This document shows, in pieces, positions 1 to 64,000 of a stretch of DNA of 64,000 nt. The notes beneath the pieces were generated by a model. It made no database searches and was not told the origin of the DNA. It saw only the letters and a list, made by a program, of their open reading frames with translations. Source of the stretch: Pseudoroseicyclus aestuarii (GTDB taxonomy: Bacteria; Pseudomonadota; Alphaproteobacteria; Rhodobacterales; Rhodobacteraceae); contig NZ_QJTE01000006.1 of the NCBI RefSeq assembly GCF_003217255.1, positions 40,349-104,348 on the forward strand, read 5' to 3'. The translations under genes were made by a program, and so were the position numbers. Numbering within the stretch: the stretch's first letter is position 1; each line of letters starts with the position of its first letter.

Positions 1-1167
1 TCCGGCGCCCATGTAGCCCGCGTCCATTCCGATATGGGCGAGGAAGGCGTCGGTCGCATCGCCGAAGACCTGCAAGTAGCGGTGCTCGGTCATATGGCCG
101 TTGTAGTCCAGCCACTCGGCGGGCACCGTCGCCCGGTGCAGCGCCAGCGGGGCAGCGGGATCGGGCGCTTCGGCGGGGACGGCGCGGTCGCGCATCCGCG
201 CTTCCATCGCAGACAGGGTCTGGCCCGCGCCCCAGTCGTTCTGCTTCAGCGCCTGGAAAATGCCGATCAGGTTGTCGTCGCGAATGCGCTCAAGCTCGCG
301 CAGCGAATGCTGGCCGGACTGGGCGTCGGACTGGTCGCCGATCTTGGTGGCCAGCGCGTCGGTCATCTCGGGCACGTCCATCAGCTTGGTCCAGGGCCAT
401 TCGAGGGCCGGGCCGAACTGCTCGATGAAGTGCTTCATCCCGGCCTCGCCGCCGGCGATGCGGTAGGTCTCGAAGAGGCCCATCTGCGCCCAGCGAAGGC
501 CGAAGGAATAGCGGATGACGTCGTCGATCTCTTCGGTGGTCGCGACATCGTCCTTCACCAGCCAGAGCGACTCGCGCCAAACGGCTTCCAGCAGGCGGTC
601 GCCGATATGGGCGTCGATCTCCTTGCGGACGCGCAGGGGATGCATGCCGATCTCGCGCTGGATCTCGGCGGCGCGGGTCAGGGCCGCCTCGTCGCTCGCG
701 GGGCTGCCCACCAGCTCGACCAGCGGGACGAGGTAGACGGGATTGAAGGGATGCGCCACGAAGAGGCGTTCGGGATGCGTCATCCCCGCCTGCAATTCGG
801 AGGGCTTGAAGCCCGAGGTGGAGGAGCCGATCAGCGCCTCTGGCCGGGCCGCGGCCTCGATCGCGGCGAAGACCTTGTGCTTCAGATCCAGCCGCTCGGG
901 CACGCTTTCCTGGATGTAATCGGCATCGGCCACGGCCTCGGCGAGGGTGTCGTGGAAGGTCACCCGCCCCTCGGGTCCGCGCGGGACCGAGAGCATGCGG
1001 TCCCAGGCGCGGCGCGCGCCCTCCAGCACCTCTTCGACGATGCGCCGGGCCTCGGGGTGGGGGTCATGAACCGCCACGTCGATGCCGCTGAGGGCAAAGC
1101 GGGCGATCCAGCCGCCGCCGATGACGCCGCCGCCGATGCAGGCGGCCTTGGTGATGATCTGGGACAT
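1..1167 (-). CDS. lcdH: L-carnitine 3-dehydrogenase fused to a C-terminal hot-dog thioesterase (partial)
   Basis: The protein should oxidise L-carnitine to 3-dehydrocarnitine with NAD+ in the cytoplasm, and its C-terminal domain probably hydrolyses betainyl-CoA to glycine betaine. Reading from ATG at 1167, 389 codons are visible before the window edge. A 3-hydroxyacyl-CoA-dehydrogenase-type Rossmann domain starts with GGGVIGGGW (residues 12-20) and HPFNP (about 139-143) marks the catalytic His region. At about residue 340 a second domain begins with EWLDYNGHM, the catalytic-Asp region of 4HBT hot-dog thioesterases. This fused architecture is known for bacterial carnitine dehydrogenases. It is the last gene of a leftward operon with the dehydrocarnitine cleavage enzyme and a binding protein, so substrate assignment rests on family plus context. 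The end of the thioesterase domain lies outside the window. Confidence 0.88.
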   Translation of the reverse strand, partial: MSQIITKAACIGGGVIGGGWIARFALSGIDVAVHDPHPEARRIVEEVLEGARRAWDRMLSVPRGPEGRVTFHDTLAEAVADADYIQESVPERLDLKHKVFAAIEAAARPEALIGSSTSGFKPSELQAGMTHPERLFVAHPFNPVYLVPLVELVGSPASDEAALTRAAEIQREIGMHPLRVRKEIDAHIGDRLLEAVWRESLWLVKDDVATTEEIDDVIRYSFGLRWAQMGLFETYRIAGGEAGMKHFIEQFGPALEWPWTKLMDVPEMTDALATKIGDQSDAQSGQHSLRELERIRDDNLIGIFQALKQNDWGAGQTLSAMEARMRDRAVPAEAPDPAAPLALHRATVPAEWLDYNGHMTEHRYLQVFGDATDAFLAHIGMDAGYMGAG

Positions 1168-1199
1168 GGGGGGCCTCTTTGTCATGGGTACAGCGGGGG

Positions 1200-1221
1200 C
1201 CCCGCCGTGGGTGCGGCGGGG
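1200..1221 (-). other. GC-rich intercistronic hairpin
   Basis: An 8-bp inverted repeat (CCCCGCCG / CGGCGGGG, 6-base loop) lies between the binding-protein stop and the carnitine dehydrogenase start. There is no T-tract, so it is more likely an mRNA-stabilising or attenuating structure that favours high binding-protein expression than a full terminator. That role is inferred from position. Confidence 0.4.
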
Positions 1222-1231
1222 CGGGGCCGGA

Positions 1232-2797
1232 TCAGGCGGCCACCCACCAGCGCTCGATCGCCTTCCAGCCGTCGAGGAAGCGGTTCGAGGCGAGGGTGCC
1301 GTGCTGGATGCGCTCGGCCTTGCCGTCGATGAAGTTGGCGAACATCGGGATGATCGCGCCGCCGTCGTCGCGGCAGAGCTGCTGCATCTCGGCGTACATC
1401 GCCGCGCGTTTGCTCTCGTCCAGCTCGACCCGCGCCTCGCGCAGCAGGGTGTTGAACCGGTCGTTCTGCCAATGCGTCTCGTTCCAGTTCGCGCCCTGGG
1501 CGTAGACCATCGAGAACATCCAGTCCTCGGTCGGGCGGCCGTTCCAGTAGCCGGCGCAGAAGGGATCCTTGAGCCAGACGTTCGACCAGTAGCCATCCGC
1601 GGGCTCCGTCTGGACGTTCAGGTTGATGCCCGCCTCTGCAGCGCTTTGCTGGAACAGGACCGAGGCATCGACCGCGCCCGAGAAGGCCGCGCTCGAGGTC
1701 GAGAGCGTCACGTCGAGGCTGTCGAGACCGGCTTCCCGCAGGTGATGCCGCGCCCGGTCCGGGTCGTAGCTGCGCTGCTCCAGACTGGCATCGTGAAAGC
1801 GGTAGGCCGGGCCGATGGGCTGGTCGTTGCCCACCACGCCATGGCCGCGCAGGACCTTCTCGACAAGCTCCTCGCGGTTGATCGCGTGCTTGAGGGCGAG
1901 GCGGACGTTCACGTCGTCGAAGGGCGCCGCGTCGCAATGCATCGGGAAGGGATAATGCGCAGAGCCCGTCACCTCGACGATGTCGATACCGGGGCGCCGC
2001 TCGAGCAGGTGGACGGTGCTGGTCGGCACGCCGTTGATGATGTCGACCTCGCCCGTCACCAGCGCATTCTGCCGCGCGGTGGGGTCGTTGATGGTCAAGA
2101 GCGTGACCTCGTCGAACCAGGCGCGGTTCTCCTTCCAGTAATCCTCGCGCCGGGCCAGGCGGATGCGCACGCCGGGCTCGTGTTCTTCCAGCGTGTAGCC
2201 GCCGGTGCCGATGCCCGACTGCCAGTCGAGCCCGCCATCGCCGTTCGCGGGCATGATGACGAGGTGGTAGTCCGCCGCCACGAAGGGGAAGTCGGCATTG
2301 CCCGAGGCCAGCTCGAAGACCACGGTGCGCTCGCCCTCGGCCCGGATCTCGGTCACGTCGGTCAGCAGGTCCTTGGCGCCCGAGGTCGTGCCGTCGCCGC
2401 GGTGGTGGTTGAACGAGGCGATGACATCCGCTGCCGTCAGCGGCTTGCCGTTCGAGAAGGTGACGTCGCGCAGGCGGACGGTCCAGGTGCGGGTATCCTC
2501 GCTGGGCTCGATGCTTTCGGCCAGCTCGGGCTTCACGGCGCCGGTCTCGTCGATCTCGACGAGGTTGTTGCACACCCCGCCCAGCATCGCGAGGACGAGC
2601 GGCCCGGCGGCATAGGTCGCCGGGTCCATGGTGTCCGAGGTGGCGCCGCCCGAATGGCCGATGCGCACGGAGCCGCCGCGCTGCGGGGCAGGTTGGGCCA
2701 TGGCGCCGCTGCCCAGCATCGGCGCCATGCCGAGGCCGAGCGCCGCGGCGGAGCTGCCGCGCAGGAAGCCGCGGCGGTCGAGGTCATGGGTGGACAT
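1232..2797 (-). CDS. ABC transporter substrate-binding protein, SBP_bac_5 (dipeptide/oligopeptide) family, Tat-exported
   Basis: This 521-aa periplasmic binding protein of the DppA/OppA cluster should capture a solute for an ABC importer. The N-terminus has a twin-arginine signal (DRRGFLRG, residues 7-14) followed by a hydrophobic stretch ending near AMAQ. The mature protein has the family layout, including TWTVRLRDVTFSNGKPL, typical of the first lobe. It sits between the dehydrocarnitine cleavage enzyme and carnitine dehydrogenase genes, so the ligand may be carnitine, acylcarnitine or a related betaine. That ligand is inferred; most characterised members bind peptides, and carnitine binders are usually of the OpuAC/CaiX type. 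No permease or ATPase genes accompany it in the window. Confidence 0.85.
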   Translation of the reverse strand: MSTHDLDRRGFLRGSSAAALGLGMAPMLGSGAMAQPAPQRGGSVRIGHSGGATSDTMDPATYAAGPLVLAMLGGVCNNLVEIDETGAVKPELAESIEPSEDTRTWTVRLRDVTFSNGKPLTAADVIASFNHHRGDGTTSGAKDLLTDVTEIRAEGERTVVFELASGNADFPFVAADYHLVIMPANGDGGLDWQSGIGTGGYTLEEHEPGVRIRLARREDYWKENRAWFDEVTLLTINDPTARQNALVTGEVDIINGVPTSTVHLLERRPGIDIVEVTGSAHYPFPMHCDAAPFDDVNVRLALKHAINREELVEKVLRGHGVVGNDQPIGPAYRFHDASLEQRSYDPDRARHHLREAGLDSLDVTLSTSSAAFSGAVDASVLFQQSAAEAGINLNVQTEPADGYWSNVWLKDPFCAGYWNGRPTEDWMFSMVYAQGANWNETHWQNDRFNTLLREARVELDESKRAAMYAEMQQLCRDDGGAIIPMFANFIDGKAERIQHGTLASNRFLDGWKAIERWWVAA

Positions 2798-2818
2798 GGT
2801 AAAATTCCCTGTCGTTGC

Positions 2819-2834
2819 GGGGCCTTGTGGCCCC
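2819..2834 (-). other. Short hairpin ahead of the binding-protein gene
   Basis: GGGGCC-TTGT-GGCCCC forms a 6-bp perfect stem in the 55-base gap between the cleavage-enzyme stop and the binding-protein ATG. There is no T-tract. It may modulate relative expression within the operon. Confidence 0.3.
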
Positions 2835-2852
2835 TTGTTCCGGCCGGCGGTC

Positions 2853-3746
2853 TTACCAGCGCTTCTTGAGGTTCAGCTGCTCGCGCACCTGCGCGGGGGT
2901 CTTGAGCCCGACGTTCATCGCCGAGAGCATCGTCGCCGCCCGCTCGACCAGCTGGCCGTTCGAGGCGGGGACACCCTTCTCGAGCCAGATGTTGTCCTCC
3001 AGCCCGACGCGGATATTGCCGCCCGCCAGAACCGATTGCGCGGCATAGGGCAGCTGCATCCGGCCGATCGAGAACATCGAGTAGACCCAGCCCTCGGGCA
3101 TGTTGTTGACCATCGCCATCAGCGTGTTCAGGTCGTTCGGCGCGCCGTAGGGGATGCCCATGCACAGCTGCACCATCACCGGATCGTCGATCAGACCCTC
3201 GGCGACCAGCGCCTTGGCCAGCCAGAGGTGGCCCGTGTCGAAGACCTCGATTTCGGGCTTCACGCCGGCGGCCTGGATGCGCTGCGCCATGGCCCGCAGG
3301 GTGCCGGGCGTGTTGGTCATCACGTAATCGGCTTCGGCGAAGTTCATCGTGCCGCAATCGAGGGTACAGATCTCGGGCAGCAGCTCCTCGACATGCACCA
3401 GCCGCTCGGTCGCGCCGATCAGGTCGGTGCCACCCTTTTTCAGCGGCAGCGGCGCCTCGGCAGAGCCGAGGACGATGTCGCCGCCCATGCCGGCGGTCAG
3501 GTTCAGGATCACGTCGGTGCCGCTGTCGCGGACACGGGCGACGACCTCGCGGTACAGCGCCGGATCGCGCGAGGGGGCGCCGGTCTCGGGGTCGCGGACG
3601 TGGACATGCGCCACGGCGGCGCCGGCCTTCGCCGCCTCGACGCAGGCCTCGGCGATCTGCTGCGGCGTCACGGGGATCTTGTCGCTCTTGTGCTGGCTTT
3701 GCCCGGAGCCGGTCACGGCACAGGTGATGAATGCGTCCCAGTTCAC
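2853..3746 (-). CDS. 3-dehydrocarnitine cleavage enzyme, BKACE family (DUF849)
   Basis: Beta-keto acid cleavage enzymes condense a beta-keto acid with acetyl-CoA. The carnitine-pathway member converts dehydrocarnitine plus acetyl-CoA to betainyl-CoA plus acetoacetate. The 297-aa product shows the family Zn site HVHVRDP and the N-terminal ITCAVTGSG segment. The start is placed at GTG 3746 because GGAGGG precedes it at correct spacing and the family begins right there ([13 protein letters not shown]); the frame is open further upstream but without family residues. It is the first gene of the leftward operon with carnitine dehydrogenase, which specifies the substrate far better than sequence alone could. 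The operon is divergent from an AraC/GlxA-type regulator. Confidence 0.88.
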
Positions 3747-3833
3747 GTGGGCCCTCCATGGATCTCGATTGTCTTGATGGGGCGAGGCTAGGGGCCCTGC
3801 CGGCTTTACCTTTTGCCCAGACCGTCGCAAACG

Positions 3834-4778
3834 ATGCCCATGACGCCAGATGCCCCCACGTCGATCAGCTTCGCCGTCTTCGACGGCTTCTCGAACATGG
3901 TCCTCGCCAGCGCGATGGAGCCGCTGCGCGCGGCCTGCGCGATCTCGGGACGGCCCCTTTTCGAGTGGCGGGTCCTGACGCTGGGCGGCGCGGCCGTGCA
4001 ATCCTCATCGGGGCTGGTGCTGCAGGCCGACGGGGCGCTGGGCGATGCCGCTGCCGCCGACCTGCTGGTCGTCGTCGCGGGATACGGCGCCCGCGCGCAG
4101 GCGGCAGAGCCGGGGCTGCGCTTTGCCCTGCAGGCGGCGATCCGGCAGGCCGAGATCGTCGCCGGCCTCGACATGGGGCCATGGCTCATCGCGGCCTGCG
4201 GCGCGCTCGACGGGCGGCGGGCCACCGTGCACTGGCAGGAGGTGGAGGCCTTCGCCGAGACCTTCCTCGAGGTCGAGGTCGTCGACGAGAGCAGCGCGGT
4301 CGATCAAGGCCGCTGGAGCGCCGGCAGCGCCACCTCGGCCATGGCGCTGATCCTCGATCTGATCCGCAAGGCCGGGGGCGAGGTGCTGGCCTATGACGTC
4401 AGCACGCTCTTCGTCTTCGACCCCGCCGAGACGCGGATGCCGGCCAGCGGCGCCGTCTCGGCCCCGCTGCACCGCGCGCTCAGGATCATGCTCCGCAGCA
4501 TCGAGGAGCCGCTGCCGCTGCGGCAGATCGCAGAGCGGGCCGGCGTCTCGCCCCGGACGCTGGAGCGGGCCTTTGCGCGCGAGCTGGGGGTGACGGCGGG
4601 CCGCTACTACACCACGATCCGGCTGTCCCATGCGCAGAACCTCGCGGTCGAGACCGAGATCCCGCTGCACCTGATCGCCGCGCGCTGCGGCTTTGCCTCG
4701 GCGGCGACGCTGGGCCGGGCCTTCCGCGCCGCCTATGGCCAGACGCTGAGCGAGGTGCGGCGCGCCGCGCGCGGCTGA
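3834..4778 (+). CDS. GlxA-family AraC-type transcriptional regulator, probable carnitine-catabolism activator
   Basis: The protein has a DJ-1/PfpI-like ligand-sensing domain (residues about 10-185) followed by a C-terminal AraC double helix-turn-helix (about 215-310, with [17 protein letters not shown]). This matches CdhR/GbdR-type regulators of carnitine and betaine catabolism. It is divergent from the carnitine operon, so it probably activates that operon in response to carnitine. Start choice: ATG 3834 or ATG 3840, neither with a strong Shine-Dalgarno; a TTG at 3813 is also in frame. It ends 16 bases before the convergent TetR gene's stop. Confidence 0.85.
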
Positions 4779-4794
4779 CCGGCTCGGACCCGCA

Positions 4795-5457
4795 CTAGGC
4801 GCCGGGCGGGTCGGTAAGCACCTCGTGCCCAAGGACCTCCAGCGCCGTGACGATCCGGCGGTCCACCGCCTCTGCCGCCGTCTGCCCCTCGCGCCCCATG
4901 AGGGCATCCACGATGATCGGCGCGAAGGTCAGGTCGAGAAAGCGGTCCGCCACCGCGTCGGCCCGCGCCCGGACCTGCGGATCGGGGGTCTCGGGCACGA
5001 GGGCGCGCGAGACGACCTCCAGCACCCTGCCGCGCGAGATGCGCTCGACCTGCGCGATCAGCGCCGGGAACCGTCGCGCCTCGGCCATGAAAAGCCGCAT
5101 CAGCTCCAGCGGGACGGGTTGCAGCGCCTGCGACAGCACCGCCCGTCCCGCAAGGGCGAGGCGCTCTGCGGGTGGGGCATCCCGCGTCTCGGGGCCTTGC
5201 CAGCGAAAGCTGCGGCCCTCGAGGGCGTGCTGGACCACCGCCTCGAAGAGCGCCTCCTTGCCGGCGTAGCGCGCATAAAGGCTGGCCTTGCCGACGCGCG
5301 CCCGCGCCGCCACCGCCTCGCAGCTGGTGGCGGCCAGCCCCCTCTCGAGAAACAGGTCCGTCGCGGCGGCGAGGATGCGGGCATTGACCGCGCCCGCCTC
5401 GTCGCGCCTAGGGCGCCCGACACGCGGGACGGGGGAGGTGGGCGGCGGCATGACCAT
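4795..5457 (-). CDS. TetR/AcrR family transcriptional repressor
   Basis: A 220-aa one-component repressor with a TetR N-terminal HTH: GRPRRDEA, then ILAAATDLFLERG and KASLYARYAGKEALFEAVV. The C-terminal ligand-binding half is unassigned. The start is placed at ATG 5457 (ATG 5451 is also possible), because extending to 5511 would put coding sequence over the likely promoter/operator. It is divergent from an NmrA-like oxidoreductase gene, the usual layout for a repressor controlling its neighbour. The ligand is unknown. Confidence 0.85.
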   Translation of the reverse strand: MVMPPPTSPVPRVGRPRRDEAGAVNARILAAATDLFLERGLAATSCEAVAARARVGKASLYARYAGKEALFEAVVQHALEGRSFRWQGPETRDAPPAERLALAGRAVLSQALQPVPLELMRLFMAEARRFPALIAQVERISRGRVLEVVSRALVPETPDPQVRARADAVADRFLDLTFAPIIVDALMGREGQTAAEAVDRRIVTALEVLGHEVLTDPPGA

Positions 5458-5495
5458 GCCGTTACCATAGCGGCACGCCGAGGCGGATAAAATAG

Positions 5496-5507
5496 AACGG
5501 TGCCGTT
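5496..5507. promoter_or_regulatory. Candidate TetR operator
   Basis: The sequence AACGG-TG-CCGTT is a perfect 5-bp inverted repeat in the divergent spacer between the TetR gene and the NmrA-like gene, within an AT-richer stretch (TAAAATAG just left of it). Size and position fit a TetR-family operator; binding is inferred. Confidence 0.45.
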
Positions 5508-5567
5508 TCATTTACCTTATTGCGCTTTACATGCTGCCCCGGAGCAGTTCCGCCGGAGGCGACAGAT

Positions 5568-6461
5568 ATGAACGACAGGGTGATCGTGCTGGCCGGGGCG
5601 ACCGGCGATCTGGGTGGCCGCATCGGCGCCGCGCTGGCCCGCAGGGGGGCAGAGGTCCGCGCCATCGTCAGGCCCGGCACCCCGGCCAAAGCGCGCGGGC
5701 GCCTAGAGGGGCAGGGGATAACCTTGGTCGAGAGCGGCTATGATGCGGTTACTCTGCGGGCCGCCTGCGAGGGCGCGGGCTGCATCGTCTCGGCGCTGAA
5801 CGGGCTCGAGGCTGTGATGCTGGGCCAGCAGGGCACCTTGCTCGAGGCCGCGGTGGCGGTGGGTGTGCCGCGCTTCATCCCTTCCGACTTCTCGCTCGAC
5901 TACACCAGGACGCGCCCGGGCGAGAACCGCAACATGGACCTGCGCCGCCGCTTCCGCGCGAGGCTCGACGCGGCGCCGATCCGGGCGACCTCGGTGCTCA
6001 ACGGCGCCTTCTCGACCGTGCTGACCGAGGATGCGCCGATCCTGTTGCCGAAGATCGGGCGGGTGATGCACTGGGGCGAGGCCGGTCAGGTGCTCGATTT
6101 TACCACCAAGGACGACGTGGCTGACTTCACCGCAGAGGCTGCGCTGGATGCCGAGGCGCCGCGCGATCTGCGCATCGCCGGCGGCAGCGCCTCCGCGCGC
6201 GAGATCGCGCGCCTCGCCACGGAGGTCTCGGACTGGCACTACCGCACCCTCAGGGCCGGCGGTATCGGCCGGCTCGGTCTCGCGATCCGGGCGGCGCGGG
6301 CCTTCGACCGGTCCGGCGACGCGGTCTTCCCCGCCTGGCAAGGCATGCAGTACCTGCGCGACATGATGAGCGGACGCGGCCAGCTCGATCCGCTGGACAA
6401 GGCCCGCTACGGCAAGAGCGACTGGACCGGCATCCGCGCGATGATCGCCGAGGTCGTCTGA
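5568..6461 (+). CDS. NmrA/isoflavone-reductase-like NAD(P)-binding protein
   Basis: A 297-aa atypical short-chain dehydrogenase with the N-terminal dinucleotide-binding motif AGATGDLGGRIG (residues 8-19) and the NmrA-type middle segment VPRFIPSDFSLDYT. Members bind NAD(P)H and act either as quinone or aldehyde-type oxidoreductases or as redox sensors. The start ATG 5568 has GGAGG about 8 bases upstream. It is probably regulated by the divergent TetR protein through the palindrome in their shared spacer. The substrate is unknown. Confidence 0.82.
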   Translation: MNDRVIVLAGATGDLGGRIGAALARRGAEVRAIVRPGTPAKARGRLEGQGITLVESGYDAVTLRAACEGAGCIVSALNGLEAVMLGQQGTLLEAAVAVGVPRFIPSDFSLDYTRTRPGENRNMDLRRRFRARLDAAPIRATSVLNGAFSTVLTEDAPILLPKIGRVMHWGEAGQVLDFTTKDDVADFTAEAALDAEAPRDLRIAGGSASAREIARLATEVSDWHYRTLRAGGIGRLGLAIRAARAFDRSGDAVFPAWQGMQYLRDMMSGRGQLDPLDKARYGKSDWTGIRAMIAEVV

Positions 6462-6651
6462 TCCGTCGGTCCCCTGACGCGTGCCCCGGTGCAGTTCTGC
6501 GGCCACGGAGCAAGCGGCTTGGCCGGACCGTGGCGTCCATGCCGAAGCAGGTAGCATCAATAGAAAACCGAACGCACCCGAAGGTGCTGTCTTGCCGCGC
6601 TTGAATGCGATTAGGTCTTGCCCATGACGCGTCATCCCGATTCAGGAGCAA

Positions 6652-7548
6652 TTGAATGAACCGCCGGCACGTCTCGTGATCGACCTTCAGCCTCTCGTCA
6701 TTTTGCGCGAGATCGACCGAACCTCCAGCCTGACAGAGGCGGCGGATCGTCTGAACCTGACTCAGTCGGCGGTCAGCCATGCCGTCCGCCGCTTCGAGGA
6801 GCGGCACGGTGTGACGCTCTGGGAGCGTGAGGGGCGCAAGCTGCGGCTGACGCCGGCGGGGGAGTACCTGCTCGGATTGGCCGCGCGGGTGCTGCCGCAG
6901 CTGGAACACGGCGCCTCGGTGTTGGAGGATTACTCACGCGGACGGCGCGGGGCGATCCGGGTCGGCATGGAATGTCACCCCTGTCAGGACTGGCTGATGC
7001 GGCTCGTCGATCCGTTCCTCGTCGAATGGCCGGATGTCGATCTGGACGTCACCTCGGCCTTTCAGTTCGGTGGGCTCGCGGCACTGCTGGGGCACGAGAT
7101 CGACTTGCTTGTCACGCCCGACCCGATCGAAAGTCCGGGCGTCGGCTACCGGCCCGTGTTCGACTACGAGCTGGTCCTCGCCGTCGCCAAGGACCACCCG
7201 CTTGCCCGCGTGGGGCAGGTCGCGCCCTCTGACATGGCGCGCGAGACGCTCATCACCTATCCTGTCCCGCGCGAAAGGCTGGATATCTACACCCGGTTCC
7301 TCGTGCCCGCGCATGCCCGGCCGCGCAGGCATCGCACGGCCGAGACCACGGATCTTATGCTGCGGCTGGTCGCTTCGGGCCGCGCCGTCAGCGCCACGCC
7401 GGACTGGCTCCTGCGCGATGCCAAGGGGGTGACGGGCGTCCGCATCGGCTCCGGCATCCAGAAGTCCATTCATCTGGGGTACCGGACCGGGGCGCTGCCG
7501 CGCTATCTTGAAGAGTTCATGCAGCTGGCGGAAACCGTGGATATCTGA
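6652..7548 (+). CDS. metR: LysR-family regulator, MetR-like
   Basis: A 298-aa LysR-type regulator with an N-terminal winged HTH (SSLTEAADRLNLTQSAVSHA) and a C-terminal periplasmic-binding-like effector domain containing the MetR-style signature VGMECHPCQDWL. MetR proteins respond to homocysteine and activate methionine synthase genes. The next three genes on the same strand are MesX, the core methionine synthase MesD and a flavin reductase, which supports the call. Start: TTG 6652 with AGGAG just upstream (spacing a little short); GTG 6676 is an alternative. Confidence 0.82.
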   Translation: MNEPPARLVIDLQPLVILREIDRTSSLTEAADRLNLTQSAVSHAVRRFEERHGVTLWEREGRKLRLTPAGEYLLGLAARVLPQLEHGASVLEDYSRGRRGAIRVGMECHPCQDWLMRLVDPFLVEWPDVDLDVTSAFQFGGLAALLGHEIDLLVTPDPIESPGVGYRPVFDYELVLAVAKDHPLARVGQVAPSDMARETLITYPVPRERLDIYTRFLVPAHARPRRHRTAETTDLMLRLVASGRAVSATPDWLLRDAKGVTGVRIGSGIQKSIHLGYRTGALPRYLEEFMQLAETVDI

Positions 7549-7726
7549 CGGTCTGACCTCCGACCGGCAGCCGGCTCGGGTATGCATGACAGCGAGTCAC
7601 GTTTACCCTAAAAACTTTCATTTTTATTCATGCCCCCGCTGCGGCAGAAGGAGCTATCGCCAGATCAGCCGGGTCATCGACCCTCCGCCACTGGCTTCAG
7701 GACCTCTGACAGGACGCGGGACCGCC
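7549..7726 (+). promoter_or_regulatory. Leader region upstream of mesX
   Basis: This 178-base gap between metR and mesX contains an AT-rich stretch near 7609-7631 with two TTCA units (reverse-strand TGAA), reminiscent of half-sites of MetR operators. No SAM or cobalamin riboswitch is recognisable by eye. A frame stays open through the gap but carries no family sequence. Confidence 0.35.
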
Positions 7727-8704
7727 ATGACCGACCCTTTCGCATTCCGGATCAAGAGCCTCCGGTTCGATGAAACCTACACGCCCGACAGCGGCACGCG
7801 GCTGACCACGAATTTCGCGAACCTCGCGCGCGGTGAACATCGGCAGCAGAACCTCGCGAACGCGCTGCGCATGATCGACAACCGGTTCAACGATCTCGCC
7901 AGCTGGGACAACCCGCAGGCCGACCGCTACGCGGTCGAGCTGGACATCATCTCTGTCGATCTGGATCTGGACGGAAGCGGCGATGCCTTCCCCGCGATCG
8001 AGGTGCTGCAGACCACGATCCTCGACCGCAGGACCGGCACCCGCATGCAGGGGCTCGTGGGGAACAACTTCTCGTCCTATGTGCGGGACTACGATTTCAG
8101 CGTCGTCCTGCCCGAGCACAACAAGGGGCGCGACAGCTTCAGCCTGCCCGAGGACTTCGGCGCGCTGCATGGCAAGATCTTCAAGGCCTTCGTCGCCTCG
8201 GAGGCCTTCACGGCGCGGTTCCGCAAGCCGCCCGTGATCTGCCTGAGCGTGTCGGAAACCAAGAGCTACGAGCGCACCGCAAACACCCATCCCGTGCTCG
8301 GGGTCGAATACGTTCCGAGCGGCGCGTCATTGACCGAGCAGTACTTTGGCCAGATGGGTCTGCAGGTGCGCTACTTCATGCCGCCGAAAAGCGTCGCGCC
8401 GCTGGCCTTCTACCACTCCGGCGATCTGCTGAACGATTACACAAACCTCGAGCTGATCGGCACGATCAGCACGATGGAGGCCTTCCAGAAGATCTACCGC
8501 CCCGAGATCTACAACGCCAATTCCGTGGCGGGACAGGTCTACCGGCCCAGCCTGAAGCACCGGGATTTCTCGCCGACCCTCGTGGTCTACGACCGCGAGG
8601 AACGCGCCCGGCTTGCGACCGAGCAGGGCAGGTTCGCCGAGGAAGCCTTCATCAAGCCGTACCGCGCCCGGTTGACCGAATGGTCCGCCGAGGTCGCCGC
8701 CTGA
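7727..8704 (+). CDS. mesX: MesX (DUF1852), partner protein of the core methionine synthase MesD
   Basis: A 325-aa DUF1852 protein. In published work on folate-independent methionine synthases, bacterial MesD requires this partner and oxygen for methionine synthesis; the methyl donor is not settled as far as I know. The start at ATG 7727 matches the family N-terminus (MTDPFAFRIKSLRFDETY), followed by the conserved TTNFANLARGEHRQQNL and MIDNRFNDLASWDNP. The mesD gene follows after 25 bases, with a flavin reductase beyond it and a MetR-type regulator upstream. Length is normal for the family. The biochemical role of DUF1852 itself is not evident from sequence. Confidence 0.88.
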   Translation: MTDPFAFRIKSLRFDETYTPDSGTRLTTNFANLARGEHRQQNLANALRMIDNRFNDLASWDNPQADRYAVELDIISVDLDLDGSGDAFPAIEVLQTTILDRRTGTRMQGLVGNNFSSYVRDYDFSVVLPEHNKGRDSFSLPEDFGALHGKIFKAFVASEAFTARFRKPPVICLSVSETKSYERTANTHPVLGVEYVPSGASLTEQYFGQMGLQVRYFMPPKSVAPLAFYHSGDLLNDYTNLELIGTISTMEAFQKIYRPEIYNANSVAGQVYRPSLKHRDFSPTLVVYDREERARLATEQGRFAEEAFIKPYRARLTEWSAEVAA

Positions 8705-8729
8705 TCCGGGAACCGGGAAAGACATCACC

Positions 8730-9770
8730 ATGACCAAACTGCTCCCCACCTCCACCGCTGGCAGCCTGCCCAAACCCGCCTGGTTGGCCGAGCCCGAAAA
8801 GCTCTGGTCCCCCTGGAAGATGGAAGGCGAGGCTCTGGCGCAGGCCAAGCAGGATGCGCTGCGCGTGACGCTTGGCGAACAGCGCGGCGCCGGCATCGAC
8901 ATCGTCAGCGACGGCGAGCAGACGCGCCAGCACTTCGTCACCACCTTCATCGAAGGGCTCGACGGCGTGGATTTCGAGAAGCGCGAGACCGTGCGCATAC
9001 GGGATCGCTACGACGCCAGCGTGCCGACCGTGGTCAGCGCAGTGTCCCGCCCGCGATCCGTCTTCGTCGAGGATGCCAAGTTCCTGCGCGCGCAGACGGA
9101 CGCGCCGATCAAATGGGCGCTGCCCGGCCCGATGACCATGATCGACACGCTGTATGACGCGCACTACCGGAGCCGGGAAAAACTGGCCTGGGAATTCGCC
9201 GGGCTTCTGAACGAGGAAGCAAAGGAGCTGGAGGCTGCCGGGGTCGATATCGTCCAGTTCGACGAACCGGCCTTCAACGTCTTCTTCGACGAGGTCAACG
9301 ACTGGGGCATGGCAACGCTGGAACGGGCGATGGAAGGCCTCAGATGCCAGAAGGCCGTTCATGTCTGCTATGGCTACGGCATCAAGGCGAACACCGACTG
9401 GAAGGCGACGCTCGGCTCGGAGTGGCGGCAATACGAGATGATCTTTCCGGTGATCCAGAAGTCCAGCGTCGATCTGGTCTCGCTCGAGTGCCACAACTCG
9501 CATGTGCCGATAGAGCTCATCGAGATGCTGCGCGGCAAGAAGATCATGGTCGGCGCGATCGACGTGGCCAGCACCACGGTCGAGACACCGGAAGAGGTCG
9601 CGGGAACCCTGCGCAAGGCGCTGCAATTCGTGGATGCGGACAAGCTTTATCCCTGCACCAACTGCGGGATGACGCCGCTGTCGCGTCAGGTCGCGCGCGG
9701 CAAGCTCCAAGCGCTGAGCGCCGGGGCCGAGATCATCCGGCGCGAATTGGGGGCTTCTGCTGCGGCATGA
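8730..9770 (+). CDS. mesD: Core (short) MetE-type methionine synthase, MesD family
   Basis: A 346-aa protein corresponding only to the catalytic C-terminal barrel of cobalamin-independent methionine synthase. It lacks the N-terminal folate-binding half of MetE (about 750 aa). Zn ligands are visible as His and Cys in VHVCYGYG, a Glu in the following strands (SLECHNSH) and Cys in CTNCGM. Homocysteine should be methylated at this Zn site. It is paired with mesX, as expected for MesD, and its stop overlaps the next gene's start (ATGA at 9767-9770), so the flavin reductase is translationally coupled. Confidence 0.88.
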   Translation: MTKLLPTSTAGSLPKPAWLAEPEKLWSPWKMEGEALAQAKQDALRVTLGEQRGAGIDIVSDGEQTRQHFVTTFIEGLDGVDFEKRETVRIRDRYDASVPTVVSAVSRPRSVFVEDAKFLRAQTDAPIKWALPGPMTMIDTLYDAHYRSREKLAWEFAGLLNEEAKELEAAGVDIVQFDEPAFNVFFDEVNDWGMATLERAMEGLRCQKAVHVCYGYGIKANTDWKATLGSEWRQYEMIFPVIQKSSVDLVSLECHNSHVPIELIEMLRGKKIMVGAIDVASTTVETPEEVAGTLRKALQFVDADKLYPCTNCGMTPLSRQVARGKLQALSAGAEIIRRELGASAAA

Positions 9771-10261
9771 CCATCGCGGTCCGTGATATCGACCCAAGGG
9801 CGCTGCGCGAGTGCTGCGGCCGTTTCGCCACCGGCGTGACGGTCGTCACCACCCGCACGGCGGCAGGCGATCACGGCATGACGATCAGCGCCTTCATGTC
9901 GGTCTCGCTCACCCCGCCGCTCGTCTGCATTTCGGTGGGGCGCGGGGCGCGACTGTTGCCGAAGCTGCGCGGCTCGGGGCGCTTCGCGATCAATATCCTG
10001 TCCGAGGACATGCGCGCACATGCCCTGCATTTCGCCGGGCGGCCCGAGGCGGCGCTGAACGATCCCTTCGAGGACCGGCATGGCCTGCCGATCTTGCGCG
10101 ATGCGGCGGCGGTGCTGGTGGCGGATGTGGCGCGAACGGTCGAGGCTGGGGATCACGTGCTCGTCCTCGGCGCCGTCCGGCACCTCGAGCACAGGCCGGG
10201 AGCCCGGCCGCTTCTGCATCACGCCGGCCAGTTTGGCGGCATCGCCGCTCAGGCGCGCTAA
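9767..10261 (+). CDS. Flavin reductase-like (FMN-binding) protein coupled to mesD
   Basis: A 164-aa protein of the NADH:FMN oxidoreductase (flavin reductase domain) family, with the motifs RFATGVTVVTT, GMTISAFMSVSLTPPLV and FAINILSE. Such proteins usually supply FMNH2 to a partner monooxygenase. The gene overlaps mesD by 4 bases and is the last of the metR-mesX-mesD group, suggesting it supplies reduced flavin to the oxygen-dependent MesX/MesD reaction. That link is an inference from operon structure. The C-terminus is slightly short, ending in QFGGIAAQAR. Confidence 0.82.
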   Translation: MTIAVRDIDPRALRECCGRFATGVTVVTTRTAAGDHGMTISAFMSVSLTPPLVCISVGRGARLLPKLRGSGRFAINILSEDMRAHALHFAGRPEAALNDPFEDRHGLPILRDAAAVLVADVARTVEAGDHVLVLGAVRHLEHRPGARPLLHHAGQFGGIAAQAR

Positions 10262-10555
10262 GCCGCATCGGGTCGCCATCGCGGCCCGGTCAAGATCGAC
10301 CCCATCGGCTGACCGTCGGACCGCCGAGAGTGAGGGACGTAAATCCGCACGACCTCGTGACGCTTGCCCTCCAGCCGGATGACAACAGCGGCCCTCTATG
10401 CGATAGACCCACCCGCACGTTCGCGCTCGATGACAAAACCCGTCGACTACACGCCCCTGCCGCCATTTTACGCCGTAGTGCAAAGCCGGGATCAGGCGGG
10501 TAGTCGAGGCGGGACACGGTATGATGGCGGGCGAAGATTACGCAGGGTACAGCCA
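10262..10555. other. Non-coding spacer between flavin reductase and dusA
   Basis: The 294 bases contain several short frames with no recognisable protein family and no clear promoter, terminator or repeat. An in-frame extension upstream of dusA crosses it but does not resemble the Dus N-terminus. It could hold remnants of a decayed gene; I cannot support one. Confidence 0.4.
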
Positions 10556-11563
10556 GTGAACCAAGGCCACATCAACACAGAAACGGCTAGCCGCCTGTCC
10601 GTGGCCCCGATGATGGACTGGACTGATCGGCATTGCCGCGCGCTGCATCGGAGCCTGTCGTCACGGGCGCTTCTCTATACCGAGATGGTGACGGCGCCGG
10701 CGGTGATCCATGGCGACCGGGACCGGCTTCTGGGCTTCGACGCGGCCGAGCACCCGGTGGCGCTGCAGCTGGGCGGCTCGGACAAGGCGGAACTTGCGCA
10801 GGCGGCGCGGATCGGGGCGGACTGGGGCTACGATCAGATCGACCTCAACTGCGGCTGCCCCTCGGACCGGGTGCAATCGGGCAGCTTCGGCGCGGTGCTG
10901 ATGAAATCGCCGGACCTCGTGGCCGATTGCGCCGCGGCGATGATCGCCGCGAGCCCGGTGCCGGTGACCGTGAAATGCCGCATCGGCGTCGATGAGCAGG
11001 AGCCGCGCGAGGCGCTGCCCCGCTTTCTCGAGGCGGTGCGGGAGGCCGGCGTGCGGCGGGTCACGATCCACGCCCGCAAGGCCTGGCTGCAGGGGCTGAG
11101 CCCGAAGGAGAACCGCGACATCCCGCCGCTGGACCACGATCTCGTCCTCGAGATGAAGCGCGCCTATCCGGACCTCCACGTCTCGATCAACGGCGGCATC
11201 GCCAGCCTCGAGCAGGCGCAGGCGCTGCTGGGGCAGGGGATCGACGGGGTGATGATCGGACGCGCCGCCTACCACGATCCCGGCGCGGTGCTCGGCGATG
11301 CCGACCGCGCGATCTGGGGCGAGGGGGCCGAGACCACGCCCGAGGAGGCGGTGCAGGCCATGCTGCCGCATATCGAGGCGCATCTGGCGCAGGGCGGCCG
11401 GCTGCACCACGTCACGCGGCACATGCTGGGCCTCTTCACCGGGCGGCCCGGCGCGCGCGCCTGGCGGCGCATGCTCTCCGAAGGGGCGAGCGATCCGGAT
11501 GCCGGCCCGGACCTCGTTCTGCGGGCGCTGGGCATGGTCGAGGGGGCACGCAGCGCCGCCTGA
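10556..11563 (+). CDS. dusA: tRNA-dihydrouridine(20/20a) synthase DusA
   Basis: A 335-aa FMN-dependent enzyme reducing uridine to dihydrouridine in the D-loop of tRNAs. The N-terminal LSVAPMMDWTDRHCRAL and the catalytic-Cys motif DLNCGCPSDRVQSG are diagnostic for DusA. An FMN phosphate-binding segment (VSINGGIASLEQA, then GVMIGRAAY) follows. Start chosen at GTG 10556, just before the conserved N-terminus; the frame is open 64 codons further but without homology-like sequence. The gene stands alone, followed by a TSUP permease after 66 bases. Confidence 0.9.
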   Translation: MNQGHINTETASRLSVAPMMDWTDRHCRALHRSLSSRALLYTEMVTAPAVIHGDRDRLLGFDAAEHPVALQLGGSDKAELAQAARIGADWGYDQIDLNCGCPSDRVQSGSFGAVLMKSPDLVADCAAAMIAASPVPVTVKCRIGVDEQEPREALPRFLEAVREAGVRRVTIHARKAWLQGLSPKENRDIPPLDHDLVLEMKRAYPDLHVSINGGIASLEQAQALLGQGIDGVMIGRAAYHDPGAVLGDADRAIWGEGAETTPEEAVQAMLPHIEAHLAQGGRLHHVTRHMLGLFTGRPGARAWRRMLSEGASDPDAGPDLVLRALGMVEGARSAA

Positions 11564-11629
11564 GGCGCGCGGCCCCTTGCAGAGAAGCGGCGGCGCGGGC
11601 AGGGAAGGCGGGCTTTCAGGAGGTTGCCG

Positions 11630-12451
11630 ATGCCCGATCCCATGCTTTTACTTCAGATGGCGGCGATCCTCGTCGCTCTGGGCGCCTTTGCGGGCGTGCT
11701 GGCCGGCCTTCTGGGCGTCGGCGGCGGCATCGTCCTCGTGCCCGGCTTCTACTATGCCTTCACCGCGCTCGGCTATGCCTCGCCCGAGTTGATGCGGATC
11801 TGCCTCGCGACCTCGCTGGCGACGATCATCGTGACCTCGGCGCGCTCCGTCGCGAGCCATAACCGCAAGGGCGCGGTGGAATGGGGCGTGCTCAAGGGAT
11901 GGGCGCCGGGACTGATCATCGGCGCGCTGCTGGGGGCCGTGGCGGTTTCGCTTCTGAACACCCGCAGCCTGCAGGCGATCTTCGGCGTGCTGGCGCTGAT
12001 CGTCGCGCTCTACATGATCTTCGGCCGCAACCACTGGCGCCTCGGCAGCACGTTGCCCAAGGGCCCCGCCTGCTGGAGCCTCTCGGGCGGCGCGGGCTTC
12101 CTGTCGGTGCTGATGGGCATCGGCGGCGGCAGTTTCGGCGTGCCGGCCCTGTCGCTTTTCGGGCTGCCGATCCACCGCGCGGTGGCGACGGCGGCGGGCT
12201 TCGGCATCCTGATCGCCGTGCCCTCGGTCATCGCCTTCCTGCTGGGTCCGACGCCGGACCTCGCGCCGCCCTTCACGCTGGGGGCGGTGAACGGGCCGGC
12301 CTTCTTGCTGACGATCTGCACGACGATGGTGACGGCGCCGCTGGGTGCGGCGCTGGCGCATCGCACCGATGCCGCCCGGCTTAAGCGGGGCTTCGGCGTC
12401 TTCCTGATCCTTGTGGCGCTGAACATGCTGCGCAAGGCGCTGCTGGTCTGA
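11630..12451 (+). CDS. TSUP (TauE/SafE) family sulfite/anion exporter-like membrane protein
   Basis: A 273-aa inner-membrane protein with about eight hydrophobic segments and the duplicated TSUP motif: GLLGVGGGIVLVP near residue 30 and MGIGGGSFGVPALS near 165. TSUP proteins move sulfite, sulfonates or other organic anions. ATG 11630 has a strong AGGAGG six bases upstream. The substrate cannot be deduced; nothing in the immediate context points to sulfonate metabolism. Confidence 0.85.
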   Translation: MPDPMLLLQMAAILVALGAFAGVLAGLLGVGGGIVLVPGFYYAFTALGYASPELMRICLATSLATIIVTSARSVASHNRKGAVEWGVLKGWAPGLIIGALLGAVAVSLLNTRSLQAIFGVLALIVALYMIFGRNHWRLGSTLPKGPACWSLSGGAGFLSVLMGIGGGSFGVPALSLFGLPIHRAVATAAGFGILIAVPSVIAFLLGPTPDLAPPFTLGAVNGPAFLLTICTTMVTAPLGAALAHRTDAARLKRGFGVFLILVALNMLRKALLV

Positions 12452-12475
12452 CGCGGCGCCTGCGCGCCGGCCGGG

Positions 12476-12991
12476 TTACTCCGGCCGGTGCAGCGTCATG
12501 AAGACGCTGTCGGACCACTGCCCGTCGATGCGGTAGGTGTCGCGGGAAAAGCCGGTGACGGCAAAGCCCAGCCGCGTGAGCAGCCCGACCGAGACGGCGT
12601 TGTGGGGATCGGCTTCGGCGGTCAGCCGCGGCCAGCTCGTCGTGGCGAAAAGGTGCGGGACCACCGCCTCCATCGCCTCGCGCCCCAGGCCCTGACCCCA
12701 TTCGTCGGGATGCAGGATGAAGCCGACCTCTGGCGGGCGGTGAGCGCCGGCCTTGCCGATGACCGCGCCGTCCTTCTCGATGACGAAATCATGGCCCTGC
12801 GGCCGGTCCATCATCCGCTCCAGCCACTCCTGCGTCTCGTCGAGATCGCGGTGCGGCGGCGTCGACCAGTGCCGCATGGCACGCGCATCCGACAGGATCG
12901 CGTGCAGCGGCTGAAGGTCCTCCGCCCGGGCCGGGCGGAGGGTCAGGCGCAGCGTCTCGAGGACGGGCTCAGCGCTGGTCGAGGGGGACAT
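12476..12991 (-). CDS. GNAT-family N-acetyltransferase (RimJ/RimL-like)
   Basis: A 171-aa acetyltransferase with [19 protein letters not shown] at the start and the acetyl-CoA loop [11 protein letters not shown] (motif A) in the middle. It resembles RimJ/RimL-type enzymes that acetylate protein N-termini or small amines. ATG 12991 overlaps the 3' end of gltA by 23 bases, so it is probably co-transcribed behind gltA. The acceptor is unknown. Confidence 0.82.
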
Positions 12992-14282
12992 AGTTGCGCT
13001 CCGTCTCGCCAAGGTAGAGCTGCCGCGGACGGCCGATCTTCAGCTGCGGATCGGCGAGCTGCTCTTTCCACTGCGACACCCAGCCGACGGTGCGGGCAAC
13101 CGCGAAGATCGGCGTGAACATCGAGGTCGGGAAGCCCATCGCATCGAGGATGATGCCCGAGTAGAAATCGACGTTCGGGTACAGCTTGCGCTCGGCGAAG
13201 TACTCGTCCTCGACCGCGATCTTCTCCAGCTCCTTGGCGACCTGAAGCGTGGGGTTGTTCTCGACCCCCAGCAGATCCAGCACCTCGTCGGCGCTTTCCT
13301 TCATCACCTTCGCCCGCGGGTCGAAGTTCTTGTAGACCCGGTGGCCGAAGCCCATCAGGCGGAAGGGATCGTTCTTGTCCTTGGCGCGGGCGATGAACTC
13401 GGGGATGCGGTCGGGCGTGCCGATCTGGCGCAGCATCTCGAGCGCGGCCTGGTTCGCGCCGCCATGGGCGGGGCCCCAGAGGCAGGCGATGCCGGCGGCG
13501 ATACAGGCAAAGGGGTTCGCGCCGGACGAAGAGGCCAGCCGCACCGTCGAGGTCGAGGCGTTCTGCTCGTGATCGGCATGGAGGGTGAAGATCCGGTCCA
13601 TGGCCTTCGCGAGGGTCGGGTTCACCTTGTAGGGCTCGGCCGGCACCGAGAAGCACATGTGCAGGAAGTTCGACGCGAAATCGAGGTCGTTGCGCGGATA
13701 GACGAAGGGCTGGCCTACCGAATACTTGTAGGCCATCGCAGCGATCGTCGGCATCTTGGCGATCAGCCGGATCGAGGCGACCTCGCGCTGGTTCTGATCG
13801 TGGATGTCGGTGCTGTCGTGGTAGAAGGCGCTCATCGCCCCGACCACGCCGGTCATCAGCGCCATCGGATGCGCATCGCGGCGGAAGCCGCGGAAGAAGT
13901 TGTGCATCTGCTCGTGGATCATCGTGTGATTGGTCACGACGTGCTGGAACTCTTCCATCTCCTGCTTCGACGGCAGTTCGCCGTAGAGCAGCAGGTAGCA
14001 GACCTCGAGGAAGCAGGACTGACCGGCGAGCTGGTCGATCGGATAGCCCCGGTGCAGCAGCTGCCCCTTGTCACCGTCGATGTAGGTGATCGTGGAATCG
14101 CAGGAGGCGGTCGAGGTGAAGCCCGGATCGTAGGTGAAGACGCCCGCCTGCGCATAGAGCTTGCGGATGTCGATCACGTCGGGCCCGGCGGTGGGCGACA
14201 GCATCGGCAGATCGTAGCTGTCGCTGCCGATGGTCAGCTTCGCGGTGGTGTCGGCGCTGCCGGCTGTAGTGTCTTCGGGCAT
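12969..14282 (-). CDS. gltA: Citrate synthase (type II)
   Basis: The 437-aa hexameric-type citrate synthase condenses oxaloacetate and acetyl-CoA in the TCA cycle. Catalytic regions are visible: His in [17 protein letters not shown], His in [13 protein letters not shown], and Asp in NVDFYSG. Length is standard for the proteobacterial NADH-regulated class. It lies downstream of gltX on the same strand with a 183-base gap that probably contains its own promoter, and its 3' end overlaps the GNAT gene. Confidence 0.97.
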
Positions 14283-14465
14283 CGATGGCTCCTTGCTTTG
14301 CGCGCCGATTCACCGGGCCGCGCTGCCGATCCTAGCGCGCCTCGCGCCGGGCGTAACTCCCGTTATGCGCGAACCGCGGTCAATACCCTCTGCAGCACGG
14401 GGCCGCAGGGGGCGATAGCCTGGGCTGGTCGGCTCAGGGCTCGAAACGCCGGGGCAGGAGGGCGG

Positions 14466-15893
14466 TCAGACAACCGCCTCGGGGCTGCCCTGCGCGGCTT
14501 CGGTAATCCGCGCGAGCGACTCGTCCCGACCCAGGACCAGCATCATGTCGAAAACGCTCGGTGTGGCCGTTCGGCCCGCCAGCGCCGCGCGCAGGGGGCC
14601 GGCCAGCTTGCCCAGCCCGAGGCCTCGCGCTTCGGCCGCCGCGGCGACGATGGCCTCCAGCGCCTCTCGCGTCCAGCTAGCATCCTGCATCGGCGGCGTC
14701 AAATCCGCCAGTATGCCACGGGATTCCGCGTCCAGCGCCTTGGCGGCCTTTTCGTCCGGTACGATCGGCCGCTCTGCCAGGGCAAACTCCGCCTTTTCAA
14801 GGAGTTCGGGGAAACCCTTCGCGCGCTCCTTGAGGTGCGGCATGGCCAGCAGCACCCGCTCTTTCTGGCCCGGCTTCAGCGGCGCGGCACCCGTGGCAAC
14901 AAGGAAGGCCTCAAGCTCCTGCATCAGCGCGGCGTCATCGGCAGCGGCGATGTGCTGGCGCGAGAGGTTATCGAGCTTCTTGAAATCGAGGCGGGCCGGC
15001 GCGCGGCCGATGCCGGAGAGATCGAACCACTCCCGCGCCTGCGCATCGGTGAAGAACTCGTCGTCGGCATGGCTCCAGCCGAGGCGGGTCAGGTAGTTGC
15101 GCATCGCCGCTGCGGGGTAGCCGAGGGCCTGATACTCCGCCGCGCCGGTGGCGCCATGCCGCTTCGACAGCTTCTTGCCGTCGGGGCCGTGGATCAGAGG
15201 GATATGGGCGAAGACCGGAAGGTCCCATCCCATCGCGCGGTAGACCAGCATCTGCCGGAAGGTGTTCGACAGGTGATCGTCGCCGCGGATCACATGGGTC
15301 ACGCCCATGTCGTGATCGTCGACCACAACCGCCAGCATGTAGACCGGGCTGCCGTCGGAGCGCAGCAGCACCATGTCGTCCAGCTGGTCGCCGCCGACCG
15401 TCACGCTGCCCTGCACCGCGTCCTCCAGCGTCAGACTGCCGTCCAGCGGCGCCTTCACGCGGATCGCGTAGGGGGCATCGGGATGCTCCGCCTCCGGCAC
15501 GTCCCGCCAGGGAGAGCGGAACAGCGTGCTGCGCCCCTCGGCGCGCGCGGCCTCGCGGAAGGCGTCGATTTCCTCCTGCGTGGCGAAGCACTTGTAGGCC
15601 GTCCCCTCGGCCAGCATCTGCTGCGCCACCTCGGCATGGCGCGCGGCGCCCTCGGCCTGGCTCACCGGCTCTCCGTCCCAGTCGAGGCCGAGCCAGCTCA
15701 GCCCGTCGAGGATCGCCTGCCGGTTCTCGGGGGTGGAGCGGGCGCGGTCGGTATCCTCGATCCGCAGCAGGAAGGTCCCGCCGTGACCGCGCGCGTAAAG
15801 CCAGTTGAACAGCGCGGTGCGGGCGCCGCCGATATGCAGCGCGCCCGTGGGCGAGGGGGCGAAACGGGTGACCACCGGGCTGGATGCATCCAT
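14466..15893 (-). CDS. gltX: Glutamyl-tRNA synthetase
   Basis: The 475-aa class I synthetase charges tRNA-Glu (and, in many alphaproteobacteria with GatCAB, tRNA-Gln). Signature motifs are [21 protein letters not shown] (HIGH region) and KKLSKRHG (KMSKS region). The start is placed at ATG 15893, which follows GAAAGG at good spacing; ATG 15917 eight codons upstream is in frame with no clear ribosome-binding site. It is divergent from comEC. Confidence 0.95.
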
Positions 15894-15981
15894 CGGGATT
15901 AACCTTTCGTCAACCATGAGGGGGCGAAGCTGCGAGGCAGCGGGTTCGCGCCCGGATACTGGAGGCAGGAGGGCAGGACAA

Positions 15982-18051
15982 GTGCAGCGCCCGCTGGGCA
16001 GGATGCCGCGCCTTCGGGTGCCGGAGGCGGGCTGGCTGCGGGACGCGCTGGCGGCGCAGCGCGGTCACCTGATGCTCTGGGTGCCAGTGCTTCTGGGGCT
16101 CGGCATCGGGATCTACTTCTCGCTGCCGGTAGAGCCGGCGGCGCCGCAGCTCTGGGCGCTTGCGGCGCTGGCCCTGCTGGGCCTCGCGGCGGCACTGCGC
16201 TGGCCGCGGCTTGCGCCGCTGCCGCTGGGGGCCGGCCTCGTGGCGGCAGGGCTGGTGCTGGGCGCGCTGCGTGCGCAATCCGTCGCGGCGCCGGTGCTGG
16301 GCTGGCGCTACTACGGCCCCGTCGAGGGACGTGTGGTAAAGGTCGACCGCTCCGCCAGCGACGCCGTGCGGCTGACGCTCGACCGCGTGCGGCTGGAGGA
16401 CGTGGTGCCGGCGCGAACCCCCGCCCGCATTCGCCTGTCGCTGCACGGCCCGCCCGGCGGGCCGCATCCCGAGCCGGGGCTGCGGGTGATGACGACAGGG
16501 CACCTCTCGCCCCCCTCGGGCCCGGTGGAGCCGGGCGGCTTCGATTTCCGCCGCTACGCCTGGTTCCAGAGGCTCGGCGCGGTGGGCTATACCCGGGCGC
16601 CGGTGCTGCTGGCGGCGGATGAGGCGGCCCGGGAGGGGCTTGGCCTGCACCGGCTGCGAGCGCACCTGTCGGCGGCGGTGCGGTCCCGGATCGGCGGCGA
16701 TGCAGGCGGTTTTGCCGCCGCGGTGACGACCGGCGACCGCAGCGGCCTGTCGCGCGGCGCGACGGAGGCGCTGCGCGACGCCAACCTCTTCCACCTCGTC
16801 TCGATTTCGGGGATGCACATGGGCATGCTCGCCGGTTTCGTCTTCGCCGCCCTGCGCGGCGGGCTGGCGCTGATCCCGCCGCTGGCGCTGCGCCTGCCGG
16901 CCAAGAAGATCGCCGCCGGGTTGGCACTGGCGGCGGCGGGTTTCTACCTCGCCCTCGCCGGGCGGGCGGTGGCGACGGAGCGCGCGTTTGTCATGGTCGC
17001 GGTGATGCTGGGCGCGGTGCTGCTGGACCGGCGCGCGATCAGCCTGCGCGCGCTGGCGACGGCGGCGCTGATCGTCCTCGCGCTGCGGCCCGAGACATTG
17101 CTTTCGGCCGGATTCCAGATGTCCTTCGCCGCGGTCGTGGCGCTGATCGCGGTCTTCTCGGTCCTGCCGTATCGGCTGATCCAAGGCCGCTGGGCCTTTC
17201 TCGCGCCGGTGCTGGGCCTGGCACTGTCCTCGGTCGTGGCGGGGATGGCGACGGCGCCCTTTGCGGCGGCGCATTTCAACCGCGTCGCGCATTACGGTCT
17301 GCTCGCCAACCTCCTCGCCGTGCCGGCCATGGCCTCTCTCGTCATGCCGGGGGCGGTCTTGGCTGCCCTCCTGTCGCCGCTGGGGCTGGCTGCGCCGGCC
17401 TTGGGCCTGATGGCGCTGGGATCGGGCTGGATCCTCTGGGTGGCACAGGCGATCGCGGGGCTGGGGGGCGCGACGTCGGCGGTGGCCACGCCGCCGCCGC
17501 CCGTGCTGCCGCTGATCGTCGCGAGCGGGCTCTTCCTCGCGCTCTGGCGCGGGCACCTGCGCGCCAGCGGCCTTCTGCCCCTGGCCCTGGCCGCCGGCCT
17601 TTGGCTGCGGGCAGAGCGGCCGGCCCTGCTGATCGCCGAAAGCGGCGCGCTGATCGGGTTGATGACGCCAGAGGGGCGGGCCCTGTCGAAGCCCGGCGGG
17701 GACGGCTATGCCGCCGGTGCCTGGCTGCTGCACGACGGCTCGACCCTCGCGCAGGAGGAGGCGCATCGCGCCCTCGCATTGCCGCGCGACGGGAAGATCG
17801 CCCGCGCACAGCTGGGCGAGGCGCTGGTGATGCAGGTCTCGGGCAAGACGGCGCTGGCCGGGATCGACGGCTGCGGCGGCGCCGACCTGCTCGTGCTCGA
17901 TCAACGGGACGACGCGCCGCGCCCCTGCCGCGTTCTCGACGCAGGCAGGCTCAGACGGACGGGCGCGGTTGCCGTCAGCGCCCGAGACGGCATGATGGTC
18001 ATCGAGACCTCGGCCGAGCGGGCGGGGCAGAGGCCCTGGACGACAGGGTGA
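15982..18051 (+). CDS. comEC: ComEC/Rec2 family competence membrane protein
   Basis: A 689-aa inner-membrane protein of the DNA-uptake channel family. An N-terminal soluble OB-like (DUF4131) region lies between hydrophobic segments (about residues 30-110), followed by the Competence domain with the hallmark [17 protein letters not shown] and several TM helices. The C-terminal region is short and carries no recognisable metallo-beta-lactamase HxHxDH motif, so the cytoplasmic nuclease-like domain appears absent or divergent. GTG 15982 is chosen because AGGAGGG precedes it; ATG 15916 and ATG 16003 are alternatives. It would act with ComEA/ComF-type proteins not present here. Confidence 0.87.
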
Positions 18052-18152
18052 GGCGCCCGCTGCGGGCCGCGGGTCCTGTCGTCCAGGGCAGCGCACCGCG
18101 ATGCGACGCGGTGCACGAGCAGGAAATGGCCCGAAGCAGTCCGTCTGGCGCG

Positions 18153-18821
18153 TCAGTAGCTGCGGATCAGCCCGACGAGACGGCCCTGAACCTTGACCTT
18201 GTCCTGCGGGTAGCTGCGCGTCTCGTAGGCCGGGTTCGCCGCCTCGAGCGCGATCATCCCGCCCTGGCGGCGGAACCGCTTGAGCGTGGCTTCCTGATCC
18301 TCGATCAGCGCGACGACGATATCGCCGGCATCGGCGGTCTCGGTCTCGCGGACGACGACGACGTCGCCGTCGTTGATGCCCGCCTCGATCATCGAGTCCC
18401 CCCGCACCTCGAGCGCGAAGTAGCTGCCGCTGCCCAGCATGCTTTGCGGTACCGCGATCTCGTGGCTGACCTCGGCGATGGCCGAGATCGGGACACCGGC
18501 GGCGATCCGCCCCATGACCGGCAGCATCGAGGCGGCGATGACGGCCGGCGGCAGCGCCGGCTCGTCGGCCTTGGGGGCTGCGACGGCGGCCTTGCGCCCG
18601 GCCATGCTGTCGGGAAGCTTCACGATCTCGAGCGCGCGGGCGCGATGGGCCAGCCGGCGGATGAACCCACGCTCTTCGAGCGCCGTGATAAGCCGGTGGA
18701 TACCGGACTTGGAGCGCAGGTCGAGCGCGTCCTTCATCTCGTCGAAGCTGGGGGGCACACCATCGCGCTGCACGCGCGCATGGATGAATTCCAGCAGATC
18801 GAGCTGCTTCTTGGTGAGCAT
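18153..18821 (-). CDS. lexA: LexA, SOS-response repressor and autoprotease
   Basis: A 222-aa SOS repressor. The N-terminal winged HTH ([33 protein letters not shown]) is followed by a cleavage site Ala-Gly in [10 protein letters not shown], the catalytic Ser in GDSMIEAGI and the catalytic Lys in EATLKRFRR. Damage-activated RecA triggers self-cleavage. An alphaproteobacterial SOS box lies 45 bases upstream of the start, indicating autoregulation. It is the last gene of the trp-moa-moe-lexA block on this strand. Confidence 0.97.
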
Positions 18822-18865
18822 CGGGACCCTTTCATCCTCCGGCGCAACGGCGCGCCGCTGAAGAT

Positions 18866-18880
18866 GTTCTAGTCACGTTC
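18866..18880 (-). promoter_or_regulatory. SOS box (LexA operator) of lexA
   Basis: GTTC-N7-GTTC, the established alphaproteobacterial LexA site, occurs as GTTC TAGTCAC GTTC between the moeA stop and the lexA start. It should autoregulate lexA. Confidence 0.85.
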
Positions 18881-18899
18881 TCGTTTTGTGTCAACCTGT

Positions 18900-20078
18900 T
18901 CAGGACCGGAGCGCGATGACCTGAGCCATCTCGCCGGGCGCACTGGCGCCGGCGCCCGGGGGCTGGACGATCAGCGCGTCCGACTGCGCCAGAACCGACA
19001 GAAGGGCGCTGTCCTGGCGCGGCAGTGGCTGCACTTGGCCGCCCTCGATGCGCGCGCGCAGGTAGTGCTCGCGCGGGCCGTTGGCAGGGAGCGCCTCTGC
19101 CAGCGGCATGGTCTGGCGCGGCGCGGGGGCGGCGGGCAGGCCGAGCATGGCGCGCAGCACCGGCACGAGGAAGACATGGCCGCAGACCATGGCCGAGACC
19201 GGGTTGCCGGGCAGGCCGATCATCGCCGCGCCCTGCATGCGGCCGGCCATCAGCGGCTTGCCGGGGCGCATCGCGACCTTGTGGAAGGCCAGGTCCACGC
19301 CTGCCGCGCCGGCGGCCTGCGCGACGAGGTCGTGATCCCCGACCGAGGCGCCGCCGATGGTGACGATCAGGTCGGCGCCCTGCGCCAGCGCAAAGCTCTG
19401 CGCCAGCCCCTCAAGGCTGTCGTCGGCGATGGGCAGCAGCCGCGGGTGGCCCCCGGCCTGCGCGATCAGCGCATGCAGGCCATAGCTGTTGGAGGCGGTG
19501 ATCTGCCCCGGCGCCAGCGGGCGGCCCGGCGGCACCAGCTCGTCCCCCGTGGCGAGGATCGCCACATCGGGGCGCCGGATGACGGGCAGCACCGCATGCC
19601 CCATGGCAGCGGCCAGCGCGATATCGGCGGGGGCGAGGATGCGCGGCGCCTCGAGCGCATCGCCCAGTGAAAAATCGTTGCCGGCGGGGCGGATGTGGCG
19701 CCCCTGCGGGATCGCGCCGGTCAGCGTGACGCTGTCACCGTGGGCCTCGACATCCTCCTGCAGCAGCACGCGGTCCGCGCCCTGCGGGACCGGCGCGCCG
19801 GTAAAGATGCGCACCGCTTCGCCCGCGCCGAGGCTGCCGGCGAAGGGATGCCCGGCGGCGGACTGGCCGATGACCCGAAGCTGCGCGCCCTGTTGGGCAT
19901 CCGCGTCCCTCAGCGCGTAGCCGTCCATGGCCGAGGCATCGAAGGGCGGCTGCGCATGGCGCGCGGCGAGGGGGCGGGCCAGCACGCGGCCAAGCGCCTT
20001 GGTCAGCGGCACCTCCTCGACCGGGAGGGGCGAGACGAGCGAAAAGAGCTGGTCCAGGGCCTGCGAGACGGGGATCAC
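18900..20078 (-). CDS. moeA: Molybdopterin molybdenumtransferase MoeA
   Basis: A 392-aa enzyme inserting molybdenum into adenylyl-molybdopterin. Family motifs include [38 protein letters not shown] and [10 protein letters not shown]. The start is GTG 20078, which overlaps the moaC stop (GTGA, 4 bases), so the two genes are translationally coupled. The C-terminal domain IV is present. Confidence 0.94.
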
Positions 20079-20554
20079 GGGGCCGGCGCCTCGTAGCGAC
20101 CGGATTTGCCGCCTTCTTTCAGCGCGAGGCGGATGCCGCCGATCTCCATCCCCTTTTCCGCTGCCTTGAGCATGTCGTAGATCGTCAGCGCGGCGGTCGA
20201 GACGGCGGTCAGCGCCTCCATCTCGACCCCGGTGCGGCCCGTGGTCTTGACGGTGGCGCGCAGGCGCAGGCCGGGCAGGGACGCGTCCGGCGTGATGTCG
20301 AGGGCGACCTTGGCGATGGGCAGCGGGTGGCACAGCGGGATGAGGTCGGCGGTGCGCTTGGCGCCCATGATCCCGGCGAGGCGCGCGGTGCCGATGACAT
20401 CGCCCTTGTCCGCGCGACCTTCCGTCGCAAGATCAAGGGTTTGCGCCGTCATCTTCACCCAGCCCTCGGCCACGGCGAGGCGCGCCGTCTCGGTCTTCTC
20501 CGAGACATCGACCATATGCGCATGGCCCGCCGCGTCGAAGTGGCTGAGGCTCAC
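20075..20554 (-). CDS. moaC: Cyclic pyranopterin monophosphate synthase MoaC
   Basis: A 159-aa enzyme for the second half-reaction forming cyclic pyranopterin monophosphate in molybdenum cofactor synthesis. Characteristic segments are [36 protein letters not shown] and LTIYDMLKA. Its ATG overlaps the trpC stop by 4 bases and its stop overlaps the moeA start by 4 bases. Confidence 0.96.
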
Positions 20555-21348
20555 GAGGCTGCCGCCGGCGCCGGGGCGAGGATGGCACGCGTGGCGGCCG
20601 TGACATCCTCCTGCCGCATCAGGCTTTCGCCGATCAGGAAGGCGCGGGCGCCGTATTCGGCAAGATCGGCGAGATCGGCGGGCGTGAAGAGCCCGCTTTC
20701 GGCCACCACGACGCGATCCGCGGGCACCTGCGGCGCCAGCCGCCGGGTCGTGCCGAGGTCGGTCTCGAAGCTGCGCAGGTCGCGGTTGTTGATGCCGATC
20801 ATCGGGCAGGGCAGTTCGAGCGCGCGCTCAAGCTCCGCGTCGTCGTGCACCTCGATCAGCGCGTCCATGCCCCACTGCGCGGCGGCATCGGCGATCTCGG
20901 CGGCCTGCGCGTCCGAAAGGGTCGCCATGATGATCAGGATGCAATCGGCGCCAAGCGCGCGGCTTTCGACGACCTGCCAGGGGTCGTAGAGAAAATCCTT
21001 GCGCAGCACCGGCAGGTCCACCGCCCCGCGGGCGGCGACGAGGAAATCCTCGTGCCCCTGAAAGCTCGGCCCGTCGGTCAGCACCGAAAGGCAGGCAGCG
21101 CCGCCTGCGGCATAGGCGCGGGCGAGGGCGGGCGGATCGAAATCGGGACGGATCAGCCCCTTGGAGGGGCTCGCCTTCTTCACCTCGGCGATCAGCCCGT
21201 AGCCGGGCTGGGCGGCGAGGGCGCGGGCGAAGCCGCGCGGGGCATCCGCCGCGCGGGCGCGGTCTTCCATCTCGGAGAGGGGCGCCTGCGCCTTGCGGGC
21301 GGCGATCTCCTCCAGCTTATAGGCCTTGATGCGGTCGAGAATATGCAT
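20551..21348 (-). CDS. trpC: Indole-3-glycerol phosphate synthase
   Basis: A 265-aa TIM-barrel enzyme of tryptophan synthesis converting CdRP to indole-3-glycerol phosphate. The catalytic Lys lies in [35 protein letters not shown] and [14 protein letters not shown] are conserved. It is monofunctional, with no fused TrpF. The operon places it between ung and moaC. Confidence 0.96.
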
Positions 21349-21358
21349 GGCGAGGTAT

Positions 21359-22042
21359 CTAGTCCGCTGCGTCAGGGTTGGAAAGCGTCCCGGTCCAATC
21401 GATGCGCCCTTCGCCCTGTGTCGTAAGCCAGTCGTTGACCCGGCTGAAGGGGCGCGAGCCGAAGAAGCCGCGATAGGCCGAGAGGGGCGAGGGATGCGCG
21501 CTCTCGATCACGAGGCTGCCGGGGCAGGTAATCTGGCCGCGGAATGTCTGCGCCGGTCCGCCCCAGAGGATATAGGCCCGCGGCCGATCCGAAAGCCGCG
21601 CCAGCACGTCGCGCACCAGCGCGTCCCAGCCCAGCCGGGCATGGCCCTTGGCCGCGCCTTCCGGCACCGTCAGCGCGGTGTTCAGCAGCAGGACGCCCTG
21701 CGCAGCAAGGTCGGGCAGGTCGGTGCGGCTGCGGGGCGTGCCAAGATCGGCCTCCATCTCCTTGAAAATATTACCAAGACTGTCGAGGCGCCCGGGAAAG
21801 TCCCGCGGGATCGAGAAGGCGAGGCCGTCTGCCTTGCCCGGCGTGTGATAGGGGTCCTGGCCCAGGATCACCACGCGCACCGCCTCGGGCGGGGCGGCGG
21901 CGAGGGCGGCGAAGACGCGCGGCGCCGGCGGATGGATCACGCGGGTCTCGGCAGCCAGCGCCGCGCGCAGGGCGGGCCAGCGAGTGTCCCAGAAAGGCAG
22001 CCCGTCCCAGCCGGGCGGCGCCGGGCGCGCGGGCAGGTCCAT
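21359..22042 (-). CDS. ung: Uracil-DNA glycosylase, family 1
   Basis: A 227-aa base-excision-repair enzyme removing uracil from DNA. The catalytic water-activating loop GQDPYH (residues 61-66) and the leucine-loop His motif HPSPLS are both intact. It is inserted between trpD and trpC, with a 5-base gap to trpD and a 10-base gap to trpC, so it is very likely co-transcribed with tryptophan genes despite unrelated function. Confidence 0.96.
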
Positions 22043-22047
22043 GCGCG

Positions 22048-23067
22048 TCAGCTCGCCGGGCTGATCCGGGCCAGCGTCTCGGCCGCGCGGGCGGCGGCGC
22101 CGCTGTCGATGGCCTGCGCCGCGATCTCGGCCCCTTCGGGCAGGCTGGTGGCCTTGCCGGCGACCAGCAGCGCGGCGGCGGCGTTCAGCAGCACCGCGTC
22201 GCGGTAGCCCGAAGGCTCGCCCGCCAGCAACGCGCGCATCGCCGCCCCGTTCTCTTCGGGGCCGCCGCCGATGATCGCCTCGAAGGGATGGGCCTTGAGG
22301 CCCGCGTCATGGGGCGAGACCTTGAACTCGCTGATCAGCCCGTCCTTCAGCTGGACGACATGGCTGGGGGCGGAAATACTCAGCTCGTCGCTGCCGTCGC
22401 CGCCATGCACCAGCCATGCGGCTTCGGTCCCCAGCGCCTGCAGCGTCTCGGCCATTGGCCGGCAGAGCGCGGCCGAGAAGGAGCCGGTCAGCTGCCGCTT
22501 CACCCCGGCGGGGTTGGTCAGGGGCCCGAGGATGTTGAAGATCGTGCGGGTGCCCAGCTCGGCCCGGATCGGGCCGACGTGGCGCATCGCGGGATGATGC
22601 ATCGCCGCCATCATGAAGCCGATGCCGGCCTCGGCGAGGCAGCGCTCCACCACGTCGGGGCCGACCATGGTCTCGATCCCCAGAACGCCCAGCACATCGG
22701 CGGCGCCCGAGGCGGAAGAGAGCTTGCGGTTGCCGTGCTTGGCCACCGGCACCCCGGCGCCCGCCACCACGAGGGCCGCGGCGGTCGAGATGTTCAGCGT
22801 CTGCATGCCGTCGCCGCCGGTCCCGACGATGTCGATCGCGCCCTCGGGGGCGGTCACGCGCAGGCAGCGCTCGCGCATGGTGGCGGCGGCACCGGCGATC
22901 TCGTCGATGCTCTCGCCGCGCATCCGCAGTGTCATCAGGAAACCGCCGACCTGCCCCGGACTGGCCGTGCCATCAAAGAGGATGCCAAAGGCCTCAGCGG
23001 CCTCGCTGCGGGTCAGGGTGCCCTCGGCGGCGCGGCCGATCAGCGGGCGAAGGCGATTGTCGCTCAT
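22048..23067 (-). CDS. trpD: Anthranilate phosphoribosyltransferase
   Basis: A 339-aa enzyme transferring phosphoribose from PRPP to anthranilate. The PRPP-binding motif [18 protein letters not shown] and the [11 protein letters not shown] segment are clear. ATG 23067 overlaps the trpG stop by 4 bases. Confidence 0.96.
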
Positions 23068-23651
23068 GCCGGGGTCTCCTGCAGGACGCGGTTCAGGAAA
23101 TTCTGCAGCAGGCGGTGCCCGTGGTCCGAGGCGATGCTCTCGGGGTGGAACTGCACGCCCTCGATGGGCCGCGTCCTGTGGCGCAGGCCCATGATCGTGC
23201 CATCCGCCAGCCATGCGGTGACCTCGAGCTCGGGCGGCAGGCTTTCGCGATCGACGATCAGCGAGTGGTAGCGGGTGGCGGTGAAGGGGCTGGGCAGCCC
23301 CTCGAAGACGCCCTGGCCGTCGTGAAAGATCTCGGCCGTCTTGCCGTGCACGATCTCGCTGGCGCGCATCACGGTGCCGCCGAAGACCTGCCCGATGGCC
23401 TGATGCCCGAGGCAGACGCCGAAGAGCGGCGTCTCGGTCTCGGCGGCGGCCTCGGTCAGGGCCATGCAGATGCCGGCCTCGTTCGGGGTGCAGGGCCCGG
23501 GCGAGAGCACGATGCCCGCCGGGTTCAACGCCATCGCCTGCTGCACATTCAGCGCATCGTTGCGGCGCACCTCGACCTCGGCCCCGAGTTCCCCGAGGTA
23601 ATGCACCAGGTTGAAGGTGAAGCTGTCGTAGTTGTCGATCAGAAGCAGCAT
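23064..23651 (-). CDS. trpG: Anthranilate synthase component II (glutamine amidotransferase)
   Basis: A 195-aa class I amidotransferase providing ammonia to TrpE. N-terminal [13 protein letters not shown], nucleophile Cys in [11 protein letters not shown] and catalytic His/Glu in VQFHPESI are present. It is the first gene of the trpG-trpD-ung-trpC-moaC-moeA run; trpE lies about 2.5 kb upstream beyond intervening genes. It is divergent from the YibQ-like gene across a 120-base spacer. Confidence 0.95.
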
Positions 23652-23771
23652 GCCGGTCCAATTCGGGGGCTGCCGTCCAGCGCGCCCCTTGCTAGTGTCA
23701 GCCCCTAGATGGGCCGGGCCGGCGGGGCACGTCAAGCGGCTCCGGGGCACGGCGGAGAGTGGAGCGATCTT

Positions 23772-25220
23772 ATGGCGCGCGGTTTTCTGGCAGGGGCGAT
23801 CTCTGGGCTGGTCCTCGGGGGAGTGGTGCTGGCCGTCGCGTCCCTTTCGACGGAGCTGCCGGCCGGCGTCGTGCCGCCCGCGCCGCCGCAGCAGCAGGTC
23901 CCCGAGGCCGGCGCCGGGGCCGAGGCCGACGCTCCGCCAGAGGCACCGCGGCCCGTCGCGCAGGACCCGGTGAGCACCGGCACGGTGCCGCGCGCCGATG
24001 TGCCGGCGGGGCAGGGCGGCACGCCGCAGGCGCAGACCGATCCCGCCGCCGTGCCCAGTGCCGGTGCGGGTCAGCCGGTGGTGCCCGAGCAGGCCGCGCC
24101 GCCGCTGCCCGACATGCCGCAGGAGCCGCAGGCCGAGGAGCCCGTGCTGCCGAGCCCGCAGTCGCGGGTGCCGCAGGAGCCTGGGCCCGAGCGCGCCGCC
24201 ACGGTCACGACCGCCCCCACCCGTCCCGCCGCCGCGCCCGCGGGGTCCGAGGGCGTGGCCGAGGCGGAGGAGGATACCGTCACCGAGATCGAGCCAGAGA
24301 TCATCGCTCCGCAGGAGGCGCCCAAGAGCGACTTCGAGCCGGAGCAGATCGAGCCTGAGCAGGTCGAGCCTGAGCAGACCGGACAGGGCGATGATGCGCC
24401 TCCCCGCGTGATCCGGCCCGATGCCGAGGGCAGCCTGCCGGATGGCGCGCAGGGGGTCCGGGTGCGGCGGCCCGGCAGCCTCGACGCCCCCTTGGCGGAG
24501 GATGCCGCCCCCGCTGCGGCGGAGGCGACCGACGAGAACGCGCCCGCGCTGCAGCGCCATGCCGCGCCGGCCCCGCAGGCTGGCGGCGACCTGCCGCTGA
24601 TGGCCCTCGTACTGATCGACGACGGCAGCCTCGAAAACGCCGTGGAGGCGCTCGTGGCGGTGCCGATGCCCGTCAGCATCGCCATCGACCCGGCCCGTCC
24701 GGGCGCGGCGCAGCGGATGCAGGACTGGCGCGCGGCCGGGTTCGAGGTGGCGGTGCTGGCGACCCTGCCGACCGGCGCCCGTCCGGAGGACGTGGAGGTC
24801 ACCTACGAGGCCGCCTTCACGGCCCTTCCGCAGACCGTCGCCGTCCTCGATGCCGGCGGCGGCGGTCTCAGCGCCGACAGCGCGGTCACGGCGCAGGCGC
24901 TTCAGTGGATGGCCGACAGCGGGCGCGGGCTGGTGACCGTGGTGCAGGGGCTGGCGACGCCGCTGCGGCTGGCGCGCGAGGCTGGCGTGCCCGCCGCCGA
25001 GGTCTACCGCGACCTCGACGGGCAGGGGCAAAACGCCCAGGCGGTGGAACGCTTCCTCGACCAGGCGGCCTTCCGGGCCGGCCAGCAGGGGCCGCTGACT
25101 GTGCTGGGGCGCGTGCGGCCCGAAACCATCACGGCGCTGGAGGCCTGGGCCGCCGGCAGCCGGGCAGGGGAGGTCGCGCTGGTGCCGGTCTCGGCGCTGC
25201 TGCAGCGGCAGCAGGACTGA
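23772..25220 (+). CDS. Divergent polysaccharide deacetylase (YibQ-like), membrane-anchored
   Basis: A 482-aa protein with an N-terminal membrane anchor (residues about 5-27), a long Pro/Glu/Ala-rich linker to about residue 275, and a C-terminal divergent NodB-like domain beginning [19 protein letters not shown]. The linker contains a small tandem repeat [14 protein letters not shown]. Family members usually sit with the EnvC amidase activator and CtpA protease and are thought to act in envelope maintenance; here those partners are absent. The family's divergent catalytic residues make activity uncertain. Confidence 0.78.
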
Positions 25221-25321
25221 GGGCCGGGGCCGCTGGGTGCGCCACTGCACGATAGCTGCGCTTTGCCTGCGGCGCCGCTCGCGGCCTAGTTGACCGGGAA
25301 ACAGAATCGAGGATCCATGTC

Positions 25322-25720
25322 ATGACCACTTCGCCTTCCGCCCTGGCCCCCTGGGCGCCGAAGCTCCTGAGCGTTCTGCGCATCGTCGCCGGCCTGATGT
25401 TCATGGCCCACGGCACGCAGAAGCTGCTCGGCTTCCCGGCCAGCGAGATGATGCCCGAGGCCTTCTCCTTCATGTGGTGGGGCGGCCTGCTGGAGCTGGT
25501 CGGCGGCGCGCTCTTCGCGCTTGGCCTGTTCACCACCCCCGTCGGGATCCTGATCTCGGGCGAGATGGCGGTTGCCTACTGGATGTTCCACGCCCCCTCG
25601 CACTGGGTGCCGGCGGCGAACGGCGGCGACGCCTCCATCCTCTACTGCTTCGTCTTCCTCTACATCGCGGCCGCTGGCCCCGGTCCCTGGAGCCTCGACG
25701 CCGCCCGCAAGCGGGCCTGA
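25322..25720 (+). CDS. DoxX-family integral membrane protein
   Basis: A 132-aa protein with about four hydrophobic helices and the DoxX signature LRIVAGLMFMAHGTQKLLGFP. DoxX-like proteins are small membrane proteins implicated in oxidoreductase or oxidative-stress complexes; the function here is unknown. It is convergent with the GNAT gene, only 2 bases between the stops. Confidence 0.85.
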   Translation: MTTSPSALAPWAPKLLSVLRIVAGLMFMAHGTQKLLGFPASEMMPEAFSFMWWGGLLELVGGALFALGLFTTPVGILISGEMAVAYWMFHAPSHWVPAANGGDASILYCFVFLYIAAAGPGPWSLDAARKRA

Positions 25721-25722
25721 CG

Positions 25723-26193
25723 CTAGAGGTCGCGCCCCATGTAAAGGACGCCCGGAACCGGGTTGTCGTAATAGGGCGCGATGTCCGTGAAACCGAGGCG
25801 GCGGTAGGAGGCTACCGCCGCCTCGAGCCTCGGCAGGGTGTCGAGGACCATGCGGCGATAGCCCAGCCCGCGCCCCGCCTCGAGCAGCGCCTGCGTCAGC
25901 CGGGCCCCGAGGCCGAGGCCGCGCGCAGTTGGCCTGACCCAGAGCCGCTTCATCTCGCAGGTCCCGCCACCGCGATCCTTGAGCGCGACGCAGCCAAGCG
26001 CCTCGCCGGTGTCACCCCGCGCGATCAGCATTGCGCCGCCGGGCGGCGCGTAGAGTGCCGGCAGATCGGCCAGCTCCGTCTCGACGTCCTGAAAGCTGAG
26101 ATCCAGCGCCAGCCAGTCGATATACTCGAGGATCAGCACCCGCGCCACCGCCCAGTCCGCAGGACCGGCAGCAGGCGCGATGATCTCAGCCAT
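25723..26193 (-). CDS. GNAT-family N-acetyltransferase
   Basis: A 156-aa acetyltransferase with the acetyl-CoA-binding motif VRPTARGLGLGARLTQALL and a C-terminal SYRRLGFTDIAPYY. ATG 26193 overlaps the trpE stop by 8 bases, so it is probably expressed with trpE. The acceptor is unknown. Confidence 0.85.
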   Translation of the reverse strand: MAEIIAPAAGPADWAVARVLILEYIDWLALDLSFQDVETELADLPALYAPPGGAMLIARGDTGEALGCVALKDRGGGTCEMKRLWVRPTARGLGLGARLTQALLEAGRGLGYRRMVLDTLPRLEAAVASYRRLGFTDIAPYYDNPVPGVLYMGRDL

Positions 26194-27700
26194 TGCCACC
26201 GTCGCGGAACAGCCGCGCGTCCTGCGCCGCGCGCAGCAGCGCGCCGGACTTGTGCACGGTTTCCATGAACTCCCCCTCGGGGTCGCTGTCGTAGACCACG
26301 CCGCCGCCGGCCTGCACGTAAAGCGTGCCGTCCTTGACCACGCCGGTGCGCAGCGCGATGCACATGTCCATGTCGCCGCGCGCGCTGAAATAGCCAAGGC
26401 CGCCGCCGTAGACGCCGCGCTTCTCCGGCTCAAGCTCGTCGATGATCTCCATCGCGCGGACCTTGGGCGCGCCCGAGACGGTGCCCGCAGGCATCCCGGC
26501 GAAGAAGGCCGAAAGGGCGTCCTGATCCTCGGCCAGCTCTCCGACCACGTTCGAGACGATGTGCATGACGTGGGAATAGCGCTCGATCACGAAGCTTTCG
26601 GTCGGGCGCACGGTGCCGATCTTTGCCACCCGGCCGACGTCGTTGCGGCCCAGATCGAGAAGCATCAGATGCTCGGCCCGCTCCTTCTCGTCGGCCAGCA
26701 GGCTGGCCTCGTTGGCGCGATCCTCCTCGGGCGTGGCGCCGCGCGGGCGGGTGCCGGCGATCGGGCGCACCGTGACCTCGCCGTCCATCACGCGGACGAG
26801 GATCTCGGGACTGGCGCCGACGACCTGGTAGCCGCCGAAGTTGAAATAGAACATGAAGGGCGAGGGGTTCGTCCGCCGCAGCGAGCGGTAGAGCGCGAAG
26901 GGCGGCTCTGCGAAGGGCACGGCCCAGCGCTGCGAGGGGACGACCTGGAAGATGTCGCCTGCGCGGATGTATTCCTTCGCCGTCTCGACCGCCGCCTTAT
27001 AGCCCTCGCGGGTGAAGTTCGACACCGGCTCTCCGACCGGCTCGGCCTCGCCGGCGAGGCTACGGGCATCCAGCGGCACGGGCCGGTCGAGGGCGCGGAT
27101 CGCGTCCGTCACCCGCTCCGCCGCCTGGGCATAGGCCGCGCGCGCCGACAGGCCGCTGTCGGCCCAGGCCGGCGCCACGAGGATCACGTCGCCCTTCACC
27201 CCGTCGAGCACCGCCACCACCGAGGGGCGCAGCATCACGGCATCCGGCAGGCCCAGCACGTCCGGCGGGCAGTTCGGCAGCCGTTCGACCAGGCGGATCA
27301 TGTCGTAGCCCAGGTAGCCGAAGAGGCCCGCCGAGGCGGCGGGAAGCTCCTCCGGCAGGTCGATCTCGCTTTCCGCCAGCAGCGCGCGCAGCACCTCGAG
27401 CGGCGGGCCTTCGGCCGGCTCGAAGGCGTCGTCATCCCAGCGGGCGGCGCGGTTGATGCGGCTCGTCTCGCCCCGGCATTCCCAGATCAGGTCCGGGTTC
27501 ATGCCGACGATGGAATAGCGGCCCCGGATCTCGCCCCCGGTCACCGATTCAAGCATGAAGGCATGCTTTCCAGCGCCCGAGAGCTTGAGCATCAGCGACA
27601 CCGGCGTGTCGAGGTCGGCGGCGAGGCGGGTCCAGACGATCTGGTTGCGCCCCGCCTCAAAGCCGTCGCGGAAGCCGTCGAAGTCGGGAAGCAGGGCCAT
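26186..27700 (-). CDS. trpE: Anthranilate synthase component I
   Basis: A 504-aa enzyme making anthranilate from chorismate with TrpG. The N-terminal feedback-inhibition region contains FMLESVTGGEIRGRYS (the LLES-type motif), and the catalytic part contains IAGTRPRGATPEEDR, LLDLGRNDVGRV and GTVSGAPKVRAMEI. It follows ppiD by only 6 bases, suggesting read-through from ppiD, and is separated from trpGDC by three genes. Confidence 0.96.
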   Translation of the reverse strand: MALLPDFDGFRDGFEAGRNQIVWTRLAADLDTPVSLMLKLSGAGKHAFMLESVTGGEIRGRYSIVGMNPDLIWECRGETSRINRAARWDDDAFEPAEGPPLEVLRALLAESEIDLPEELPAASAGLFGYLGYDMIRLVERLPNCPPDVLGLPDAVMLRPSVVAVLDGVKGDVILVAPAWADSGLSARAAYAQAAERVTDAIRALDRPVPLDARSLAGEAEPVGEPVSNFTREGYKAAVETAKEYIRAGDIFQVVPSQRWAVPFAEPPFALYRSLRRTNPSPFMFYFNFGGYQVVGASPEILVRVMDGEVTVRPIAGTRPRGATPEEDRANEASLLADEKERAEHLMLLDLGRNDVGRVAKIGTVRPTESFVIERYSHVMHIVSNVVGELAEDQDALSAFFAGMPAGTVSGAPKVRAMEIIDELEPEKRGVYGGGLGYFSARGDMDMCIALRTGVVKDGTLYVQAGGGVVYDSDPEGEFMETVHKSGALLRAAQDARLFRDGGNG

Positions 27701-27706
27701 GGTGCC

Positions 27707-29581
27707 TCAGCGGAACTGGGTGTTGACGGATTGCAGCGCGGCTTCGTCCAGCCGCACCTCGGTGCCGGATTGCACGGCGCCCGCGTAGGCGGCGTAGAGG
27801 TCCTGCGCCATGCCGGCGGCAAGGCGCTGGCCGACGGTCTGCCGCTCGGCCTCGACGGCCGGGTCGGCGGGATCGGGATCGGCCCGGCCGTCAAGCCGCA
27901 GTACCACAGCGCCCGCGCCTTCGACCTGACCGGGATCGAGGGGCAGGGCGCGCACTTCGCCCTCTTCCATCTCGAAGAGGGTCTGCACGAAGGCCTGCGG
28001 CACTCCCTCGACGAAGTCGCGGCGCGTCAGGCGCGGCTGCTCCTCGGGCTCGAGGCCGGCCTCGGCAAAGCTCTGGCCGCCGGCGATGCCCTCGGCCCGC
28101 GCCTCGGCATCGGCCAGCACCGCCGCCCGCGTCGCGGCGGCCAGCGCATCGGCGATCACCGCGTCGCGCACCTCCTCCAGCGGCTGCAGCGCCGGCGGGT
28201 CGATGGCATCGAGGCGCAGGGCGAAGATGCCGCCGTCCTCCAGCTCCATCAGCTCGGGGTAGGCGCCTTCCTGCAGGGCAGCAGCGGCCTCGCGGAAGGG
28301 GGCATAGGCGGCGATCGCATCGTCCTCTTCGCCGCCCGTCATCTCGGGCGTCCAGTTGATGGTGCCCAGCTCCATGTCGGTCTGCTCGGCCAGGTCCTCG
28401 ACGCTGGCGCCGCCGGCGAGCAGATCCTCGATCCGGGTCTGCTGGTCCTCGATGACGCGGCGGGCGCGGGCGGCGGCCAGCTCGTCGCGCAGCTCGGGCT
28501 CGGCCTCCTCGAAGGGAACCTCCTGCGCGGCGAGAACGGCGTTCATGCGGAACAGCGCCGGGCCGACATTGGTCTCGAAGGGGCCGACGACGGCGCCGGG
28601 CTCGGCAGCAAAGACCGCCTCGCCGGCCGCGCCCAGATCCTCCTCCGAGACATCGCCCATGTCGGTGTCGATCAGGTCGAGGCCGCGGTCCTCGACCGCC
28701 GTCTCGAAATCGCTGCTGCCCTCGTCGATGGCGGCCTTGGCTGCCGTCGCGGCCGCCTCGTCCGGATAGACCAGCCGCTCGACCAGGCGCCGCTCGGGCT
28801 GCACGTAATCGGCCAGCCGCTGCTCGTAGAGCTCGCGCAGCTGCGCCTCGTCGACGGTGACCTGGCCCTGGATCATCTCGGGCGAGAGCCAGGCATAGGT
28901 GATCTCGCGGCTCTCGGCGCTGGTATAGGCCTCGGGATCGGCCTCGTATTGCGCGGCGATGGCGGCCTCGTCCGGGGCCTCGGGCTCGATCCCCAGCGCG
29001 GCGGCGTCGAGCCGGGCGTAGGTCACGGCGCGGGTCTCCATCAGGTAGCCGACCAGCATCTCGGCGGCGGCATCGGGTTCGGGCACGCCGCCGACGACGG
29101 CGCCCTGCAGCAGGCCGCGCGCCAGCTCGTCGCGCAGGCCGGATTCGAACTCGGCTTCGGTCAGGCCGGCGTTGCGCAGCCGGCTGGCATAGGTCTCGCG
29201 GTCGAACTCACCGGACAGATCCTGGAAGGACTGCATGCCGATCAGCTCGTCGCGCACCCGCGCATCACCGGCGGAGATGCCCAGATCGCCCGCCTCGGCG
29301 GCCAGCGCCTTCTCGGTCACCAGCTGCCCCAGCACCGCCTGGTCGAGGCCAAGCTGCTGCGCCTGCGGAAAGCTCAGCTGGGTGCCCATCTGTTCGGAGA
29401 AGGCGCGGATCTGCTGGTTCAGCGCGGCGGTATATTCGCGCACGGTGATCTGCCGGTCACCGACCGTGCCGACGGTGCGCAGCGTGCCGGTCACGCCGGT
29501 GGCGCCGAAGCCGACAAGGCCGACGGCCAGCAGCGCCAGCACGACCCATACGAGGACCTTGTTCATCGTCCGCTTGGCCAT
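27707..29581 (-). CDS. ppiD: PpiD-like periplasmic folding chaperone (SurA_N/parvulin architecture)
   Basis: A 624-aa protein anchored by one N-terminal helix (VLVWVVLALLAVGLVGFG), followed by a SurA_N-type chaperone region (residues about 35-180) and a parvulin-like region around residues 235-370. The parvulin core is divergent, as in other alphaproteobacterial PpiD proteins, so isomerase activity is doubtful. It should assist folding of secreted proteins at the periplasmic face of the inner membrane. Confidence 0.87.
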   Translation of the reverse strand: MAKRTMNKVLVWVVLALLAVGLVGFGATGVTGTLRTVGTVGDRQITVREYTAALNQQIRAFSEQMGTQLSFPQAQQLGLDQAVLGQLVTEKALAAEAGDLGISAGDARVRDELIGMQSFQDLSGEFDRETYASRLRNAGLTEAEFESGLRDELARGLLQGAVVGGVPEPDAAAEMLVGYLMETRAVTYARLDAAALGIEPEAPDEAAIAAQYEADPEAYTSAESREITYAWLSPEMIQGQVTVDEAQLRELYEQRLADYVQPERRLVERLVYPDEAAATAAKAAIDEGSSDFETAVEDRGLDLIDTDMGDVSEEDLGAAGEAVFAAEPGAVVGPFETNVGPALFRMNAVLAAQEVPFEEAEPELRDELAAARARRVIEDQQTRIEDLLAGGASVEDLAEQTDMELGTINWTPEMTGGEEDDAIAAYAPFREAAAALQEGAYPELMELEDGGIFALRLDAIDPPALQPLEEVRDAVIADALAAATRAAVLADAEARAEGIAGGQSFAEAGLEPEEQPRLTRRDFVEGVPQAFVQTLFEMEEGEVRALPLDPGQVEGAGAVVLRLDGRADPDPADPAVEAERQTVGQRLAAGMAQDLYAAYAGAVQSGTEVRLDEAALQSVNTQFR

Positions 29582-29653
29582 CGCTCATCCCCCTGGCGCT
29601 GCATCGGCGCTTGCATAGGCGAGGGTCCGCCCGCCCGCAAGCCGCCCGCCCCT

Positions 29654-30820
29654 TCAGGGCCGCCAGGCGGCGAGGCGCGCGTGAAAGGCGGCGATGCCGG
29701 GCACGTCGAGATTGGCGAAGGCGATGCGCAGCTGCCGCGGCGCCTCGGCATCGTCCTCTGGCGCGAACATCGTGCCGGGCAGCGCCAGGATCCCGGCCTC
29801 CGTCACCAGTCGCCGGGCCAGCTCGGGGCTGGGCAGGTCGAAGGGATGGCGGAGATAGGCGAAATAGGCGCCGCAGCCCAGAAGTTGCCAGCCCTCGAGC
29901 GCCGCGGCCCCCTCGGCCATGGCGGCGCGGCGGGCCAGCACCTCGGCCCGCTCGCCGGCCAGCCATTGCCCAAGGGTCTGCATCCCCCAGAGCGCGGCGT
30001 GCTGGCCCAGCTGCGGCGGGCAGATGGCGACGGTGTCGAGAAAACGCTCCGCCTGCGCCAGCCGCGCCGGAGAGGCGGTGATCGCCCCGACCCTGTGCCC
30101 GGTCAGCCGGTAGGCCTTGGAAAAGGAATAGAGCTGGATCAGCGTCTCGTCCCAGCGCGGATCGGAGAAAAGATCATGCGCCGGCTCGCTGCGCCCGTCG
30201 AAATCGCGGTAGGTCTCGTCGAGGATCAGCGCGATCCCATGCGCCCGCGCCAGTTCGAAGAAGGCGCGGATCACCTGGGCGGGATACTCGGCGCCGGTGG
30301 GGTTGTTCGGGCTGACCAGCACGATCGCCCGGGTGCGCGGGGTGATCAGCACCTCCGCCGCCTCCGCCTGCGGCACCATGCCCGGCCCGCAGCGCAGCGG
30401 CACAGTACGGATGCCGCTCATGTCGTGCCACATGCGATGGTTGAAGTACCAGGGCACTGGCAGGATCACCTCGTCGCCCTCGCCGCAGAGAGCCGAGAGG
30501 GCGGCGCAATAGGCCTGGTTGCAGCCCGCGGTGATCGCTACCTGGTGCGGGCCGACGCTGCCTTGGTAGTCCCGGCTCCATGTGGCGGCGACCTCGGCGC
30601 GCAGCGCGGGCAGGCCCAGGACCGGCCCGTAGAGATGCACTTCCGGCATCTCGTTCACCAGCCGCGCCATCTCGGCGCGCAGCGCCTCGGGCGGCGGGTC
30701 GACCGGCGCCGCCTGGCTGACGTTGATCAGCGGCCTTTCGCCGAAGTCGACGCCATCGAGCCAGCGCCGCGCCTCCATCACCGGCGGATCGAAGGTGGCT
30801 TGGGTGCGGGGCAGGGACAT
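29654..30820 (-). CDS. PLP-dependent aminotransferase, class I/II
   Basis: A 388-aa fold-type I aminotransferase. The PLP-binding Lys lies in YSFSKAYRLTGHRVG, the Asn loop in LVSPNNPTGAEYP, and the PLP-phenol Asp region in ALILDETYRDF. It resembles AspC/ArAT-type enzymes; the exact amino donor cannot be set from sequence. ATG 30820 is preferred because GAGG lies 7 bases upstream; ATG codons at 30832 and 30847 are also in frame. Confidence 0.87.
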   Translation of the reverse strand: MSLPRTQATFDPPVMEARRWLDGVDFGERPLINVSQAAPVDPPPEALRAEMARLVNEMPEVHLYGPVLGLPALRAEVAATWSRDYQGSVGPHQVAITAGCNQAYCAALSALCGEGDEVILPVPWYFNHRMWHDMSGIRTVPLRCGPGMVPQAEAAEVLITPRTRAIVLVSPNNPTGAEYPAQVIRAFFELARAHGIALILDETYRDFDGRSEPAHDLFSDPRWDETLIQLYSFSKAYRLTGHRVGAITASPARLAQAERFLDTVAICPPQLGQHAALWGMQTLGQWLAGERAEVLARRAAMAEGAAALEGWQLLGCGAYFAYLRHPFDLPSPELARRLVTEAGILALPGTMFAPEDDAEAPRQLRIAFANLDVPGIAAFHARLAAWRP

Positions 30821-30888
30821 CGGCGGCCTCATCGTCGGACCCGCCAAGCTAACCGCAAGGAAAAGGCGCCTGCAATCGGCGCCCTTTC

Positions 30889-30934
30889 ATGTTTCTGAAA
30901 ATACTCCGGGGAGCGCGAGGGGCTGGCCCCTCGC
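30889..30934 (-). repeat. Intergenic repeat, copy A (hairpin plus CCCCGG-TATTTTC box)
   Basis: Read on the minus strand just after gpt, a 9-bp-armed hairpin (GCGAGGGGC / GCCCCTCGC, 30915-30934) is followed by CTCCCCGGAGTATTTTC and a GAAA-rich tail. The same hairpin-plus-box order occurs at 50001-50069 after ccdA. It probably acts as a terminator or is a dispersed element of the family. Confidence 0.55.
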
Positions 30935-30967
30935 CCCGGCCCGCCGCAAGCGCGGCCGCTGACCGGA

Positions 30968-31471
30968 TCAGTCCTTGCCGCGATAGGGCGGCGCATATTG
31001 CAGCGCCATGTCCCAGGGGAAGAAGATCCAGGTGTCCTGGCTGACCTCGGTGATGAAGGTGTCGACCTGGGTGTTGCCCTGCGGCTTGGCGTAGACGGTG
31101 GCGAAATGCGCCTTGGGGTAGAGGCTGCGCACCAGCTCCAGCGTCTTGCCCGTATCGACGAGGTCGTCGACCACGAGGATGCCGGTGCCGTCGCCCATCA
31201 CATCGGCGTCGGGCGCCTTGATGACGCGGGCCTCGGACTGGTCCTGGTGGTCGTATGACTTGACGCTGATCGTGTCGACGGTGCGGATGTCCAGCTCGCG
31301 CGCGACGATCATCGCCGGCGCCATGCCGCCGCGGGTGATCGCCACGACGGCGCGCCAGCCGCCGTCATCGGGGCCGCGCCCGTCCAGGCGCCAGGCCAGG
31401 GCGCGGGCATCGCGGTGCAGCTGGTCCCAGCTGACGTGGAAGCCCTTCTCATGCGGCAGGATGTCGTTCAT
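30968..31471 (-). CDS. gpt: Xanthine(-guanine) phosphoribosyltransferase
   Basis: A 167-aa purine-salvage enzyme transferring phosphoribose from PRPP to xanthine or guanine. The PRPP motif [15 protein letters not shown] is intact and [16 protein letters not shown] matches the Gpt N-terminal region. Its start is 3 bases after the fabI stop. Confidence 0.92.
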
Positions 31472-31474
31472 CGG

Positions 31475-32281
31475 TCAGCCTTTCGTGATGTCGGGGGCAT
31501 CGGGGTTCTTCATCCCGATCACGTGGTAGCCGGCATCGACGTGATGCACCTCGCCGGTCACGGCGCTGCCCAGATCGCTCAGCAGGTAGAGCGCGGATTT
31601 GCCCACCTCCTCCTGGCTGACGGTGCGGCGCAGGGGCGAGTTGTACTCGTTCCACTTCATGATGTAGCGGAAATCGCCGATGCCGCTGGCGGCCAGCGTC
31701 TTGATCGTGCCGGCGCTGATCGCGTTCACGCGGATGCCGTCGCGGCCCAGGTCCTCGGCGAGGTAACGCACGCTGGCTTCGAGCGCGGCCTTGGCGACGC
31801 CCATCACGTTGTAATGCGGCATGACCTTCTCGGCGCCGTAGTAGGTCAGCGTCAGGCAGGACCCACCCTCGGTCATCATCGCCGAGGCGCGCTTGACCAC
31901 CGAGGTGAAGGAGAAGACCGAGATATCCATCGAGGTCAGGAAGTTCTGGCGGCTGGTGTCGACATAGCGCCCGCGCAGCTCGTTCTTGTCGGAAAAGCCG
32001 ATGGCATGGACGATGAAGTCCAGCTTGCCCCAGCGCTCTTCCAGCGCCGCGAAGAGCGCGTCGACCGAGGCCTCGTCGCCCACGTCGCAGGGCAGCACGA
32101 GGTCCGAGCCCAGCTCGGCGGCCAGCGGCCCCACGCGCTTGAGCAGCGCCTCGCCCTGGTAGGAGAAGGCCAGCTCGGCGCCCGCGCCGGCACACGCTTT
32201 CGCGATCCCCCAGGCAATGGACTTGTCGTTCGCGAGGCCCATAATCAGACCGCGTTTGCCTGTCATCAGACCGGATGTCAT
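31475..32281 (-). CDS. fabI: Enoyl-[acyl-carrier-protein] reductase (NADH), FabI
   Basis: A 268-aa atypical SDR for the last step of each fatty-acid elongation cycle. It has the FabI N-terminus GKRGLIMGLANDKSIAWGIA and the Tyr-x6-Lys active site in YNVMGVAKAALEAS, with YYGAEKVMPHYNVMG typical of FabI. This is the triclosan-target family. It is divergent from pdxH. Confidence 0.95.
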   Translation of the reverse strand: MTSGLMTGKRGLIMGLANDKSIAWGIAKACAGAGAELAFSYQGEALLKRVGPLAAELGSDLVLPCDVGDEASVDALFAALEERWGKLDFIVHAIGFSDKNELRGRYVDTSRQNFLTSMDISVFSFTSVVKRASAMMTEGGSCLTLTYYGAEKVMPHYNVMGVAKAALEASVRYLAEDLGRDGIRVNAISAGTIKTLAASGIGDFRYIMKWNEYNSPLRRTVSQEEVGKSALYLLSDLGSAVTGEVHHVDAGYHVIGMKNPDAPDITKG

Positions 32282-32419
32282 AGCGTCCCCTTACCGCTTG
32301 GCAGCTTTACGGTGGCGTACCCTCTAGGCGAAGGCTGCAGGCGCTTCAAGATGGCGTGTCCGGCGGTCCGGGGCTGCCGGCGCGGGAACGAGACAGAGAA
32401 GGCCCGGAGGGCAGGCACT

Positions 32420-33025
32420 ATGAACGAGCGAACAGGCATTTTTTCCGGATCGGATCCAATCGAGATCGTGCAACGCTGGTTGTCCGAGGCGCGCGAGACG
32501 GAGCCGAACGATCCCGATGCCATGGCCCTTTCGACGGTCGACGAGAGCGGGCTGCCCGATGTCCGCATCGTCCTGCTCAAGCAGATCGACCAGGATGGCT
32601 TCGCCTTCTTCACCAATTACGGCAGCGCCAAGGGCCGCCAGATCGAGGCCACGGGCAAGGCTGCCTTCGTGCTGCACTGGAAGTCGCTGCGCCGCCAGGT
32701 GCGGGTGCGCGGGATGATCGAGCGCCTGCCCGCCGAGCGCGCGGATGCCTATTTTACTTCGCGCAGCGCCAACAGTCGCCTCGGCGCCTGGGCATCGGAA
32801 CAGTCGCGCCCGGTCGCCTCTCGCGCGGTGCTCGAGGAGCGTGTCGAAGAGGCAAGGGCCCGGCACGGCGAGGACCCGTCGCGCCCGCCGTTCTGGGGCG
32901 GTTACCTGATCCGCCCGCTCGCCATAGAGCTCTGGGCTGATGGCGCCCATAGGTTGCATGACAGGTTCTTGTGGTCGCGCGACGCGATTCGTGACCTATG
33001 GGCAGTAGAACGCCTTTATCCTTAA
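32420..33025 (+). CDS. pdxH: Pyridoxamine 5'-phosphate oxidase
   Basis: A 201-aa FMN enzyme oxidising PNP/PMP to pyridoxal phosphate. Conserved stretches are MALSTVDESGLPDVRIVLLK, FTNYGSAKGRQIE, SRLGAWASEQSRPV and the C-terminal WSRDAIRDLWAVERLYP. ATG 32420 is chosen at the family N-terminus; the open frame upstream is spurious. Confidence 0.95.
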   Translation: MNERTGIFSGSDPIEIVQRWLSEARETEPNDPDAMALSTVDESGLPDVRIVLLKQIDQDGFAFFTNYGSAKGRQIEATGKAAFVLHWKSLRRQVRVRGMIERLPAERADAYFTSRSANSRLGAWASEQSRPVASRAVLEERVEEARARHGEDPSRPPFWGGYLIRPLAIELWADGAHRLHDRFLWSRDAIRDLWAVERLYP

Positions 33026-33128
33026 GGTTATGGTGGAACTTAAAATCCGTGCTTGAAGCAGCGATCCTTCTATGGTCGTTCGCCCCAGTTTGTACCCATA
33101 GCCTCGCATAAGAAAGGCGCGTTCCGGT

Positions 33129-33710
33129 TTGTCAGAGCAAGACCTAGTCATCGACGGGCAGGTGAAGTGGTTCGATCCTGTCAAGGGCTTCGGCTTCGTG
33201 GTGGCTGACAGCGGCGGTCCCGACATTCTTCTGCACGCAAACGTCCTGCGCAATTTCGGCCAGAGCTCGATCGCCGACGGGGCGCGGGTCCAGCTCGCGG
33301 TGCAGGAGACCGCGCGCGGGATGCAGGCCGTCGCCGTGCTCTCGGTTGCGGCCTCCGAGGCGCAGGGCGCGGTCGGTCTGAGCGATCTCGACGACCTCGA
33401 TCCGGACTACGTCGCATCCCGGCCGATGGAGCCGGCGCGCGTCAAATGGTTCGACAAGGGCAAGGGCTTCGGCTTTGCCAATGTCTTCCTGCTGCCCGAG
33501 GATGTCTTCATCCACATGGAGGTCCTGCGCCGCTCCGGCCTCGCCGACCTGCAGCCGGGCGAAGCCGTGGTGCTGCGGGTGATCGAGGGGCACCGGGGGC
33601 GGATGGCCGTCGACGTGATGTCCTGGGACAGCGCCGGGCGCAGCGGACGGCCCTGCCGTGTCGAGAGCAGCCCGCCCGTCACGGGCCAGCCCGAGTTCGA
33701 GAAGGAATGA
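33129..33710 (+). CDS. Two-domain cold-shock protein
   Basis: A 193-aa protein with two cold-shock OB folds: VKWFDPVKGFGFVVAD...ILLHANVLR (residues about 11-70) and VKWFDKGKGFGFANV...DVFIHMEVLR (about 103-160), both with intact RNP1-type aromatic motifs. It should bind single-stranded RNA/DNA as an RNA chaperone. The start is TTG 33129; no in-frame ATG lies nearby, and AAAGG is about 12 bases upstream. A second two-domain member is encoded in the prophage region at 60026-60703. Confidence 0.88.
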   Translation: MSEQDLVIDGQVKWFDPVKGFGFVVADSGGPDILLHANVLRNFGQSSIADGARVQLAVQETARGMQAVAVLSVAASEAQGAVGLSDLDDLDPDYVASRPMEPARVKWFDKGKGFGFANVFLLPEDVFIHMEVLRRSGLADLQPGEAVVLRVIEGHRGRMAVDVMSWDSAGRSGRPCRVESSPPVTGQPEFEKE

Positions 33711-33714
33711 GCCG

Positions 33715-34194
33715 ATGATGCCCGCCTTTCGATGTGCCGCCGTTCTGGCGGGCCTGGCCCTGATGCCGGCTGCCTCGGCGACGGCGGCCGGATGCCGGGC
33801 CGACCGCGTCACCGTCAGCGGCGACTGGGGGCAGGCGCGCTTCGCGGTCGAGATCGCCGACGACGCCGAGGAGCGGGCCCGCGGGCTGATGTACCGCGAG
33901 GAGATGGCCCCCCTCGCCGGGATGCTCTTCGTCTACGAGGCGCCGCAGCCGGCCAGCTTCTGGATGCGCAACACGCTGATCCCGCTCGATATCCTTTTTG
34001 CCGATGCGCAGGGCCGGCTGATCACCGTGCACGACCGCGCGGTGCCGCTGGACGAGACGCCGATCCCCGGCGGCGATGCGGTGCAATACGTGCTCGAGAT
34101 CAACGGCGGCATGGCCGACCGCCTTGGCATTACGCCGGGCGATGTGCTGCAGCATCCCGCCATCGGCCCGGATGCCGCCGCGCCCTGCGACTGA
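33715..34194 (+). CDS. DUF192 exported protein
   Basis: A 159-aa protein with a signal peptide (residues 1 to about 25, ending ATAAG) and the DUF192 core: [33 protein letters not shown] and [21 protein letters not shown] [15 protein letters not shown]. The family function is unknown; it is a periplasmic or surface small beta-rich protein. It follows the cold-shock gene by 4 bases with GAAGGA as ribosome-binding site, so the two are co-transcribed. Confidence 0.85.
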
Positions 34195-34248
34195 GCTGCC
34201 GGCTCGGGCGCTTGCACGGCTGGCGCGGCGCGCGTATGTCGGCCCGGT

Positions 34249-34325
34249 CGGGGCGTAGCGCAGCCTGGTAGCGCATCTGCTTTGGGAGCAGAGGGCCGGA
34301 GGTTCGAATCCTCTCGCCCCGACCA
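34249..34325 (+). tRNA. tRNA-Pro (anticodon TGG)
   Basis: A 77-base cloverleaf with acceptor stem CGGGGCG/CGCCCCG, D-loop AGCGCAGCCTGGTAGCGC, anticodon stem TCTGC/GCAGA with loop TTTGGGA (anticodon TGG), T-loop GGTTCGAATCC, and an encoded 3' CCA. Confidence 0.95.
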
Positions 34326-34358
34326 GCGGCCCGGCCCCGAAGGGCCAGCCCGCCCCGG

Positions 34359-34859
34359 TCAGCCCTTCTCCGTGTTTTCCATCACCTCTCCGCCCGCCGC
34401 CTCGAGCAGCGCGCGCATCGACCCTTTCAGCTGCGGGCTGTCGGGCCGCACCAGCTGCGCCGGCCCGCCGTCGCGCTGCGGCACGCGGATCAGGTTCTCG
34501 GCCGTCACGACATAGCCGCCCCGGCCCGAGGCCTCGACCGCGCGCAGGTTCGTCACCAGCCGGGGCAGGTCCTCTACCGTGCCGCCGAGATCTAGGATCA
34601 GCGCGGCCGCCAGCTCCGGCGGCGGCAGCGACTCGCAGCCCGCGCCCAGCGCGCCCGGCCGCGTGACCTGCGCCTGCGGGCCTGTGCAGCCGGCCCGCAC
34701 CGCGTCCAGCAGGGTCGAGGGCAGATCGGTGAAATAGGCGCGCACCTGTCCCGGCTGCAGCGGCAGATCCGCCGGCTCGTCCGGTTGCACCGGCAGGCCC
34801 GGCGCGCAGCCCAGAAGCAGCGCGAGGCCGAGCGCGGCGAGAGGGAATCGGTATGGCAT
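34359..34859 (-). CDS. Predicted lipoprotein of unknown function
   Basis: A 166-aa protein with a lipobox (ALLLGCAPG, Cys about residue 18) and no recognised domain. The mature part contains two Cys (AGCTGP and GAGCES) and ends in a helix-prone tail. It lies convergent with the DUF192/tRNA genes and divergent from the ribonucleotide-reductase-like gene. Confidence 0.65.
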   Translation of the reverse strand: MPYRFPLAALGLALLLGCAPGLPVQPDEPADLPLQPGQVRAYFTDLPSTLLDAVRAGCTGPQAQVTRPGALGAGCESLPPPELAAALILDLGGTVEDLPRLVTNLRAVEASGRGGYVVTAENLIRVPQRDGGPAQLVRPDSPQLKGSMRALLEAAGGEVMENTEKG

Positions 34860-34970
34860 GATCAGGGCACCTCGCCGCGTCAGAAGGGTGGGCGCAGCAT
34901 CGCATGCCGCGCGGCGGGGCGACAGGGGCAGGGGCGCAGACCGTCGCGATCCGCCCCGTGGGGACAGGTC

Positions 34971-35050
34971 TGTGGATAAGCCGGTGGACGGCACCGGCGA
35001 CTCTGTGGACATCCCCGGTCAATCCGGAATCTGGCCGATGTTGTGGAAAT
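34971..35050. promoter_or_regulatory. DnaA-box-like cluster upstream of the reductase-like gene
   Basis: TGTGGATAA at 34971-34979 is a perfect DnaA-box consensus (reverse of TTATCCACA). TGTGGACAT (35004-35012) and TGTGGAAAT (35042-35050) are weaker, same-orientation matches. Replication-linked control of nrd genes by DnaA is known in other bacteria; here it is inferred. Confidence 0.45.
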
Positions 35051-35061
35051 ACCCAATTGAC

Positions 35062-35077
35062 CCACCACAAGTGGTGG
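35062..35077. promoter_or_regulatory. 16-bp palindrome, candidate NrdR-type operator
   Basis: CCACCACAAGTGGTGG is a perfect 7-bp inverted repeat with a 2-base centre. A degenerate relative, CTGGCCGATGTTGTGG, starts exactly 31 bases upstream (35031-35046). Tandem 16-bp boxes about 31 bases apart are how NrdR operators are arranged, although the centre is less AT-rich than classical NrdR boxes. Confidence 0.4.
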
Positions 35078-35187
35078 CACACCTTCCGCCGCGCCGGTCA
35101 CGATGGCCCCGGGCCGGGGCCTGCCGGCAACTGGCGGTGCCCGTTCGGGTGACCTCAGGGCGAGGCCGCGAAGGGCAGGACGGCGAC

Positions 35188-37407
35188 ATGCGGATCGATC
35201 GGTATTTCACCACCCCCGGCGGGTTGGCTCATGGCGGCGCCCGCCTGCGCGAGGCCCGCTGGGAGGGGGTGCGCCTTCAGGTGCCGCAGGACTGGAGCGC
35301 GCTCGAGGTCGAGATGCTGGCCCGCCACGGCCTCGTGCGCGAAGGGGTGCCGCTGCAGACCCTGCGGGTGCCCGAGGCCGGCGTGCCCGAATGGCTCTGG
35401 CGCAGCCGCCCCGCGCCCGGCACGGCGCGCGGCGCCGAGACTTCCCTGCGGCAGGTCGTGGGTCGGATCGCCGGGGCATGGACCTACCACGGCTGGAAGG
35501 GCGGCTACTTCACCGAGGAGGCCGATGCCCGGGCCTACCACGACGAGATGCGGCACATGCTGTCGGCGCGGATCGCGGGACCGGAGCGGGAGGATTGGGC
35601 GCGGCTCGGCCTCGACTGGGCCTATGGCACGCCCGCCGGGGCCGTGCCGGCGGCCAAGGGCAGGGCGCCTGTCGCCGCGGTGCGGATGCAAGAGTCCATC
35701 GACGGCTGGCACACCTGCCCCGCGGCGGGGCCGATCGGCGATGCCGCGTCCGGTGACGGCTTCCTCTTCACCGATGGCACCCCCTGCAGCCCGGCGGCGA
35801 TCGATGTCGCCGGTTTCTGGCGGCAGGGGCGTTTCGAGGCCGAGGGATACCTGCATGCCGTCCGCCTCTGGACCCTGACGCTGGAGATCGGCGTCGCCAC
35901 GGCCCAGCACGCCAGCCCGGCGCTGGCGCAGCGGGTGCAGGACCTGCGGCCTCTGGGCCTTGGTCTTGCCAATCTCTCGGGCCTGCTGATGCGCATGGGG
36001 CTGGCCTACGACAGCGATGCGGGCCGCGCGCTTTGCGCCGCGCTCACCGCGATCCTGACCGGCACCGCCTATGCCACAAGCGCCGAGATGGCCGCCGAGC
36101 GGGGCGCTTTTCCGGCCCATGCGCAGAATACCGAGGCAATGGCCCGTGTCATCGCCAACCACCGCCGCGCCGCCCATGGCGCCATGACCGGCTACGAGGG
36201 CCTCGCGGTGGCCCCGCAGCCGCTGGACGCGAAGGCCTGCCCCGACCGCCGCCTGGTCGCCATGGCCTGCGCCGCCTGGGACGAGGCGGCGGAGGCGGGC
36301 GCGGCCCATGGCTTTCGCAACGCGCAGGTCAGCCTGATCTCGCCGGGCGGGCCGATCGGCGCCTTCATGGCCTGCGACTGGGGCGGGATCGATCCGGCCC
36401 GCGCGCTGGTCGAGGACCGCCCGACCGAAGAGGGCGGCTTTGCCCGCCGTCTCGATCCGGCCGTCCCCGAGGGGCTGCGCAGCCTCGGCTACGCACCGGA
36501 TGAGGTGGCGCGGATCACGGCCCATGCCGAGGGCCACGGCACCCTGCGCGGCGCGCCGGGCGTCACGCCCGAGGCGCTGGCCGCCCGCGGCTTTGGCCCG
36601 CGGCAGATGGCGGCGCTGGAAGAGGCCTTGCCCGGCGCCGCTGACCTGCGCCTCGTCTTCACGCGCTGGGTCCTAGGAGCGGAGTTCTGCGCCCGGACCC
36701 TGGGCGTGCCGGAGGAACGGCTGGCCGATCCTGCGCTCGACCTGCTCGCGCATCTTGGCTTCAGTCCGGCGCAGCGCGCGGCGGCCAATGCCCATGTCTT
36801 CGGCGCCGGGACGCTCGAGGGGGCGCCGGACCTCGATCCCGCGCATCTGCCCGTCTTCGACGGTCTCGTGCCCTGCGGTGCCGGGCGGCGTTACGTCTCG
36901 GGTCAGGGGCAGCTGGCGATGATGGCGGCGGCGCAGGCCTTCGTCTCGGGCGGGATCGCGCGGGCGCTGGTGCTGCCCGAGGGGCTGGGCGCCGCGGAGC
37001 TGCGCGCCTGGCAGGAGGCCGCGCGGCGGGCCGGCCTCAAGAGCCTCGCGATCCGCAGCGACCCCCGCCTCCCGCGGGAGGCGGCGCCGGAGCCGCAGCG
37101 CCCGGCGGCGCCCCTGCCGGTGTCTCCGGCGCTGCCCGCGATCAGCAGGCCGCGCCCCCGACGTCGCGGCGGCCTTCCTGCTGCGGCATCGCAGGGTCCG
37201 GCCCGGCCGCGCCGCGCGCCCGCCCTCGGCGCGGTTGCAGCCCCCGGCCCTTGCGCGCCCGGCGGCGCGGTTCAGCTGCTGCGCGATCTATGCGCGCAGG
37301 CCGCGGCGATGCGGATCGAGGACTTGGCGCCGCAGGACCTGCCGGGCGCGGGCTGCGCGCGCTGCGGCGGCCACGGTCCCTGCCACTGCGGCCGGGGCAG
37401 GGCGTAA
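35188..37407 (+). CDS. Degenerate class II (B12-dependent) ribonucleotide reductase paralogue, probable pseudoenzyme
   Basis: An intact 739-aa frame that reads like NrdJ with the catalytic core removed (family usually about 1,200 aa). Residues about 60-160 match the NrdJ N-terminus (GVPEWLWRS, RIAGAWTYHGWKGGYF, YHDEMRHML). The sequence then jumps from LDWAYG to ESIDGWHTCP, omitting some 250 residues of barrel and finger loop. Where NrdJ has the radical-site motif NPCSE, this protein reads ASGDG, so the thiyl-radical Cys and the Glu are gone. From there to about residue 600 it again follows NrdJ closely (LRPLGLGLANLSGLLM, TGTAYATSAEMAAE, VIANHRRAAHG). The C-terminus ends in a Cys-rich tail (CARCGGHGPCHC). 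It cannot reduce ribonucleotides as written; a regulatory or binding role is inferred. Confidence 0.8.
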   Translation: MRIDRYFTTPGGLAHGGARLREARWEGVRLQVPQDWSALEVEMLARHGLVREGVPLQTLRVPEAGVPEWLWRSRPAPGTARGAETSLRQVVGRIAGAWTYHGWKGGYFTEEADARAYHDEMRHMLSARIAGPEREDWARLGLDWAYGTPAGAVPAAKGRAPVAAVRMQESIDGWHTCPAAGPIGDAASGDGFLFTDGTPCSPAAIDVAGFWRQGRFEAEGYLHAVRLWTLTLEIGVATAQHASPALAQRVQDLRPLGLGLANLSGLLMRMGLAYDSDAGRALCAALTAILTGTAYATSAEMAAERGAFPAHAQNTEAMARVIANHRRAAHGAMTGYEGLAVAPQPLDAKACPDRRLVAMACAAWDEAAEAGAAHGFRNAQVSLISPGGPIGAFMACDWGGIDPARALVEDRPTEEGGFARRLDPAVPEGLRSLGYAPDEVARITAHAEGHGTLRGAPGVTPEALAARGFGPRQMAALEEALPGAADLRLVFTRWVLGAEFCARTLGVPEERLADPALDLLAHLGFSPAQRAAANAHVFGAGTLEGAPDLDPAHLPVFDGLVPCGAGRRYVSGQGQLAMMAAAQAFVSGGIARALVLPEGLGAAELRAWQEAARRAGLKSLAIRSDPRLPREAAPEPQRPAAPLPVSPALPAISRPRPRRRGGLPAAASQGPARPRRAPALGAVAAPGPCAPGGAVQLLRDLCAQAAAMRIEDLAPQDLPGAGCARCGGHGPCHCGRGRA

Positions 37408-37508
37408 TCGCCCGCAGCCGCGCAGCCGATGGCGGTTGCGTGCGGCCCGGTGATGCTGTTCCCTAGGCCCGGACCAAGACGATGACTGACACCTAGGGAG
37501 GACGATCC

Positions 37509-38540
37509 ATGACCCGCATGACCAAGACGCTTACCGGCGCCGCTGCCCTGGCCGCAGGCCTTGCCGCCGCCACCGCCGCCACCGCGCAGGAGCCGCAGTT
37601 CTTCCGCATCGGCACCGGCGGCACCGCCGGCACCTATTATCCGATCGGCGGTCTCATCGCGAACGCCATCTCCAGCCCGCCGGGCAGCCGCTCCTGCGAC
37701 GAGGGCGGCAGCTGCGGCGTGCCGGGGCTGATCGCCACGGCGCTTTCGGCCAACGGCTCGGTCGCCAACGTCAACGCCATCGCCGGCGGCAGCCTGGAAT
37801 CGGGCTTCTCGCAGTCCGATGTGGCCACCTGGGCGCAGACCGGCACCGGCATCTGGGAAGATCGCGAGGCGGTCGAGAGCCTGCGCGCCATCGCCAACCT
37901 CTACCCCGAGACCATCCACCTCGTTGCCGATGCCGACAGCGGCATCACGAGCGTCGCGGATCTCGAGGGCAAGACCGTTAGCATGGACGAACCCGGCTCG
38001 GGCACGCTGGTCGATGCGCGCATCATCCTCGAGGCCTACGGGCTGAGCGAAGAGGACGTCGAGGCCCAGTACCTCAAGCCCGATCAGGCCGCCGAGCGGA
38101 TGCGCGACGGCGCGATGGACGCCTTCTTCTTCGTCGGCGGCTTCCCGGCGGGCGCTATCGCCGAGCTGGCCAGCCAGGACGACATCGTGCTGGTGCCGAT
38201 CGATGGCGAGGAGGCTGCGGCCATCACCGATGAGTACAGCTTCTTCGCCAGCCAGGAGGTGCCGGGCGGCACCTACGAGGGCGTCGAGGAGCCGGTCGAG
38301 ACCCTGTCGGTGGGTGCGCAGTGGATCACCAGCGCCGACCAGCCCGAGGAGCTGATCTACGAGATCACCGCTGCGCTGTGGAACGACAACACCCGCACGC
38401 TGCTGGACGCCGGTCACCAGAAGGGCCGCGAGATCACCGCCGAGACCGCGCTCGACGGGGTCGGCATCCCGCTGCACCCGGGCGCCGCGCGCTTCTACGA
38501 AGAGCAGGGCATGGACGTCTCGGGCATGACCGCCGAGTGA
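37509..38540 (+). CDS. TAXI-family TRAP transporter solute-binding protein
   Basis: A 343-aa periplasmic protein with a signal peptide (to about residue 26, ATAQ) and the TAXI hallmark RIGTGGTAGTYYPIGGLIANAI. TAXI proteins deliver dicarboxylates or amino acids such as glutamate to fused TRAP permeases. GGGAGGA precedes ATG 37509. The matching fused permease is encoded 2.3 kb downstream at 40892, beyond two unrelated genes. Confidence 0.92.
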   Translation: MTRMTKTLTGAAALAAGLAAATAATAQEPQFFRIGTGGTAGTYYPIGGLIANAISSPPGSRSCDEGGSCGVPGLIATALSANGSVANVNAIAGGSLESGFSQSDVATWAQTGTGIWEDREAVESLRAIANLYPETIHLVADADSGITSVADLEGKTVSMDEPGSGTLVDARIILEAYGLSEEDVEAQYLKPDQAAERMRDGAMDAFFFVGGFPAGAIAELASQDDIVLVPIDGEEAAAITDEYSFFASQEVPGGTYEGVEEPVETLSVGAQWITSADQPEELIYEITAALWNDNTRTLLDAGHQKGREITAETALDGVGIPLHPGAARFYEEQGMDVSGMTAE

Positions 38541-38561
38541 TCTGTCGCCACTGACGTCAAG

Positions 38562-38589
38562 GGCGGCTCCTTCGGGGGCCGCCTTTTTT
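38562..38589 (+). terminator. Rho-independent terminator of the TAXI gene
   Basis: A 9-bp stem GGCGGCTCC/GGGGCCGCC with a TTCG tetraloop is followed by six T residues, 21 bases after the stop codon. Confidence 0.9.
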
Positions 38590-38713
38590 CATGCGCGGGG
38601 GACAGGGGCGGCGGCGGCGAAGGCGGCGCGGGCCGCCTTGCCGTCAGGCCGGCCCCTCCGGTAGGCTGGGCGCCAACGGAACGCAGAATCCGGCATCGCA
38701 GCGGGGCAGGGCC

Positions 38714-39229
38714 ATGACATCATTCGAAACGCCGCGCCTCTTGGCGCTCCTGGCGGTCTGCGCCCTGCTTGGCGGCTGCGGCATCTTCCGCGGCGCGCCG
38801 AGCGAGACGGAGTGCATGACGCGGGCGATGTACTTCGAATCCAACCGCTCCAGCCGCGACGGCATGATTGCCGTCGGACACGTGGTGATGAACCGCGTCG
38901 CCTCGCCCGATTTTCCCGGTACCGTCTGCGGGGTCGTATCGCAGAAGAACCAGTTCGCGCCGGGCGTGATGCGCCGCGACATGACCGACCGGGGCCTGCC
39001 CCTCGCGCAGGAGGCGGCGGTGGCCGTCATGCGGGGCGAACGCCACCCGCTGGTCGCGAATGCGCAATATTTCCACGCCGCGAGCTACCGCGCGGGCTAC
39101 AACAACATGCACTACACCGTGACCGCCGGCGGCAATGCTTTCTACGAGCGGCGTCGCCCCGAGCTCGTGACCCAGCCCGTGCCGCTGCCCCAGGTCGAGG
39201 GGCTGACCGGCCGTCGCTGGCTGCGCTAG
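38714..39229 (+). CDS. SleB-like cell wall hydrolase, lipoprotein
   Basis: A 171-aa predicted lipoprotein (lipobox LLGGCGIF, Cys about residue 22) with the cell-wall hydrolase 2 domain: ECMTRAMYFESN, whose Glu is the presumed catalytic residue, GMIAVGHVVMNRV and KNQFAPG. It should cut peptidoglycan from the outer or inner membrane face. Its stop overlaps the convergent GH16 stop by 3-4 bases. Confidence 0.87.
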   Translation: MTSFETPRLLALLAVCALLGGCGIFRGAPSETECMTRAMYFESNRSSRDGMIAVGHVVMNRVASPDFPGTVCGVVSQKNQFAPGVMRRDMTDRGLPLAQEAAVAVMRGERHPLVANAQYFHAASYRAGYNNMHYTVTAGGNAFYERRRPELVTQPVPLPQVEGLTGRRWLR

Positions 39230-40683
39230 GACAGCAGGGTGGCGGGGCCGGTCTGGAAGCTCTCGGCGCCCAGCTGCGCCGCCGAGACGCCGGCGAGATA
39301 GAGGGCGTCGCCCTCCTGCGCTCCTGCGGCGGCAAGATCGAGGCGCAGGGCCCAGCCCTTGTCCTCGGCATGGGCGAGGATGCGCGCGGGATCCGCGGCC
39401 AGGGCGGCAAGCTCGATCACGTCCAGCCCCGGCTCGAAGTCGTGGATGTAGTCCCTGCCGTCCCCCGGCGCGAAGACGAAGACGTCGCGCGCGCCGTCTG
39501 CGCCGTAGCTGCCGCCCCAGATATGGTCCGTTCCGGTACCGCCCTGCAGCCGGTCCTCGCCCGTCCCGCCGACGAGATGGTCGGCCCCCGCGCCGCCCAA
39601 AAGGGCGTCCTGCCCCTCCTGGCCGAACAGGCGGTCGACGCCTGACCCGCCCGTGATCCTGTCGCCGCCTCCCTTGCCGAAGATCCTGTCCTCGCCCGCG
39701 AGGCCGTTCAGGACGTCGCCCCAGCGCGATCCGTTCAGCACGTCGTCCGCCAGGGTGCCGCCGCCTCGCTCGCCCTGCAGGGGCAGGGCAGTGCCGCAGC
39801 CGCCGCTCTCGTCCGGGACGTAAACGCGCACGTAGTCGATGCGCAGCCCGTCGCTGAAATCGGTGCTGTCATCCGGGATCTCGGCCCAGCCGCCGACGGC
39901 GAGGTTGAGGATCAGGTACATGTCCTCGTCGATCACGGCCTCGGTCTCGCGCACCAGCTCGCCGTCGAAGTACCACTGCAGGTGGGTTTCGGTCCAATGC
40001 AGCCCGTATGTATGGAAGCCCGTGCCGGCGCCCGTCTCCAGCGCGAGCGAGGCGTCGGGATCGCCGCTTTCCCAGACGTTCTGATGCAGAGTGCCGGCCT
40101 CGCCGCCCAGCACCTCGGCCAGGTCAACCTCGGCGGACCAGTCACCGTCCGACGGCAGCAGCCAGAAGGCGCTCCAGAGGCCCCGCTCGTCCGGCACGTC
40201 GGCCCGCAGCTCGATAAAGCCGTGGCGCATGGAATGGCTCAGCTCGGAAGAGATCATGCCAGAGCCGTAGGGCTGTCCGCCGGACAGGGCCTGCTGCTCT
40301 GGCGTCAGGGGGGTGGCCCTGATCATCAGGCTGCCGTCCTGCACCGTGAAGGGGTTCGGCAAATCCTCTGCATCGGGGTCGATGTAGTGCTGAAGCTCGT
40401 TGTTGGCGGCGATGCTGCGCGTGTCATCGAGGTGCGGCGAGAAGGAGGTGGTCCAGACCCCGCCCTTGCCGAAGCCAGCCCAGAAGCGGGCCGGGTCGGG
40501 CGCGTCGAACTCGTCCCCGAAGGCGAGCGTGTAGGTGCGGCCGTCGACCACCCGCTGGGGCGGTGACGATTCCGGCGCATCGAGCCCCGTCGCCAGCGGC
40601 AGACCGTCCAGCGGTGTCTCGGGCCCGGCATAAGGGCGGCGCGGCAGGGGCGGGGCGGCGAGGCTTCGCGAAGGGAGGGTCAT
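39226..40683 (-). CDS. Glycoside hydrolase family 16 glucanase with C-terminal RTX repeats, probably type I secreted
   Basis: A 485-aa protein. A GH16 beta-jelly-roll domain (residues about 40-300) carries the catalytic motif EVDLAE (ExDxxE), with ELRADVP and YGLHWTETHLQWYFDG typical of bacterial lichenase/laminarinase and ExoK/ExsH-type enzymes. Residues about 315-420 contain calcium-binding RTX nonapeptides (GGSGVDRLFG, GGAGADHLVG, GGTGEDRLQG). No classical signal peptide is present, which with the RTX repeats points to type I secretion, although no T1SS genes lie nearby. It could trim exopolysaccharide or degrade algal beta-glucans. ATG 40683 follows AAGGA. Confidence 0.88.
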   Translation of the reverse strand: MTLPSRSLAAPPLPRRPYAGPETPLDGLPLATGLDAPESSPPQRVVDGRTYTLAFGDEFDAPDPARFWAGFGKGGVWTTSFSPHLDDTRSIAANNELQHYIDPDAEDLPNPFTVQDGSLMIRATPLTPEQQALSGGQPYGSGMISSELSHSMRHGFIELRADVPDERGLWSAFWLLPSDGDWSAEVDLAEVLGGEAGTLHQNVWESGDPDASLALETGAGTGFHTYGLHWTETHLQWYFDGELVRETEAVIDEDMYLILNLAVGGWAEIPDDSTDFSDGLRIDYVRVYVPDESGGCGTALPLQGERGGGTLADDVLNGSRWGDVLNGLAGEDRIFGKGGGDRITGGSGVDRLFGQEGQDALLGGAGADHLVGGTGEDRLQGGTGTDHIWGGSYGADGARDVFVFAPGDGRDYIHDFEPGLDVIELAALAADPARILAHAEDKGWALRLDLAAAGAQEGDALYLAGVSAAQLGAESFQTGPATLLS

Positions 40684-40891
40684 GTCGTCTGGTCCTTTCC
40701 GGCTGCCGCGCACCGCGGCGCCCAATACACCGAAGTCCGTGCCGGACGAAGCGCGGCGGCATGCCATGGCTAAGGCATCGTTTACGCACCGCGGCAGGTC
40801 AGATAATCGGCCCGGGCGCGCGAAGCGGGTTGTGACGGGGCGGCCCCCGCCGCTAAAGTCGCCGTCAGCCCAAATCTTGAGCGAGCGCCCC

Positions 40892-42988
40892 ATGACCCAG
40901 GACGACACCCGCGCCGAGGCGCTGACCGAAGCCGAGATGAAGGCCCTCGAGGAGCGCTTCGATCCCGAGGTCCGGTTCCGGCCTCTGCTGCCGGTGCTTG
41001 GCTGGGCCAGCTCGGCCGCGCTTTTCGTGCTGGCCTGCTACCATTTCTACACCGCCGGCTATGGCATCCCGCCCGCGACCCTGCATCGCGGGACGCATCT
41101 GGCCTTCACGCTGGCGCTGATCTTTTTCTCCTTCGTGGCCTGGGGCCAGTCGCCCGAGCCGCGCAACCGGCTGCTGACGCCGCTGGGCCTGCCGCTGATC
41201 GATTGGGTGCTGGCGATCGCGGGCGCGGTCTCGGCGATGTACGTCCCCTGGATCTTCGACGACCTGGCCTTCCGTGTCGGGAACCCGCTGCCCATCGACG
41301 TGATCATGGGCACGATCCTGATCGTCGTCCTGCTCGAGGCGACGCGGCGGGCCATGGGCTGGCCGCTGCCGGTCATCGCCTCGCTTTTCATCGCCTATGC
41401 CTATTTTGGGCAGGCGATGCCGGGCGTGCTGCAGCACCCGGGCGCCAGCTGGTCGAACATCGTCAATCACCTCTACCTCACCAGCCAGGGCATCTACGGC
41501 ACCGCGCTGGGGGTGATCGCGACCTATGTCTTCCACTTCGTGCTCTTCGGGGTGATGGCGACGCGGATCGGGCTGGGGCAGCTCTTTATCGACCTCGCCT
41601 CGGCCGTGGCGGGGCGCTTCGCGGGCGGGCCGGCCAAAGTCTCGGTCCTGTCCTCGGCCATGCTGGGCTCGATCTCGGGCAGCTCGATCGCCAATACGGT
41701 CACCACCGGCTCGCTGACGATCCCGGCCATGGTGCGGATCGGCTACCCCAAGCATTTTGCCGCCGCGGTCGAGGCCGCCAGCTCCACCGGCGGGCAGATC
41801 ACGCCGCCGGTCATGGGGGCGGTCGCCTTTTTGATGATCGAATACCTCGGCGTGCCGCTGACGACGATCCTGACGGCGGCGCTCGTCCCGGCCTTCATGC
41901 ACTTCTTCGGCGTCCTCGTGCAGGTGCACCTCGAGGCGCGGCGCCGCGGCCTGCGCGGCCTCAGGAAGGACGAGCTTCCCGTCGCCTGGGCGGTCTTCAA
42001 GGCCGGCTGGCTGACGACGCTGCCACTCTTCGTGCTGGTGGCGATCCTGCTTTCCGGGCGCACGCCCTACCTCGCGGCCTTCTACGGCATCCTGTCCTGC
42101 ATCCTCGTGCTGATCGTGCAGAACCTGCTGCGCCACGACATTGCCACCGCCGCGCGGGAATCGGTGCGCGAGCTCTGGGACGGCTTCGTCGTGGGCGCGA
42201 AATACTCGCTCTCGGTGACCGCCGCCGCTGCGCTGGTGGGCGTGATCATCGGCGTCGTGACCCTGACCGGCATCGGCTTCAAGATCGCCTATCTCGTGAC
42301 CTCTGTCGCGGCGGGCTGGGCGGCGGGGGTCTACGACTGGCTGTCGTTCCTGCCCTTCGAGATCATGAGCGTCGAGAGCCTGACGCTCCTGTTCACGCTG
42401 ATCATGACGGCGGTGGTCTGCGTGTTGATGGGCTGCGGCATCCCCACGACGGCGAACTACCTGATCATGATCGCCGTGGCGGCGCCGATCCTCGGGCTGC
42501 TGGGCGTGCAGCCGCTCGTCGCGCATTTCTTCGTTTTCTACTACGGGGTGCTCGCGGACATCACGCCGCCGGTGGCGCTGGCGGCCTATGCCGCGGCGGG
42601 GATCGCCAATGCCAATGCCTTCAAGGCGGGGAACACGGCCTTCCGCCTCGGCATGGGCAAGGCGCTGGTGCCCTTCGTCTTCGCCTTCTCGCCCTCGCTG
42701 CTGATCGTGGTCGACGGCTTTACCTGGTCGCAGTTCTTCCTGTCGGTGACCGGCGCCATGGCGGGGATCTGGATGCTCTCGGCGGTCTTCTCGGGCTGGC
42801 TCTTCGCGCCGCTCAAGGCCTACGAGCGGGCGCTGCTCGCGGCCTCGGCGCTGCTGCTGGTGGCGCCGGCGGTCTGGCCGACGGTGATCGGCGTCGCGCT
42901 GGTGCTGCCGGTGGTGCTGCGGCAGCTGCCGATGCTGCGCCGCCCGGTCGCAGAGCGCGGCGTGGTCGAGGAGGGGGCGGAGGGCTAG
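40892..42988 (+). CDS. TRAP transporter fused large/small permease (DctMQ-type, TAXI partner)
   Basis: A 698-aa inner-membrane protein with about 16 hydrophobic segments. The N-terminal quarter is the 4TM DctQ-like part and the remainder the 12TM DctM part, with the conserved LGSISGSSIANTVTTGSLTIPAM and STGGQITPPVMGAVAFLM. It should use an ion gradient to import the ligand of the TAXI binding protein (37509-38540). ATG 40892 is chosen at the family N-terminus; the upstream extension is open frame only. Confidence 0.92.
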   Translation: MTQDDTRAEALTEAEMKALEERFDPEVRFRPLLPVLGWASSAALFVLACYHFYTAGYGIPPATLHRGTHLAFTLALIFFSFVAWGQSPEPRNRLLTPLGLPLIDWVLAIAGAVSAMYVPWIFDDLAFRVGNPLPIDVIMGTILIVVLLEATRRAMGWPLPVIASLFIAYAYFGQAMPGVLQHPGASWSNIVNHLYLTSQGIYGTALGVIATYVFHFVLFGVMATRIGLGQLFIDLASAVAGRFAGGPAKVSVLSSAMLGSISGSSIANTVTTGSLTIPAMVRIGYPKHFAAAVEAASSTGGQITPPVMGAVAFLMIEYLGVPLTTILTAALVPAFMHFFGVLVQVHLEARRRGLRGLRKDELPVAWAVFKAGWLTTLPLFVLVAILLSGRTPYLAAFYGILSCILVLIVQNLLRHDIATAARESVRELWDGFVVGAKYSLSVTAAAALVGVIIGVVTLTGIGFKIAYLVTSVAAGWAAGVYDWLSFLPFEIMSVESLTLLFTLIMTAVVCVLMGCGIPTTANYLIMIAVAAPILGLLGVQPLVAHFFVFYYGVLADITPPVALAAYAAAGIANANAFKAGNTAFRLGMGKALVPFVFAFSPSLLIVVDGFTWSQFFLSVTGAMAGIWMLSAVFSGWLFAPLKAYERALLAASALLLVAPAVWPTVIGVALVLPVVLRQLPMLRRPVAERGVVEEGAEG

Positions 42989-43302
42989 TCCGCCCCGTCC
43001 AGCACCGCCTGCAGCAGGCCCGGGAAACGGGCCTCCAGATCCGCGCGCCGCAGCGTCAGCAGCCGCCCGCGCCCCTGCGGCACGCTGCGCAAGACGCCCG
43101 CCTCGCGCAGCACCTTGAACAGGTGCGAGCGGGTGGACTTGGCCCGCGCCGTCTCACCGGGCGTGCAGGCCTTCATTTCGAGCGGCCCGCCGGCAAGCTG
43201 GCGCACGATGGCCAGCCGGTCCGGATCGCTCAGCGCAAAAAGCACCTGCGTCAGCGCGATCTCGTCGCGCGCCGGATGGGGAAGCTCGGGGCCTGAGGTC
43301 AT
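42985..43302 (-). CDS. ArsR-type transcriptional regulator
   Basis: A 105-aa winged-HTH regulator (ALSDPDRLAIVRQLAGG; STRSHLFKVLREAGVLRS). It lacks the classical ELCVCDL metal site, so it is unlikely to sense metals through that motif; one Cys lies in EMKACTPGE. It is divergent from an MFS transporter gene with a palindrome between them, so it probably represses that gene and itself. Confidence 0.87.
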   Translation of the reverse strand: MTSGPELPHPARDEIALTQVLFALSDPDRLAIVRQLAGGPLEMKACTPGETARAKSTRSHLFKVLREAGVLRSVPQGRGRLLTLRRADLEARFPGLLQAVLDGAD

Positions 43303-43347
43303 GGCCCAAGGATAGTTGAAGCCGCCGCCGAAGGCGACTAGGGGAGG

Positions 43348-43365
43348 GTTCGAAAATCATCGAAC
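43348..43365. promoter_or_regulatory. Candidate ArsR operator
   Basis: GTTCGA-N6-TCGAAC is an 18-bp inverted repeat in the 88-base divergent spacer between the ArsR and MFS genes, 26 bases before the MFS start. It fits an ArsR-family operator. Confidence 0.5.
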
Positions 43366-43390
43366 AATCCCTTATCCGAAAGAGACCCAA

Positions 43391-44587
43391 ATGAGCCTCA
43401 GCGACACCGCGGGCAGCCGCGGCGCACCGGCGGGCTTCGGCCTCGTGCTTTTCGCCCTGCTGGTCATGATGGCCGGCGCCAGCGCCCCTTCGCCCTTCTA
43501 CCCGGTGCTGCAGCAGGAGTTCGGCTTTTCCCCGGTCGCGATGACCGGCATCTTCGCGGTCTATGCCGTGACGCTGCTGATCACGTTGCTCTGCACCGGC
43601 TCTCTCTCGGATCATCTGGGGCGCAGGCCGGTGCTGTCGGGCGCCTTCGCGCTGCTCTCGGTCTCGATCCTGATCTTCTGGCAGGCCGGCGGGACCGGCA
43701 CGCTGCTGCTGGCGCGGGCGCTGCAGGGCGTGGCGAGTGGGCTGCTGCTTTCCACGCTTTCCGCCGCCGCTGTGGATCTCGAGCCCAAGGGGCGTCCCGG
43801 CCTTGCCGCCATCGCGACCTCCGTCGTGCCGCTGGGCGGGCTGGCGCTTGGATCGCTCGCCGCCGGGTTGGTGCTGGATTTCGCCGGCCATCCCGAGGCG
43901 GATGTCTTCGGCTGCCTTGTCTTTCTGTACCTCGCGCTGGCGGGGCTGATCTGGTTCGCGGACGAAACCTCGCCCCGGCACGGCGGCGTCCTTGCCTCGC
44001 TGCGCCCGCATGTGGCGATCCCGGCACGGGCGCGGGGCGCCTTCTGGCGCAGCGCCCCGGCGGTCTTCGCCGGCTGGGCCACGGGCGGGCTCTACCTCTC
44101 GCTCGGGGCGCCGCTGGTCGAGCATGTCTTCGGCGTGGCGGACAAGCTGGTGCAGGCGGTCATCATCTCGATCCTCGCGGCGGCGGGGGCAGGGGCCTGC
44201 TTCGCCGCCCGCGGGGCAACGGCCCGGGCCGTCACGCTTTACGGCACCACGGCGCTGGCGCTGGGGACGGCGCTGACGCTGGTCGGCGTGGCGCTCGCCT
44301 CGCTGCCCTTCTACGCCGTGGCGGTCGCCATCGCGGGCACCGGCTTCGGCACCTGCTTTTACGGCGTGATGCGCTCGATCATCCCGCTGGCGCAGGAGGA
44401 CGAGCGCGGGGGCCTTTTCGCCGCGCTCTTCACCCTCAGCTACACCGCCTTCGGCGTGCCGGTGGTTCTGGCCGGCCTTCTGGTGCCGCATGCCGGGCTG
44501 GGCGCGACCTTTCTTGGCTACGGCGGGGTGATTGTCCTCTTCGCGGCCGCCGCCGGCCTCTGGCGCCGCTTCGGCACCCGCGAATAG
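43391..44587 (+). CDS. Major facilitator superfamily transporter
   Basis: A 398-aa protein with about 12 hydrophobic helices, motif A (GSLSDHLGRRPVL) between helices 2 and 3 and the conserved RALQGVASG in helix 4. It most resembles drug/metabolite exporters of the DHA1-like type. The divergent ArsR regulator suggests an inducible efflux function; the substrate is unknown. Confidence 0.88.
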   Translation: MSLSDTAGSRGAPAGFGLVLFALLVMMAGASAPSPFYPVLQQEFGFSPVAMTGIFAVYAVTLLITLLCTGSLSDHLGRRPVLSGAFALLSVSILIFWQAGGTGTLLLARALQGVASGLLLSTLSAAAVDLEPKGRPGLAAIATSVVPLGGLALGSLAAGLVLDFAGHPEADVFGCLVFLYLALAGLIWFADETSPRHGGVLASLRPHVAIPARARGAFWRSAPAVFAGWATGGLYLSLGAPLVEHVFGVADKLVQAVIISILAAAGAGACFAARGATARAVTLYGTTALALGTALTLVGVALASLPFYAVAVAIAGTGFGTCFYGVMRSIIPLAQEDERGGLFAALFTLSYTAFGVPVVLAGLLVPHAGLGATFLGYGGVIVLFAAAAGLWRRFGTRE

Positions 44588-44700
44588 CGCGCTGGCGGTT
44601 GCGGCGGCGCGCGCGGTAACGGACGAAGACATTGCCCGGCCTGTTCGCTATGACGCCGGACCGGCGCCCGCCGCGCCGCCGCAACGAAGGGGAAGCGAGA

Positions 44701-45291
44701 ATGCCAGAGGCACAGATGCCCGCGACCGTGCAGGAGCTGCTCGACCGGCTGTCGGATGCCGCGGACGGCGAGCGCACGGGGATGAAGGACATCCTGCGCA
44801 CGCTCGGCCCCGCTTCCTTCCTGCCGGTGATGATGGTGCCGGCGCTCGCCGTGCTCTCGCCGCTCAGCGGGATCCCCGGCTTTTCCAGCGTCTGCGGCCT
44901 GTCGATCGCGCTGATCGCGGTGCAGATGCTGCTTCACCGGGACCACCTCTGGCTGCCGGACTGGATGCTGCGCCAGACCGTCCCCTCGGGGCGGGTGACC
45001 AGCGCGGTCGACTGGCTGCGGCGCCCGGCGCGCTGGCTCGACAAAATCTCGCGCGAGCGGCTGACCTTCCTCGTGAAGCGGCCCTTGTCCTGGATCACGC
45101 AGGCCGCCTGCCTGCTTTGCGGTCTTGCGATGCCGTTCCTCGAGTTGATCCCCTTCACCTCCTCGATCCTCGGCGGGGCGGTGACGCTGATGGGGCTGTC
45201 GCTGCTGGCGCGCGACGGGCTCTTTGCCTTCGTCGGCTTCTTCATCATGGCGATCCCGCCCTTCGCCGTTTTCTGGTTCGTGGGCAGCTAA
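44701..45291 (+). CDS. ExoD-family membrane protein
   Basis: A 196-aa protein of the ExoD family, with LRTLGPASFLPVMMVPALAVLSPLSG interrupted only by family-typical hydrophobic stretches and a C-terminal pair of TM helices. ExoD was described as an exopolysaccharide-synthesis protein in rhizobia; its biochemistry is unclear. ATG 44701 is preferred (AAGGGGAAG upstream) over ATG 44632. Confidence 0.8.
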   Translation: MPEAQMPATVQELLDRLSDAADGERTGMKDILRTLGPASFLPVMMVPALAVLSPLSGIPGFSSVCGLSIALIAVQMLLHRDHLWLPDWMLRQTVPSGRVTSAVDWLRRPARWLDKISRERLTFLVKRPLSWITQAACLLCGLAMPFLELIPFTSSILGGAVTLMGLSLLARDGLFAFVGFFIMAIPPFAVFWFVGS

Positions 45292-45350
45292 GGCAGCGCT
45301 TGCGCATCGGCCGCGGCGCTGCAACGCTCTGCCGCAAAAGGGAGATCGTC

Positions 45351-46568
45351 ATGCGTCACGCCGCCTTCGCCACCATCGCCGCCGTTCTTGCGGCCCCCGC
45401 CGGGGCCGACACCGCCGATGGCGCCGCGCTTCTTGCCCAGGATTGGGAGGCCGTGGTCGATCAGGCGCGCGGCGGCGAGGTGAACTTCTACCTCTGGGGC
45501 GGGGCCGAAACCTCGAACGGTTACGTCGACTGGATCGGCGAGAGGCTGGCCGCTGACTATGACATCACGCTCAACCGGGTGCCGCTGACGGACACCACCG
45601 AGGCGGTGAACATCGTCCTGGCCGAGCAGCAGGCCGGGCAGGACGAGAGCGGCGCCGTGGACCTCGTCTGGATCAACGGCGAGAATTTCCGCACCCTGCG
45701 ACAGGGCGATCTGCTCTGGTGCGGCTATACCGAGGCGCTGCCGAACGGGGCTTATGTCGACTGGGAGGCGCCCGCCATCGCCAACGACTTCGGCGTGCCC
45801 ATCGAGGGCTGCGAGGTGCCCTGGAGCCGGGTGCAGTTCGCCTTCGCCCATGACAGCGCCCGCACGCCTCAGCCGCCGCGCTCCATCCCCGCGCTGATCG
45901 ACTGGGTCGAGGCCAATCCCGGCCGCTTCACCTATCCCGCGCCGCCCGATTTCACCGGCGAGGCCTTCGTGCGCCACGTCTTCTACCATGCCGCCGGCGG
46001 GCCCGAGGCGCTAATGGGGCCCTTCGATCAAGAGGTCTTCGACGAGGTGGCGCCCAAGGCCTGGGAGATCTTGAACGCGATGGAGCCCGACCTCTGGCGC
46101 GAGGGGGCGACCTACCCGACCTCGATCACCCAGCTTCAGGGCATGGTCGCCAACAGCGAAGTCGATCTCTACTTCACCTACGACCCGGCCGAGGTCGGGG
46201 CGGCGGCGGCCAATGGCACCTTCCCCGAGACGATGCGCAGCTATGGCCTGACCGGGGGCACGCTGGCGAACACGAACTACGTCGCGGTGCCCTACAACTC
46301 GCCGCACAAGGCCGCCGCGCTGGTCACGCTGAACATGCTGCTCTCGCCCGAGGCGCAGCTCGAGAAGGCGCAGCCGCAGGTCTGGGGCGCCGCCCCGGCG
46401 ATCGAGGTGGAGCGGCTGGAGCCGGCCATGCAGGAGGCCTTCGCCGAAACGCCGCGCCCGGCGCAGGTCGTCGCCCCCGAGGATCAGGGCCCGCAGCTGC
46501 CAGAGCTTCAGCCGGCCTGGATCGAGGCCATTGCCGAGGGCTGGATCGACAACGTCGGAACCCGGTGA
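45351..46568 (+). CDS. ABC transporter substrate-binding protein, YnjB type
   Basis: A 405-aa periplasmic binding protein with a short signal peptide ending near PAGAD and the YnjB-type core (VNFYLWGGAETSNGYVDWIG; NIVLAEQQAGQDESGAVDLVWING). It starts a four-gene cluster with two permeases and an ATPase, matching ynjBCD-like systems. The substrate is not established; similarity to thiamine/iron-type SBPs is only general. Confidence 0.87.
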   Translation: MRHAAFATIAAVLAAPAGADTADGAALLAQDWEAVVDQARGGEVNFYLWGGAETSNGYVDWIGERLAADYDITLNRVPLTDTTEAVNIVLAEQQAGQDESGAVDLVWINGENFRTLRQGDLLWCGYTEALPNGAYVDWEAPAIANDFGVPIEGCEVPWSRVQFAFAHDSARTPQPPRSIPALIDWVEANPGRFTYPAPPDFTGEAFVRHVFYHAAGGPEALMGPFDQEVFDEVAPKAWEILNAMEPDLWREGATYPTSITQLQGMVANSEVDLYFTYDPAEVGAAAANGTFPETMRSYGLTGGTLANTNYVAVPYNSPHKAAALVTLNMLLSPEAQLEKAQPQVWGAAPAIEVERLEPAMQEAFAETPRPAQVVAPEDQGPQLPELQPAWIEAIAEGWIDNVGTR

Positions 46569-47365
46569 GGGCGCTGCCCCCCGCGCTTTTGCTGGCGCCG
46601 GCGCTGGTCGTGCTGGCGGTGCTCTTCGGCGGCGGGCTGGTACTGACACTGGCAGGCTCGCTGGGCGGCTGGGCCCCGGCGCTGGCGCAGGCGCGGCTGC
46701 CGGGGGCGGTGCTTTTCAGCCTCTGGATCGCCGGCGCCTCGACGGCGCTGGCGCTGGCGCTCGGCTGCGCGGCGGCGCTGCTGATCCGCGCGGGCGGGCG
46801 CGGCACCGGCCTCGCACGGGCGCTGTGCCAGCTGGTGCTGACGGTGCCGCATGCGGTGGGCGCCGTGGGCCTTCTCTACCTCGTCTCGCAATCGGGGCTC
46901 TTGGCGCGGGGCGCGGCGGCGCTGGGGCTGATCGGTGGTCCCGCCGATTTCCCGGCGCTGACGCAGGACCCGCTCGGGCTGGGGATCATCCTGCACTACA
47001 CCTGGAAAGAGGCGCCCTTCGTCGCGCTTTTCGCGCTGGCCGCCCTGCAGGGCCGCGGGCCGGGGCTTGAGGAGGCTGCGCGCAGCCTCGGCGCCTCGCC
47101 CCTGCGGTCCTTTTGGCATGTCACCCTGCCGCTCCTGCGTCCGGCGCTGCTGCGGGCCGGGGCGATCGCCTTTGCCTTTGCCTTCGGCGCCTGGGAGGTG
47201 CCGCAGCTTCTGGGCGGCAGCCGTCTCTTGGCGCTGCCGCTGCTGGTCTGGCAACGATTTACCGCCGCCGATCTTGCCGCAAGGCCCGAGGCGCTGGCGC
47301 TGGCCGCGCTGACGGCGCTGATCTCGGCTGGTGTGGCGGCGCTTCTCCTCAGGGCGGCGCGGTGA
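46565..47365 (+). CDS. ABC transporter permease, YnjC N-terminal-half equivalent
   Basis: A 266-aa permease with about six TM helices and the EAA loop (GPGLEEAARSLGASPLRSFWHV). GTG 46565 overlaps the SBP stop (GTGA). Together with the next gene it corresponds to the single fused permease YnjC of enterobacteria, here encoded as two proteins. Confidence 0.88.
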   Translation: MRALPPALLLAPALVVLAVLFGGGLVLTLAGSLGGWAPALAQARLPGAVLFSLWIAGASTALALALGCAAALLIRAGGRGTGLARALCQLVLTVPHAVGAVGLLYLVSQSGLLARGAAALGLIGGPADFPALTQDPLGLGIILHYTWKEAPFVALFALAALQGRGPGLEEAARSLGASPLRSFWHVTLPLLRPALLRAGAIAFAFAFGAWEVPQLLGGSRLLALPLLVWQRFTAADLAARPEALALAALTALISAGVAALLLRAAR

Positions 47366-48135
47366 GGCCGGTGCTGACAGCCGCGCTGGTGCTCGGGTTG
47401 CTGGCGCCGCTGGTGCCTCTGGCGCTCTGGTCCGTCGGGCGCGGCTGGTTCTATCCCGCCCTGCTGCCCGATTTCACCCTGGCGCCCTGGGAGCAGGTCC
47501 TCTCGGCGCGCAGCGGCGTGCCCGCCGCCCTTGCCGCCAGCGCCGGGATCGCCGCCGCCGCCGTCGCGCTTGCGCTGGTACTGGGCGTGCCGGCGGGGCG
47601 TGCGCTGGGGCTGACCCGTATTCGCGGCCGCGCCCTGATCGAGCTGGCGCTGCTGGCGCCTGCGCTGGTGCCGGGGCTGGCGGTGGCGCTGGGGCTGCAC
47701 GGGATCTTCCTGCGGCTGGGGCTGACTGGCACCGCCGCCGGCGTCGTGCTGGCGCATCTGGTGCCGGTGCTGCCCTATGTCGTGCTGGTCATGGCCGGCG
47801 TCTTCGCCGGCTTCGACCCCCGGCTCGAGGATCAGGCCCGCAGCCTGGGCGCGAGCCCCCTGCAGGTCGCGCTGCACGTCACGCTGCCGGCGATCTGGCC
47901 GGGGCTGCTCGCCGCTGCCTTCTTCGGGTTTCTCGTGTCCTGGAGCCAGTACATCCTGACCCTCTCGATCGGCAGCGGGCGCGTCGTGACGCTGCCGCTG
48001 CTGCTTTACGCGCAGGCCAGCGCCGGGCGCAGCGATCTGGCCGGGGCGGTGGCGATGATCGGGCTGCTGCCGGGTCTCGCCGCGATGCTGGTGCTGCATC
48101 GCGGCCTGACCGGGCGGGCGCCGGGGGCGGCATGA
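47362..48135 (+). CDS. ABC transporter permease, YnjC C-terminal-half equivalent
   Basis: A 257-aa permease with about six TM helices and the EAA loop (DPRLEDQARSLGASPLQVALHV). GTG 47362 overlaps the preceding stop by 4 bases, so the two permeases are translationally coupled in a 1:1 arrangement. Confidence 0.88.
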   Translation: MRPVLTAALVLGLLAPLVPLALWSVGRGWFYPALLPDFTLAPWEQVLSARSGVPAALAASAGIAAAAVALALVLGVPAGRALGLTRIRGRALIELALLAPALVPGLAVALGLHGIFLRLGLTGTAAGVVLAHLVPVLPYVVLVMAGVFAGFDPRLEDQARSLGASPLQVALHVTLPAIWPGLLAAAFFGFLVSWSQYILTLSIGSGRVVTLPLLLYAQASAGRSDLAGAVAMIGLLPGLAAMLVLHRGLTGRAPGAA

Positions 48136-49181
48136 GCGGGCTGCGGTTCGAGGATGTCACCCTGCGCTATCCCGGCGCCGAGGCGCCGGCGCTGGAGGGG
48201 CTGACCCTCGACGTGCCCGCAGGCCAGCGTACTGTCCTTCTCGGCCCCTCTGGCTGCGGCAAGACCACCGCGCTGCGCATCGCCGCCGGGCTCGAGCGGC
48301 AGGGGGCGGGGCGGGTGCTGCTGGACGGGGCGCCGCTGGATCGGCTGCCGCCGGAGCGGCGCGGCGTGGTGCTGGTGTTCCAGGACCAGATGCTGTTCCC
48401 GCACATGGACGTCGCGGCCAACATAGGCTTCGGCCTGCGGATGCGCCGCCGCCCCGCGCGCGAGATCGCGCAGGCGGTGGAGGCGGCGCTGGAACGCGTG
48501 CAACTGTCCGGCCTCGGCGCCCGCCCCATCGGCGCGCTTTCGGGCGGGCAGCGGCAGCGTGTCGCCCTGGCGCGCGCGCTGGTGCTGCGGCCCCGCGTGC
48601 TGCTGCTAGACGAGCCGCTCGCCAGCCTCGACGCGCATCTGCGGGGCGAGATGCAGGCGCTGATCCTCGATCTGCAGCAGCAGGAGGGGCTGACGCTGCT
48701 GGTGGTCACCCATGACCAGCAGGAGGCGGCGCTGCTGGGCCAGCGCGTGGGGCTGATGCTGAAGGGTCGCCTGCGCCAGCTCGGCCCGCCCGAGGCGCTC
48801 TGGCAGCGCCCCGTTGATGCCGAGGTTGCCCGCTTCTTCGGCGCGCGGCGGCTGGTCGAGGGGGTGTCCCGCGCGGGCGTCTTCGACTGCGCGCTGGGGC
48901 GGCTGGCCCTGCCCGAGGGCGCGCCCGAGGGGAAGGGCCACCTGATGATCCGGCCCGAGGGGGTGCGCCTTCTGCCCGGGGCGGGGGCCGACGGCCATGC
49001 GGCCCGCGTCGTGGCCCGGCAGTTCCTGGGCCGGCAAAGCCTTCTGACGCTGGATCTCGGCGGCACCTGCATCGAGGCGCTGGTGGCGCCAGAGGACGCG
49101 CCGGATATCGGCGCGGCGCTGCGGGTGGCGCTGCCGCCCGAGGCGCTCTGGCCGCTGCCCGCGCCCACCACGCAGAGGTGA
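48132..49181 (+). CDS. ABC transporter ATP-binding protein, YnjD type with C-terminal TOBE-like domain
   Basis: A 349-aa ATPase. Walker A GPSGCGKTT, Q-loop VFQDQMLFPH, signature LSGGQRQR, Walker B VLLLDEPLASLDAH and the switch His (VVTHDQ) are intact. Residues about 240-345 form a TOBE-like regulatory extension. ATG 48132 overlaps the second permease by 4 bases. It energises import with the two permeases and the YnjB-type SBP. Confidence 0.92.
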   Translation: MSGLRFEDVTLRYPGAEAPALEGLTLDVPAGQRTVLLGPSGCGKTTALRIAAGLERQGAGRVLLDGAPLDRLPPERRGVVLVFQDQMLFPHMDVAANIGFGLRMRRRPAREIAQAVEAALERVQLSGLGARPIGALSGGQRQRVALARALVLRPRVLLLDEPLASLDAHLRGEMQALILDLQQQEGLTLLVVTHDQQEAALLGQRVGLMLKGRLRQLGPPEALWQRPVDAEVARFFGARRLVEGVSRAGVFDCALGRLALPEGAPEGKGHLMIRPEGVRLLPGAGADGHAARVVARQFLGRQSLLTLDLGGTCIEALVAPEDAPDIGAALRVALPPEALWPLPAPTTQR

Positions 49182-49242
49182 GGCGGCCCCCCGTGACCTT
49201 CGGCGCGCGCCGCGCTAAGCGGGGAGGTGAAGGAGACCCGCC

Positions 49243-49998
49243 ATGCTGAGTGCCGACCTGATCCTCGATGCGACGCTGCTGCCGGCCATGGGCGTCGCGC
49301 TGATCGCGGGGCTGATCTCGTTCCTCAGCCCCTGCGTGCTGCCGGTGGTGCCGCCCTACCTTGCCTACATGGGTGGCGTGACGGTCACCGACCTGTCGCA
49401 GCGCGCGGCGGCGCGGCGGCGGGTGCTGCTGGCGGCGGCCTTCTTCGTGCTGGGCCTCTCGACCGTGTTCCTGCTGCTGGGCGTCGCCGCCTCGGCTCTG
49501 GGGCGGGCGCTTCTGGCCTGGCAGGGCTGGCTCAATACGCTGGCCGGGATCACGGTGATGATCTTCGGGGCGCATTTCCTCGGCATCTTCCGGCTGCGCT
49601 TCCTCGACCGCGAGGCGCGGATCGAGGGCGGCGATCGCGGCGGCTCGGCCGCCGGGGCCTATGTGCTGGGGCTCGCCTTCGCCTTCGGCTGGACGCCCTG
49701 TCTCGGGCCGATCCTCGGCACGATCCTGAGCCTTGCCGCGACCGAGGCGGACCTCGGGCGCGGCACCGCGCTGCTGGCGGTCTATGCGCTGGGGCTGGGC
49801 CTGCCGTTCCTGGCCGTCGCGGCCTTCTTTCCGCAGCTGTCGGGGGCGATGGGCTGGATGAAGCGGCACATGGACCGGATCGAGCGCGTCTCGGGCCTGC
49901 TGCTCTGGACCGTGGGGCTGATGATGCTGACGGGGCAATTCAGCGCCTTTGCCTTCTGGCTGCTCGAGAGCTTTCCGGCGCTGGCGCGGCTGGGCTGA
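49243..49998 (+). CDS. ccdA: CcdA-family thiol-disulfide transporter (cytochrome c biogenesis)
   Basis: A 251-aa membrane protein with six helices and the paired CcdA cysteines in LSPCVLPVVPP and GWTPCLGPILG. It moves reducing equivalents from cytoplasmic thioredoxin to periplasmic apocytochrome c or other thiol proteins. Confidence 0.92.
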   Translation: MLSADLILDATLLPAMGVALIAGLISFLSPCVLPVVPPYLAYMGGVTVTDLSQRAAARRRVLLAAAFFVLGLSTVFLLLGVAASALGRALLAWQGWLNTLAGITVMIFGAHFLGIFRLRFLDREARIEGGDRGGSAAGAYVLGLAFAFGWTPCLGPILGTILSLAATEADLGRGTALLAVYALGLGLPFLAVAAFFPQLSGAMGWMKRHMDRIERVSGLLLWTVGLMMLTGQFSAFAFWLLESFPALARLG

Positions 49999-50000
49999 GG

Positions 50001-50069
50001 CGAGGGGGCGCTGCCCCCGCCTCGGCTGCGCCGAGCCTCCCCCGGGATATTTTCGAAAGAGAAGAAGAG
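50001..50069 (+). repeat. Intergenic repeat, copy B (two hairpins plus CCCCGG-TATTTTC box)
   Basis: Immediately after ccdA come hairpin GGGGGC-GCT-GCCCCC (50004-50018), hairpin CTCGGC-TGC-GCCGAG (50021-50035) and then CTCCCCCGGGATATTTTC followed by AAAGAGAAGAAG. This is the same arrangement as copy A after gpt (30889-30934, opposite strand). Confidence 0.55.
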
Positions 50070-50102
50070 GCGGATTAACCCTTCGCTAACCATCGCGCGC
50101 CG

Positions 50103-51335
50103 ATGCTGCTGTGGATGGAGCAGGGGCGTCAGGATCGGGTGCGGCGGCGGCGGGTGTTCTACATCCCCGGCTTCGATCCGTTCCACCCGCGCCGCTACCG
50201 CGAGCTTTATCGGGCAGAGGCGGCGGCGCAGGCGGCAGTCTCGGGCCATGACATCCGGCTGGAGCCTGCGGAGTTTGGCGGTGGCTATGGCTGGCGGGTG
50301 ACGGCCGTGATCGAGGGGGCCTGCACCACGGCGGAGGTGGAGGTGCTGGTCTGGTCCGACATCGTGCGCGCGCAGATGGGCGGCGGCATCGCGGCGACCT
50401 ACGGGCAGATGCTGCGCACGGCCTGGGTCTATGCCGCCTCGCGCGCGCTTTGGCAGCTGTTCCGGCTGCGCAAGGGGCCGGTGATCGCGGCGCTCTACCC
50501 GGTGGCGATGCTGCTGGCGCAGGCGCTGCTGGCGCTGGGGCTGGCGGTGCTGGCCTGGGCGGTGCTCGCTGCGGCACTCGGCTCTTTGGCGGGGGCGCTT
50601 GCGGGTCTCTGCGCGGGCGTGGCCTTGCTGCGCTGGTTCAAGCGGCGGGACGGCAGGGTCTATGCCTATTACCTGATGCATGACTACGCTTTCGCCGCCC
50701 GCTGGCGCGGCGCCAACCCGCCGCAGCTCGAGGCGCGGCTTGGCGCTTTCGCGCAGCGCGTGAGGCAGGCGCTGGCCGAGGATCTCGACGAGGTGCTGGT
50801 GGTGGGCCATTCCTCTGGCGCGCATCTGGGCGTCTCGGTCCTGGCCGATGTCCTGCGGCAGGGCCCGCCGCCGCGCGCGGGGCCGGCCCTGTCCTTCCTG
50901 TCGCTGGGGCAGGTCGTGCCGATGATGAGCTTTCTGCCCGAGGCGCGGCGTCTTCGGCGCGACCTGGCCTTCCTGTCGGTCAGCGAGGGGCTTATCTGGG
51001 TCGACGTCACCGCGCCGGGCGACGGCTGCGCCTTCGCGCTTTGCGATCCGGTCGCGGTCAGCGGGGTGGCGCCGCCGGGGCAGCGCTGGCCGCTGGTGCT
51101 CTCGGCGGCCTTCCGGCAGACGCTGTCGCCCGCGCGCTGGCGGGCGTTGCGCTGGCGCTTCTTCCGGCTGCATTTCCAGTACCTCTGCGCCTTCGACGCG
51201 CTGGAGGGCAGGCCGGGGGAGTACGACTACTTCCGCGTGACCGCCGGGCCGCTGACGCTGGGGGCGCGTTTCGGCGGGCGGGCACCCTCGCCGGGGCGGA
51301 TCGCGCGGCCGCTGTCGCCGCAGCGCGGGTGGTAG
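50103..51335 (+). CDS. Conserved protein with a GxSxG hydrolase motif and internal membrane helices
   Basis: A 410-aa protein I cannot place in a named family. It begins with a basic segment and FYIPGFDPFHPRRYRELYR, has two hydrophobic helices at about residues 130-180, and then an alpha/beta-hydrolase-like motif VVGHSSGAHLG whose Ser could be a nucleophile. The stop overlaps the P450 start by 7 bases, so it is co-translated with a cytochrome P450 and a FAD oxidoreductase. Start ATG 50103 or 50115. Confidence 0.7.
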   Translation: MLLWMEQGRQDRVRRRRVFYIPGFDPFHPRRYRELYRAEAAAQAAVSGHDIRLEPAEFGGGYGWRVTAVIEGACTTAEVEVLVWSDIVRAQMGGGIAATYGQMLRTAWVYAASRALWQLFRLRKGPVIAALYPVAMLLAQALLALGLAVLAWAVLAAALGSLAGALAGLCAGVALLRWFKRRDGRVYAYYLMHDYAFAARWRGANPPQLEARLGAFAQRVRQALAEDLDEVLVVGHSSGAHLGVSVLADVLRQGPPPRAGPALSFLSLGQVVPMMSFLPEARRLRRDLAFLSVSEGLIWVDVTAPGDGCAFALCDPVAVSGVAPPGQRWPLVLSAAFRQTLSPARWRALRWRFFRLHFQYLCAFDALEGRPGEYDYFRVTAGPLTLGARFGGRAPSPGRIARPLSPQRGW

Positions 51336-52678
51336 CCCTGCCGCCAAAGCCGGAGGCCCGGCCGGAGGGCCCCTTGCCGGCCTGGCGTTACCTGCGGCTG
51401 TTCCGGGCCGATCTCCTCTCGGCGCAGCCGGCACGGCTGTACCGGGCGAAGATGGCCGAGTTGCGCCTGCCGCTGCTGCGCAGTGTGCTGCTGAACGATC
51501 CGGACCTGGTCGACCTCGTGCTGCGGCAGCGGCCCGGGGACTTCGGCAAGTCGAGGCGCGTGACCCGGGGGCTGCGGCCGCTTCTGGGTCGCAGCGTCTT
51601 CGTCACCGGGGGCGAAGACTGGGCGCGCCAGCGGCGGCTGATCGACCCGGCTTTCGCCGGAGGCCGCCTGCGCGAAACCTTTCCCGCAATGCGCAGCGCG
51701 GCCGAGGCGGCCTGCGCCCGGCTGGAGGCGCGCTGTGGCACCCTGACGGAGATCGAGGCCGAGGCGAGCCATGCCGCCGCCGACGTGATCTTTCGCAGCC
51801 TCTTTTCCATGCCGATCGAGGCGCAGGCGGCGGGTGAGGTGTTCGAGGCCTTCCGCGCCCATCAGCGCCTGCAGCCGGTGCTGAGCCTCGGCGCGCTGCT
51901 GCCGCCATGGCTACCGCGGGTGCATGGGCGGCGAACCCGCGCCACCGCGCGGCAGATCCGCGGCCTGATCGCGGGGCTGGTGGCGCAGCGCTCTGCGGCG
52001 CTCGGGCGGGGCGAGGCGCCCGATGATCTGGCCAGCAAGATCATGACCGCGCGCGATGCCGAAGGGGAGGGGTTCAGCCCCGAGGAGATGATCGACCAGG
52101 TGGCGATCTTCTTCCTCGCGGGGCACGAGACCAGCGCCGCGGCGCTGGGCTGGGCGCTCTATCTGCTGGCGGCGCATCCCGACTGGCAGGACCGCGTGGC
52201 GGCAGAGGCGAGAGGCTGGGACGGCAGCTTTGCCGGGCTGTCGGGGCTGGGCGTCACACGCGACGTGCTGCGCGAGACGCTGCGCCTTTACCCGCCCGTG
52301 CCGATGATGGTGCGCGAGGCGGCGCGGCCCGAGCGGTTTCGCGGCCGGGCAGTGCCGCGGGGCGCGCAGATCGTCGTCTCGCCCTGGCACCTGCACCGGC
52401 ACGAGCGGCTCTGGGAGGCGCCCGATGCCTTCGACCCCGGCCGCTGGAACAGCGCGGCGGGACGGCAGAGCGCGCGGCGCGCCTATCTGCCCTTCTCCGC
52501 GGGGCCGCGCGCCTGTCCGGGCGCGGGGTTCGCGATGACCGAGGGGGTCTTGCTGCTGGCGGTTCTCCTGCGCAAGCTGCGGCTGGCGCCGGGGCCTGTC
52601 CCGGTGCCCGTCGCGCATCTGACGGTGCGGGCGAAGGACGGGATCTGGCTGCAGCTGGAGCGGCGGGAGAAGGCATGA
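51329..52678 (+). CDS. Cytochrome P450
   Basis: A 449-aa heme monooxygenase. Visible landmarks: WARQRRLIDPAF in the C-helix, I-helix oxygen-activation motif LAGHETSAA, K-helix ExxR (RETLRLYPP), and the Cys-ligand loop FSAGPRACPG. No membrane anchor is evident. It resembles long-chain/terpenoid-type bacterial P450s; no ferredoxin or reductase is adjacent, so electrons must come from elsewhere. GTG 51329 overlaps the preceding gene by 7 bases, and the downstream oxidoreductase overlaps by 4. Confidence 0.93.
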   Translation: MVALPPKPEARPEGPLPAWRYLRLFRADLLSAQPARLYRAKMAELRLPLLRSVLLNDPDLVDLVLRQRPGDFGKSRRVTRGLRPLLGRSVFVTGGEDWARQRRLIDPAFAGGRLRETFPAMRSAAEAACARLEARCGTLTEIEAEASHAAADVIFRSLFSMPIEAQAAGEVFEAFRAHQRLQPVLSLGALLPPWLPRVHGRRTRATARQIRGLIAGLVAQRSAALGRGEAPDDLASKIMTARDAEGEGFSPEEMIDQVAIFFLAGHETSAAALGWALYLLAAHPDWQDRVAAEARGWDGSFAGLSGLGVTRDVLRETLRLYPPVPMMVREAARPERFRGRAVPRGAQIVVSPWHLHRHERLWEAPDAFDPGRWNSAAGRQSARRAYLPFSAGPRACPGAGFAMTEGVLLLAVLLRKLRLAPGPVPVPVAHLTVRAKDGIWLQLERREKA

Positions 52679-53979
52679 AGACTGGTATCCCGGCGCTGGA
52701 GCCGGTGGAGGACGCGGGCGCGCTGCCGCCGCGCGCCGATGTCGTGGTGATCGGCGGCGGCATCATCGGCTGCGTCGCGGCCTGGGAGCTGGCGCAGCGC
52801 GGGCTGAGCGTGGTGCTTTGCGAGAAGGGCCGCATCGGGGCCGAGCAATCGTCGCGCAACTGGGGCTTCGTGCGGCAGATGGGCCGCGACGCCGCCGAAA
52901 TGCCGCTGGCCATCGAAAGCCTGCGGATCTGGCGCGGGCTGGCGGAGCAGGGGATCGAGACGGGCTTCCGCGAGGCGGGGACCGCCTGGCTCGCCCGGAC
53001 GGAGGCCGAGGCCGCGGGCTACGACAAGGCCGAGGCGCTGGCCCGGGCGCATGACCTGCCGGTGCGCGTCCTGCGCGGCAGCGAGGTCTCCGAGGTGCTG
53101 CCCGGCGCCGCGCCGGGGTTCGCCCGCGGGCTCTGGCTGCCCAGTGACGGGCGGGCGGAGCCGGCCCTGGCCGCGCCGGCCTTCGCGCGGGCGGCACAGC
53201 GTCAGGGTGCGGTGATCGTCCAGACCTGCGCGGTGCGGGGGGTGGAGACGGCGGCCGGGCGCCTGTCGGCCGTGGTGACGGAGCGCGGGGTGATCGCCTG
53301 CGAGGCCGCGGTGCTGGCGGGCGGCGCCTGGTCGCGCCTCTTCCTGCGCAACGCCGCGATCCGCTTTCCGCAGCTCAAGCTGCTGGCGACGGTCGCGCGG
53401 ATCGAGACCGCGGCGCAGCTTGGTGCCGCTTCGGTCGCGGCGGGGCCGGTGGCGCTGCGGCCCCGGCTCGACGGCGGCTACTCGCTCGCGCGGCGGGCCT
53501 GGAACGTGGTGCCGCTGGTGCCCGACAGCTTTGCCTTCTTCCGCGATTTTGCGCCCATGCTGGGCCGCGAATGGCGCGATCTGAAGCTGCGGGTGAACGG
53601 TGCCAGCTGGCAGGAGGCGCGGATGCCGCGCTCATGGGCGCTGGACGCGGCCTCGCCCTTCGAGAGGATGCGGGTGCTCGATCCGGCGCCGCATCAGCCC
53701 TACCTGCGTGCCGCGCTGAAGGAACTGGCGCGGGCGGTGCCTGCGGCGGCGGATGCGCGCATCACCCATGGCTGGGCCGGAGTGATAGACGCTACGCCAG
53801 ACGGCGTGCCGGCGATCGGGCCTCTGGCGGGCCTGCCGGGGATGACGCTGGCCTCTGGCTTTTCGGGGCACGGCTTCGGCATCGGGCCGGGGGCGGGGCG
53901 GCTGGCCGCCGATCTTGTGACGGGCGCCGCGCCGTTGGTGGACCCGGCGCCCTTCGCCCCGGCGCGGCTGGGGCTTTAG
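52675..53979 (+). CDS. FAD-dependent oxidoreductase (DAO family)
   Basis: A 434-aa D-amino-acid/sarcosine-oxidase-type flavoprotein. Its FAD-binding ADVVVIGGGIIGCVAAWELA lies at residues 21-40, EQSSRNWGFVRQMGRD follows in the typical substrate-side segment, and GFSGHGFGIGPGAGR is near the C-terminus. The amine or amino-acid substrate is unknown. It overlaps the P450 by 4 bases and closes the three-gene cassette. Confidence 0.9.
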   Translation: MKTGIPALEPVEDAGALPPRADVVVIGGGIIGCVAAWELAQRGLSVVLCEKGRIGAEQSSRNWGFVRQMGRDAAEMPLAIESLRIWRGLAEQGIETGFREAGTAWLARTEAEAAGYDKAEALARAHDLPVRVLRGSEVSEVLPGAAPGFARGLWLPSDGRAEPALAAPAFARAAQRQGAVIVQTCAVRGVETAAGRLSAVVTERGVIACEAAVLAGGAWSRLFLRNAAIRFPQLKLLATVARIETAAQLGAASVAAGPVALRPRLDGGYSLARRAWNVVPLVPDSFAFFRDFAPMLGREWRDLKLRVNGASWQEARMPRSWALDAASPFERMRVLDPAPHQPYLRAALKELARAVPAAADARITHGWAGVIDATPDGVPAIGPLAGLPGMTLASGFSGHGFGIGPGAGRLAADLVTGAAPLVDPAPFAPARLGL

Positions 53980-53982
53980 CCC

Positions 53983-54402
53983 TCAGCCGGCGGCGTCGAG
54001 GGTGGGGCGCAGCCGCTCGAGGTCGTAGCCCGCGGCGCCTGCCTTGCCGATGATCTCGTCGGTGGGCATCTTGCCTGCCTGCGACAGCGCCCAGAGGATC
54101 GAGGAGCGGGTGCCGCTGGCGCAATAGGCCAGGACCGGGCCGGGCGCGGCCTCGATGGCCTGGGCCTGCTCGTCGATGCGCCCCTCGCCGAGGGTGTCGT
54201 GGGTCACGGGGTTGTCGACGAAATGCACCCCCGCCGCCTCGGCGACCTCGCGCAGGCGGATCGACTTCAGCTCTGGCGGATTTTCGGCGTCGGGGCGGTT
54301 GCAGATGATCGTGGTGTAGCCGGCCTCCTTGATGGCGGCGACTTCCTCGGGGCGGATCTGCGGGCTCACGGCATAGCCGGATGTGATCTGTCTGATATCC
54401 AT
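53983..54402 (-). CDS. TIGR01244-type (DUF442/Blh-like) phosphatase or sulfur-transferase domain protein
   Basis: A 139-aa single-domain protein with the cysteine-loop active site YCASGTRS (CxxGxRS), related to the dual-specificity-phosphatase-like domain found at the N-terminus of Blh persulfide dioxygenases. Activity could be phosphatase or sulfur transfer. It is convergent with the FAD oxidoreductase, 3 bases between the stops. Confidence 0.82.
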   Translation of the reverse strand: MDIRQITSGYAVSPQIRPEEVAAIKEAGYTTIICNRPDAENPPELKSIRLREVAEAAGVHFVDNPVTHDTLGEGRIDEQAQAIEAAPGPVLAYCASGTRSSILWALSQAGKMPTDEIIGKAGAAGYDLERLRPTLDAAG

Positions 54403-54450
54403 GGGCTGAAGATAGGGCGCCGCGGGGCGGGCGTCCAGCGCGCCATGACC

Positions 54451-54666
54451 TCAGGTCAGGACGACGCCGACCACCACCAGCATCAGGCCCATGAAGGAGG
54501 TGAAGAGCGCGCCGATATTGATCGGAAGCACCCGCAGCAGCCTGGCCCGAAACTCGTCGTCGGGCAGGTCGGCGCGGCGCAGGCGCATCACCTTGAGCCC
54601 GCTCCAGATGATCGTGCACAGCCCGACCAGCGTCACCGCCGCTCCGATCCAGATCAAGGCCTGCAT
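54451..54666 (-). CDS. Small two-helix membrane protein
   Basis: A 71-aa protein with two hydrophobic helices (residues about 4-24 and 48-69) and a charged loop [16 protein letters not shown] between them. No named family is recognised. It is upstream of, and co-oriented with, the Blh-like gene. Confidence 0.6.
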
Positions 54667-54797
54667 GTCGTCCCTCCTGCCGTGTCGCGCCGCAGGTAAA
54701 GCCGCGCCCGCTCTGGCGCAAGGGCGGTTGCGGCAGGGCGCGGCTGCGGCTATGGCCGGCCCCCAGCAGCACATCGGTACAATGCAGGAGACAGGCG

Positions 54798-55070
54798 ATG
54801 AGCGATTCTGGCGTGAATGCCGGCGGCGGTTTCGGCGGCGAGGGAGACGCGGGCGCCGAGCTGCGCCAGTTCATCGAGCGTTTCGAAAGGCTCGATGCGG
54901 AAAAGGCCGATATTGCCGACCAGATGAAGGAGGTCATGGCCGAGGCCAAGGGCCGCGGCTACGACACCAAGGTCCTGCGCAAGGTTATCGCCCTGCGCAA
55001 GCGCGACGCCGACGATATTGCCGAGGAAGAGGCGATCATGGACATGTACAAGGCCGCCCTGGGCATGTGA
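54798..55070 (+). CDS. gapR: GapR-family nucleoid-associated protein (DUF2312), host copy
   Basis: A 90-aa protein of the DUF2312/GapR family. Caulobacter GapR binds overtwisted DNA ahead of replication forks and stimulates type II topoisomerases. The conserved core starts at residue 21 ([12 protein letters not shown]...) and ends in [16 protein letters not shown] second copy lies in the prophage region (59425-59877); by hand alignment 59 of the 70 core positions are identical. A Gly-rich N-terminus precedes the core. Confidence 0.9.
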
Positions 55071-55117
55071 CCTCGGCCCGCGCCCGGTCCCGCACCGGGC
55101 GCGGTCGCCCCTAGGGG

Positions 55118-55990
55118 TCAGGGCCGGATCAGCGCGACCCCCTCCATCTGCGCGATGCGCGCGAGATCGGCCTCGTAGGCCTGCGTCATCGCGGCGAGGG
55201 TGCCGTCGCAGCAGCCGGGCAGGTCGATCTCCTGCTTCACCGCCTTCGGGATCGCGAATTTTCCCAGAAACACGCCGATCACGTGGCGCCGCTGCGCCGC
55301 GCTGAGGGCGTGCGCTTCGACATAGGCGGAATAGCGCTCCAGCGCCGGTGCGGGCAGGATCTCGGCAAGCAGGTCGTGGCGGCCCGAGGGCGCGTCCTGC
55401 GCGCCGGCGACCGTCTCGAGCACCTCCTGCCAGACCAGCGGCATGTCCTCGCTGCACCAGAGGGTCAGCCGCGCCTCGGGCAGGGCCTTGCGGATGCGGG
55501 CGGCCAGCCCCGACCACGCGATTTCCTGCGGTGCGACGCCGTCCATGAAGACATCGAGGTGCCTGGCCCGGGTCCGGGCGAAGGTCGCGGCGACGAAGGC
55601 CGCCGGGTGTCGCAGCGTCAGGCACAGGTGCAGCGCGTCTTGCGGAAACAGCGCCCGCAGTGCCGCCAGCCGCCGCTCGAGGGCAGGGTAGAGCGCGCCG
55701 CCCCGGAAGATGCCCGGCGGCAGGGCGAGGAAGGCCGGATCGCTGAGCACGAGGCGCTGCGGCTCCTCCCGGGTGTCGAGGATCTGCCGCAGCGCCAGGC
55801 CGCGGGCGGTGCCGGGCACTTCCTGCCCCGAGGCGATGGCGCCCAGCGTCTCGCGCAGGAGGCGCCGGTAGCGGGCCGGCTGCGGCACCGCCGTGCCGAG
55901 CGCGGCCAGCGCCGCCCTGTCCTTCTGGAGGGAGGTCACCAGCCGCTCGCCGTCGGCGCAATTGGCCCCGATATGAAAACACAGATCCAT
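55118..55990 (-). CDS. Conserved protein, possible sulfotransferase-like or surface-modification enzyme
   Basis: A 290-aa protein beginning LCFHIGANCADGERLV and containing HLCLTLRHPAAFVAATFARTR, a segment style seen in sulfotransferase-like proteins of glycan clusters. I cannot confirm the PAPS-binding motif, so the family is tentative. Divergent from the GT8 gene across 492 bases and next to glycan-type genes, it may modify a surface polysaccharide. Confidence 0.6.
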   Translation of the reverse strand: MDLCFHIGANCADGERLVTSLQKDRAALAALGTAVPQPARYRRLLRETLGAIASGQEVPGTARGLALRQILDTREEPQRLVLSDPAFLALPPGIFRGGALYPALERRLAALRALFPQDALHLCLTLRHPAAFVAATFARTRARHLDVFMDGVAPQEIAWSGLAARIRKALPEARLTLWCSEDMPLVWQEVLETVAGAQDAPSGRHDLLAEILPAPALERYSAYVEAHALSAAQRRHVIGVFLGKFAIPKAVKQEIDLPGCCDGTLAAMTQAYEADLARIAQMEGVALIRP

Positions 55991-56482
55991 CGCGCGCAGT
56001 CTGCGGCGCGGCGGGTAAGGATCGCGTGTACGAGGGCGGCGGCCCCTGCGGGCCATGGGCCGGACCTTGCCGGGACCGCGCGAGGGGCCTGCCGCGCCCC
56101 TGTCCGGGCGATCGGCGCGCCGTTCACCGCCGGTTGCATGAACTGCGTGACCTGCAACTGCTGGTGCCGTCCCGTTTCGCCGCACTGGCTACTTGCCATA
56201 GGGGCAGGTTAACGCTTACCAAATCGAAGCCAGGGAAGCTGCGGTGACGGGACTCCATGACGATCGCGAGAATTGGCGTGGGCGCGTTCGGCGACCGGTT
56301 CATCCCACGGCAGCCCGGAAGGGCGGGGCAGGCGATCGGTGTGCGGTTGCTCGCCACGCTTACAGCGGCCCGTCGCATCGGCCGCAGCCCGCTTCCGGCC
56401 CGCTTCGACTGCAGGCGCCCCCTCGGCGCCACGGCAGAGCGGGGCCCGGACCTCGGCACCTTCAGCTGCACCCTCTGACGAC
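55991..56482. other. Divergent spacer between the sulfotransferase-like and GT8 genes
   Basis: This 492-base region holds several short frames (the longest at 56257-56478, 73 codons) without convincing composition or homology. Promoters for both flanking genes must lie here, but no consensus is clear. I see no RNA gene or repeat. Confidence 0.4.
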
Positions 56483-57286
56483 ATGCGGAACGCCTTCGTC
56501 ACCCTTGTCACGAACGACGACTTCGCGCGCGGGGCCGGCGCCCTGCTGCATACCATCGACGCCACCGGCACGGCGGCCGATCGCGTCGTGATGCACACGG
56601 ATGCCGTGTCGGAGGCCGCGCTATCCCCGCTTGCCTGGGCCGGGGCGCGGCTGGTCCGCGTCGATCTCCTGCCGATGTCGGCGGGCTTCAACGCGGCCCA
56701 TGCGCGGGACCGGATTCACGGCGCCGCGCCCTTCCGCAAGGGCGACAAGCCGGTCTTCCACACGCCGCTCGACAATTTCGTCAAGCTGCGGCTCTGGCAG
56801 CTCGACTACGACCGGGTGGTGTTCCTCGATGCCGACACGCTGGTCCTTCGCAACATCGACCGCCTGTTCGACTACCCCGAATTCAGCGCCGCGCCCAATG
56901 TCTACGAGAGCCTCGCGGATTTTCACCGGCTGAACTCGGGCGTCTTCACGGCCCGTCCCGACAGTCGGACCTTCGAGCGGATGCTGGCGCATCTGGACAG
57001 GCCGGATGCGTTCTGGCGCAGGACGGACCAGACCTTTTTGCAGGACTTCTTCCCCGACTGGCACGGCCTGCCGGTGACCATGAACATGCTGCAATACGCC
57101 TGGATCAACATGCCCGAGCTGTGGTCCTGGCCCGAGATATGCGTGCTGCACTACCAGTACGAGAAACCCTGGGTCGATCATGCGAAGGCCGATCGCCTGA
57201 GGCCCCTGATCGATCTGTGGCACGCCTGCGCGGCAGGCCGGGTTCCCGATGTCTGCAGCTTGCCCGCGCCATGCGCGTCGTCCTGA
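56483..57286 (+). CDS. Glycosyltransferase family 8 protein
   Basis: A 267-aa retaining GT-A glycosyltransferase. The metal-binding DxD motif lies in VVFLDADTLVL, and LNSGVFTARPD and HYQYEKPW follow the GT8 pattern (LgtC/glycogenin relatives). It should add a hexose or uronate to a surface glycan or glycan primer. Its 3' end overlaps the epimerase gene by 16 bases. Confidence 0.85.
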   Translation: MRNAFVTLVTNDDFARGAGALLHTIDATGTAADRVVMHTDAVSEAALSPLAWAGARLVRVDLLPMSAGFNAAHARDRIHGAAPFRKGDKPVFHTPLDNFVKLRLWQLDYDRVVFLDADTLVLRNIDRLFDYPEFSAAPNVYESLADFHRLNSGVFTARPDSRTFERMLAHLDRPDAFWRRTDQTFLQDFFPDWHGLPVTMNMLQYAWINMPELWSWPEICVLHYQYEKPWVDHAKADRLRPLIDLWHACAAGRVPDVCSLPAPCASS

Positions 57287-58101
57287 GCGGGGCCACCGGC
57301 CTCGTCGGCCATCCGATCGCCGCCCATCTCGTGGCGGCGGGGCATGCGGTCACGACGCTGGGGCGCCGCGCCTCGCCGCTTGGGCTGCCGCATCTGGACT
57401 GGGACCTCGGGGGCAGGTGTCCCGACCTCGGTTTCGCCGATGCGCTGGTCCATGCGGCCTTCGCGCATGTTCCCGGTCGCTATCGCGGCGGCGAAGGCGG
57501 TGACCCCGCGGGCTTCATCCGGCGCAACGGGGACGGAACGCGGCACCTCTTCGACGCGGCGCGCGGCAGCAGGATCGTCTTCCTGTCGTCCCGCGCGGTC
57601 TATGGCAGCCGGCCGCCGGGCACGTGCCTGACCGAAGACATGATCCCGCAGCCCGATACGCTCTACGGCACCCTCAAGCGCGATATCGAGGCCGAGGTCA
57701 TCGCGCGGGGCGGCATCGCGCTGCGGGCAACCGGAGTCTACGGCCCGCCGCCGCCGGGGCGGGACCACAAGTGGAGCGCGCTCTTCGCCGATTTTCGGGC
57801 CGGGCGCCCCATTGCCCCCCGCGTGGCGACGGAGGTGCATGCAGAGGACGTGGCTGCCGCCGTCGCGGTCGCCCTGCGCCATCCCGGGCCGGATGTCCTG
57901 AACCTGTCGGATATCACGCTCGACCGCCGCGATCTTCTGGCGGCCTACGCCAGCGTGACGGGGCATTCCGGCCATCTTCCGCGGCGCGCCGATGCCGGGG
58001 CGGTCTGCGCGATGGAGACGGGCAAATTGCGCAGCCTCGGCTGGAGCCCCCGCGGCATCGCCGGGCTGCACCCCGCCCTTCGGGCAATGACAGCGCTATA
58101 G
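57271..58101 (+). CDS. NAD-dependent epimerase/dehydratase-like SDR
   Basis: A 276-aa extended SDR with dinucleotide motif SGATGLVGHPIA (residues 6-17) and the catalytic YGTLK (YxxxK). It probably modifies a nucleotide sugar. Its start overlaps the GT8 gene, so the two are co-transcribed; this is the last host gene before the phage-type region. Confidence 0.82.
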   Translation: MRVVLSGATGLVGHPIAAHLVAAGHAVTTLGRRASPLGLPHLDWDLGGRCPDLGFADALVHAAFAHVPGRYRGGEGGDPAGFIRRNGDGTRHLFDAARGSRIVFLSSRAVYGSRPPGTCLTEDMIPQPDTLYGTLKRDIEAEVIARGGIALRATGVYGPPPPGRDHKWSALFADFRAGRPIAPRVATEVHAEDVAAAVAVALRHPGPDVLNLSDITLDRRDLLAAYASVTGHSGHLPRRADAGAVCAMETGKLRSLGWSPRGIAGLHPALRAMTAL

Positions 58102-58324
58102 GTCATCGGCGCAGACCCCGCATTGCCGGGGGCCCCGCCATACCGGACAGGCGCGGCCTCCCTCACCGATCTTAGGCACTGGAGAATCCCGCGCTTCTCC
58201 TGCCTCGGTGCGTTCGGCCCTGCGATCGGGCACCAGTCAGCAAAGAGGCTGGACGCTTAAAGGTGCAACAGCATGGGATGGATCGGTGGTGCCCCCAGAG
58301 GGCACCCATGGACTTTGTTTTAAC
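58102..58324. other. Junction region between host gene and phage-type operon
   Basis: This 223-base gap is AT-richer at its right end. It contains hairpin GGTGCCC-CCAGA-GGGCACC (58288-58306), which could terminate either flanking transcript although no strong T-tract adjoins it. The left attachment site, if the island is integrative, should be in or near this gap; no tRNA or recognisable att core is visible. Confidence 0.45.
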
Positions 58325-58540
58325 TTAACTTTTTCGATCTTCGTTGGGTTGGTCCCCCATCTGGTCCCCCACGATGAAGTTGCTAACTTCTTCAACGCTG
58401 ACGAAGCTAGAGGAGCCTCGCTTATAGATCTTTACCTTCCCCTGCTCGGCCCATCGATAAAGCGTCGCCCGGCTGATGCCGAAAGCTTCTGGCGCTTGGC
58501 CTGGGCGAATGAAGAGTGGCTGAACTCGCGCAACTGCCAT
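58325..58540 (-). CDS. AlpA/excisionase-like HTH protein
   Basis: A 71-aa winged-HTH protein: EAFGISRATLYRWAEQGKVKIYKRGSSSF is the MerR/AlpA-type DNA-binding core. Such proteins act as excisionases or activators in phages and islands. Its ATG directly abuts the stop of the preceding 44-aa gene (TAA ATG), making it the last gene of the leftward operon. Confidence 0.8.
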   Translation of the reverse strand: MAVARVQPLFIRPGQAPEAFGISRATLYRWAEQGKVKIYKRGSSSFVSVEEVSNFIVGDQMGDQPNEDRKS

Positions 58541-58675
58541 TTAGGCCTCCTGTGTCTCGAGTTGAATTGTGTTGATCGATTGCTTTGCCGCCTTCGCGCA
58601 GCCATGCCGCCCGCACCACGCATGCGCGATGCAGCCGCAGGCGATGCGGTCTGCCATGCTGATGCCGCCGCTCAT
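58541..58675 (-). CDS. 44-aa Cys/His-rich small protein
   Basis: A 44-aa ORF whose ATG overlaps the upstream gene's stop (ATGA) and whose stop directly precedes the AlpA start, so its position in a coupled operon supports it. ACGCIAHAWCGRHGC contains four Cys and two His within 15 residues, consistent with a small metal-binding fold. No family is recognised. Confidence 0.55.
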   Translation of the reverse strand: MSGGISMADRIACGCIAHAWCGRHGCAKAAKQSINTIQLETQEA

Positions 58676-59421
58676 GCCGGCACCTCCGCTGCGTCGGTGA
58701 CGGTGCCAGCCCACTGGTCGGCGCAGGCCTCGGCCAGGCCCTCGAAGGTCCGGCTGCGGATCTTCCAGCGGTCCGGGCCCGGCGGGGCGCGGTGGATCGC
58801 GCTCCAAGCCTTGTGCTCGGGCGTGCCGGCCTTCGGCGGTGTCAGCTTCTCCGTCGCTGCCAGCCGCGGCAGACCGCGCAGGTAGAAGCCGGTGGCCTTG
58901 AAGGCCGGCTCGCCGAACCACCAGGGCTGGACGATCTGCGGCTTCGGCAGGTCCTCGGGCAGGCGGGCGCGGCCGTGCGGGTTCATCACCGGGTTCTCGA
59001 TCGCGACGCGCGGGATCGGGGCCTGCCAGCAAGCGGTGAAGAGCCCGGCGCCCTCGTCCAGCAGCCGCCACATGATCGCACGGCGCGCCTCTGACGAGAG
59101 GGTCGGTCAGTCCGCGCGCTCCTGGGCGGTCGCATCAGCGGGCGGGCTCTTCGGCGGCTCGTGCAGCCAGCGCACGCCGCTGTTGCAGAGCCGGGTGCAG
59201 GGCGGATGCATCACGGCCAGCATGTCCCAGCCGAGGGGCAGGTAGTCACGGATATCGCCGGTGAGGTGCCGGTTGCTGCCGTCCTCGGCCGGCAGAAGGT
59301 CGCAGGACCAGACGTCGTGCCCGCGCGCGGCCATGGCCCGGCGCATGACGCCGCTGGTCTCGCAGCCGACGAGGATGCGGAGCGGGCCGTCAGCCGAAAA
59401 GGTGTGAGAGGTGTCCAGCAT
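58672..59421 (-). pseudogene. Phage DNA-methyltransferase-like protein, interrupted by an in-frame TGA
   Basis: Two frames on the same reading phase, 59107-59421 and 58672-59073, together form one phage protein. The N-part has LRILVGCETSGVMRRAM, VWSCDLLPAEDGS and the motif-IV-like MHPPCTRLCNSGVRWLH; the C-part has IMWRLLDEGAGLF, VAIENPVMNPH and PWWFGEPAFKATGFYLRGLP. They are separated only by a TGA at 59107-59109 plus about 11 codons with no frame change. In relatives I recall a Trp at this point (ERA-x-W-PTL), so a TGG-to-TGA change is the simplest explanation. The C-part could still be translated from ATG 59073. Confidence 0.75.
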
Positions 59422-59424
59422 CGC

Positions 59425-59877
59425 TCACATCCCCAGCGCGACTTTGTACATGTCGAGGATGGCCTCTTCCTCGGCGACGTCGTCCGGGTCGCGCTTGCGC
59501 AGGGCGATGAGCCTGCGCAGGGCCTTGGTGTCGTAGCCGCGGCCCTTGGCCTCGGCCATGACCTCCTTCATCTGGTCCGCGATGTCCTGCTTCTCGGCCG
59601 CGAGGCGCTCGGTGCGCTCGACGAACTGCCGCAACTCCTGCGCGGCTGCGGCCAGCAGCTTGCCGGTGACGGCCTCGTCCTCGGGGCTCTGCTTCATCGG
59701 GGTGCGATTGGCCTGCCGCGCCCCGGCGGCTTGGCTCGAGGCATCACCGGGGGCGGAGCCGGAGACGCAATGCGGATCGGCAGGCGTGGCGCGCGCGGCG
59801 TCAACGGCGGCAGGCTCCGCGCTGTTCGCCGGACCAAGCTTCGTGTCCCTTTGAGGCTGATCGGTTGGGAGGGTCAC
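59425..59877 (-). CDS. GapR-family protein (DUF2312), prophage copy with N-terminal extension
   Basis: A second GapR homologue. The last 70 residues (ELRQFVERTERL... to ALGM) match the host protein at 59 of 70 positions by hand alignment, including the charged DNA-binding helix region [20 protein letters not shown]. If translation starts at GTG 59877, which overlaps the upstream stop (GTGA) and has GGAG upstream, the protein is 150 aa with a 60-aa Ala/Pro-rich extension; ATG 59697 would give a 90-aa protein like the host's. It may manage DNA supercoiling for phage replication or interfere with host GapR. Confidence 0.85.
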   Translation of the reverse strand: MTLPTDQPQRDTKLGPANSAEPAAVDAARATPADPHCVSGSAPGDASSQAAGARQANRTPMKQSPEDEAVTGKLLAAAAQELRQFVERTERLAAEKQDIADQMKEVMAEAKGRGYDTKALRRLIALRKRDPDDVAEEEAILDMYKVALGM

Positions 59878-60029
59878 AGGCAGCTCCAGCAGACGCGGGC
59901 GGAGAGGAAGATCGCGGCGCCGATGAGCAGCTCGAGGACGGCGAGGATCAGCACGACGCCGAGCCAGCGGCCCTCGGCGAAACGCGGGTCGCGGTCCTGG
60001 ACGCCGGAGCGCTGCGCAGCGCGGCTCAT
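59874..60029 (-). CDS. 51-aa single-helix membrane protein
   Basis: A small ORF not long enough for usual gene calls, with start overlapping the cold-shock stop (ATGA) and stop overlapping the GapR start (GTGA). One hydrophobic helix (WLGVVLILAVLELLIGAAIF, residues about 22-41) follows a charged N-terminus; the C-terminus carries two Cys (VCWSCL). Function unknown. Confidence 0.6.
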   Translation of the reverse strand: MSRAAQRSGVQDRDPRFAEGRWLGVVLILAVLELLIGAAIFLSARVCWSCL

Positions 60030-60703
60030 GATGCCTCTCCGGGCTTTGCGCGATGCGCCTGTGCCTGCGCCTTCTGGTCCTGCGCCTCGGTCGGCTCTTC
60101 CGCCTGCGCCTGGGCCGCCTCCTGCGCCTGCAGGTCGACCTGGGCCCAGTCACGGGCTGCGACGGCGATGAGGCCGCGGGGACCTTCGGTGACATGCAGC
60201 GCCAGCGCCTCGCCCTTGGCGGGCGGGTTGAGCCCGACGAGGCGCAGCACGCTGGCATGCAGGAAGATGTCCCGGTCCGGGGCGCCGAAGGCCCGGGCGA
60301 AGCCGATGCCGCGGCGGGCGTCGTACCAGGTCACCCGCGCCGCCTCGACGGGCAGGGCCGCGGCATCGACCTCGCGGCCGATCTCCTCGAGGAGGGCGGG
60401 CGGCACGGGCGTGGCGGCTGGTGCCGGCCCAAAGCTCAGGATCTCGCTGACCTTGGTGCCCTTGTCGGTCTCCGCGAGCTGGACGGTCAAACGGGTGCCG
60501 GGGGCGATGCCGGAGCGGCCGGCCCAGTCGAGGGTGCTGGCATGCAGCAGGGCCTCTGCGCCGAGATCGAAGCTGACGAAGCCGTAGCCCTTGGCGCGGT
60601 CGAACCACAGGACAGTGACCTCCTCGCCCTGGGGCGCGGGGGCAGGCGGCGCTGCCTCGGCAGCAGCAGCGACATTCGTCTGGAAATAAGAGGCGTGGAT
60701 CAT
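60026..60703 (-). CDS. Two-domain cold-shock protein, prophage copy
   Basis: A 225-aa protein with two cold-shock folds: VLWFDRAKGYGFVSF...ALLHASTL (about 28-75) and VTWYDARRGIGFARAF...DIFLHASVLRLV (about 120-170), followed by a Gln/Ala/Glu-rich tail. The domain plan matches the host protein at 33129-33710, though the second RNP1 motif is degenerate (RGIGF). It probably binds single-stranded nucleic acid in phage replication or as an RNA chaperone. ATG 60703 overlaps the upstream stop by 4 bases. Confidence 0.85.
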   Translation of the reverse strand: MIHASYFQTNVAAAAEAAPPAPAPQGEEVTVLWFDRAKGYGFVSFDLGAEALLHASTLDWAGRSGIAPGTRLTVQLAETDKGTKVSEILSFGPAPAATPVPPALLEEIGREVDAAALPVEAARVTWYDARRGIGFARAFGAPDRDIFLHASVLRLVGLNPPAKGEALALHVTEGPRGLIAVAARDWAQVDLQAQEAAQAQAEEPTEAQDQKAQAQAHRAKPGEAS

Positions 60704-61203
60704 GCAGCCTCCTCCGTCTCCGCAGCGGCGGCACCGCTCAAGGCAGCGGCTGCCTCGGCAATGGTCTGACCCGGCACGGCGGCCGGCGGCGCAATGGTCT
60801 GCAGGCCGGGATGGATCATCCGGTCCAGCAGCGCCTGGGCCGAGTCCCGGACCGCGTCGCTGGCCGGTGTGAGGTGCTGCAGCACCGACAGCGCCCAGGC
60901 CCGCTGCAGGGCGCGGCGCTCTGGCTCGGCCGCAGGCGCGGCGGCGGCATAGCCACCGGCAGCGGCGCGGGCGGCGAAGCGCCAGCGCAGGGCGGCAGCC
61001 GCGTAGCTCATGTCCGAGAGGGTGATGCCGTGCAGGGCGATGATGGGCAGCGCAGGCAGGCCGCTGGTGTCGGTGTGCCATGTGCCGCCGCTGCGCAGCA
61101 CCTCGGCGCGCAGCCGTTCGACGAGCGCCTGTGGCGCGAGAGCATCGAGATCGTCGCAGAGGGCTGCAAGCGCCGTGGGTGCGGGGTCTGCCGCGCCCGT
61201 CAC
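60700..61203 (-). CDS. Hypothetical phage early protein
   Basis: A 167-aa Ala-rich helical protein without recognised domains. It contains WHTDTSGLPALPIIALHGI and AAALRWRFAARAAAGGY, and overlaps both neighbours by 4 bases. Function unknown. Confidence 0.6.
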   Translation of the reverse strand: MTGAADPAPTALAALCDDLDALAPQALVERLRAEVLRSGGTWHTDTSGLPALPIIALHGITLSDMSYAAAALRWRFAARAAAGGYAAAAPAAEPERRALQRAWALSVLQHLTPASDAVRDSAQALLDRMIHPGLQTIAPPAAVPGQTIAEAAAALSGAAAAETEEAA

Positions 61204-61400
61204 CGCAGGCCTCCCTCGATGACGCGCAGGGCGATGCGTCCGGCGCCGTCACCGGTCTGGCGCAGCGGCGTACCGCGGGCCGTCATCAGCGCGAGGCGTG
61301 CCAGCTGCGCCAGCAGCGGCCGGTCGGCATAGCTGCTGGGATCGGCCGCGATGGCGGCGGCGTCGGTCAGGACGCGCGGGGCCTCAGGAAGGTGTTGCAT
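61200..61400 (-). CDS. Hypothetical phage early protein, first gene of the leftward operon
   Basis: A 66-aa protein; ATG 61400 follows GGAGCGTCC, while ATG 61412 is also in frame. No recognised family. It heads the coupled operon that ends with AlpA, directly downstream of the three-operator control region. Confidence 0.55.
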   Translation of the reverse strand: MQHLPEAPRVLTDAAAIAADPSSYADRPLLAQLARLALMTARGTPLRQTGDGAGRIALRVIEGGLR

Positions 61401-61432
61401 CGGACGCTCCATCGAATAGGTCGATAGCGGCG

Positions 61433-61498
61433 TCGCACATAGCGAACATTGGGTCAAGCTTAAGTGTCGCAAATAGCGACACTTGGCGCTAGTAGCGA
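61433..61498. promoter_or_regulatory. Three repressor operators controlling the leftward phage operon
   Basis: Operator units share TCGC-N5-GCGA: 61433-61445 (TCGCACATAGCGA), 61467-61479 (TCGCAAATAGCGA, at the centre of a 23-bp perfect palindrome with 9-bp arms AAGTGTCGC/GCGACACTT at 61462-61484) and 61486-61498 (GCGCTAGTAGCGA). The first two are 34 bases apart centre to centre. They sit just upstream of the operon start, where a phage repressor would bind. Confidence 0.7.
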
Positions 61499-61559
61499 AA
61501 AACCTTAACGGCTGCGCCGGTGCATGCTAACAGAACATAATGCGAACCGGGAGACGAAC

Positions 61560-61718
61560 GTGAGCGAGGGGAATCGTGCAGAAGAGGCACAACTGATCGA
61601 ATTGCTTATGCAGCTGAGCCCGGAGGATCGCGCCGAGTGGCTCGATTTTAGTCGGGCCTTTCACCTCTATCGAGGGCGAGAGCGTGGCGAAGCACGGCTT
61701 CTCGGTCGCTCGGGCTAA
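61560..61718 (+). CDS. 52-aa protein resembling the repressor's C-terminal tail
   Basis: GTG 61560 with GGGAG upstream begins a 52-aa protein containing LIELLMQLSPEDRAEWLDFSRAF. That resembles the tail of the repressor encoded on the other strand (IKLMRRLSPSDREAVLRHALAL). Its last 71 bases overlap the repressor gene 3' end antisense. Function unknown; a small regulator that pairs with the repressor tail is possible. Confidence 0.45.
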   Translation: MSEGNRAEEAQLIELLMQLSPEDRAEWLDFSRAFHLYRGRERGEARLLGRSG

Positions 61719-61953
61719 GGCGGCGCATGAGCTTGATGTGCTCAACAATGTCTGGATCGACACTGCCGTCATCAATCAGATCGGCAGGCCATACGCCAAA
61801 TGCTTCGGCAAATTTGGATAGGCGCAGGTTGTTGACCGTCTTCTTTCCGTTCTCGATCTCGCTGACGTAGCTGCGAGACATACCCACTTTGTCAGCGAGA
61901 ACATCGACGGTCCAGCCGCGCTCCTGGCGCATCTCTTTGATCTTCAGCCGCAT
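61648..61953 (-). CDS. XRE-family repressor (CI-like)
   Basis: A 101-aa protein with an XRE helix-turn-helix (MRQERGWTVDVLADKVGMSRSYVSEIENG) and a C-terminal helical tail (SPSDREAVLRHALAL) likely for oligomerisation; no S24 peptidase domain. ATG 61953 has no ribosome-binding site, and a TATCAT -10-like box ends 6 bases upstream, suggesting a leaderless transcript as with lambda cI from PRM. It faces away from the Cro-like gene and probably holds the phage switch. Confidence 0.85.
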   Translation of the reverse strand: MRLKIKEMRQERGWTVDVLADKVGMSRSYVSEIENGKKTVNNLRLSKFAEAFGVWPADLIDDGSVDPDIVEHIKLMRRLSPSDREAVLRHALALDRGERPD

Positions 61954-61989
61954 AGGTCGATGATACACGACCTCCGACTGCGACGCCCG

Positions 61990-62036
61990 TCGCAAGTCGC
62001 GAACGAAGCCGTTGCGTATAAATTCGCTATGTGCGA
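61990..62036. promoter_or_regulatory. Central switch operators between the CI-like and Cro-like genes
   Basis: Operator units TCGCAAGTCGCGA (61990-62002) and TCGCTATGTGCGA (62024-62036) are 34 bases apart, the same spacing as the left pair. The second, extended to TTCGCTATGTGCGAC, is the exact 15-base reverse complement of the first left operator. A -10-like TATAAA (62017-62022) sits between them for rightward transcription. A further inverted repeat TGCGAC-GCCC-GTCGCA lies at 61979-61994. Confidence 0.7.
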
Positions 62037-62047
62037 CAAAGCTGAAC

Positions 62048-62287
62048 ATGACAACCCTTCCGGAATATCTGAGAGATCACGGTATCAGTCAGATCGCGTT
62101 CGCGCGGAAAGTAGCTGCTTCTCGCAGCTATGTGAGTGAAATCTCCAATGGAATAAAGGCGCCCAGCTGGCAGATGGCGCTGCGCATCGAAGCCGCCACC
62201 AGTGGCGCGATTCCGGCGACCAGCTGGCCGAAATTTCAGCCTATTGCGGAACACACCGCTGCTCCACATCAGAAGGGGGCCGCCTGA
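62048..62287 (+). CDS. XRE/Cro-type HTH regulator
   Basis: A 79-aa protein with a compact HTH (YLRDHGISQIAFARKVAASRSYVSEISNG) and a Cro-like C-terminus (SWQMALRIEAATSGAIPATSW). The start is ATG 62048, 11 bases after an operator. Its position, size and divergence from the CI-like gene make it the probable Cro/antirepressor that commits the phage to lytic growth. Confidence 0.82.
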   Translation: MTTLPEYLRDHGISQIAFARKVAASRSYVSEISNGIKAPSWQMALRIEAATSGAIPATSWPKFQPIAEHTAAPHQKGAA

Positions 62288-62387
62288 TTCCTTTCCACCC
62301 CACATATCACGCCGCTCTGATCTCATGCTCCAGAGATGCACGCGGCGCGTCTTCCCGAAAAGCGAAAGCAACGCGGAGGGTTTCGCA

Positions 62388-62900
62388 ATGAGCCGCAACC
62401 ATCCTGCCGGCTCCGTCCAGGATGCCGTGTCACGCGCCTATACCGCCGCCGGCGGTCTCGAGGCAGCCTCGGACATGCTGGGGCTCACCGCCTCGACCCT
62501 CTCCGAGGCGACCGCCAAGAGCGCCAAGCGCCCGCACGGGCTGGGGGTCAATCACCTCGACCGCCTGGCACGCATGTCGCCCGAGGCGGCGCGGGTGCTG
62601 GCCGAGCACTTCGCCGCGCATGCCGGCGGTGTGTTCCATCCCAGCGGGGCAGGCGCTGCCGGTGCCGATAACCTGCTGGCGCAGATTGGCGTCAGCTCCA
62701 AGGAGTTCGGCGAGGCGATCAGCGCAGGCATGTCCGCGATCCAGAGCGGCGATCCGCAGGCCATCAACCGCGCGATCCTCGAGCATGACGAGGCCGGCTC
62801 GGCCATCGCCGATCAGCGCGCGCTCCTGGTCAAACTGCGCGAGGCCGGTAACTCGGCCTTTGGAAGTTTGCCCTACAAAGTTCCTGCGGGCGCTCGGTGA
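62388..62900 (+). CDS. Phage CII-like regulatory protein (Phage_CP76-type)
   Basis: A 170-aa protein with an HTH-like region YTAAGGLEAASDMLGLTASTLSEATAKSAKRPHGLGVNHL style matching phage CII/CP76 regulators (GG-AAA-LG-ST-LS pattern), then a helical C-terminus. GCGGAGGG precedes ATG 62388. It is first in the rightward operon after cro. Function as a transcriptional regulator of early genes is inferred. Confidence 0.6.
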   Translation: MSRNHPAGSVQDAVSRAYTAAGGLEAASDMLGLTASTLSEATAKSAKRPHGLGVNHLDRLARMSPEAARVLAEHFAAHAGGVFHPSGAGAAGADNLLAQIGVSSKEFGEAISAGMSAIQSGDPQAINRAILEHDEAGSAIADQRALLVKLREAGNSAFGSLPYKVPAGAR

Positions 62901-63253
62901 TGCGGCGCTCGTGGCCCCTCTCTCTGCGCCCTAGCGTGTCCTGTCGCCGGCGCAGCCTGGACGCGGTGCAGGCGTTCCGCCGCCCGCGTCCGTTTTTCAT
63001 CTCAAACGACGGCTCGACAGCGATCCACGCGCTCCGTCTGGGCGCCAATTTACGTGAGCGTGGCGCCCGCCTGCGCATGCAGTTGCTGGCGCACTACGCG
63101 CTCGAGCCTGCTCTGTGCGAGGACGGCGGGCAACGGGTCGCGCTCAACGCCGAGAGCGAGACGGGGCCGATGCGCTTCTTCTCCGGTCCGATGCGGGCAG
63201 AGCTGACCGCGCAGCTGCGCGCCGTCCCCGATCTTTGGGAGGCCCTGTCATGA
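62900..63253 (+). CDS. Hypothetical phage protein
   Basis: A 117-aa protein of unknown family (AIHALRLGANLRERGARLRMQ; AQLRAVPDLWEAL). Start ATG 62900 overlaps the previous stop as TGATG (GTG 62897 also possible), and its stop overlaps the next ATG. Confidence 0.6.
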   Translation: MRRSWPLSLRPSVSCRRRSLDAVQAFRRPRPFFISNDGSTAIHALRLGANLRERGARLRMQLLAHYALEPALCEDGGQRVALNAESETGPMRFFSGPMRAELTAQLRAVPDLWEALS

Positions 63254-63828
63254 GCATGCACCACCGCCTGCCTCGCGATCCTGACTGGCCGCAGCTCTGC
63301 GCGCGCTATACTGGCAGCGGCTTGCTGCAGCGGGACGTGGCGCTGATCGACGCGGCGCAGGTGCTGCGCGGCAGCCTCGCCTATCTCGCCACCCCCTACA
63401 TGCGCCAAAGCACCGACGATGGCGGCCGCTGGTGCCCGAGCTTGTCGAGCTTGGCAGCAGATGCCGCCGCAGGCTGGACCAGCCGCTTCGCTTGCGCGGG
63501 CGTCACCGCCGTCTCGCCGGTCGTGCAGGCGGACGCGATGCTGCAGCGCGATCCTTGGAGCGACGCCCTCGTTCCGCTGGACGAGACCTTCTGGTCGACG
63601 TGGTGCCGGCCGCTGCTGGCGCGCTGCGACGCGGTGGTGATCCCGCCGCTGCCGGGCTGGGACTGCAGCGCCGGCGTCTGGGCCGGGGCCTGCGCCGCCG
63701 TCACCCGGCAGATGCGCGTGATCCTGATCGGCGCAGAGCCGGAGGAGCCGCAGAGCGCGGCGCCGGACTTTGCTCCGGACCCACAGCATCCCGTCCCCAG
63801 TCACCAGCCGGAAGGAGGAACGCCATGA
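63250..63828 (+). CDS. DUF1937 phage protein (nucleotide deoxyribosyltransferase-like fold)
   Basis: A 192-aa protein whose LAYLATPYMRQ and VVIPPLPGWDCSAGVWAGACAAV match DUF1937, related to the nucleoside 2-deoxyribosyltransferase fold. The catalytic Glu of active deoxyribosyltransferases is not obvious. Many phages encode DUF1937 proteins; role unknown. ATG 63250 overlaps the upstream stop by 4 bases. Confidence 0.72.
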   Translation: MSMHHRLPRDPDWPQLCARYTGSGLLQRDVALIDAAQVLRGSLAYLATPYMRQSTDDGGRWCPSLSSLAADAAAGWTSRFACAGVTAVSPVVQADAMLQRDPWSDALVPLDETFWSTWCRPLLARCDAVVIPPLPGWDCSAGVWAGACAAVTRQMRVILIGAEPEEPQSAAPDFAPDPQHPVPSHQPEGGTP

Positions 63829-64000
63829 GCATGGCCTTTGCCATCGACCAGAGCGAGGCGGAGGCTGTCCCGGTCGTCGCCGGATCGCGCAGCGAGCCGC
63901 AGGATGTGCAGGCGATGCGCAACCTCTGGGTCGCGGTGATCGAGCAGCATTACCGGACCGCGCTCTCGCCCTTCAAGTCGGACCAGGTGGAGCGCCGCCG
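63825..64000 (+). CDS. Phage protein, partial at right edge
   Basis: ATG 63825 overlaps the previous stop (ATGA) with GGAAGGAGG upstream. The visible 58 residues (MSMAFAIDQSEAEAVPVV..., then RNLWVAVIEQHYRTAL) match no family I know. The rest lies outside the window. Confidence 0.65.
   Translation, partial: MSMAFAIDQSEAEAVPVVAGSRSEPQDVQAMRNLWVAVIEQHYRTALSPFKSDQVERR

Follow-up and report, generated by a model that had tools for sequence, protein, structure and literature searches.

The window analysed here, a 64-kb (64,000-nucleotide) stretch of the Pseudoroseicyclus aestuarii genome, carries at positions 35188–37407 of the forward strand a gutted copy of nrdJ, the gene for class II ribonucleotide reductase (RNR). 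The gene comprises 739 codons in one open frame, followed by a stop codon; its uninterrupted course and the sequence motifs that the first-pass annotation had named in it were both confirmed. Descent from NrdJ, proposed in the same annotation, is clear from domain profiles and from alignment alike. The N-terminal family PF08471 matches residues 29–126 with 66.4 bits (cut-off 27), and the barrel family PF02867, with a whole-protein score of 121.6 bits (cut-off 23.9), matches residues 200–462, where its model is entered only at position 227 of 523. Against the best solved relative, the Rhodobacter sphaeroides NrdJ (PDB 7b9q), residues 1–149 of the window protein align with chain residues 1–168 and residues 164–625 with chain residues 451–913, the latter section of 462 aligned residues being ∼50% identical and containing only one one-residue gap. 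The 282 chain residues in between (169–450) are missing, and a linker of 14 residues bridges the gap; the annotation was thus right that a stretch of the barrel is absent but underestimated its length, which it gave as about 250 residues.

The remaining parts follow one another on the forward strand. The NrdJ N-terminal domain (PF08471; residues 1–149, positions 35188–35634) is followed by the linker (residues 150–163, positions 35635–35676; pLDDT below 50 at residues 153–161) and by the second half of the RNR barrel (residues 164–440, from 7b9q residue 451 onward; positions 35677–36507). Within this half-barrel, ASGDG (residues 187–191, positions 35746–35760) replaces the NPCSE found in all 119 intact relatives and in 34/34 sequences of a smaller alignment, so that the radical cysteine and the glutamate are indeed lost, as had been noted earlier. 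Residue C200 aligns with an NrdJ cysteine downstream of the radical cysteine, which we take to have a catalytic role. Next come a helical block with an insertion (residues 441–560, positions 36508–36867), exactly 120 residues long and ungapped in 7/7 dead copies compared, and the barrel end (residues 561–626, positions 36868–37065), in which the phosphate loop has degenerated to ARALVLPE (residues 591–598), whereas the intact proteins shown have sequences like SKTINMPN. The protein ends in a basic tail with six cysteines (residues 627–739, positions 37066–37404), mostly disordered, residues 636–739 having mostly pLDDT below 50 in the predicted structure. A profile search with E up to 1 gave no match to the TSCPD domain (PF12637), probably the IscU-like part, in the window protein; the domain is annotated for 116 of the 119 other proteins among the matches listed, and its absence had been overlooked in the first-pass annotation. 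These 119 matches are NrdJs at 44–55% identity, leaving the window copy without a close relative.

In terms of classification, the protein shares the homology and fold of class II RNRs and lacks NPCSE and a complete barrel; with 602.3 bits it also stays below the 1737-bit cut-off of the NrdJ equivalog PRK07562. The match to NrdE-prime/PRK06948, an RNR-related 'ribonucleotide reductase-like protein', is weak (70 bits, cut-off 906). The window protein has the RNR descent and the loss of residues needed for catalysis that are expected of an RNR pseudoenzyme; the open frame and an omega value not near 1 (see below) speak against a pseudogene. Because the radical cysteine is missing, the known catalytic route is excluded. 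The first half of the RNR barrel, lost here, holds the elements of the dimer and of the specificity site, and regulation of the NrdJ type is therefore unlikely as well.

Upstream of the gutted nrdJ lie, in this order, genes that we take to be pdxH-like, csp (cold-shock-type; 33129–33710, forward strand) and DUF192-like (small secreted protein; 33658–34194, forward strand; NCBIfam PRK03760 below cut-off), and a tRNA-Pro(TGG) gene (34249–34325, forward strand). The same order precedes the intact nrdJ in two of six intact Rhodobacteraceae-type loci (L112 and L113) and the gutted nrdJ in Limimaricola, the tRNA being a marker common to all of these; it was not found within the available flanks of L114, L115, L116 and L035. 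At Rfam gathering thresholds, nothing but a tRNA was detected in the window. Downstream of nrdJ, the forward strand encodes a TAXI-type TRAP transporter binding protein (37509–38540) and a SleB-like cell wall hydrolase (38591–39229, below cut-off), and just beyond these a reverse-strand gene (39226–40908) joins a Glycanase-like domain (EglC, below cut-off) to RTX-type calcium-binding repeats. A frame of 1572 codons at 26180–30895 (forward strand) has an atypical G+C content by codon position and is probably antisense to a real gene.

The assembly to which the window belongs (3.44 Mb, 26 contigs) is rated 100% complete. A protein search of this assembly yielded no NrdJ besides the window gene, and a search with the barrel family, which would not reveal a class III RNR, returned the window gene and one more, the NrdE of a class Ib enzyme (TIGR04170, 1232.9 bits; cut-off 750). 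NrdF adjoins NrdE (TIGR04171, 473.1 bits; cut-off 355), and the frames ahead of the two are presumably NrdH and NrdI. The full-length nrdJ whose presence elsewhere in the genome the first-pass annotation had thought worth checking is thus not found. The same annotation had called the gene a paralogue and suggested that it regulates a true NrdJ through hetero-oligomers. We reject the first idea, as no other NrdJ was found and the gene occupies the place that nrdJ has in two relatives with an intact copy; the second is not supported either, the assembly having yielded only the class Ib NrdE/NrdF.

An NrdR-type box, the 16-mer CCACCACAAGTGGTGG, is located at 35062–35077 (−126 relative to nrdJ) and is the only site in the window, on either strand, that agrees with the consensus at 14 or more of 16 positions. 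The consensus was drawn by hand after this site was known and is slightly biased towards it; since one of the 16 positions was widened for the site, its strict count is 15/16. A weaker box, CTGGCCGATGTTGTGG (35031–35046, −157; 12/16 positions), lies 31 bp upstream of the first; NrdR binds box pairs with a spacing of roughly three turns of the helix (PMC9110341). The pair pattern recurs upstream of four of the six intact nrdJ genes (L112, L113, L114 and L035) and is absent at L115 and L116. In the class Ib operon of the window genome, a box (ACACCATATCTAGCGT) is present at −189 and a weaker second one at −157. We infer that NrdR controls the gutted nrdJ together with the class Ib operon. None of the six Limimaricola upstream regions examined contains an NrdR-type pair, which lowers the weight of the operator evidence.

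In 120 genomes of the same family, one per genus, a gutted gene was recognised in two, that of the window (G000) and G107, whose protein is identical to a 'hypothetical protein' of Limimaricola pyoseonensis (P0121). No NrdJ was found in one further genome of the set (G115, 81% complete), and six (G008, G028, G041, G069, G078 and G119) contain pieces at contig ends, in G119 also with a frame change. A second draw of 238 genomes, overlapping with the first, produced no further clear gutted case among the matches listed; in 11 genomes, most with odd matches, a repeated search that left out some short frames (e.g. 977 codons in G182) returned contig-edge pieces, full-length genes or nothing. The searches recovered no NrdJ-like gene from two genera of the family (G174 and G184), which would be the alternative fate of a redundant nrdJ. 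A scan of genome contigs gave eight loci, of which the four used (L035, L036, L038 and L039) hold an NPCSE-bearing nrdJ and the other four (L037, L040, L041 and L042) were left out. Viral contigs contributed two distant matches (30–32%).

Within the genus Limimaricola, a dead nrdJ copy that is syntenic with, and shorter than, that of the window is present in seven of eight genomes. Five of these copies are uninterrupted (668, 642, 642, 614 and 599 codons) and one (G263) is split over contig ends. In G262 (L147, around position 5969) there is a frame change inside the helical block, reflecting decay or a sequencing error; this copy and the lack of any in G265 indicate that the gene is dispensable. 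Of the 48 proteins listed by a profile search, 12 are Limimaricola-like (P0128–P0139, several corresponding to genes already counted) and 36 are more distant; six of the 12 are named, with L. hongkongensis, L. variabilis, L. litoreus and L. cinnabarinus among the sources. In an RpoB tree of 29 genomes, G000 is placed beside Limimaricola (UFBoot 83 for protein and 61 for nucleotides), and its RpoB is most similar to those of four complete Limimaricola sequences (90.2–90.8% identity); the next neighbours, G050 and G018, both have a full-length nrdJ (NPCSE confirmed for G050). Given this placement, a single inactivation before the split of the window and Limimaricola lineages is plausible, and trimming would have continued separately, as G107 keeps a stretch lost from the window gene. 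The C-termini of six Limimaricola copies (L141, L142, L143, L144, L146 and L147) share a segment, RLREILAMLPPG... RSRPEARRHARALRERLL, perhaps a newly gained helix, which is absent from the window protein and P0121.

The gutted gene is best read as a member of an RNR pseudoenzyme family that probably acts as a binding partner or regulator. More specifically, and with a probability of roughly 0.4, the gutted nrdJ may persist as a non-catalytic protein of RNR fold that binds a partner through its helical block and thereby probably tunes the class Ib enzyme. In such a scheme, an NrdJ was stripped of its radical cysteine and of half of the catalytic barrel, and the class Ib enzyme presumably now supplies the dNTPs of the cell; the remaining folded scaffold, with its constant helical block, would bind a partner, and NrdR would govern its gene jointly with the class Ib operon. 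A binding role is proposed because the scaffold and the constant block remain, preceded in this genome by an operator of NrdR type that resembles the one of the class Ib operon. NrdE/NrdF would be the first candidate, the choice of partner being a guess.

The chief alternative reading of the window copy, which we consider unlikely, is that of a slowly decaying remnant: NrdJ would have become redundant beside the class Ib enzyme, its core would have been deleted in frame, and the high G+C content would keep the frame open by chance. Such a fate would agree with the loss of the catalytic residues, with the two genera devoid of a recognisable nrdJ mentioned above, and with the fast divergence of the protein, which is 50–54% identical to six intact NrdJs that are 72–84% identical to each other. 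Stop codons are also rare in this G+C-rich region, where antisense frames are long too (e.g. 460 aa at 35155–36537), and the open frame alone is therefore weak evidence. Neutral evolution was simulated until identity had fallen to 63%, which equals the fraction of invariant columns retained in the window protein (60 runs for each of nine settings); the mean number of stops was 2.4 to 6.8 and 0 to 10% of runs had none, the highest value being reached at the most G+C-rich setting. Because long antisense frames exist and neutral runs sometimes stay open, the open frame was rejected as stand-alone proof of selection. Stronger evidence lies in the homology that continues in one frame over 462 residues at ∼50% identity with a single one-residue indel, and in the related genes. 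The absence of frameshifts is a stronger point than that of stops, as ∼400 neutral substitutions should have been accompanied by some, although the force of this argument hinges on an assumed rather than measured indel rate.

Codon comparisons also argue against decay. The closest Limimaricola pair (G266/G267) has no stop or indel in 642 codons and a maximum-likelihood omega of 0.191, with a likelihood ratio (LRT) of 77.7 against omega 1. Eight genuine-looking neighbouring frames of the same pair range from 0 to 0.091; another, at a ragged alignment edge, reaches 0.177 (240 codons), so that 0.19 is not extreme, and a further one, with no more than 46 codons aligned, has 0.58. The other five frames of the G266/G267 nrdJ DNA gave 1.48, 4.50, 1.31, 4.01 and 0.25, with 9, 6, 1, 8 and 5 stop-containing codons, respectively; the low value of the last, an antisense frame, would be expected where third positions coincide. 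Along the gene, dN/dS of this pair is lowest in the N-terminus and the helical block (0.17) and highest around the junction (0.70). Wider pairs, near saturation, likewise reject omega 1 (LRT 124–205), with regional dN/dS of up to about 1 (1.03 for the N-terminus of G266 versus G107). These comparisons show that the related gene of Limimaricola is under purifying selection. For the window gene and six intact nrdJs (610 codons), the branch of the window copy has omega 0.158 versus 0.058 elsewhere; both omega 1 (LRT 61.4) and equality with the background (9.2) are rejected. For want of a close relative of the window copy, this estimate spans the time before as well as after inactivation, with dS near saturation. 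Together with the NrdR-type box that has been kept and the purifying selection in the sister genus, it suggests, on strong if indirect grounds, that selection still acts on the window copy itself. The retention for a non-catalytic use inferred in the first-pass annotation is hence supported by both the Limimaricola data and the window branch, and omega lies far from 1, the value that the annotation had set against its own reading.

In the window copy itself, the helical block (73% of the invariant columns kept) is hardly better preserved than the N-terminus (69%) or the half-barrel (67%), which tells against our preferred reading. Among the dead copies compared, conservation is highest in the block, which also contains a stretch passed over by the Pfam barrel model between the two places that it matches. 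These last two features would also fit a gene kept for the block alone, as an independent module unrelated to ribonucleotide reduction. We find this doubtful, because the N-terminal domain and the half-barrel have been kept too and fold confidently in both proteins modelled, and because the N-terminal dN/dS between G266 and G267 equals that of the block. Binding of nucleic acids by the block is not favoured, as its net charge is zero or negative (−5 for the window protein, −10 to 0 among nine others compared).

A B12 or nucleotide sensor, another idea of the first-pass annotation, would make use of the preserved RNR fold and N-terminal domain, yet it is improbable with the first barrel half gone, along with its dimer and specificity-site elements, and the phosphate loop altered. 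An assembly error or chimera that cut the core out of a normal nrdJ, a concern raised by the same annotation and conceivable for a draft genome, is highly improbable, as the residues outside the gap are only ∼50% identical to the listed NrdJs, active-site residues are replaced, a linker fills the gap and gutted genes occupy the same place in the sister genus.

Dead NrdJs are not confined to the window genome and Limimaricola. P0122 (897 residues) and P0123 (863 residues) have CAAGDG and ESGSGG, respectively, at the radical site, and NPCSE or NPxSE is present in none of the 55 proteins P0121–P0175, four of which are under 550 residues and some partial. P0124–P0126 and P0140–P0172 are NrdJ-derived, mostly about 930 residues long, and possess the TSCPD domain without NPCSE; in their sources they are called RNR alpha chain, ribonucleotide reductase, TSCPD domain-containing or hypothetical protein. 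P0124–P0126 match PRK07562 at 318–421 bits, and named sources among P0140–P0172 are Hyphomonadaceae (P0142, P0145 and P0152), Caulobacteraceae (P0165, partial) and Vitreimonas (P0172). In a tree of dead and intact NrdJs (426 columns) all 12 dead proteins included are united (UFBoot 100). They form its longest branches and include Caulobacterales-type proteins, so that no single origin is concluded; the grouping is possibly due to long-branch attraction. A broader view, which we advance with considerable reserve and regard as rather doubtful, is that Alphaproteobacteria repeatedly turned NrdJ into a pseudoenzyme: class I enzymes would have taken over, the radical core would have been lost, and the remainder would have become a regulator that binds class I through the 120-residue helical module, in the window lineage still under a dNTP-sensing NrdR operator; Limimaricola, Hyphomonadaceae and Caulobacteraceae would have gone the same way, differing in the end domains that they retained.

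Among the literature matches listed, we found no report of bacterial NrdJ pseudoenzymes, no demonstration of a non-catalytic role for such a protein and no description of a role for the helical block; in the excerpt of PMC3019208 the words pseudogene, non-functional and degenerate do not occur. If real, the proposed role would mean that NrdJ has a function beyond catalysis, perhaps residing in the helical block, and that in Alphaproteobacteria a label like 'RNR alpha chain' can be attached to proteins incapable of ribonucleotide reduction by the known route. The intact gutted genes in several Limimaricola species make the question directly testable.

Among known systems, the closest is the class II NrdJ of the Rhodobacter sphaeroides type (PDB 7b9p/7b9q; PRK07562), with which the window protein shares descent, the N-terminal domain, the second barrel half and the 120-residue helical block, as well as the locus in two relatives and an NrdR-type operator; unlike that enzyme, it has no radical cysteine or glutamate, first barrel half or TSCPD domain, and its phosphate loop is altered. 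For some Frankia and a small number of Alphaproteobacteria, a second NrdJd that lacks the cysteine-rich C-terminal domain has been reported (PMC5704485). It too is an NrdJ minus its C-terminal domain in Alphaproteobacteria, but sits beside another NrdJd, and the excerpt of that paper does not mention a lost catalytic core. In the split class II RNR of Pseudomonas aeruginosa, NrdJb works with NrdJa (excerpt of PMC4520616), an example of NrdJ material without a catalytic core that can partner a catalytic subunit; the window genome, by contrast, yielded no NrdJ partner, and what the window protein lacks is the C-terminal domain. Finally, UL45 and M45 of cytomegaloviruses are described in an excerpt of PMC5469499 as inactive homologues of the RNR large subunit with protein-binding roles. 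Although these proteins are viral, related to the cellular R1 (class I) subunit and directed at signalling targets in animal cells, they resemble the window protein in being an RNR large subunit without its catalytic residues.
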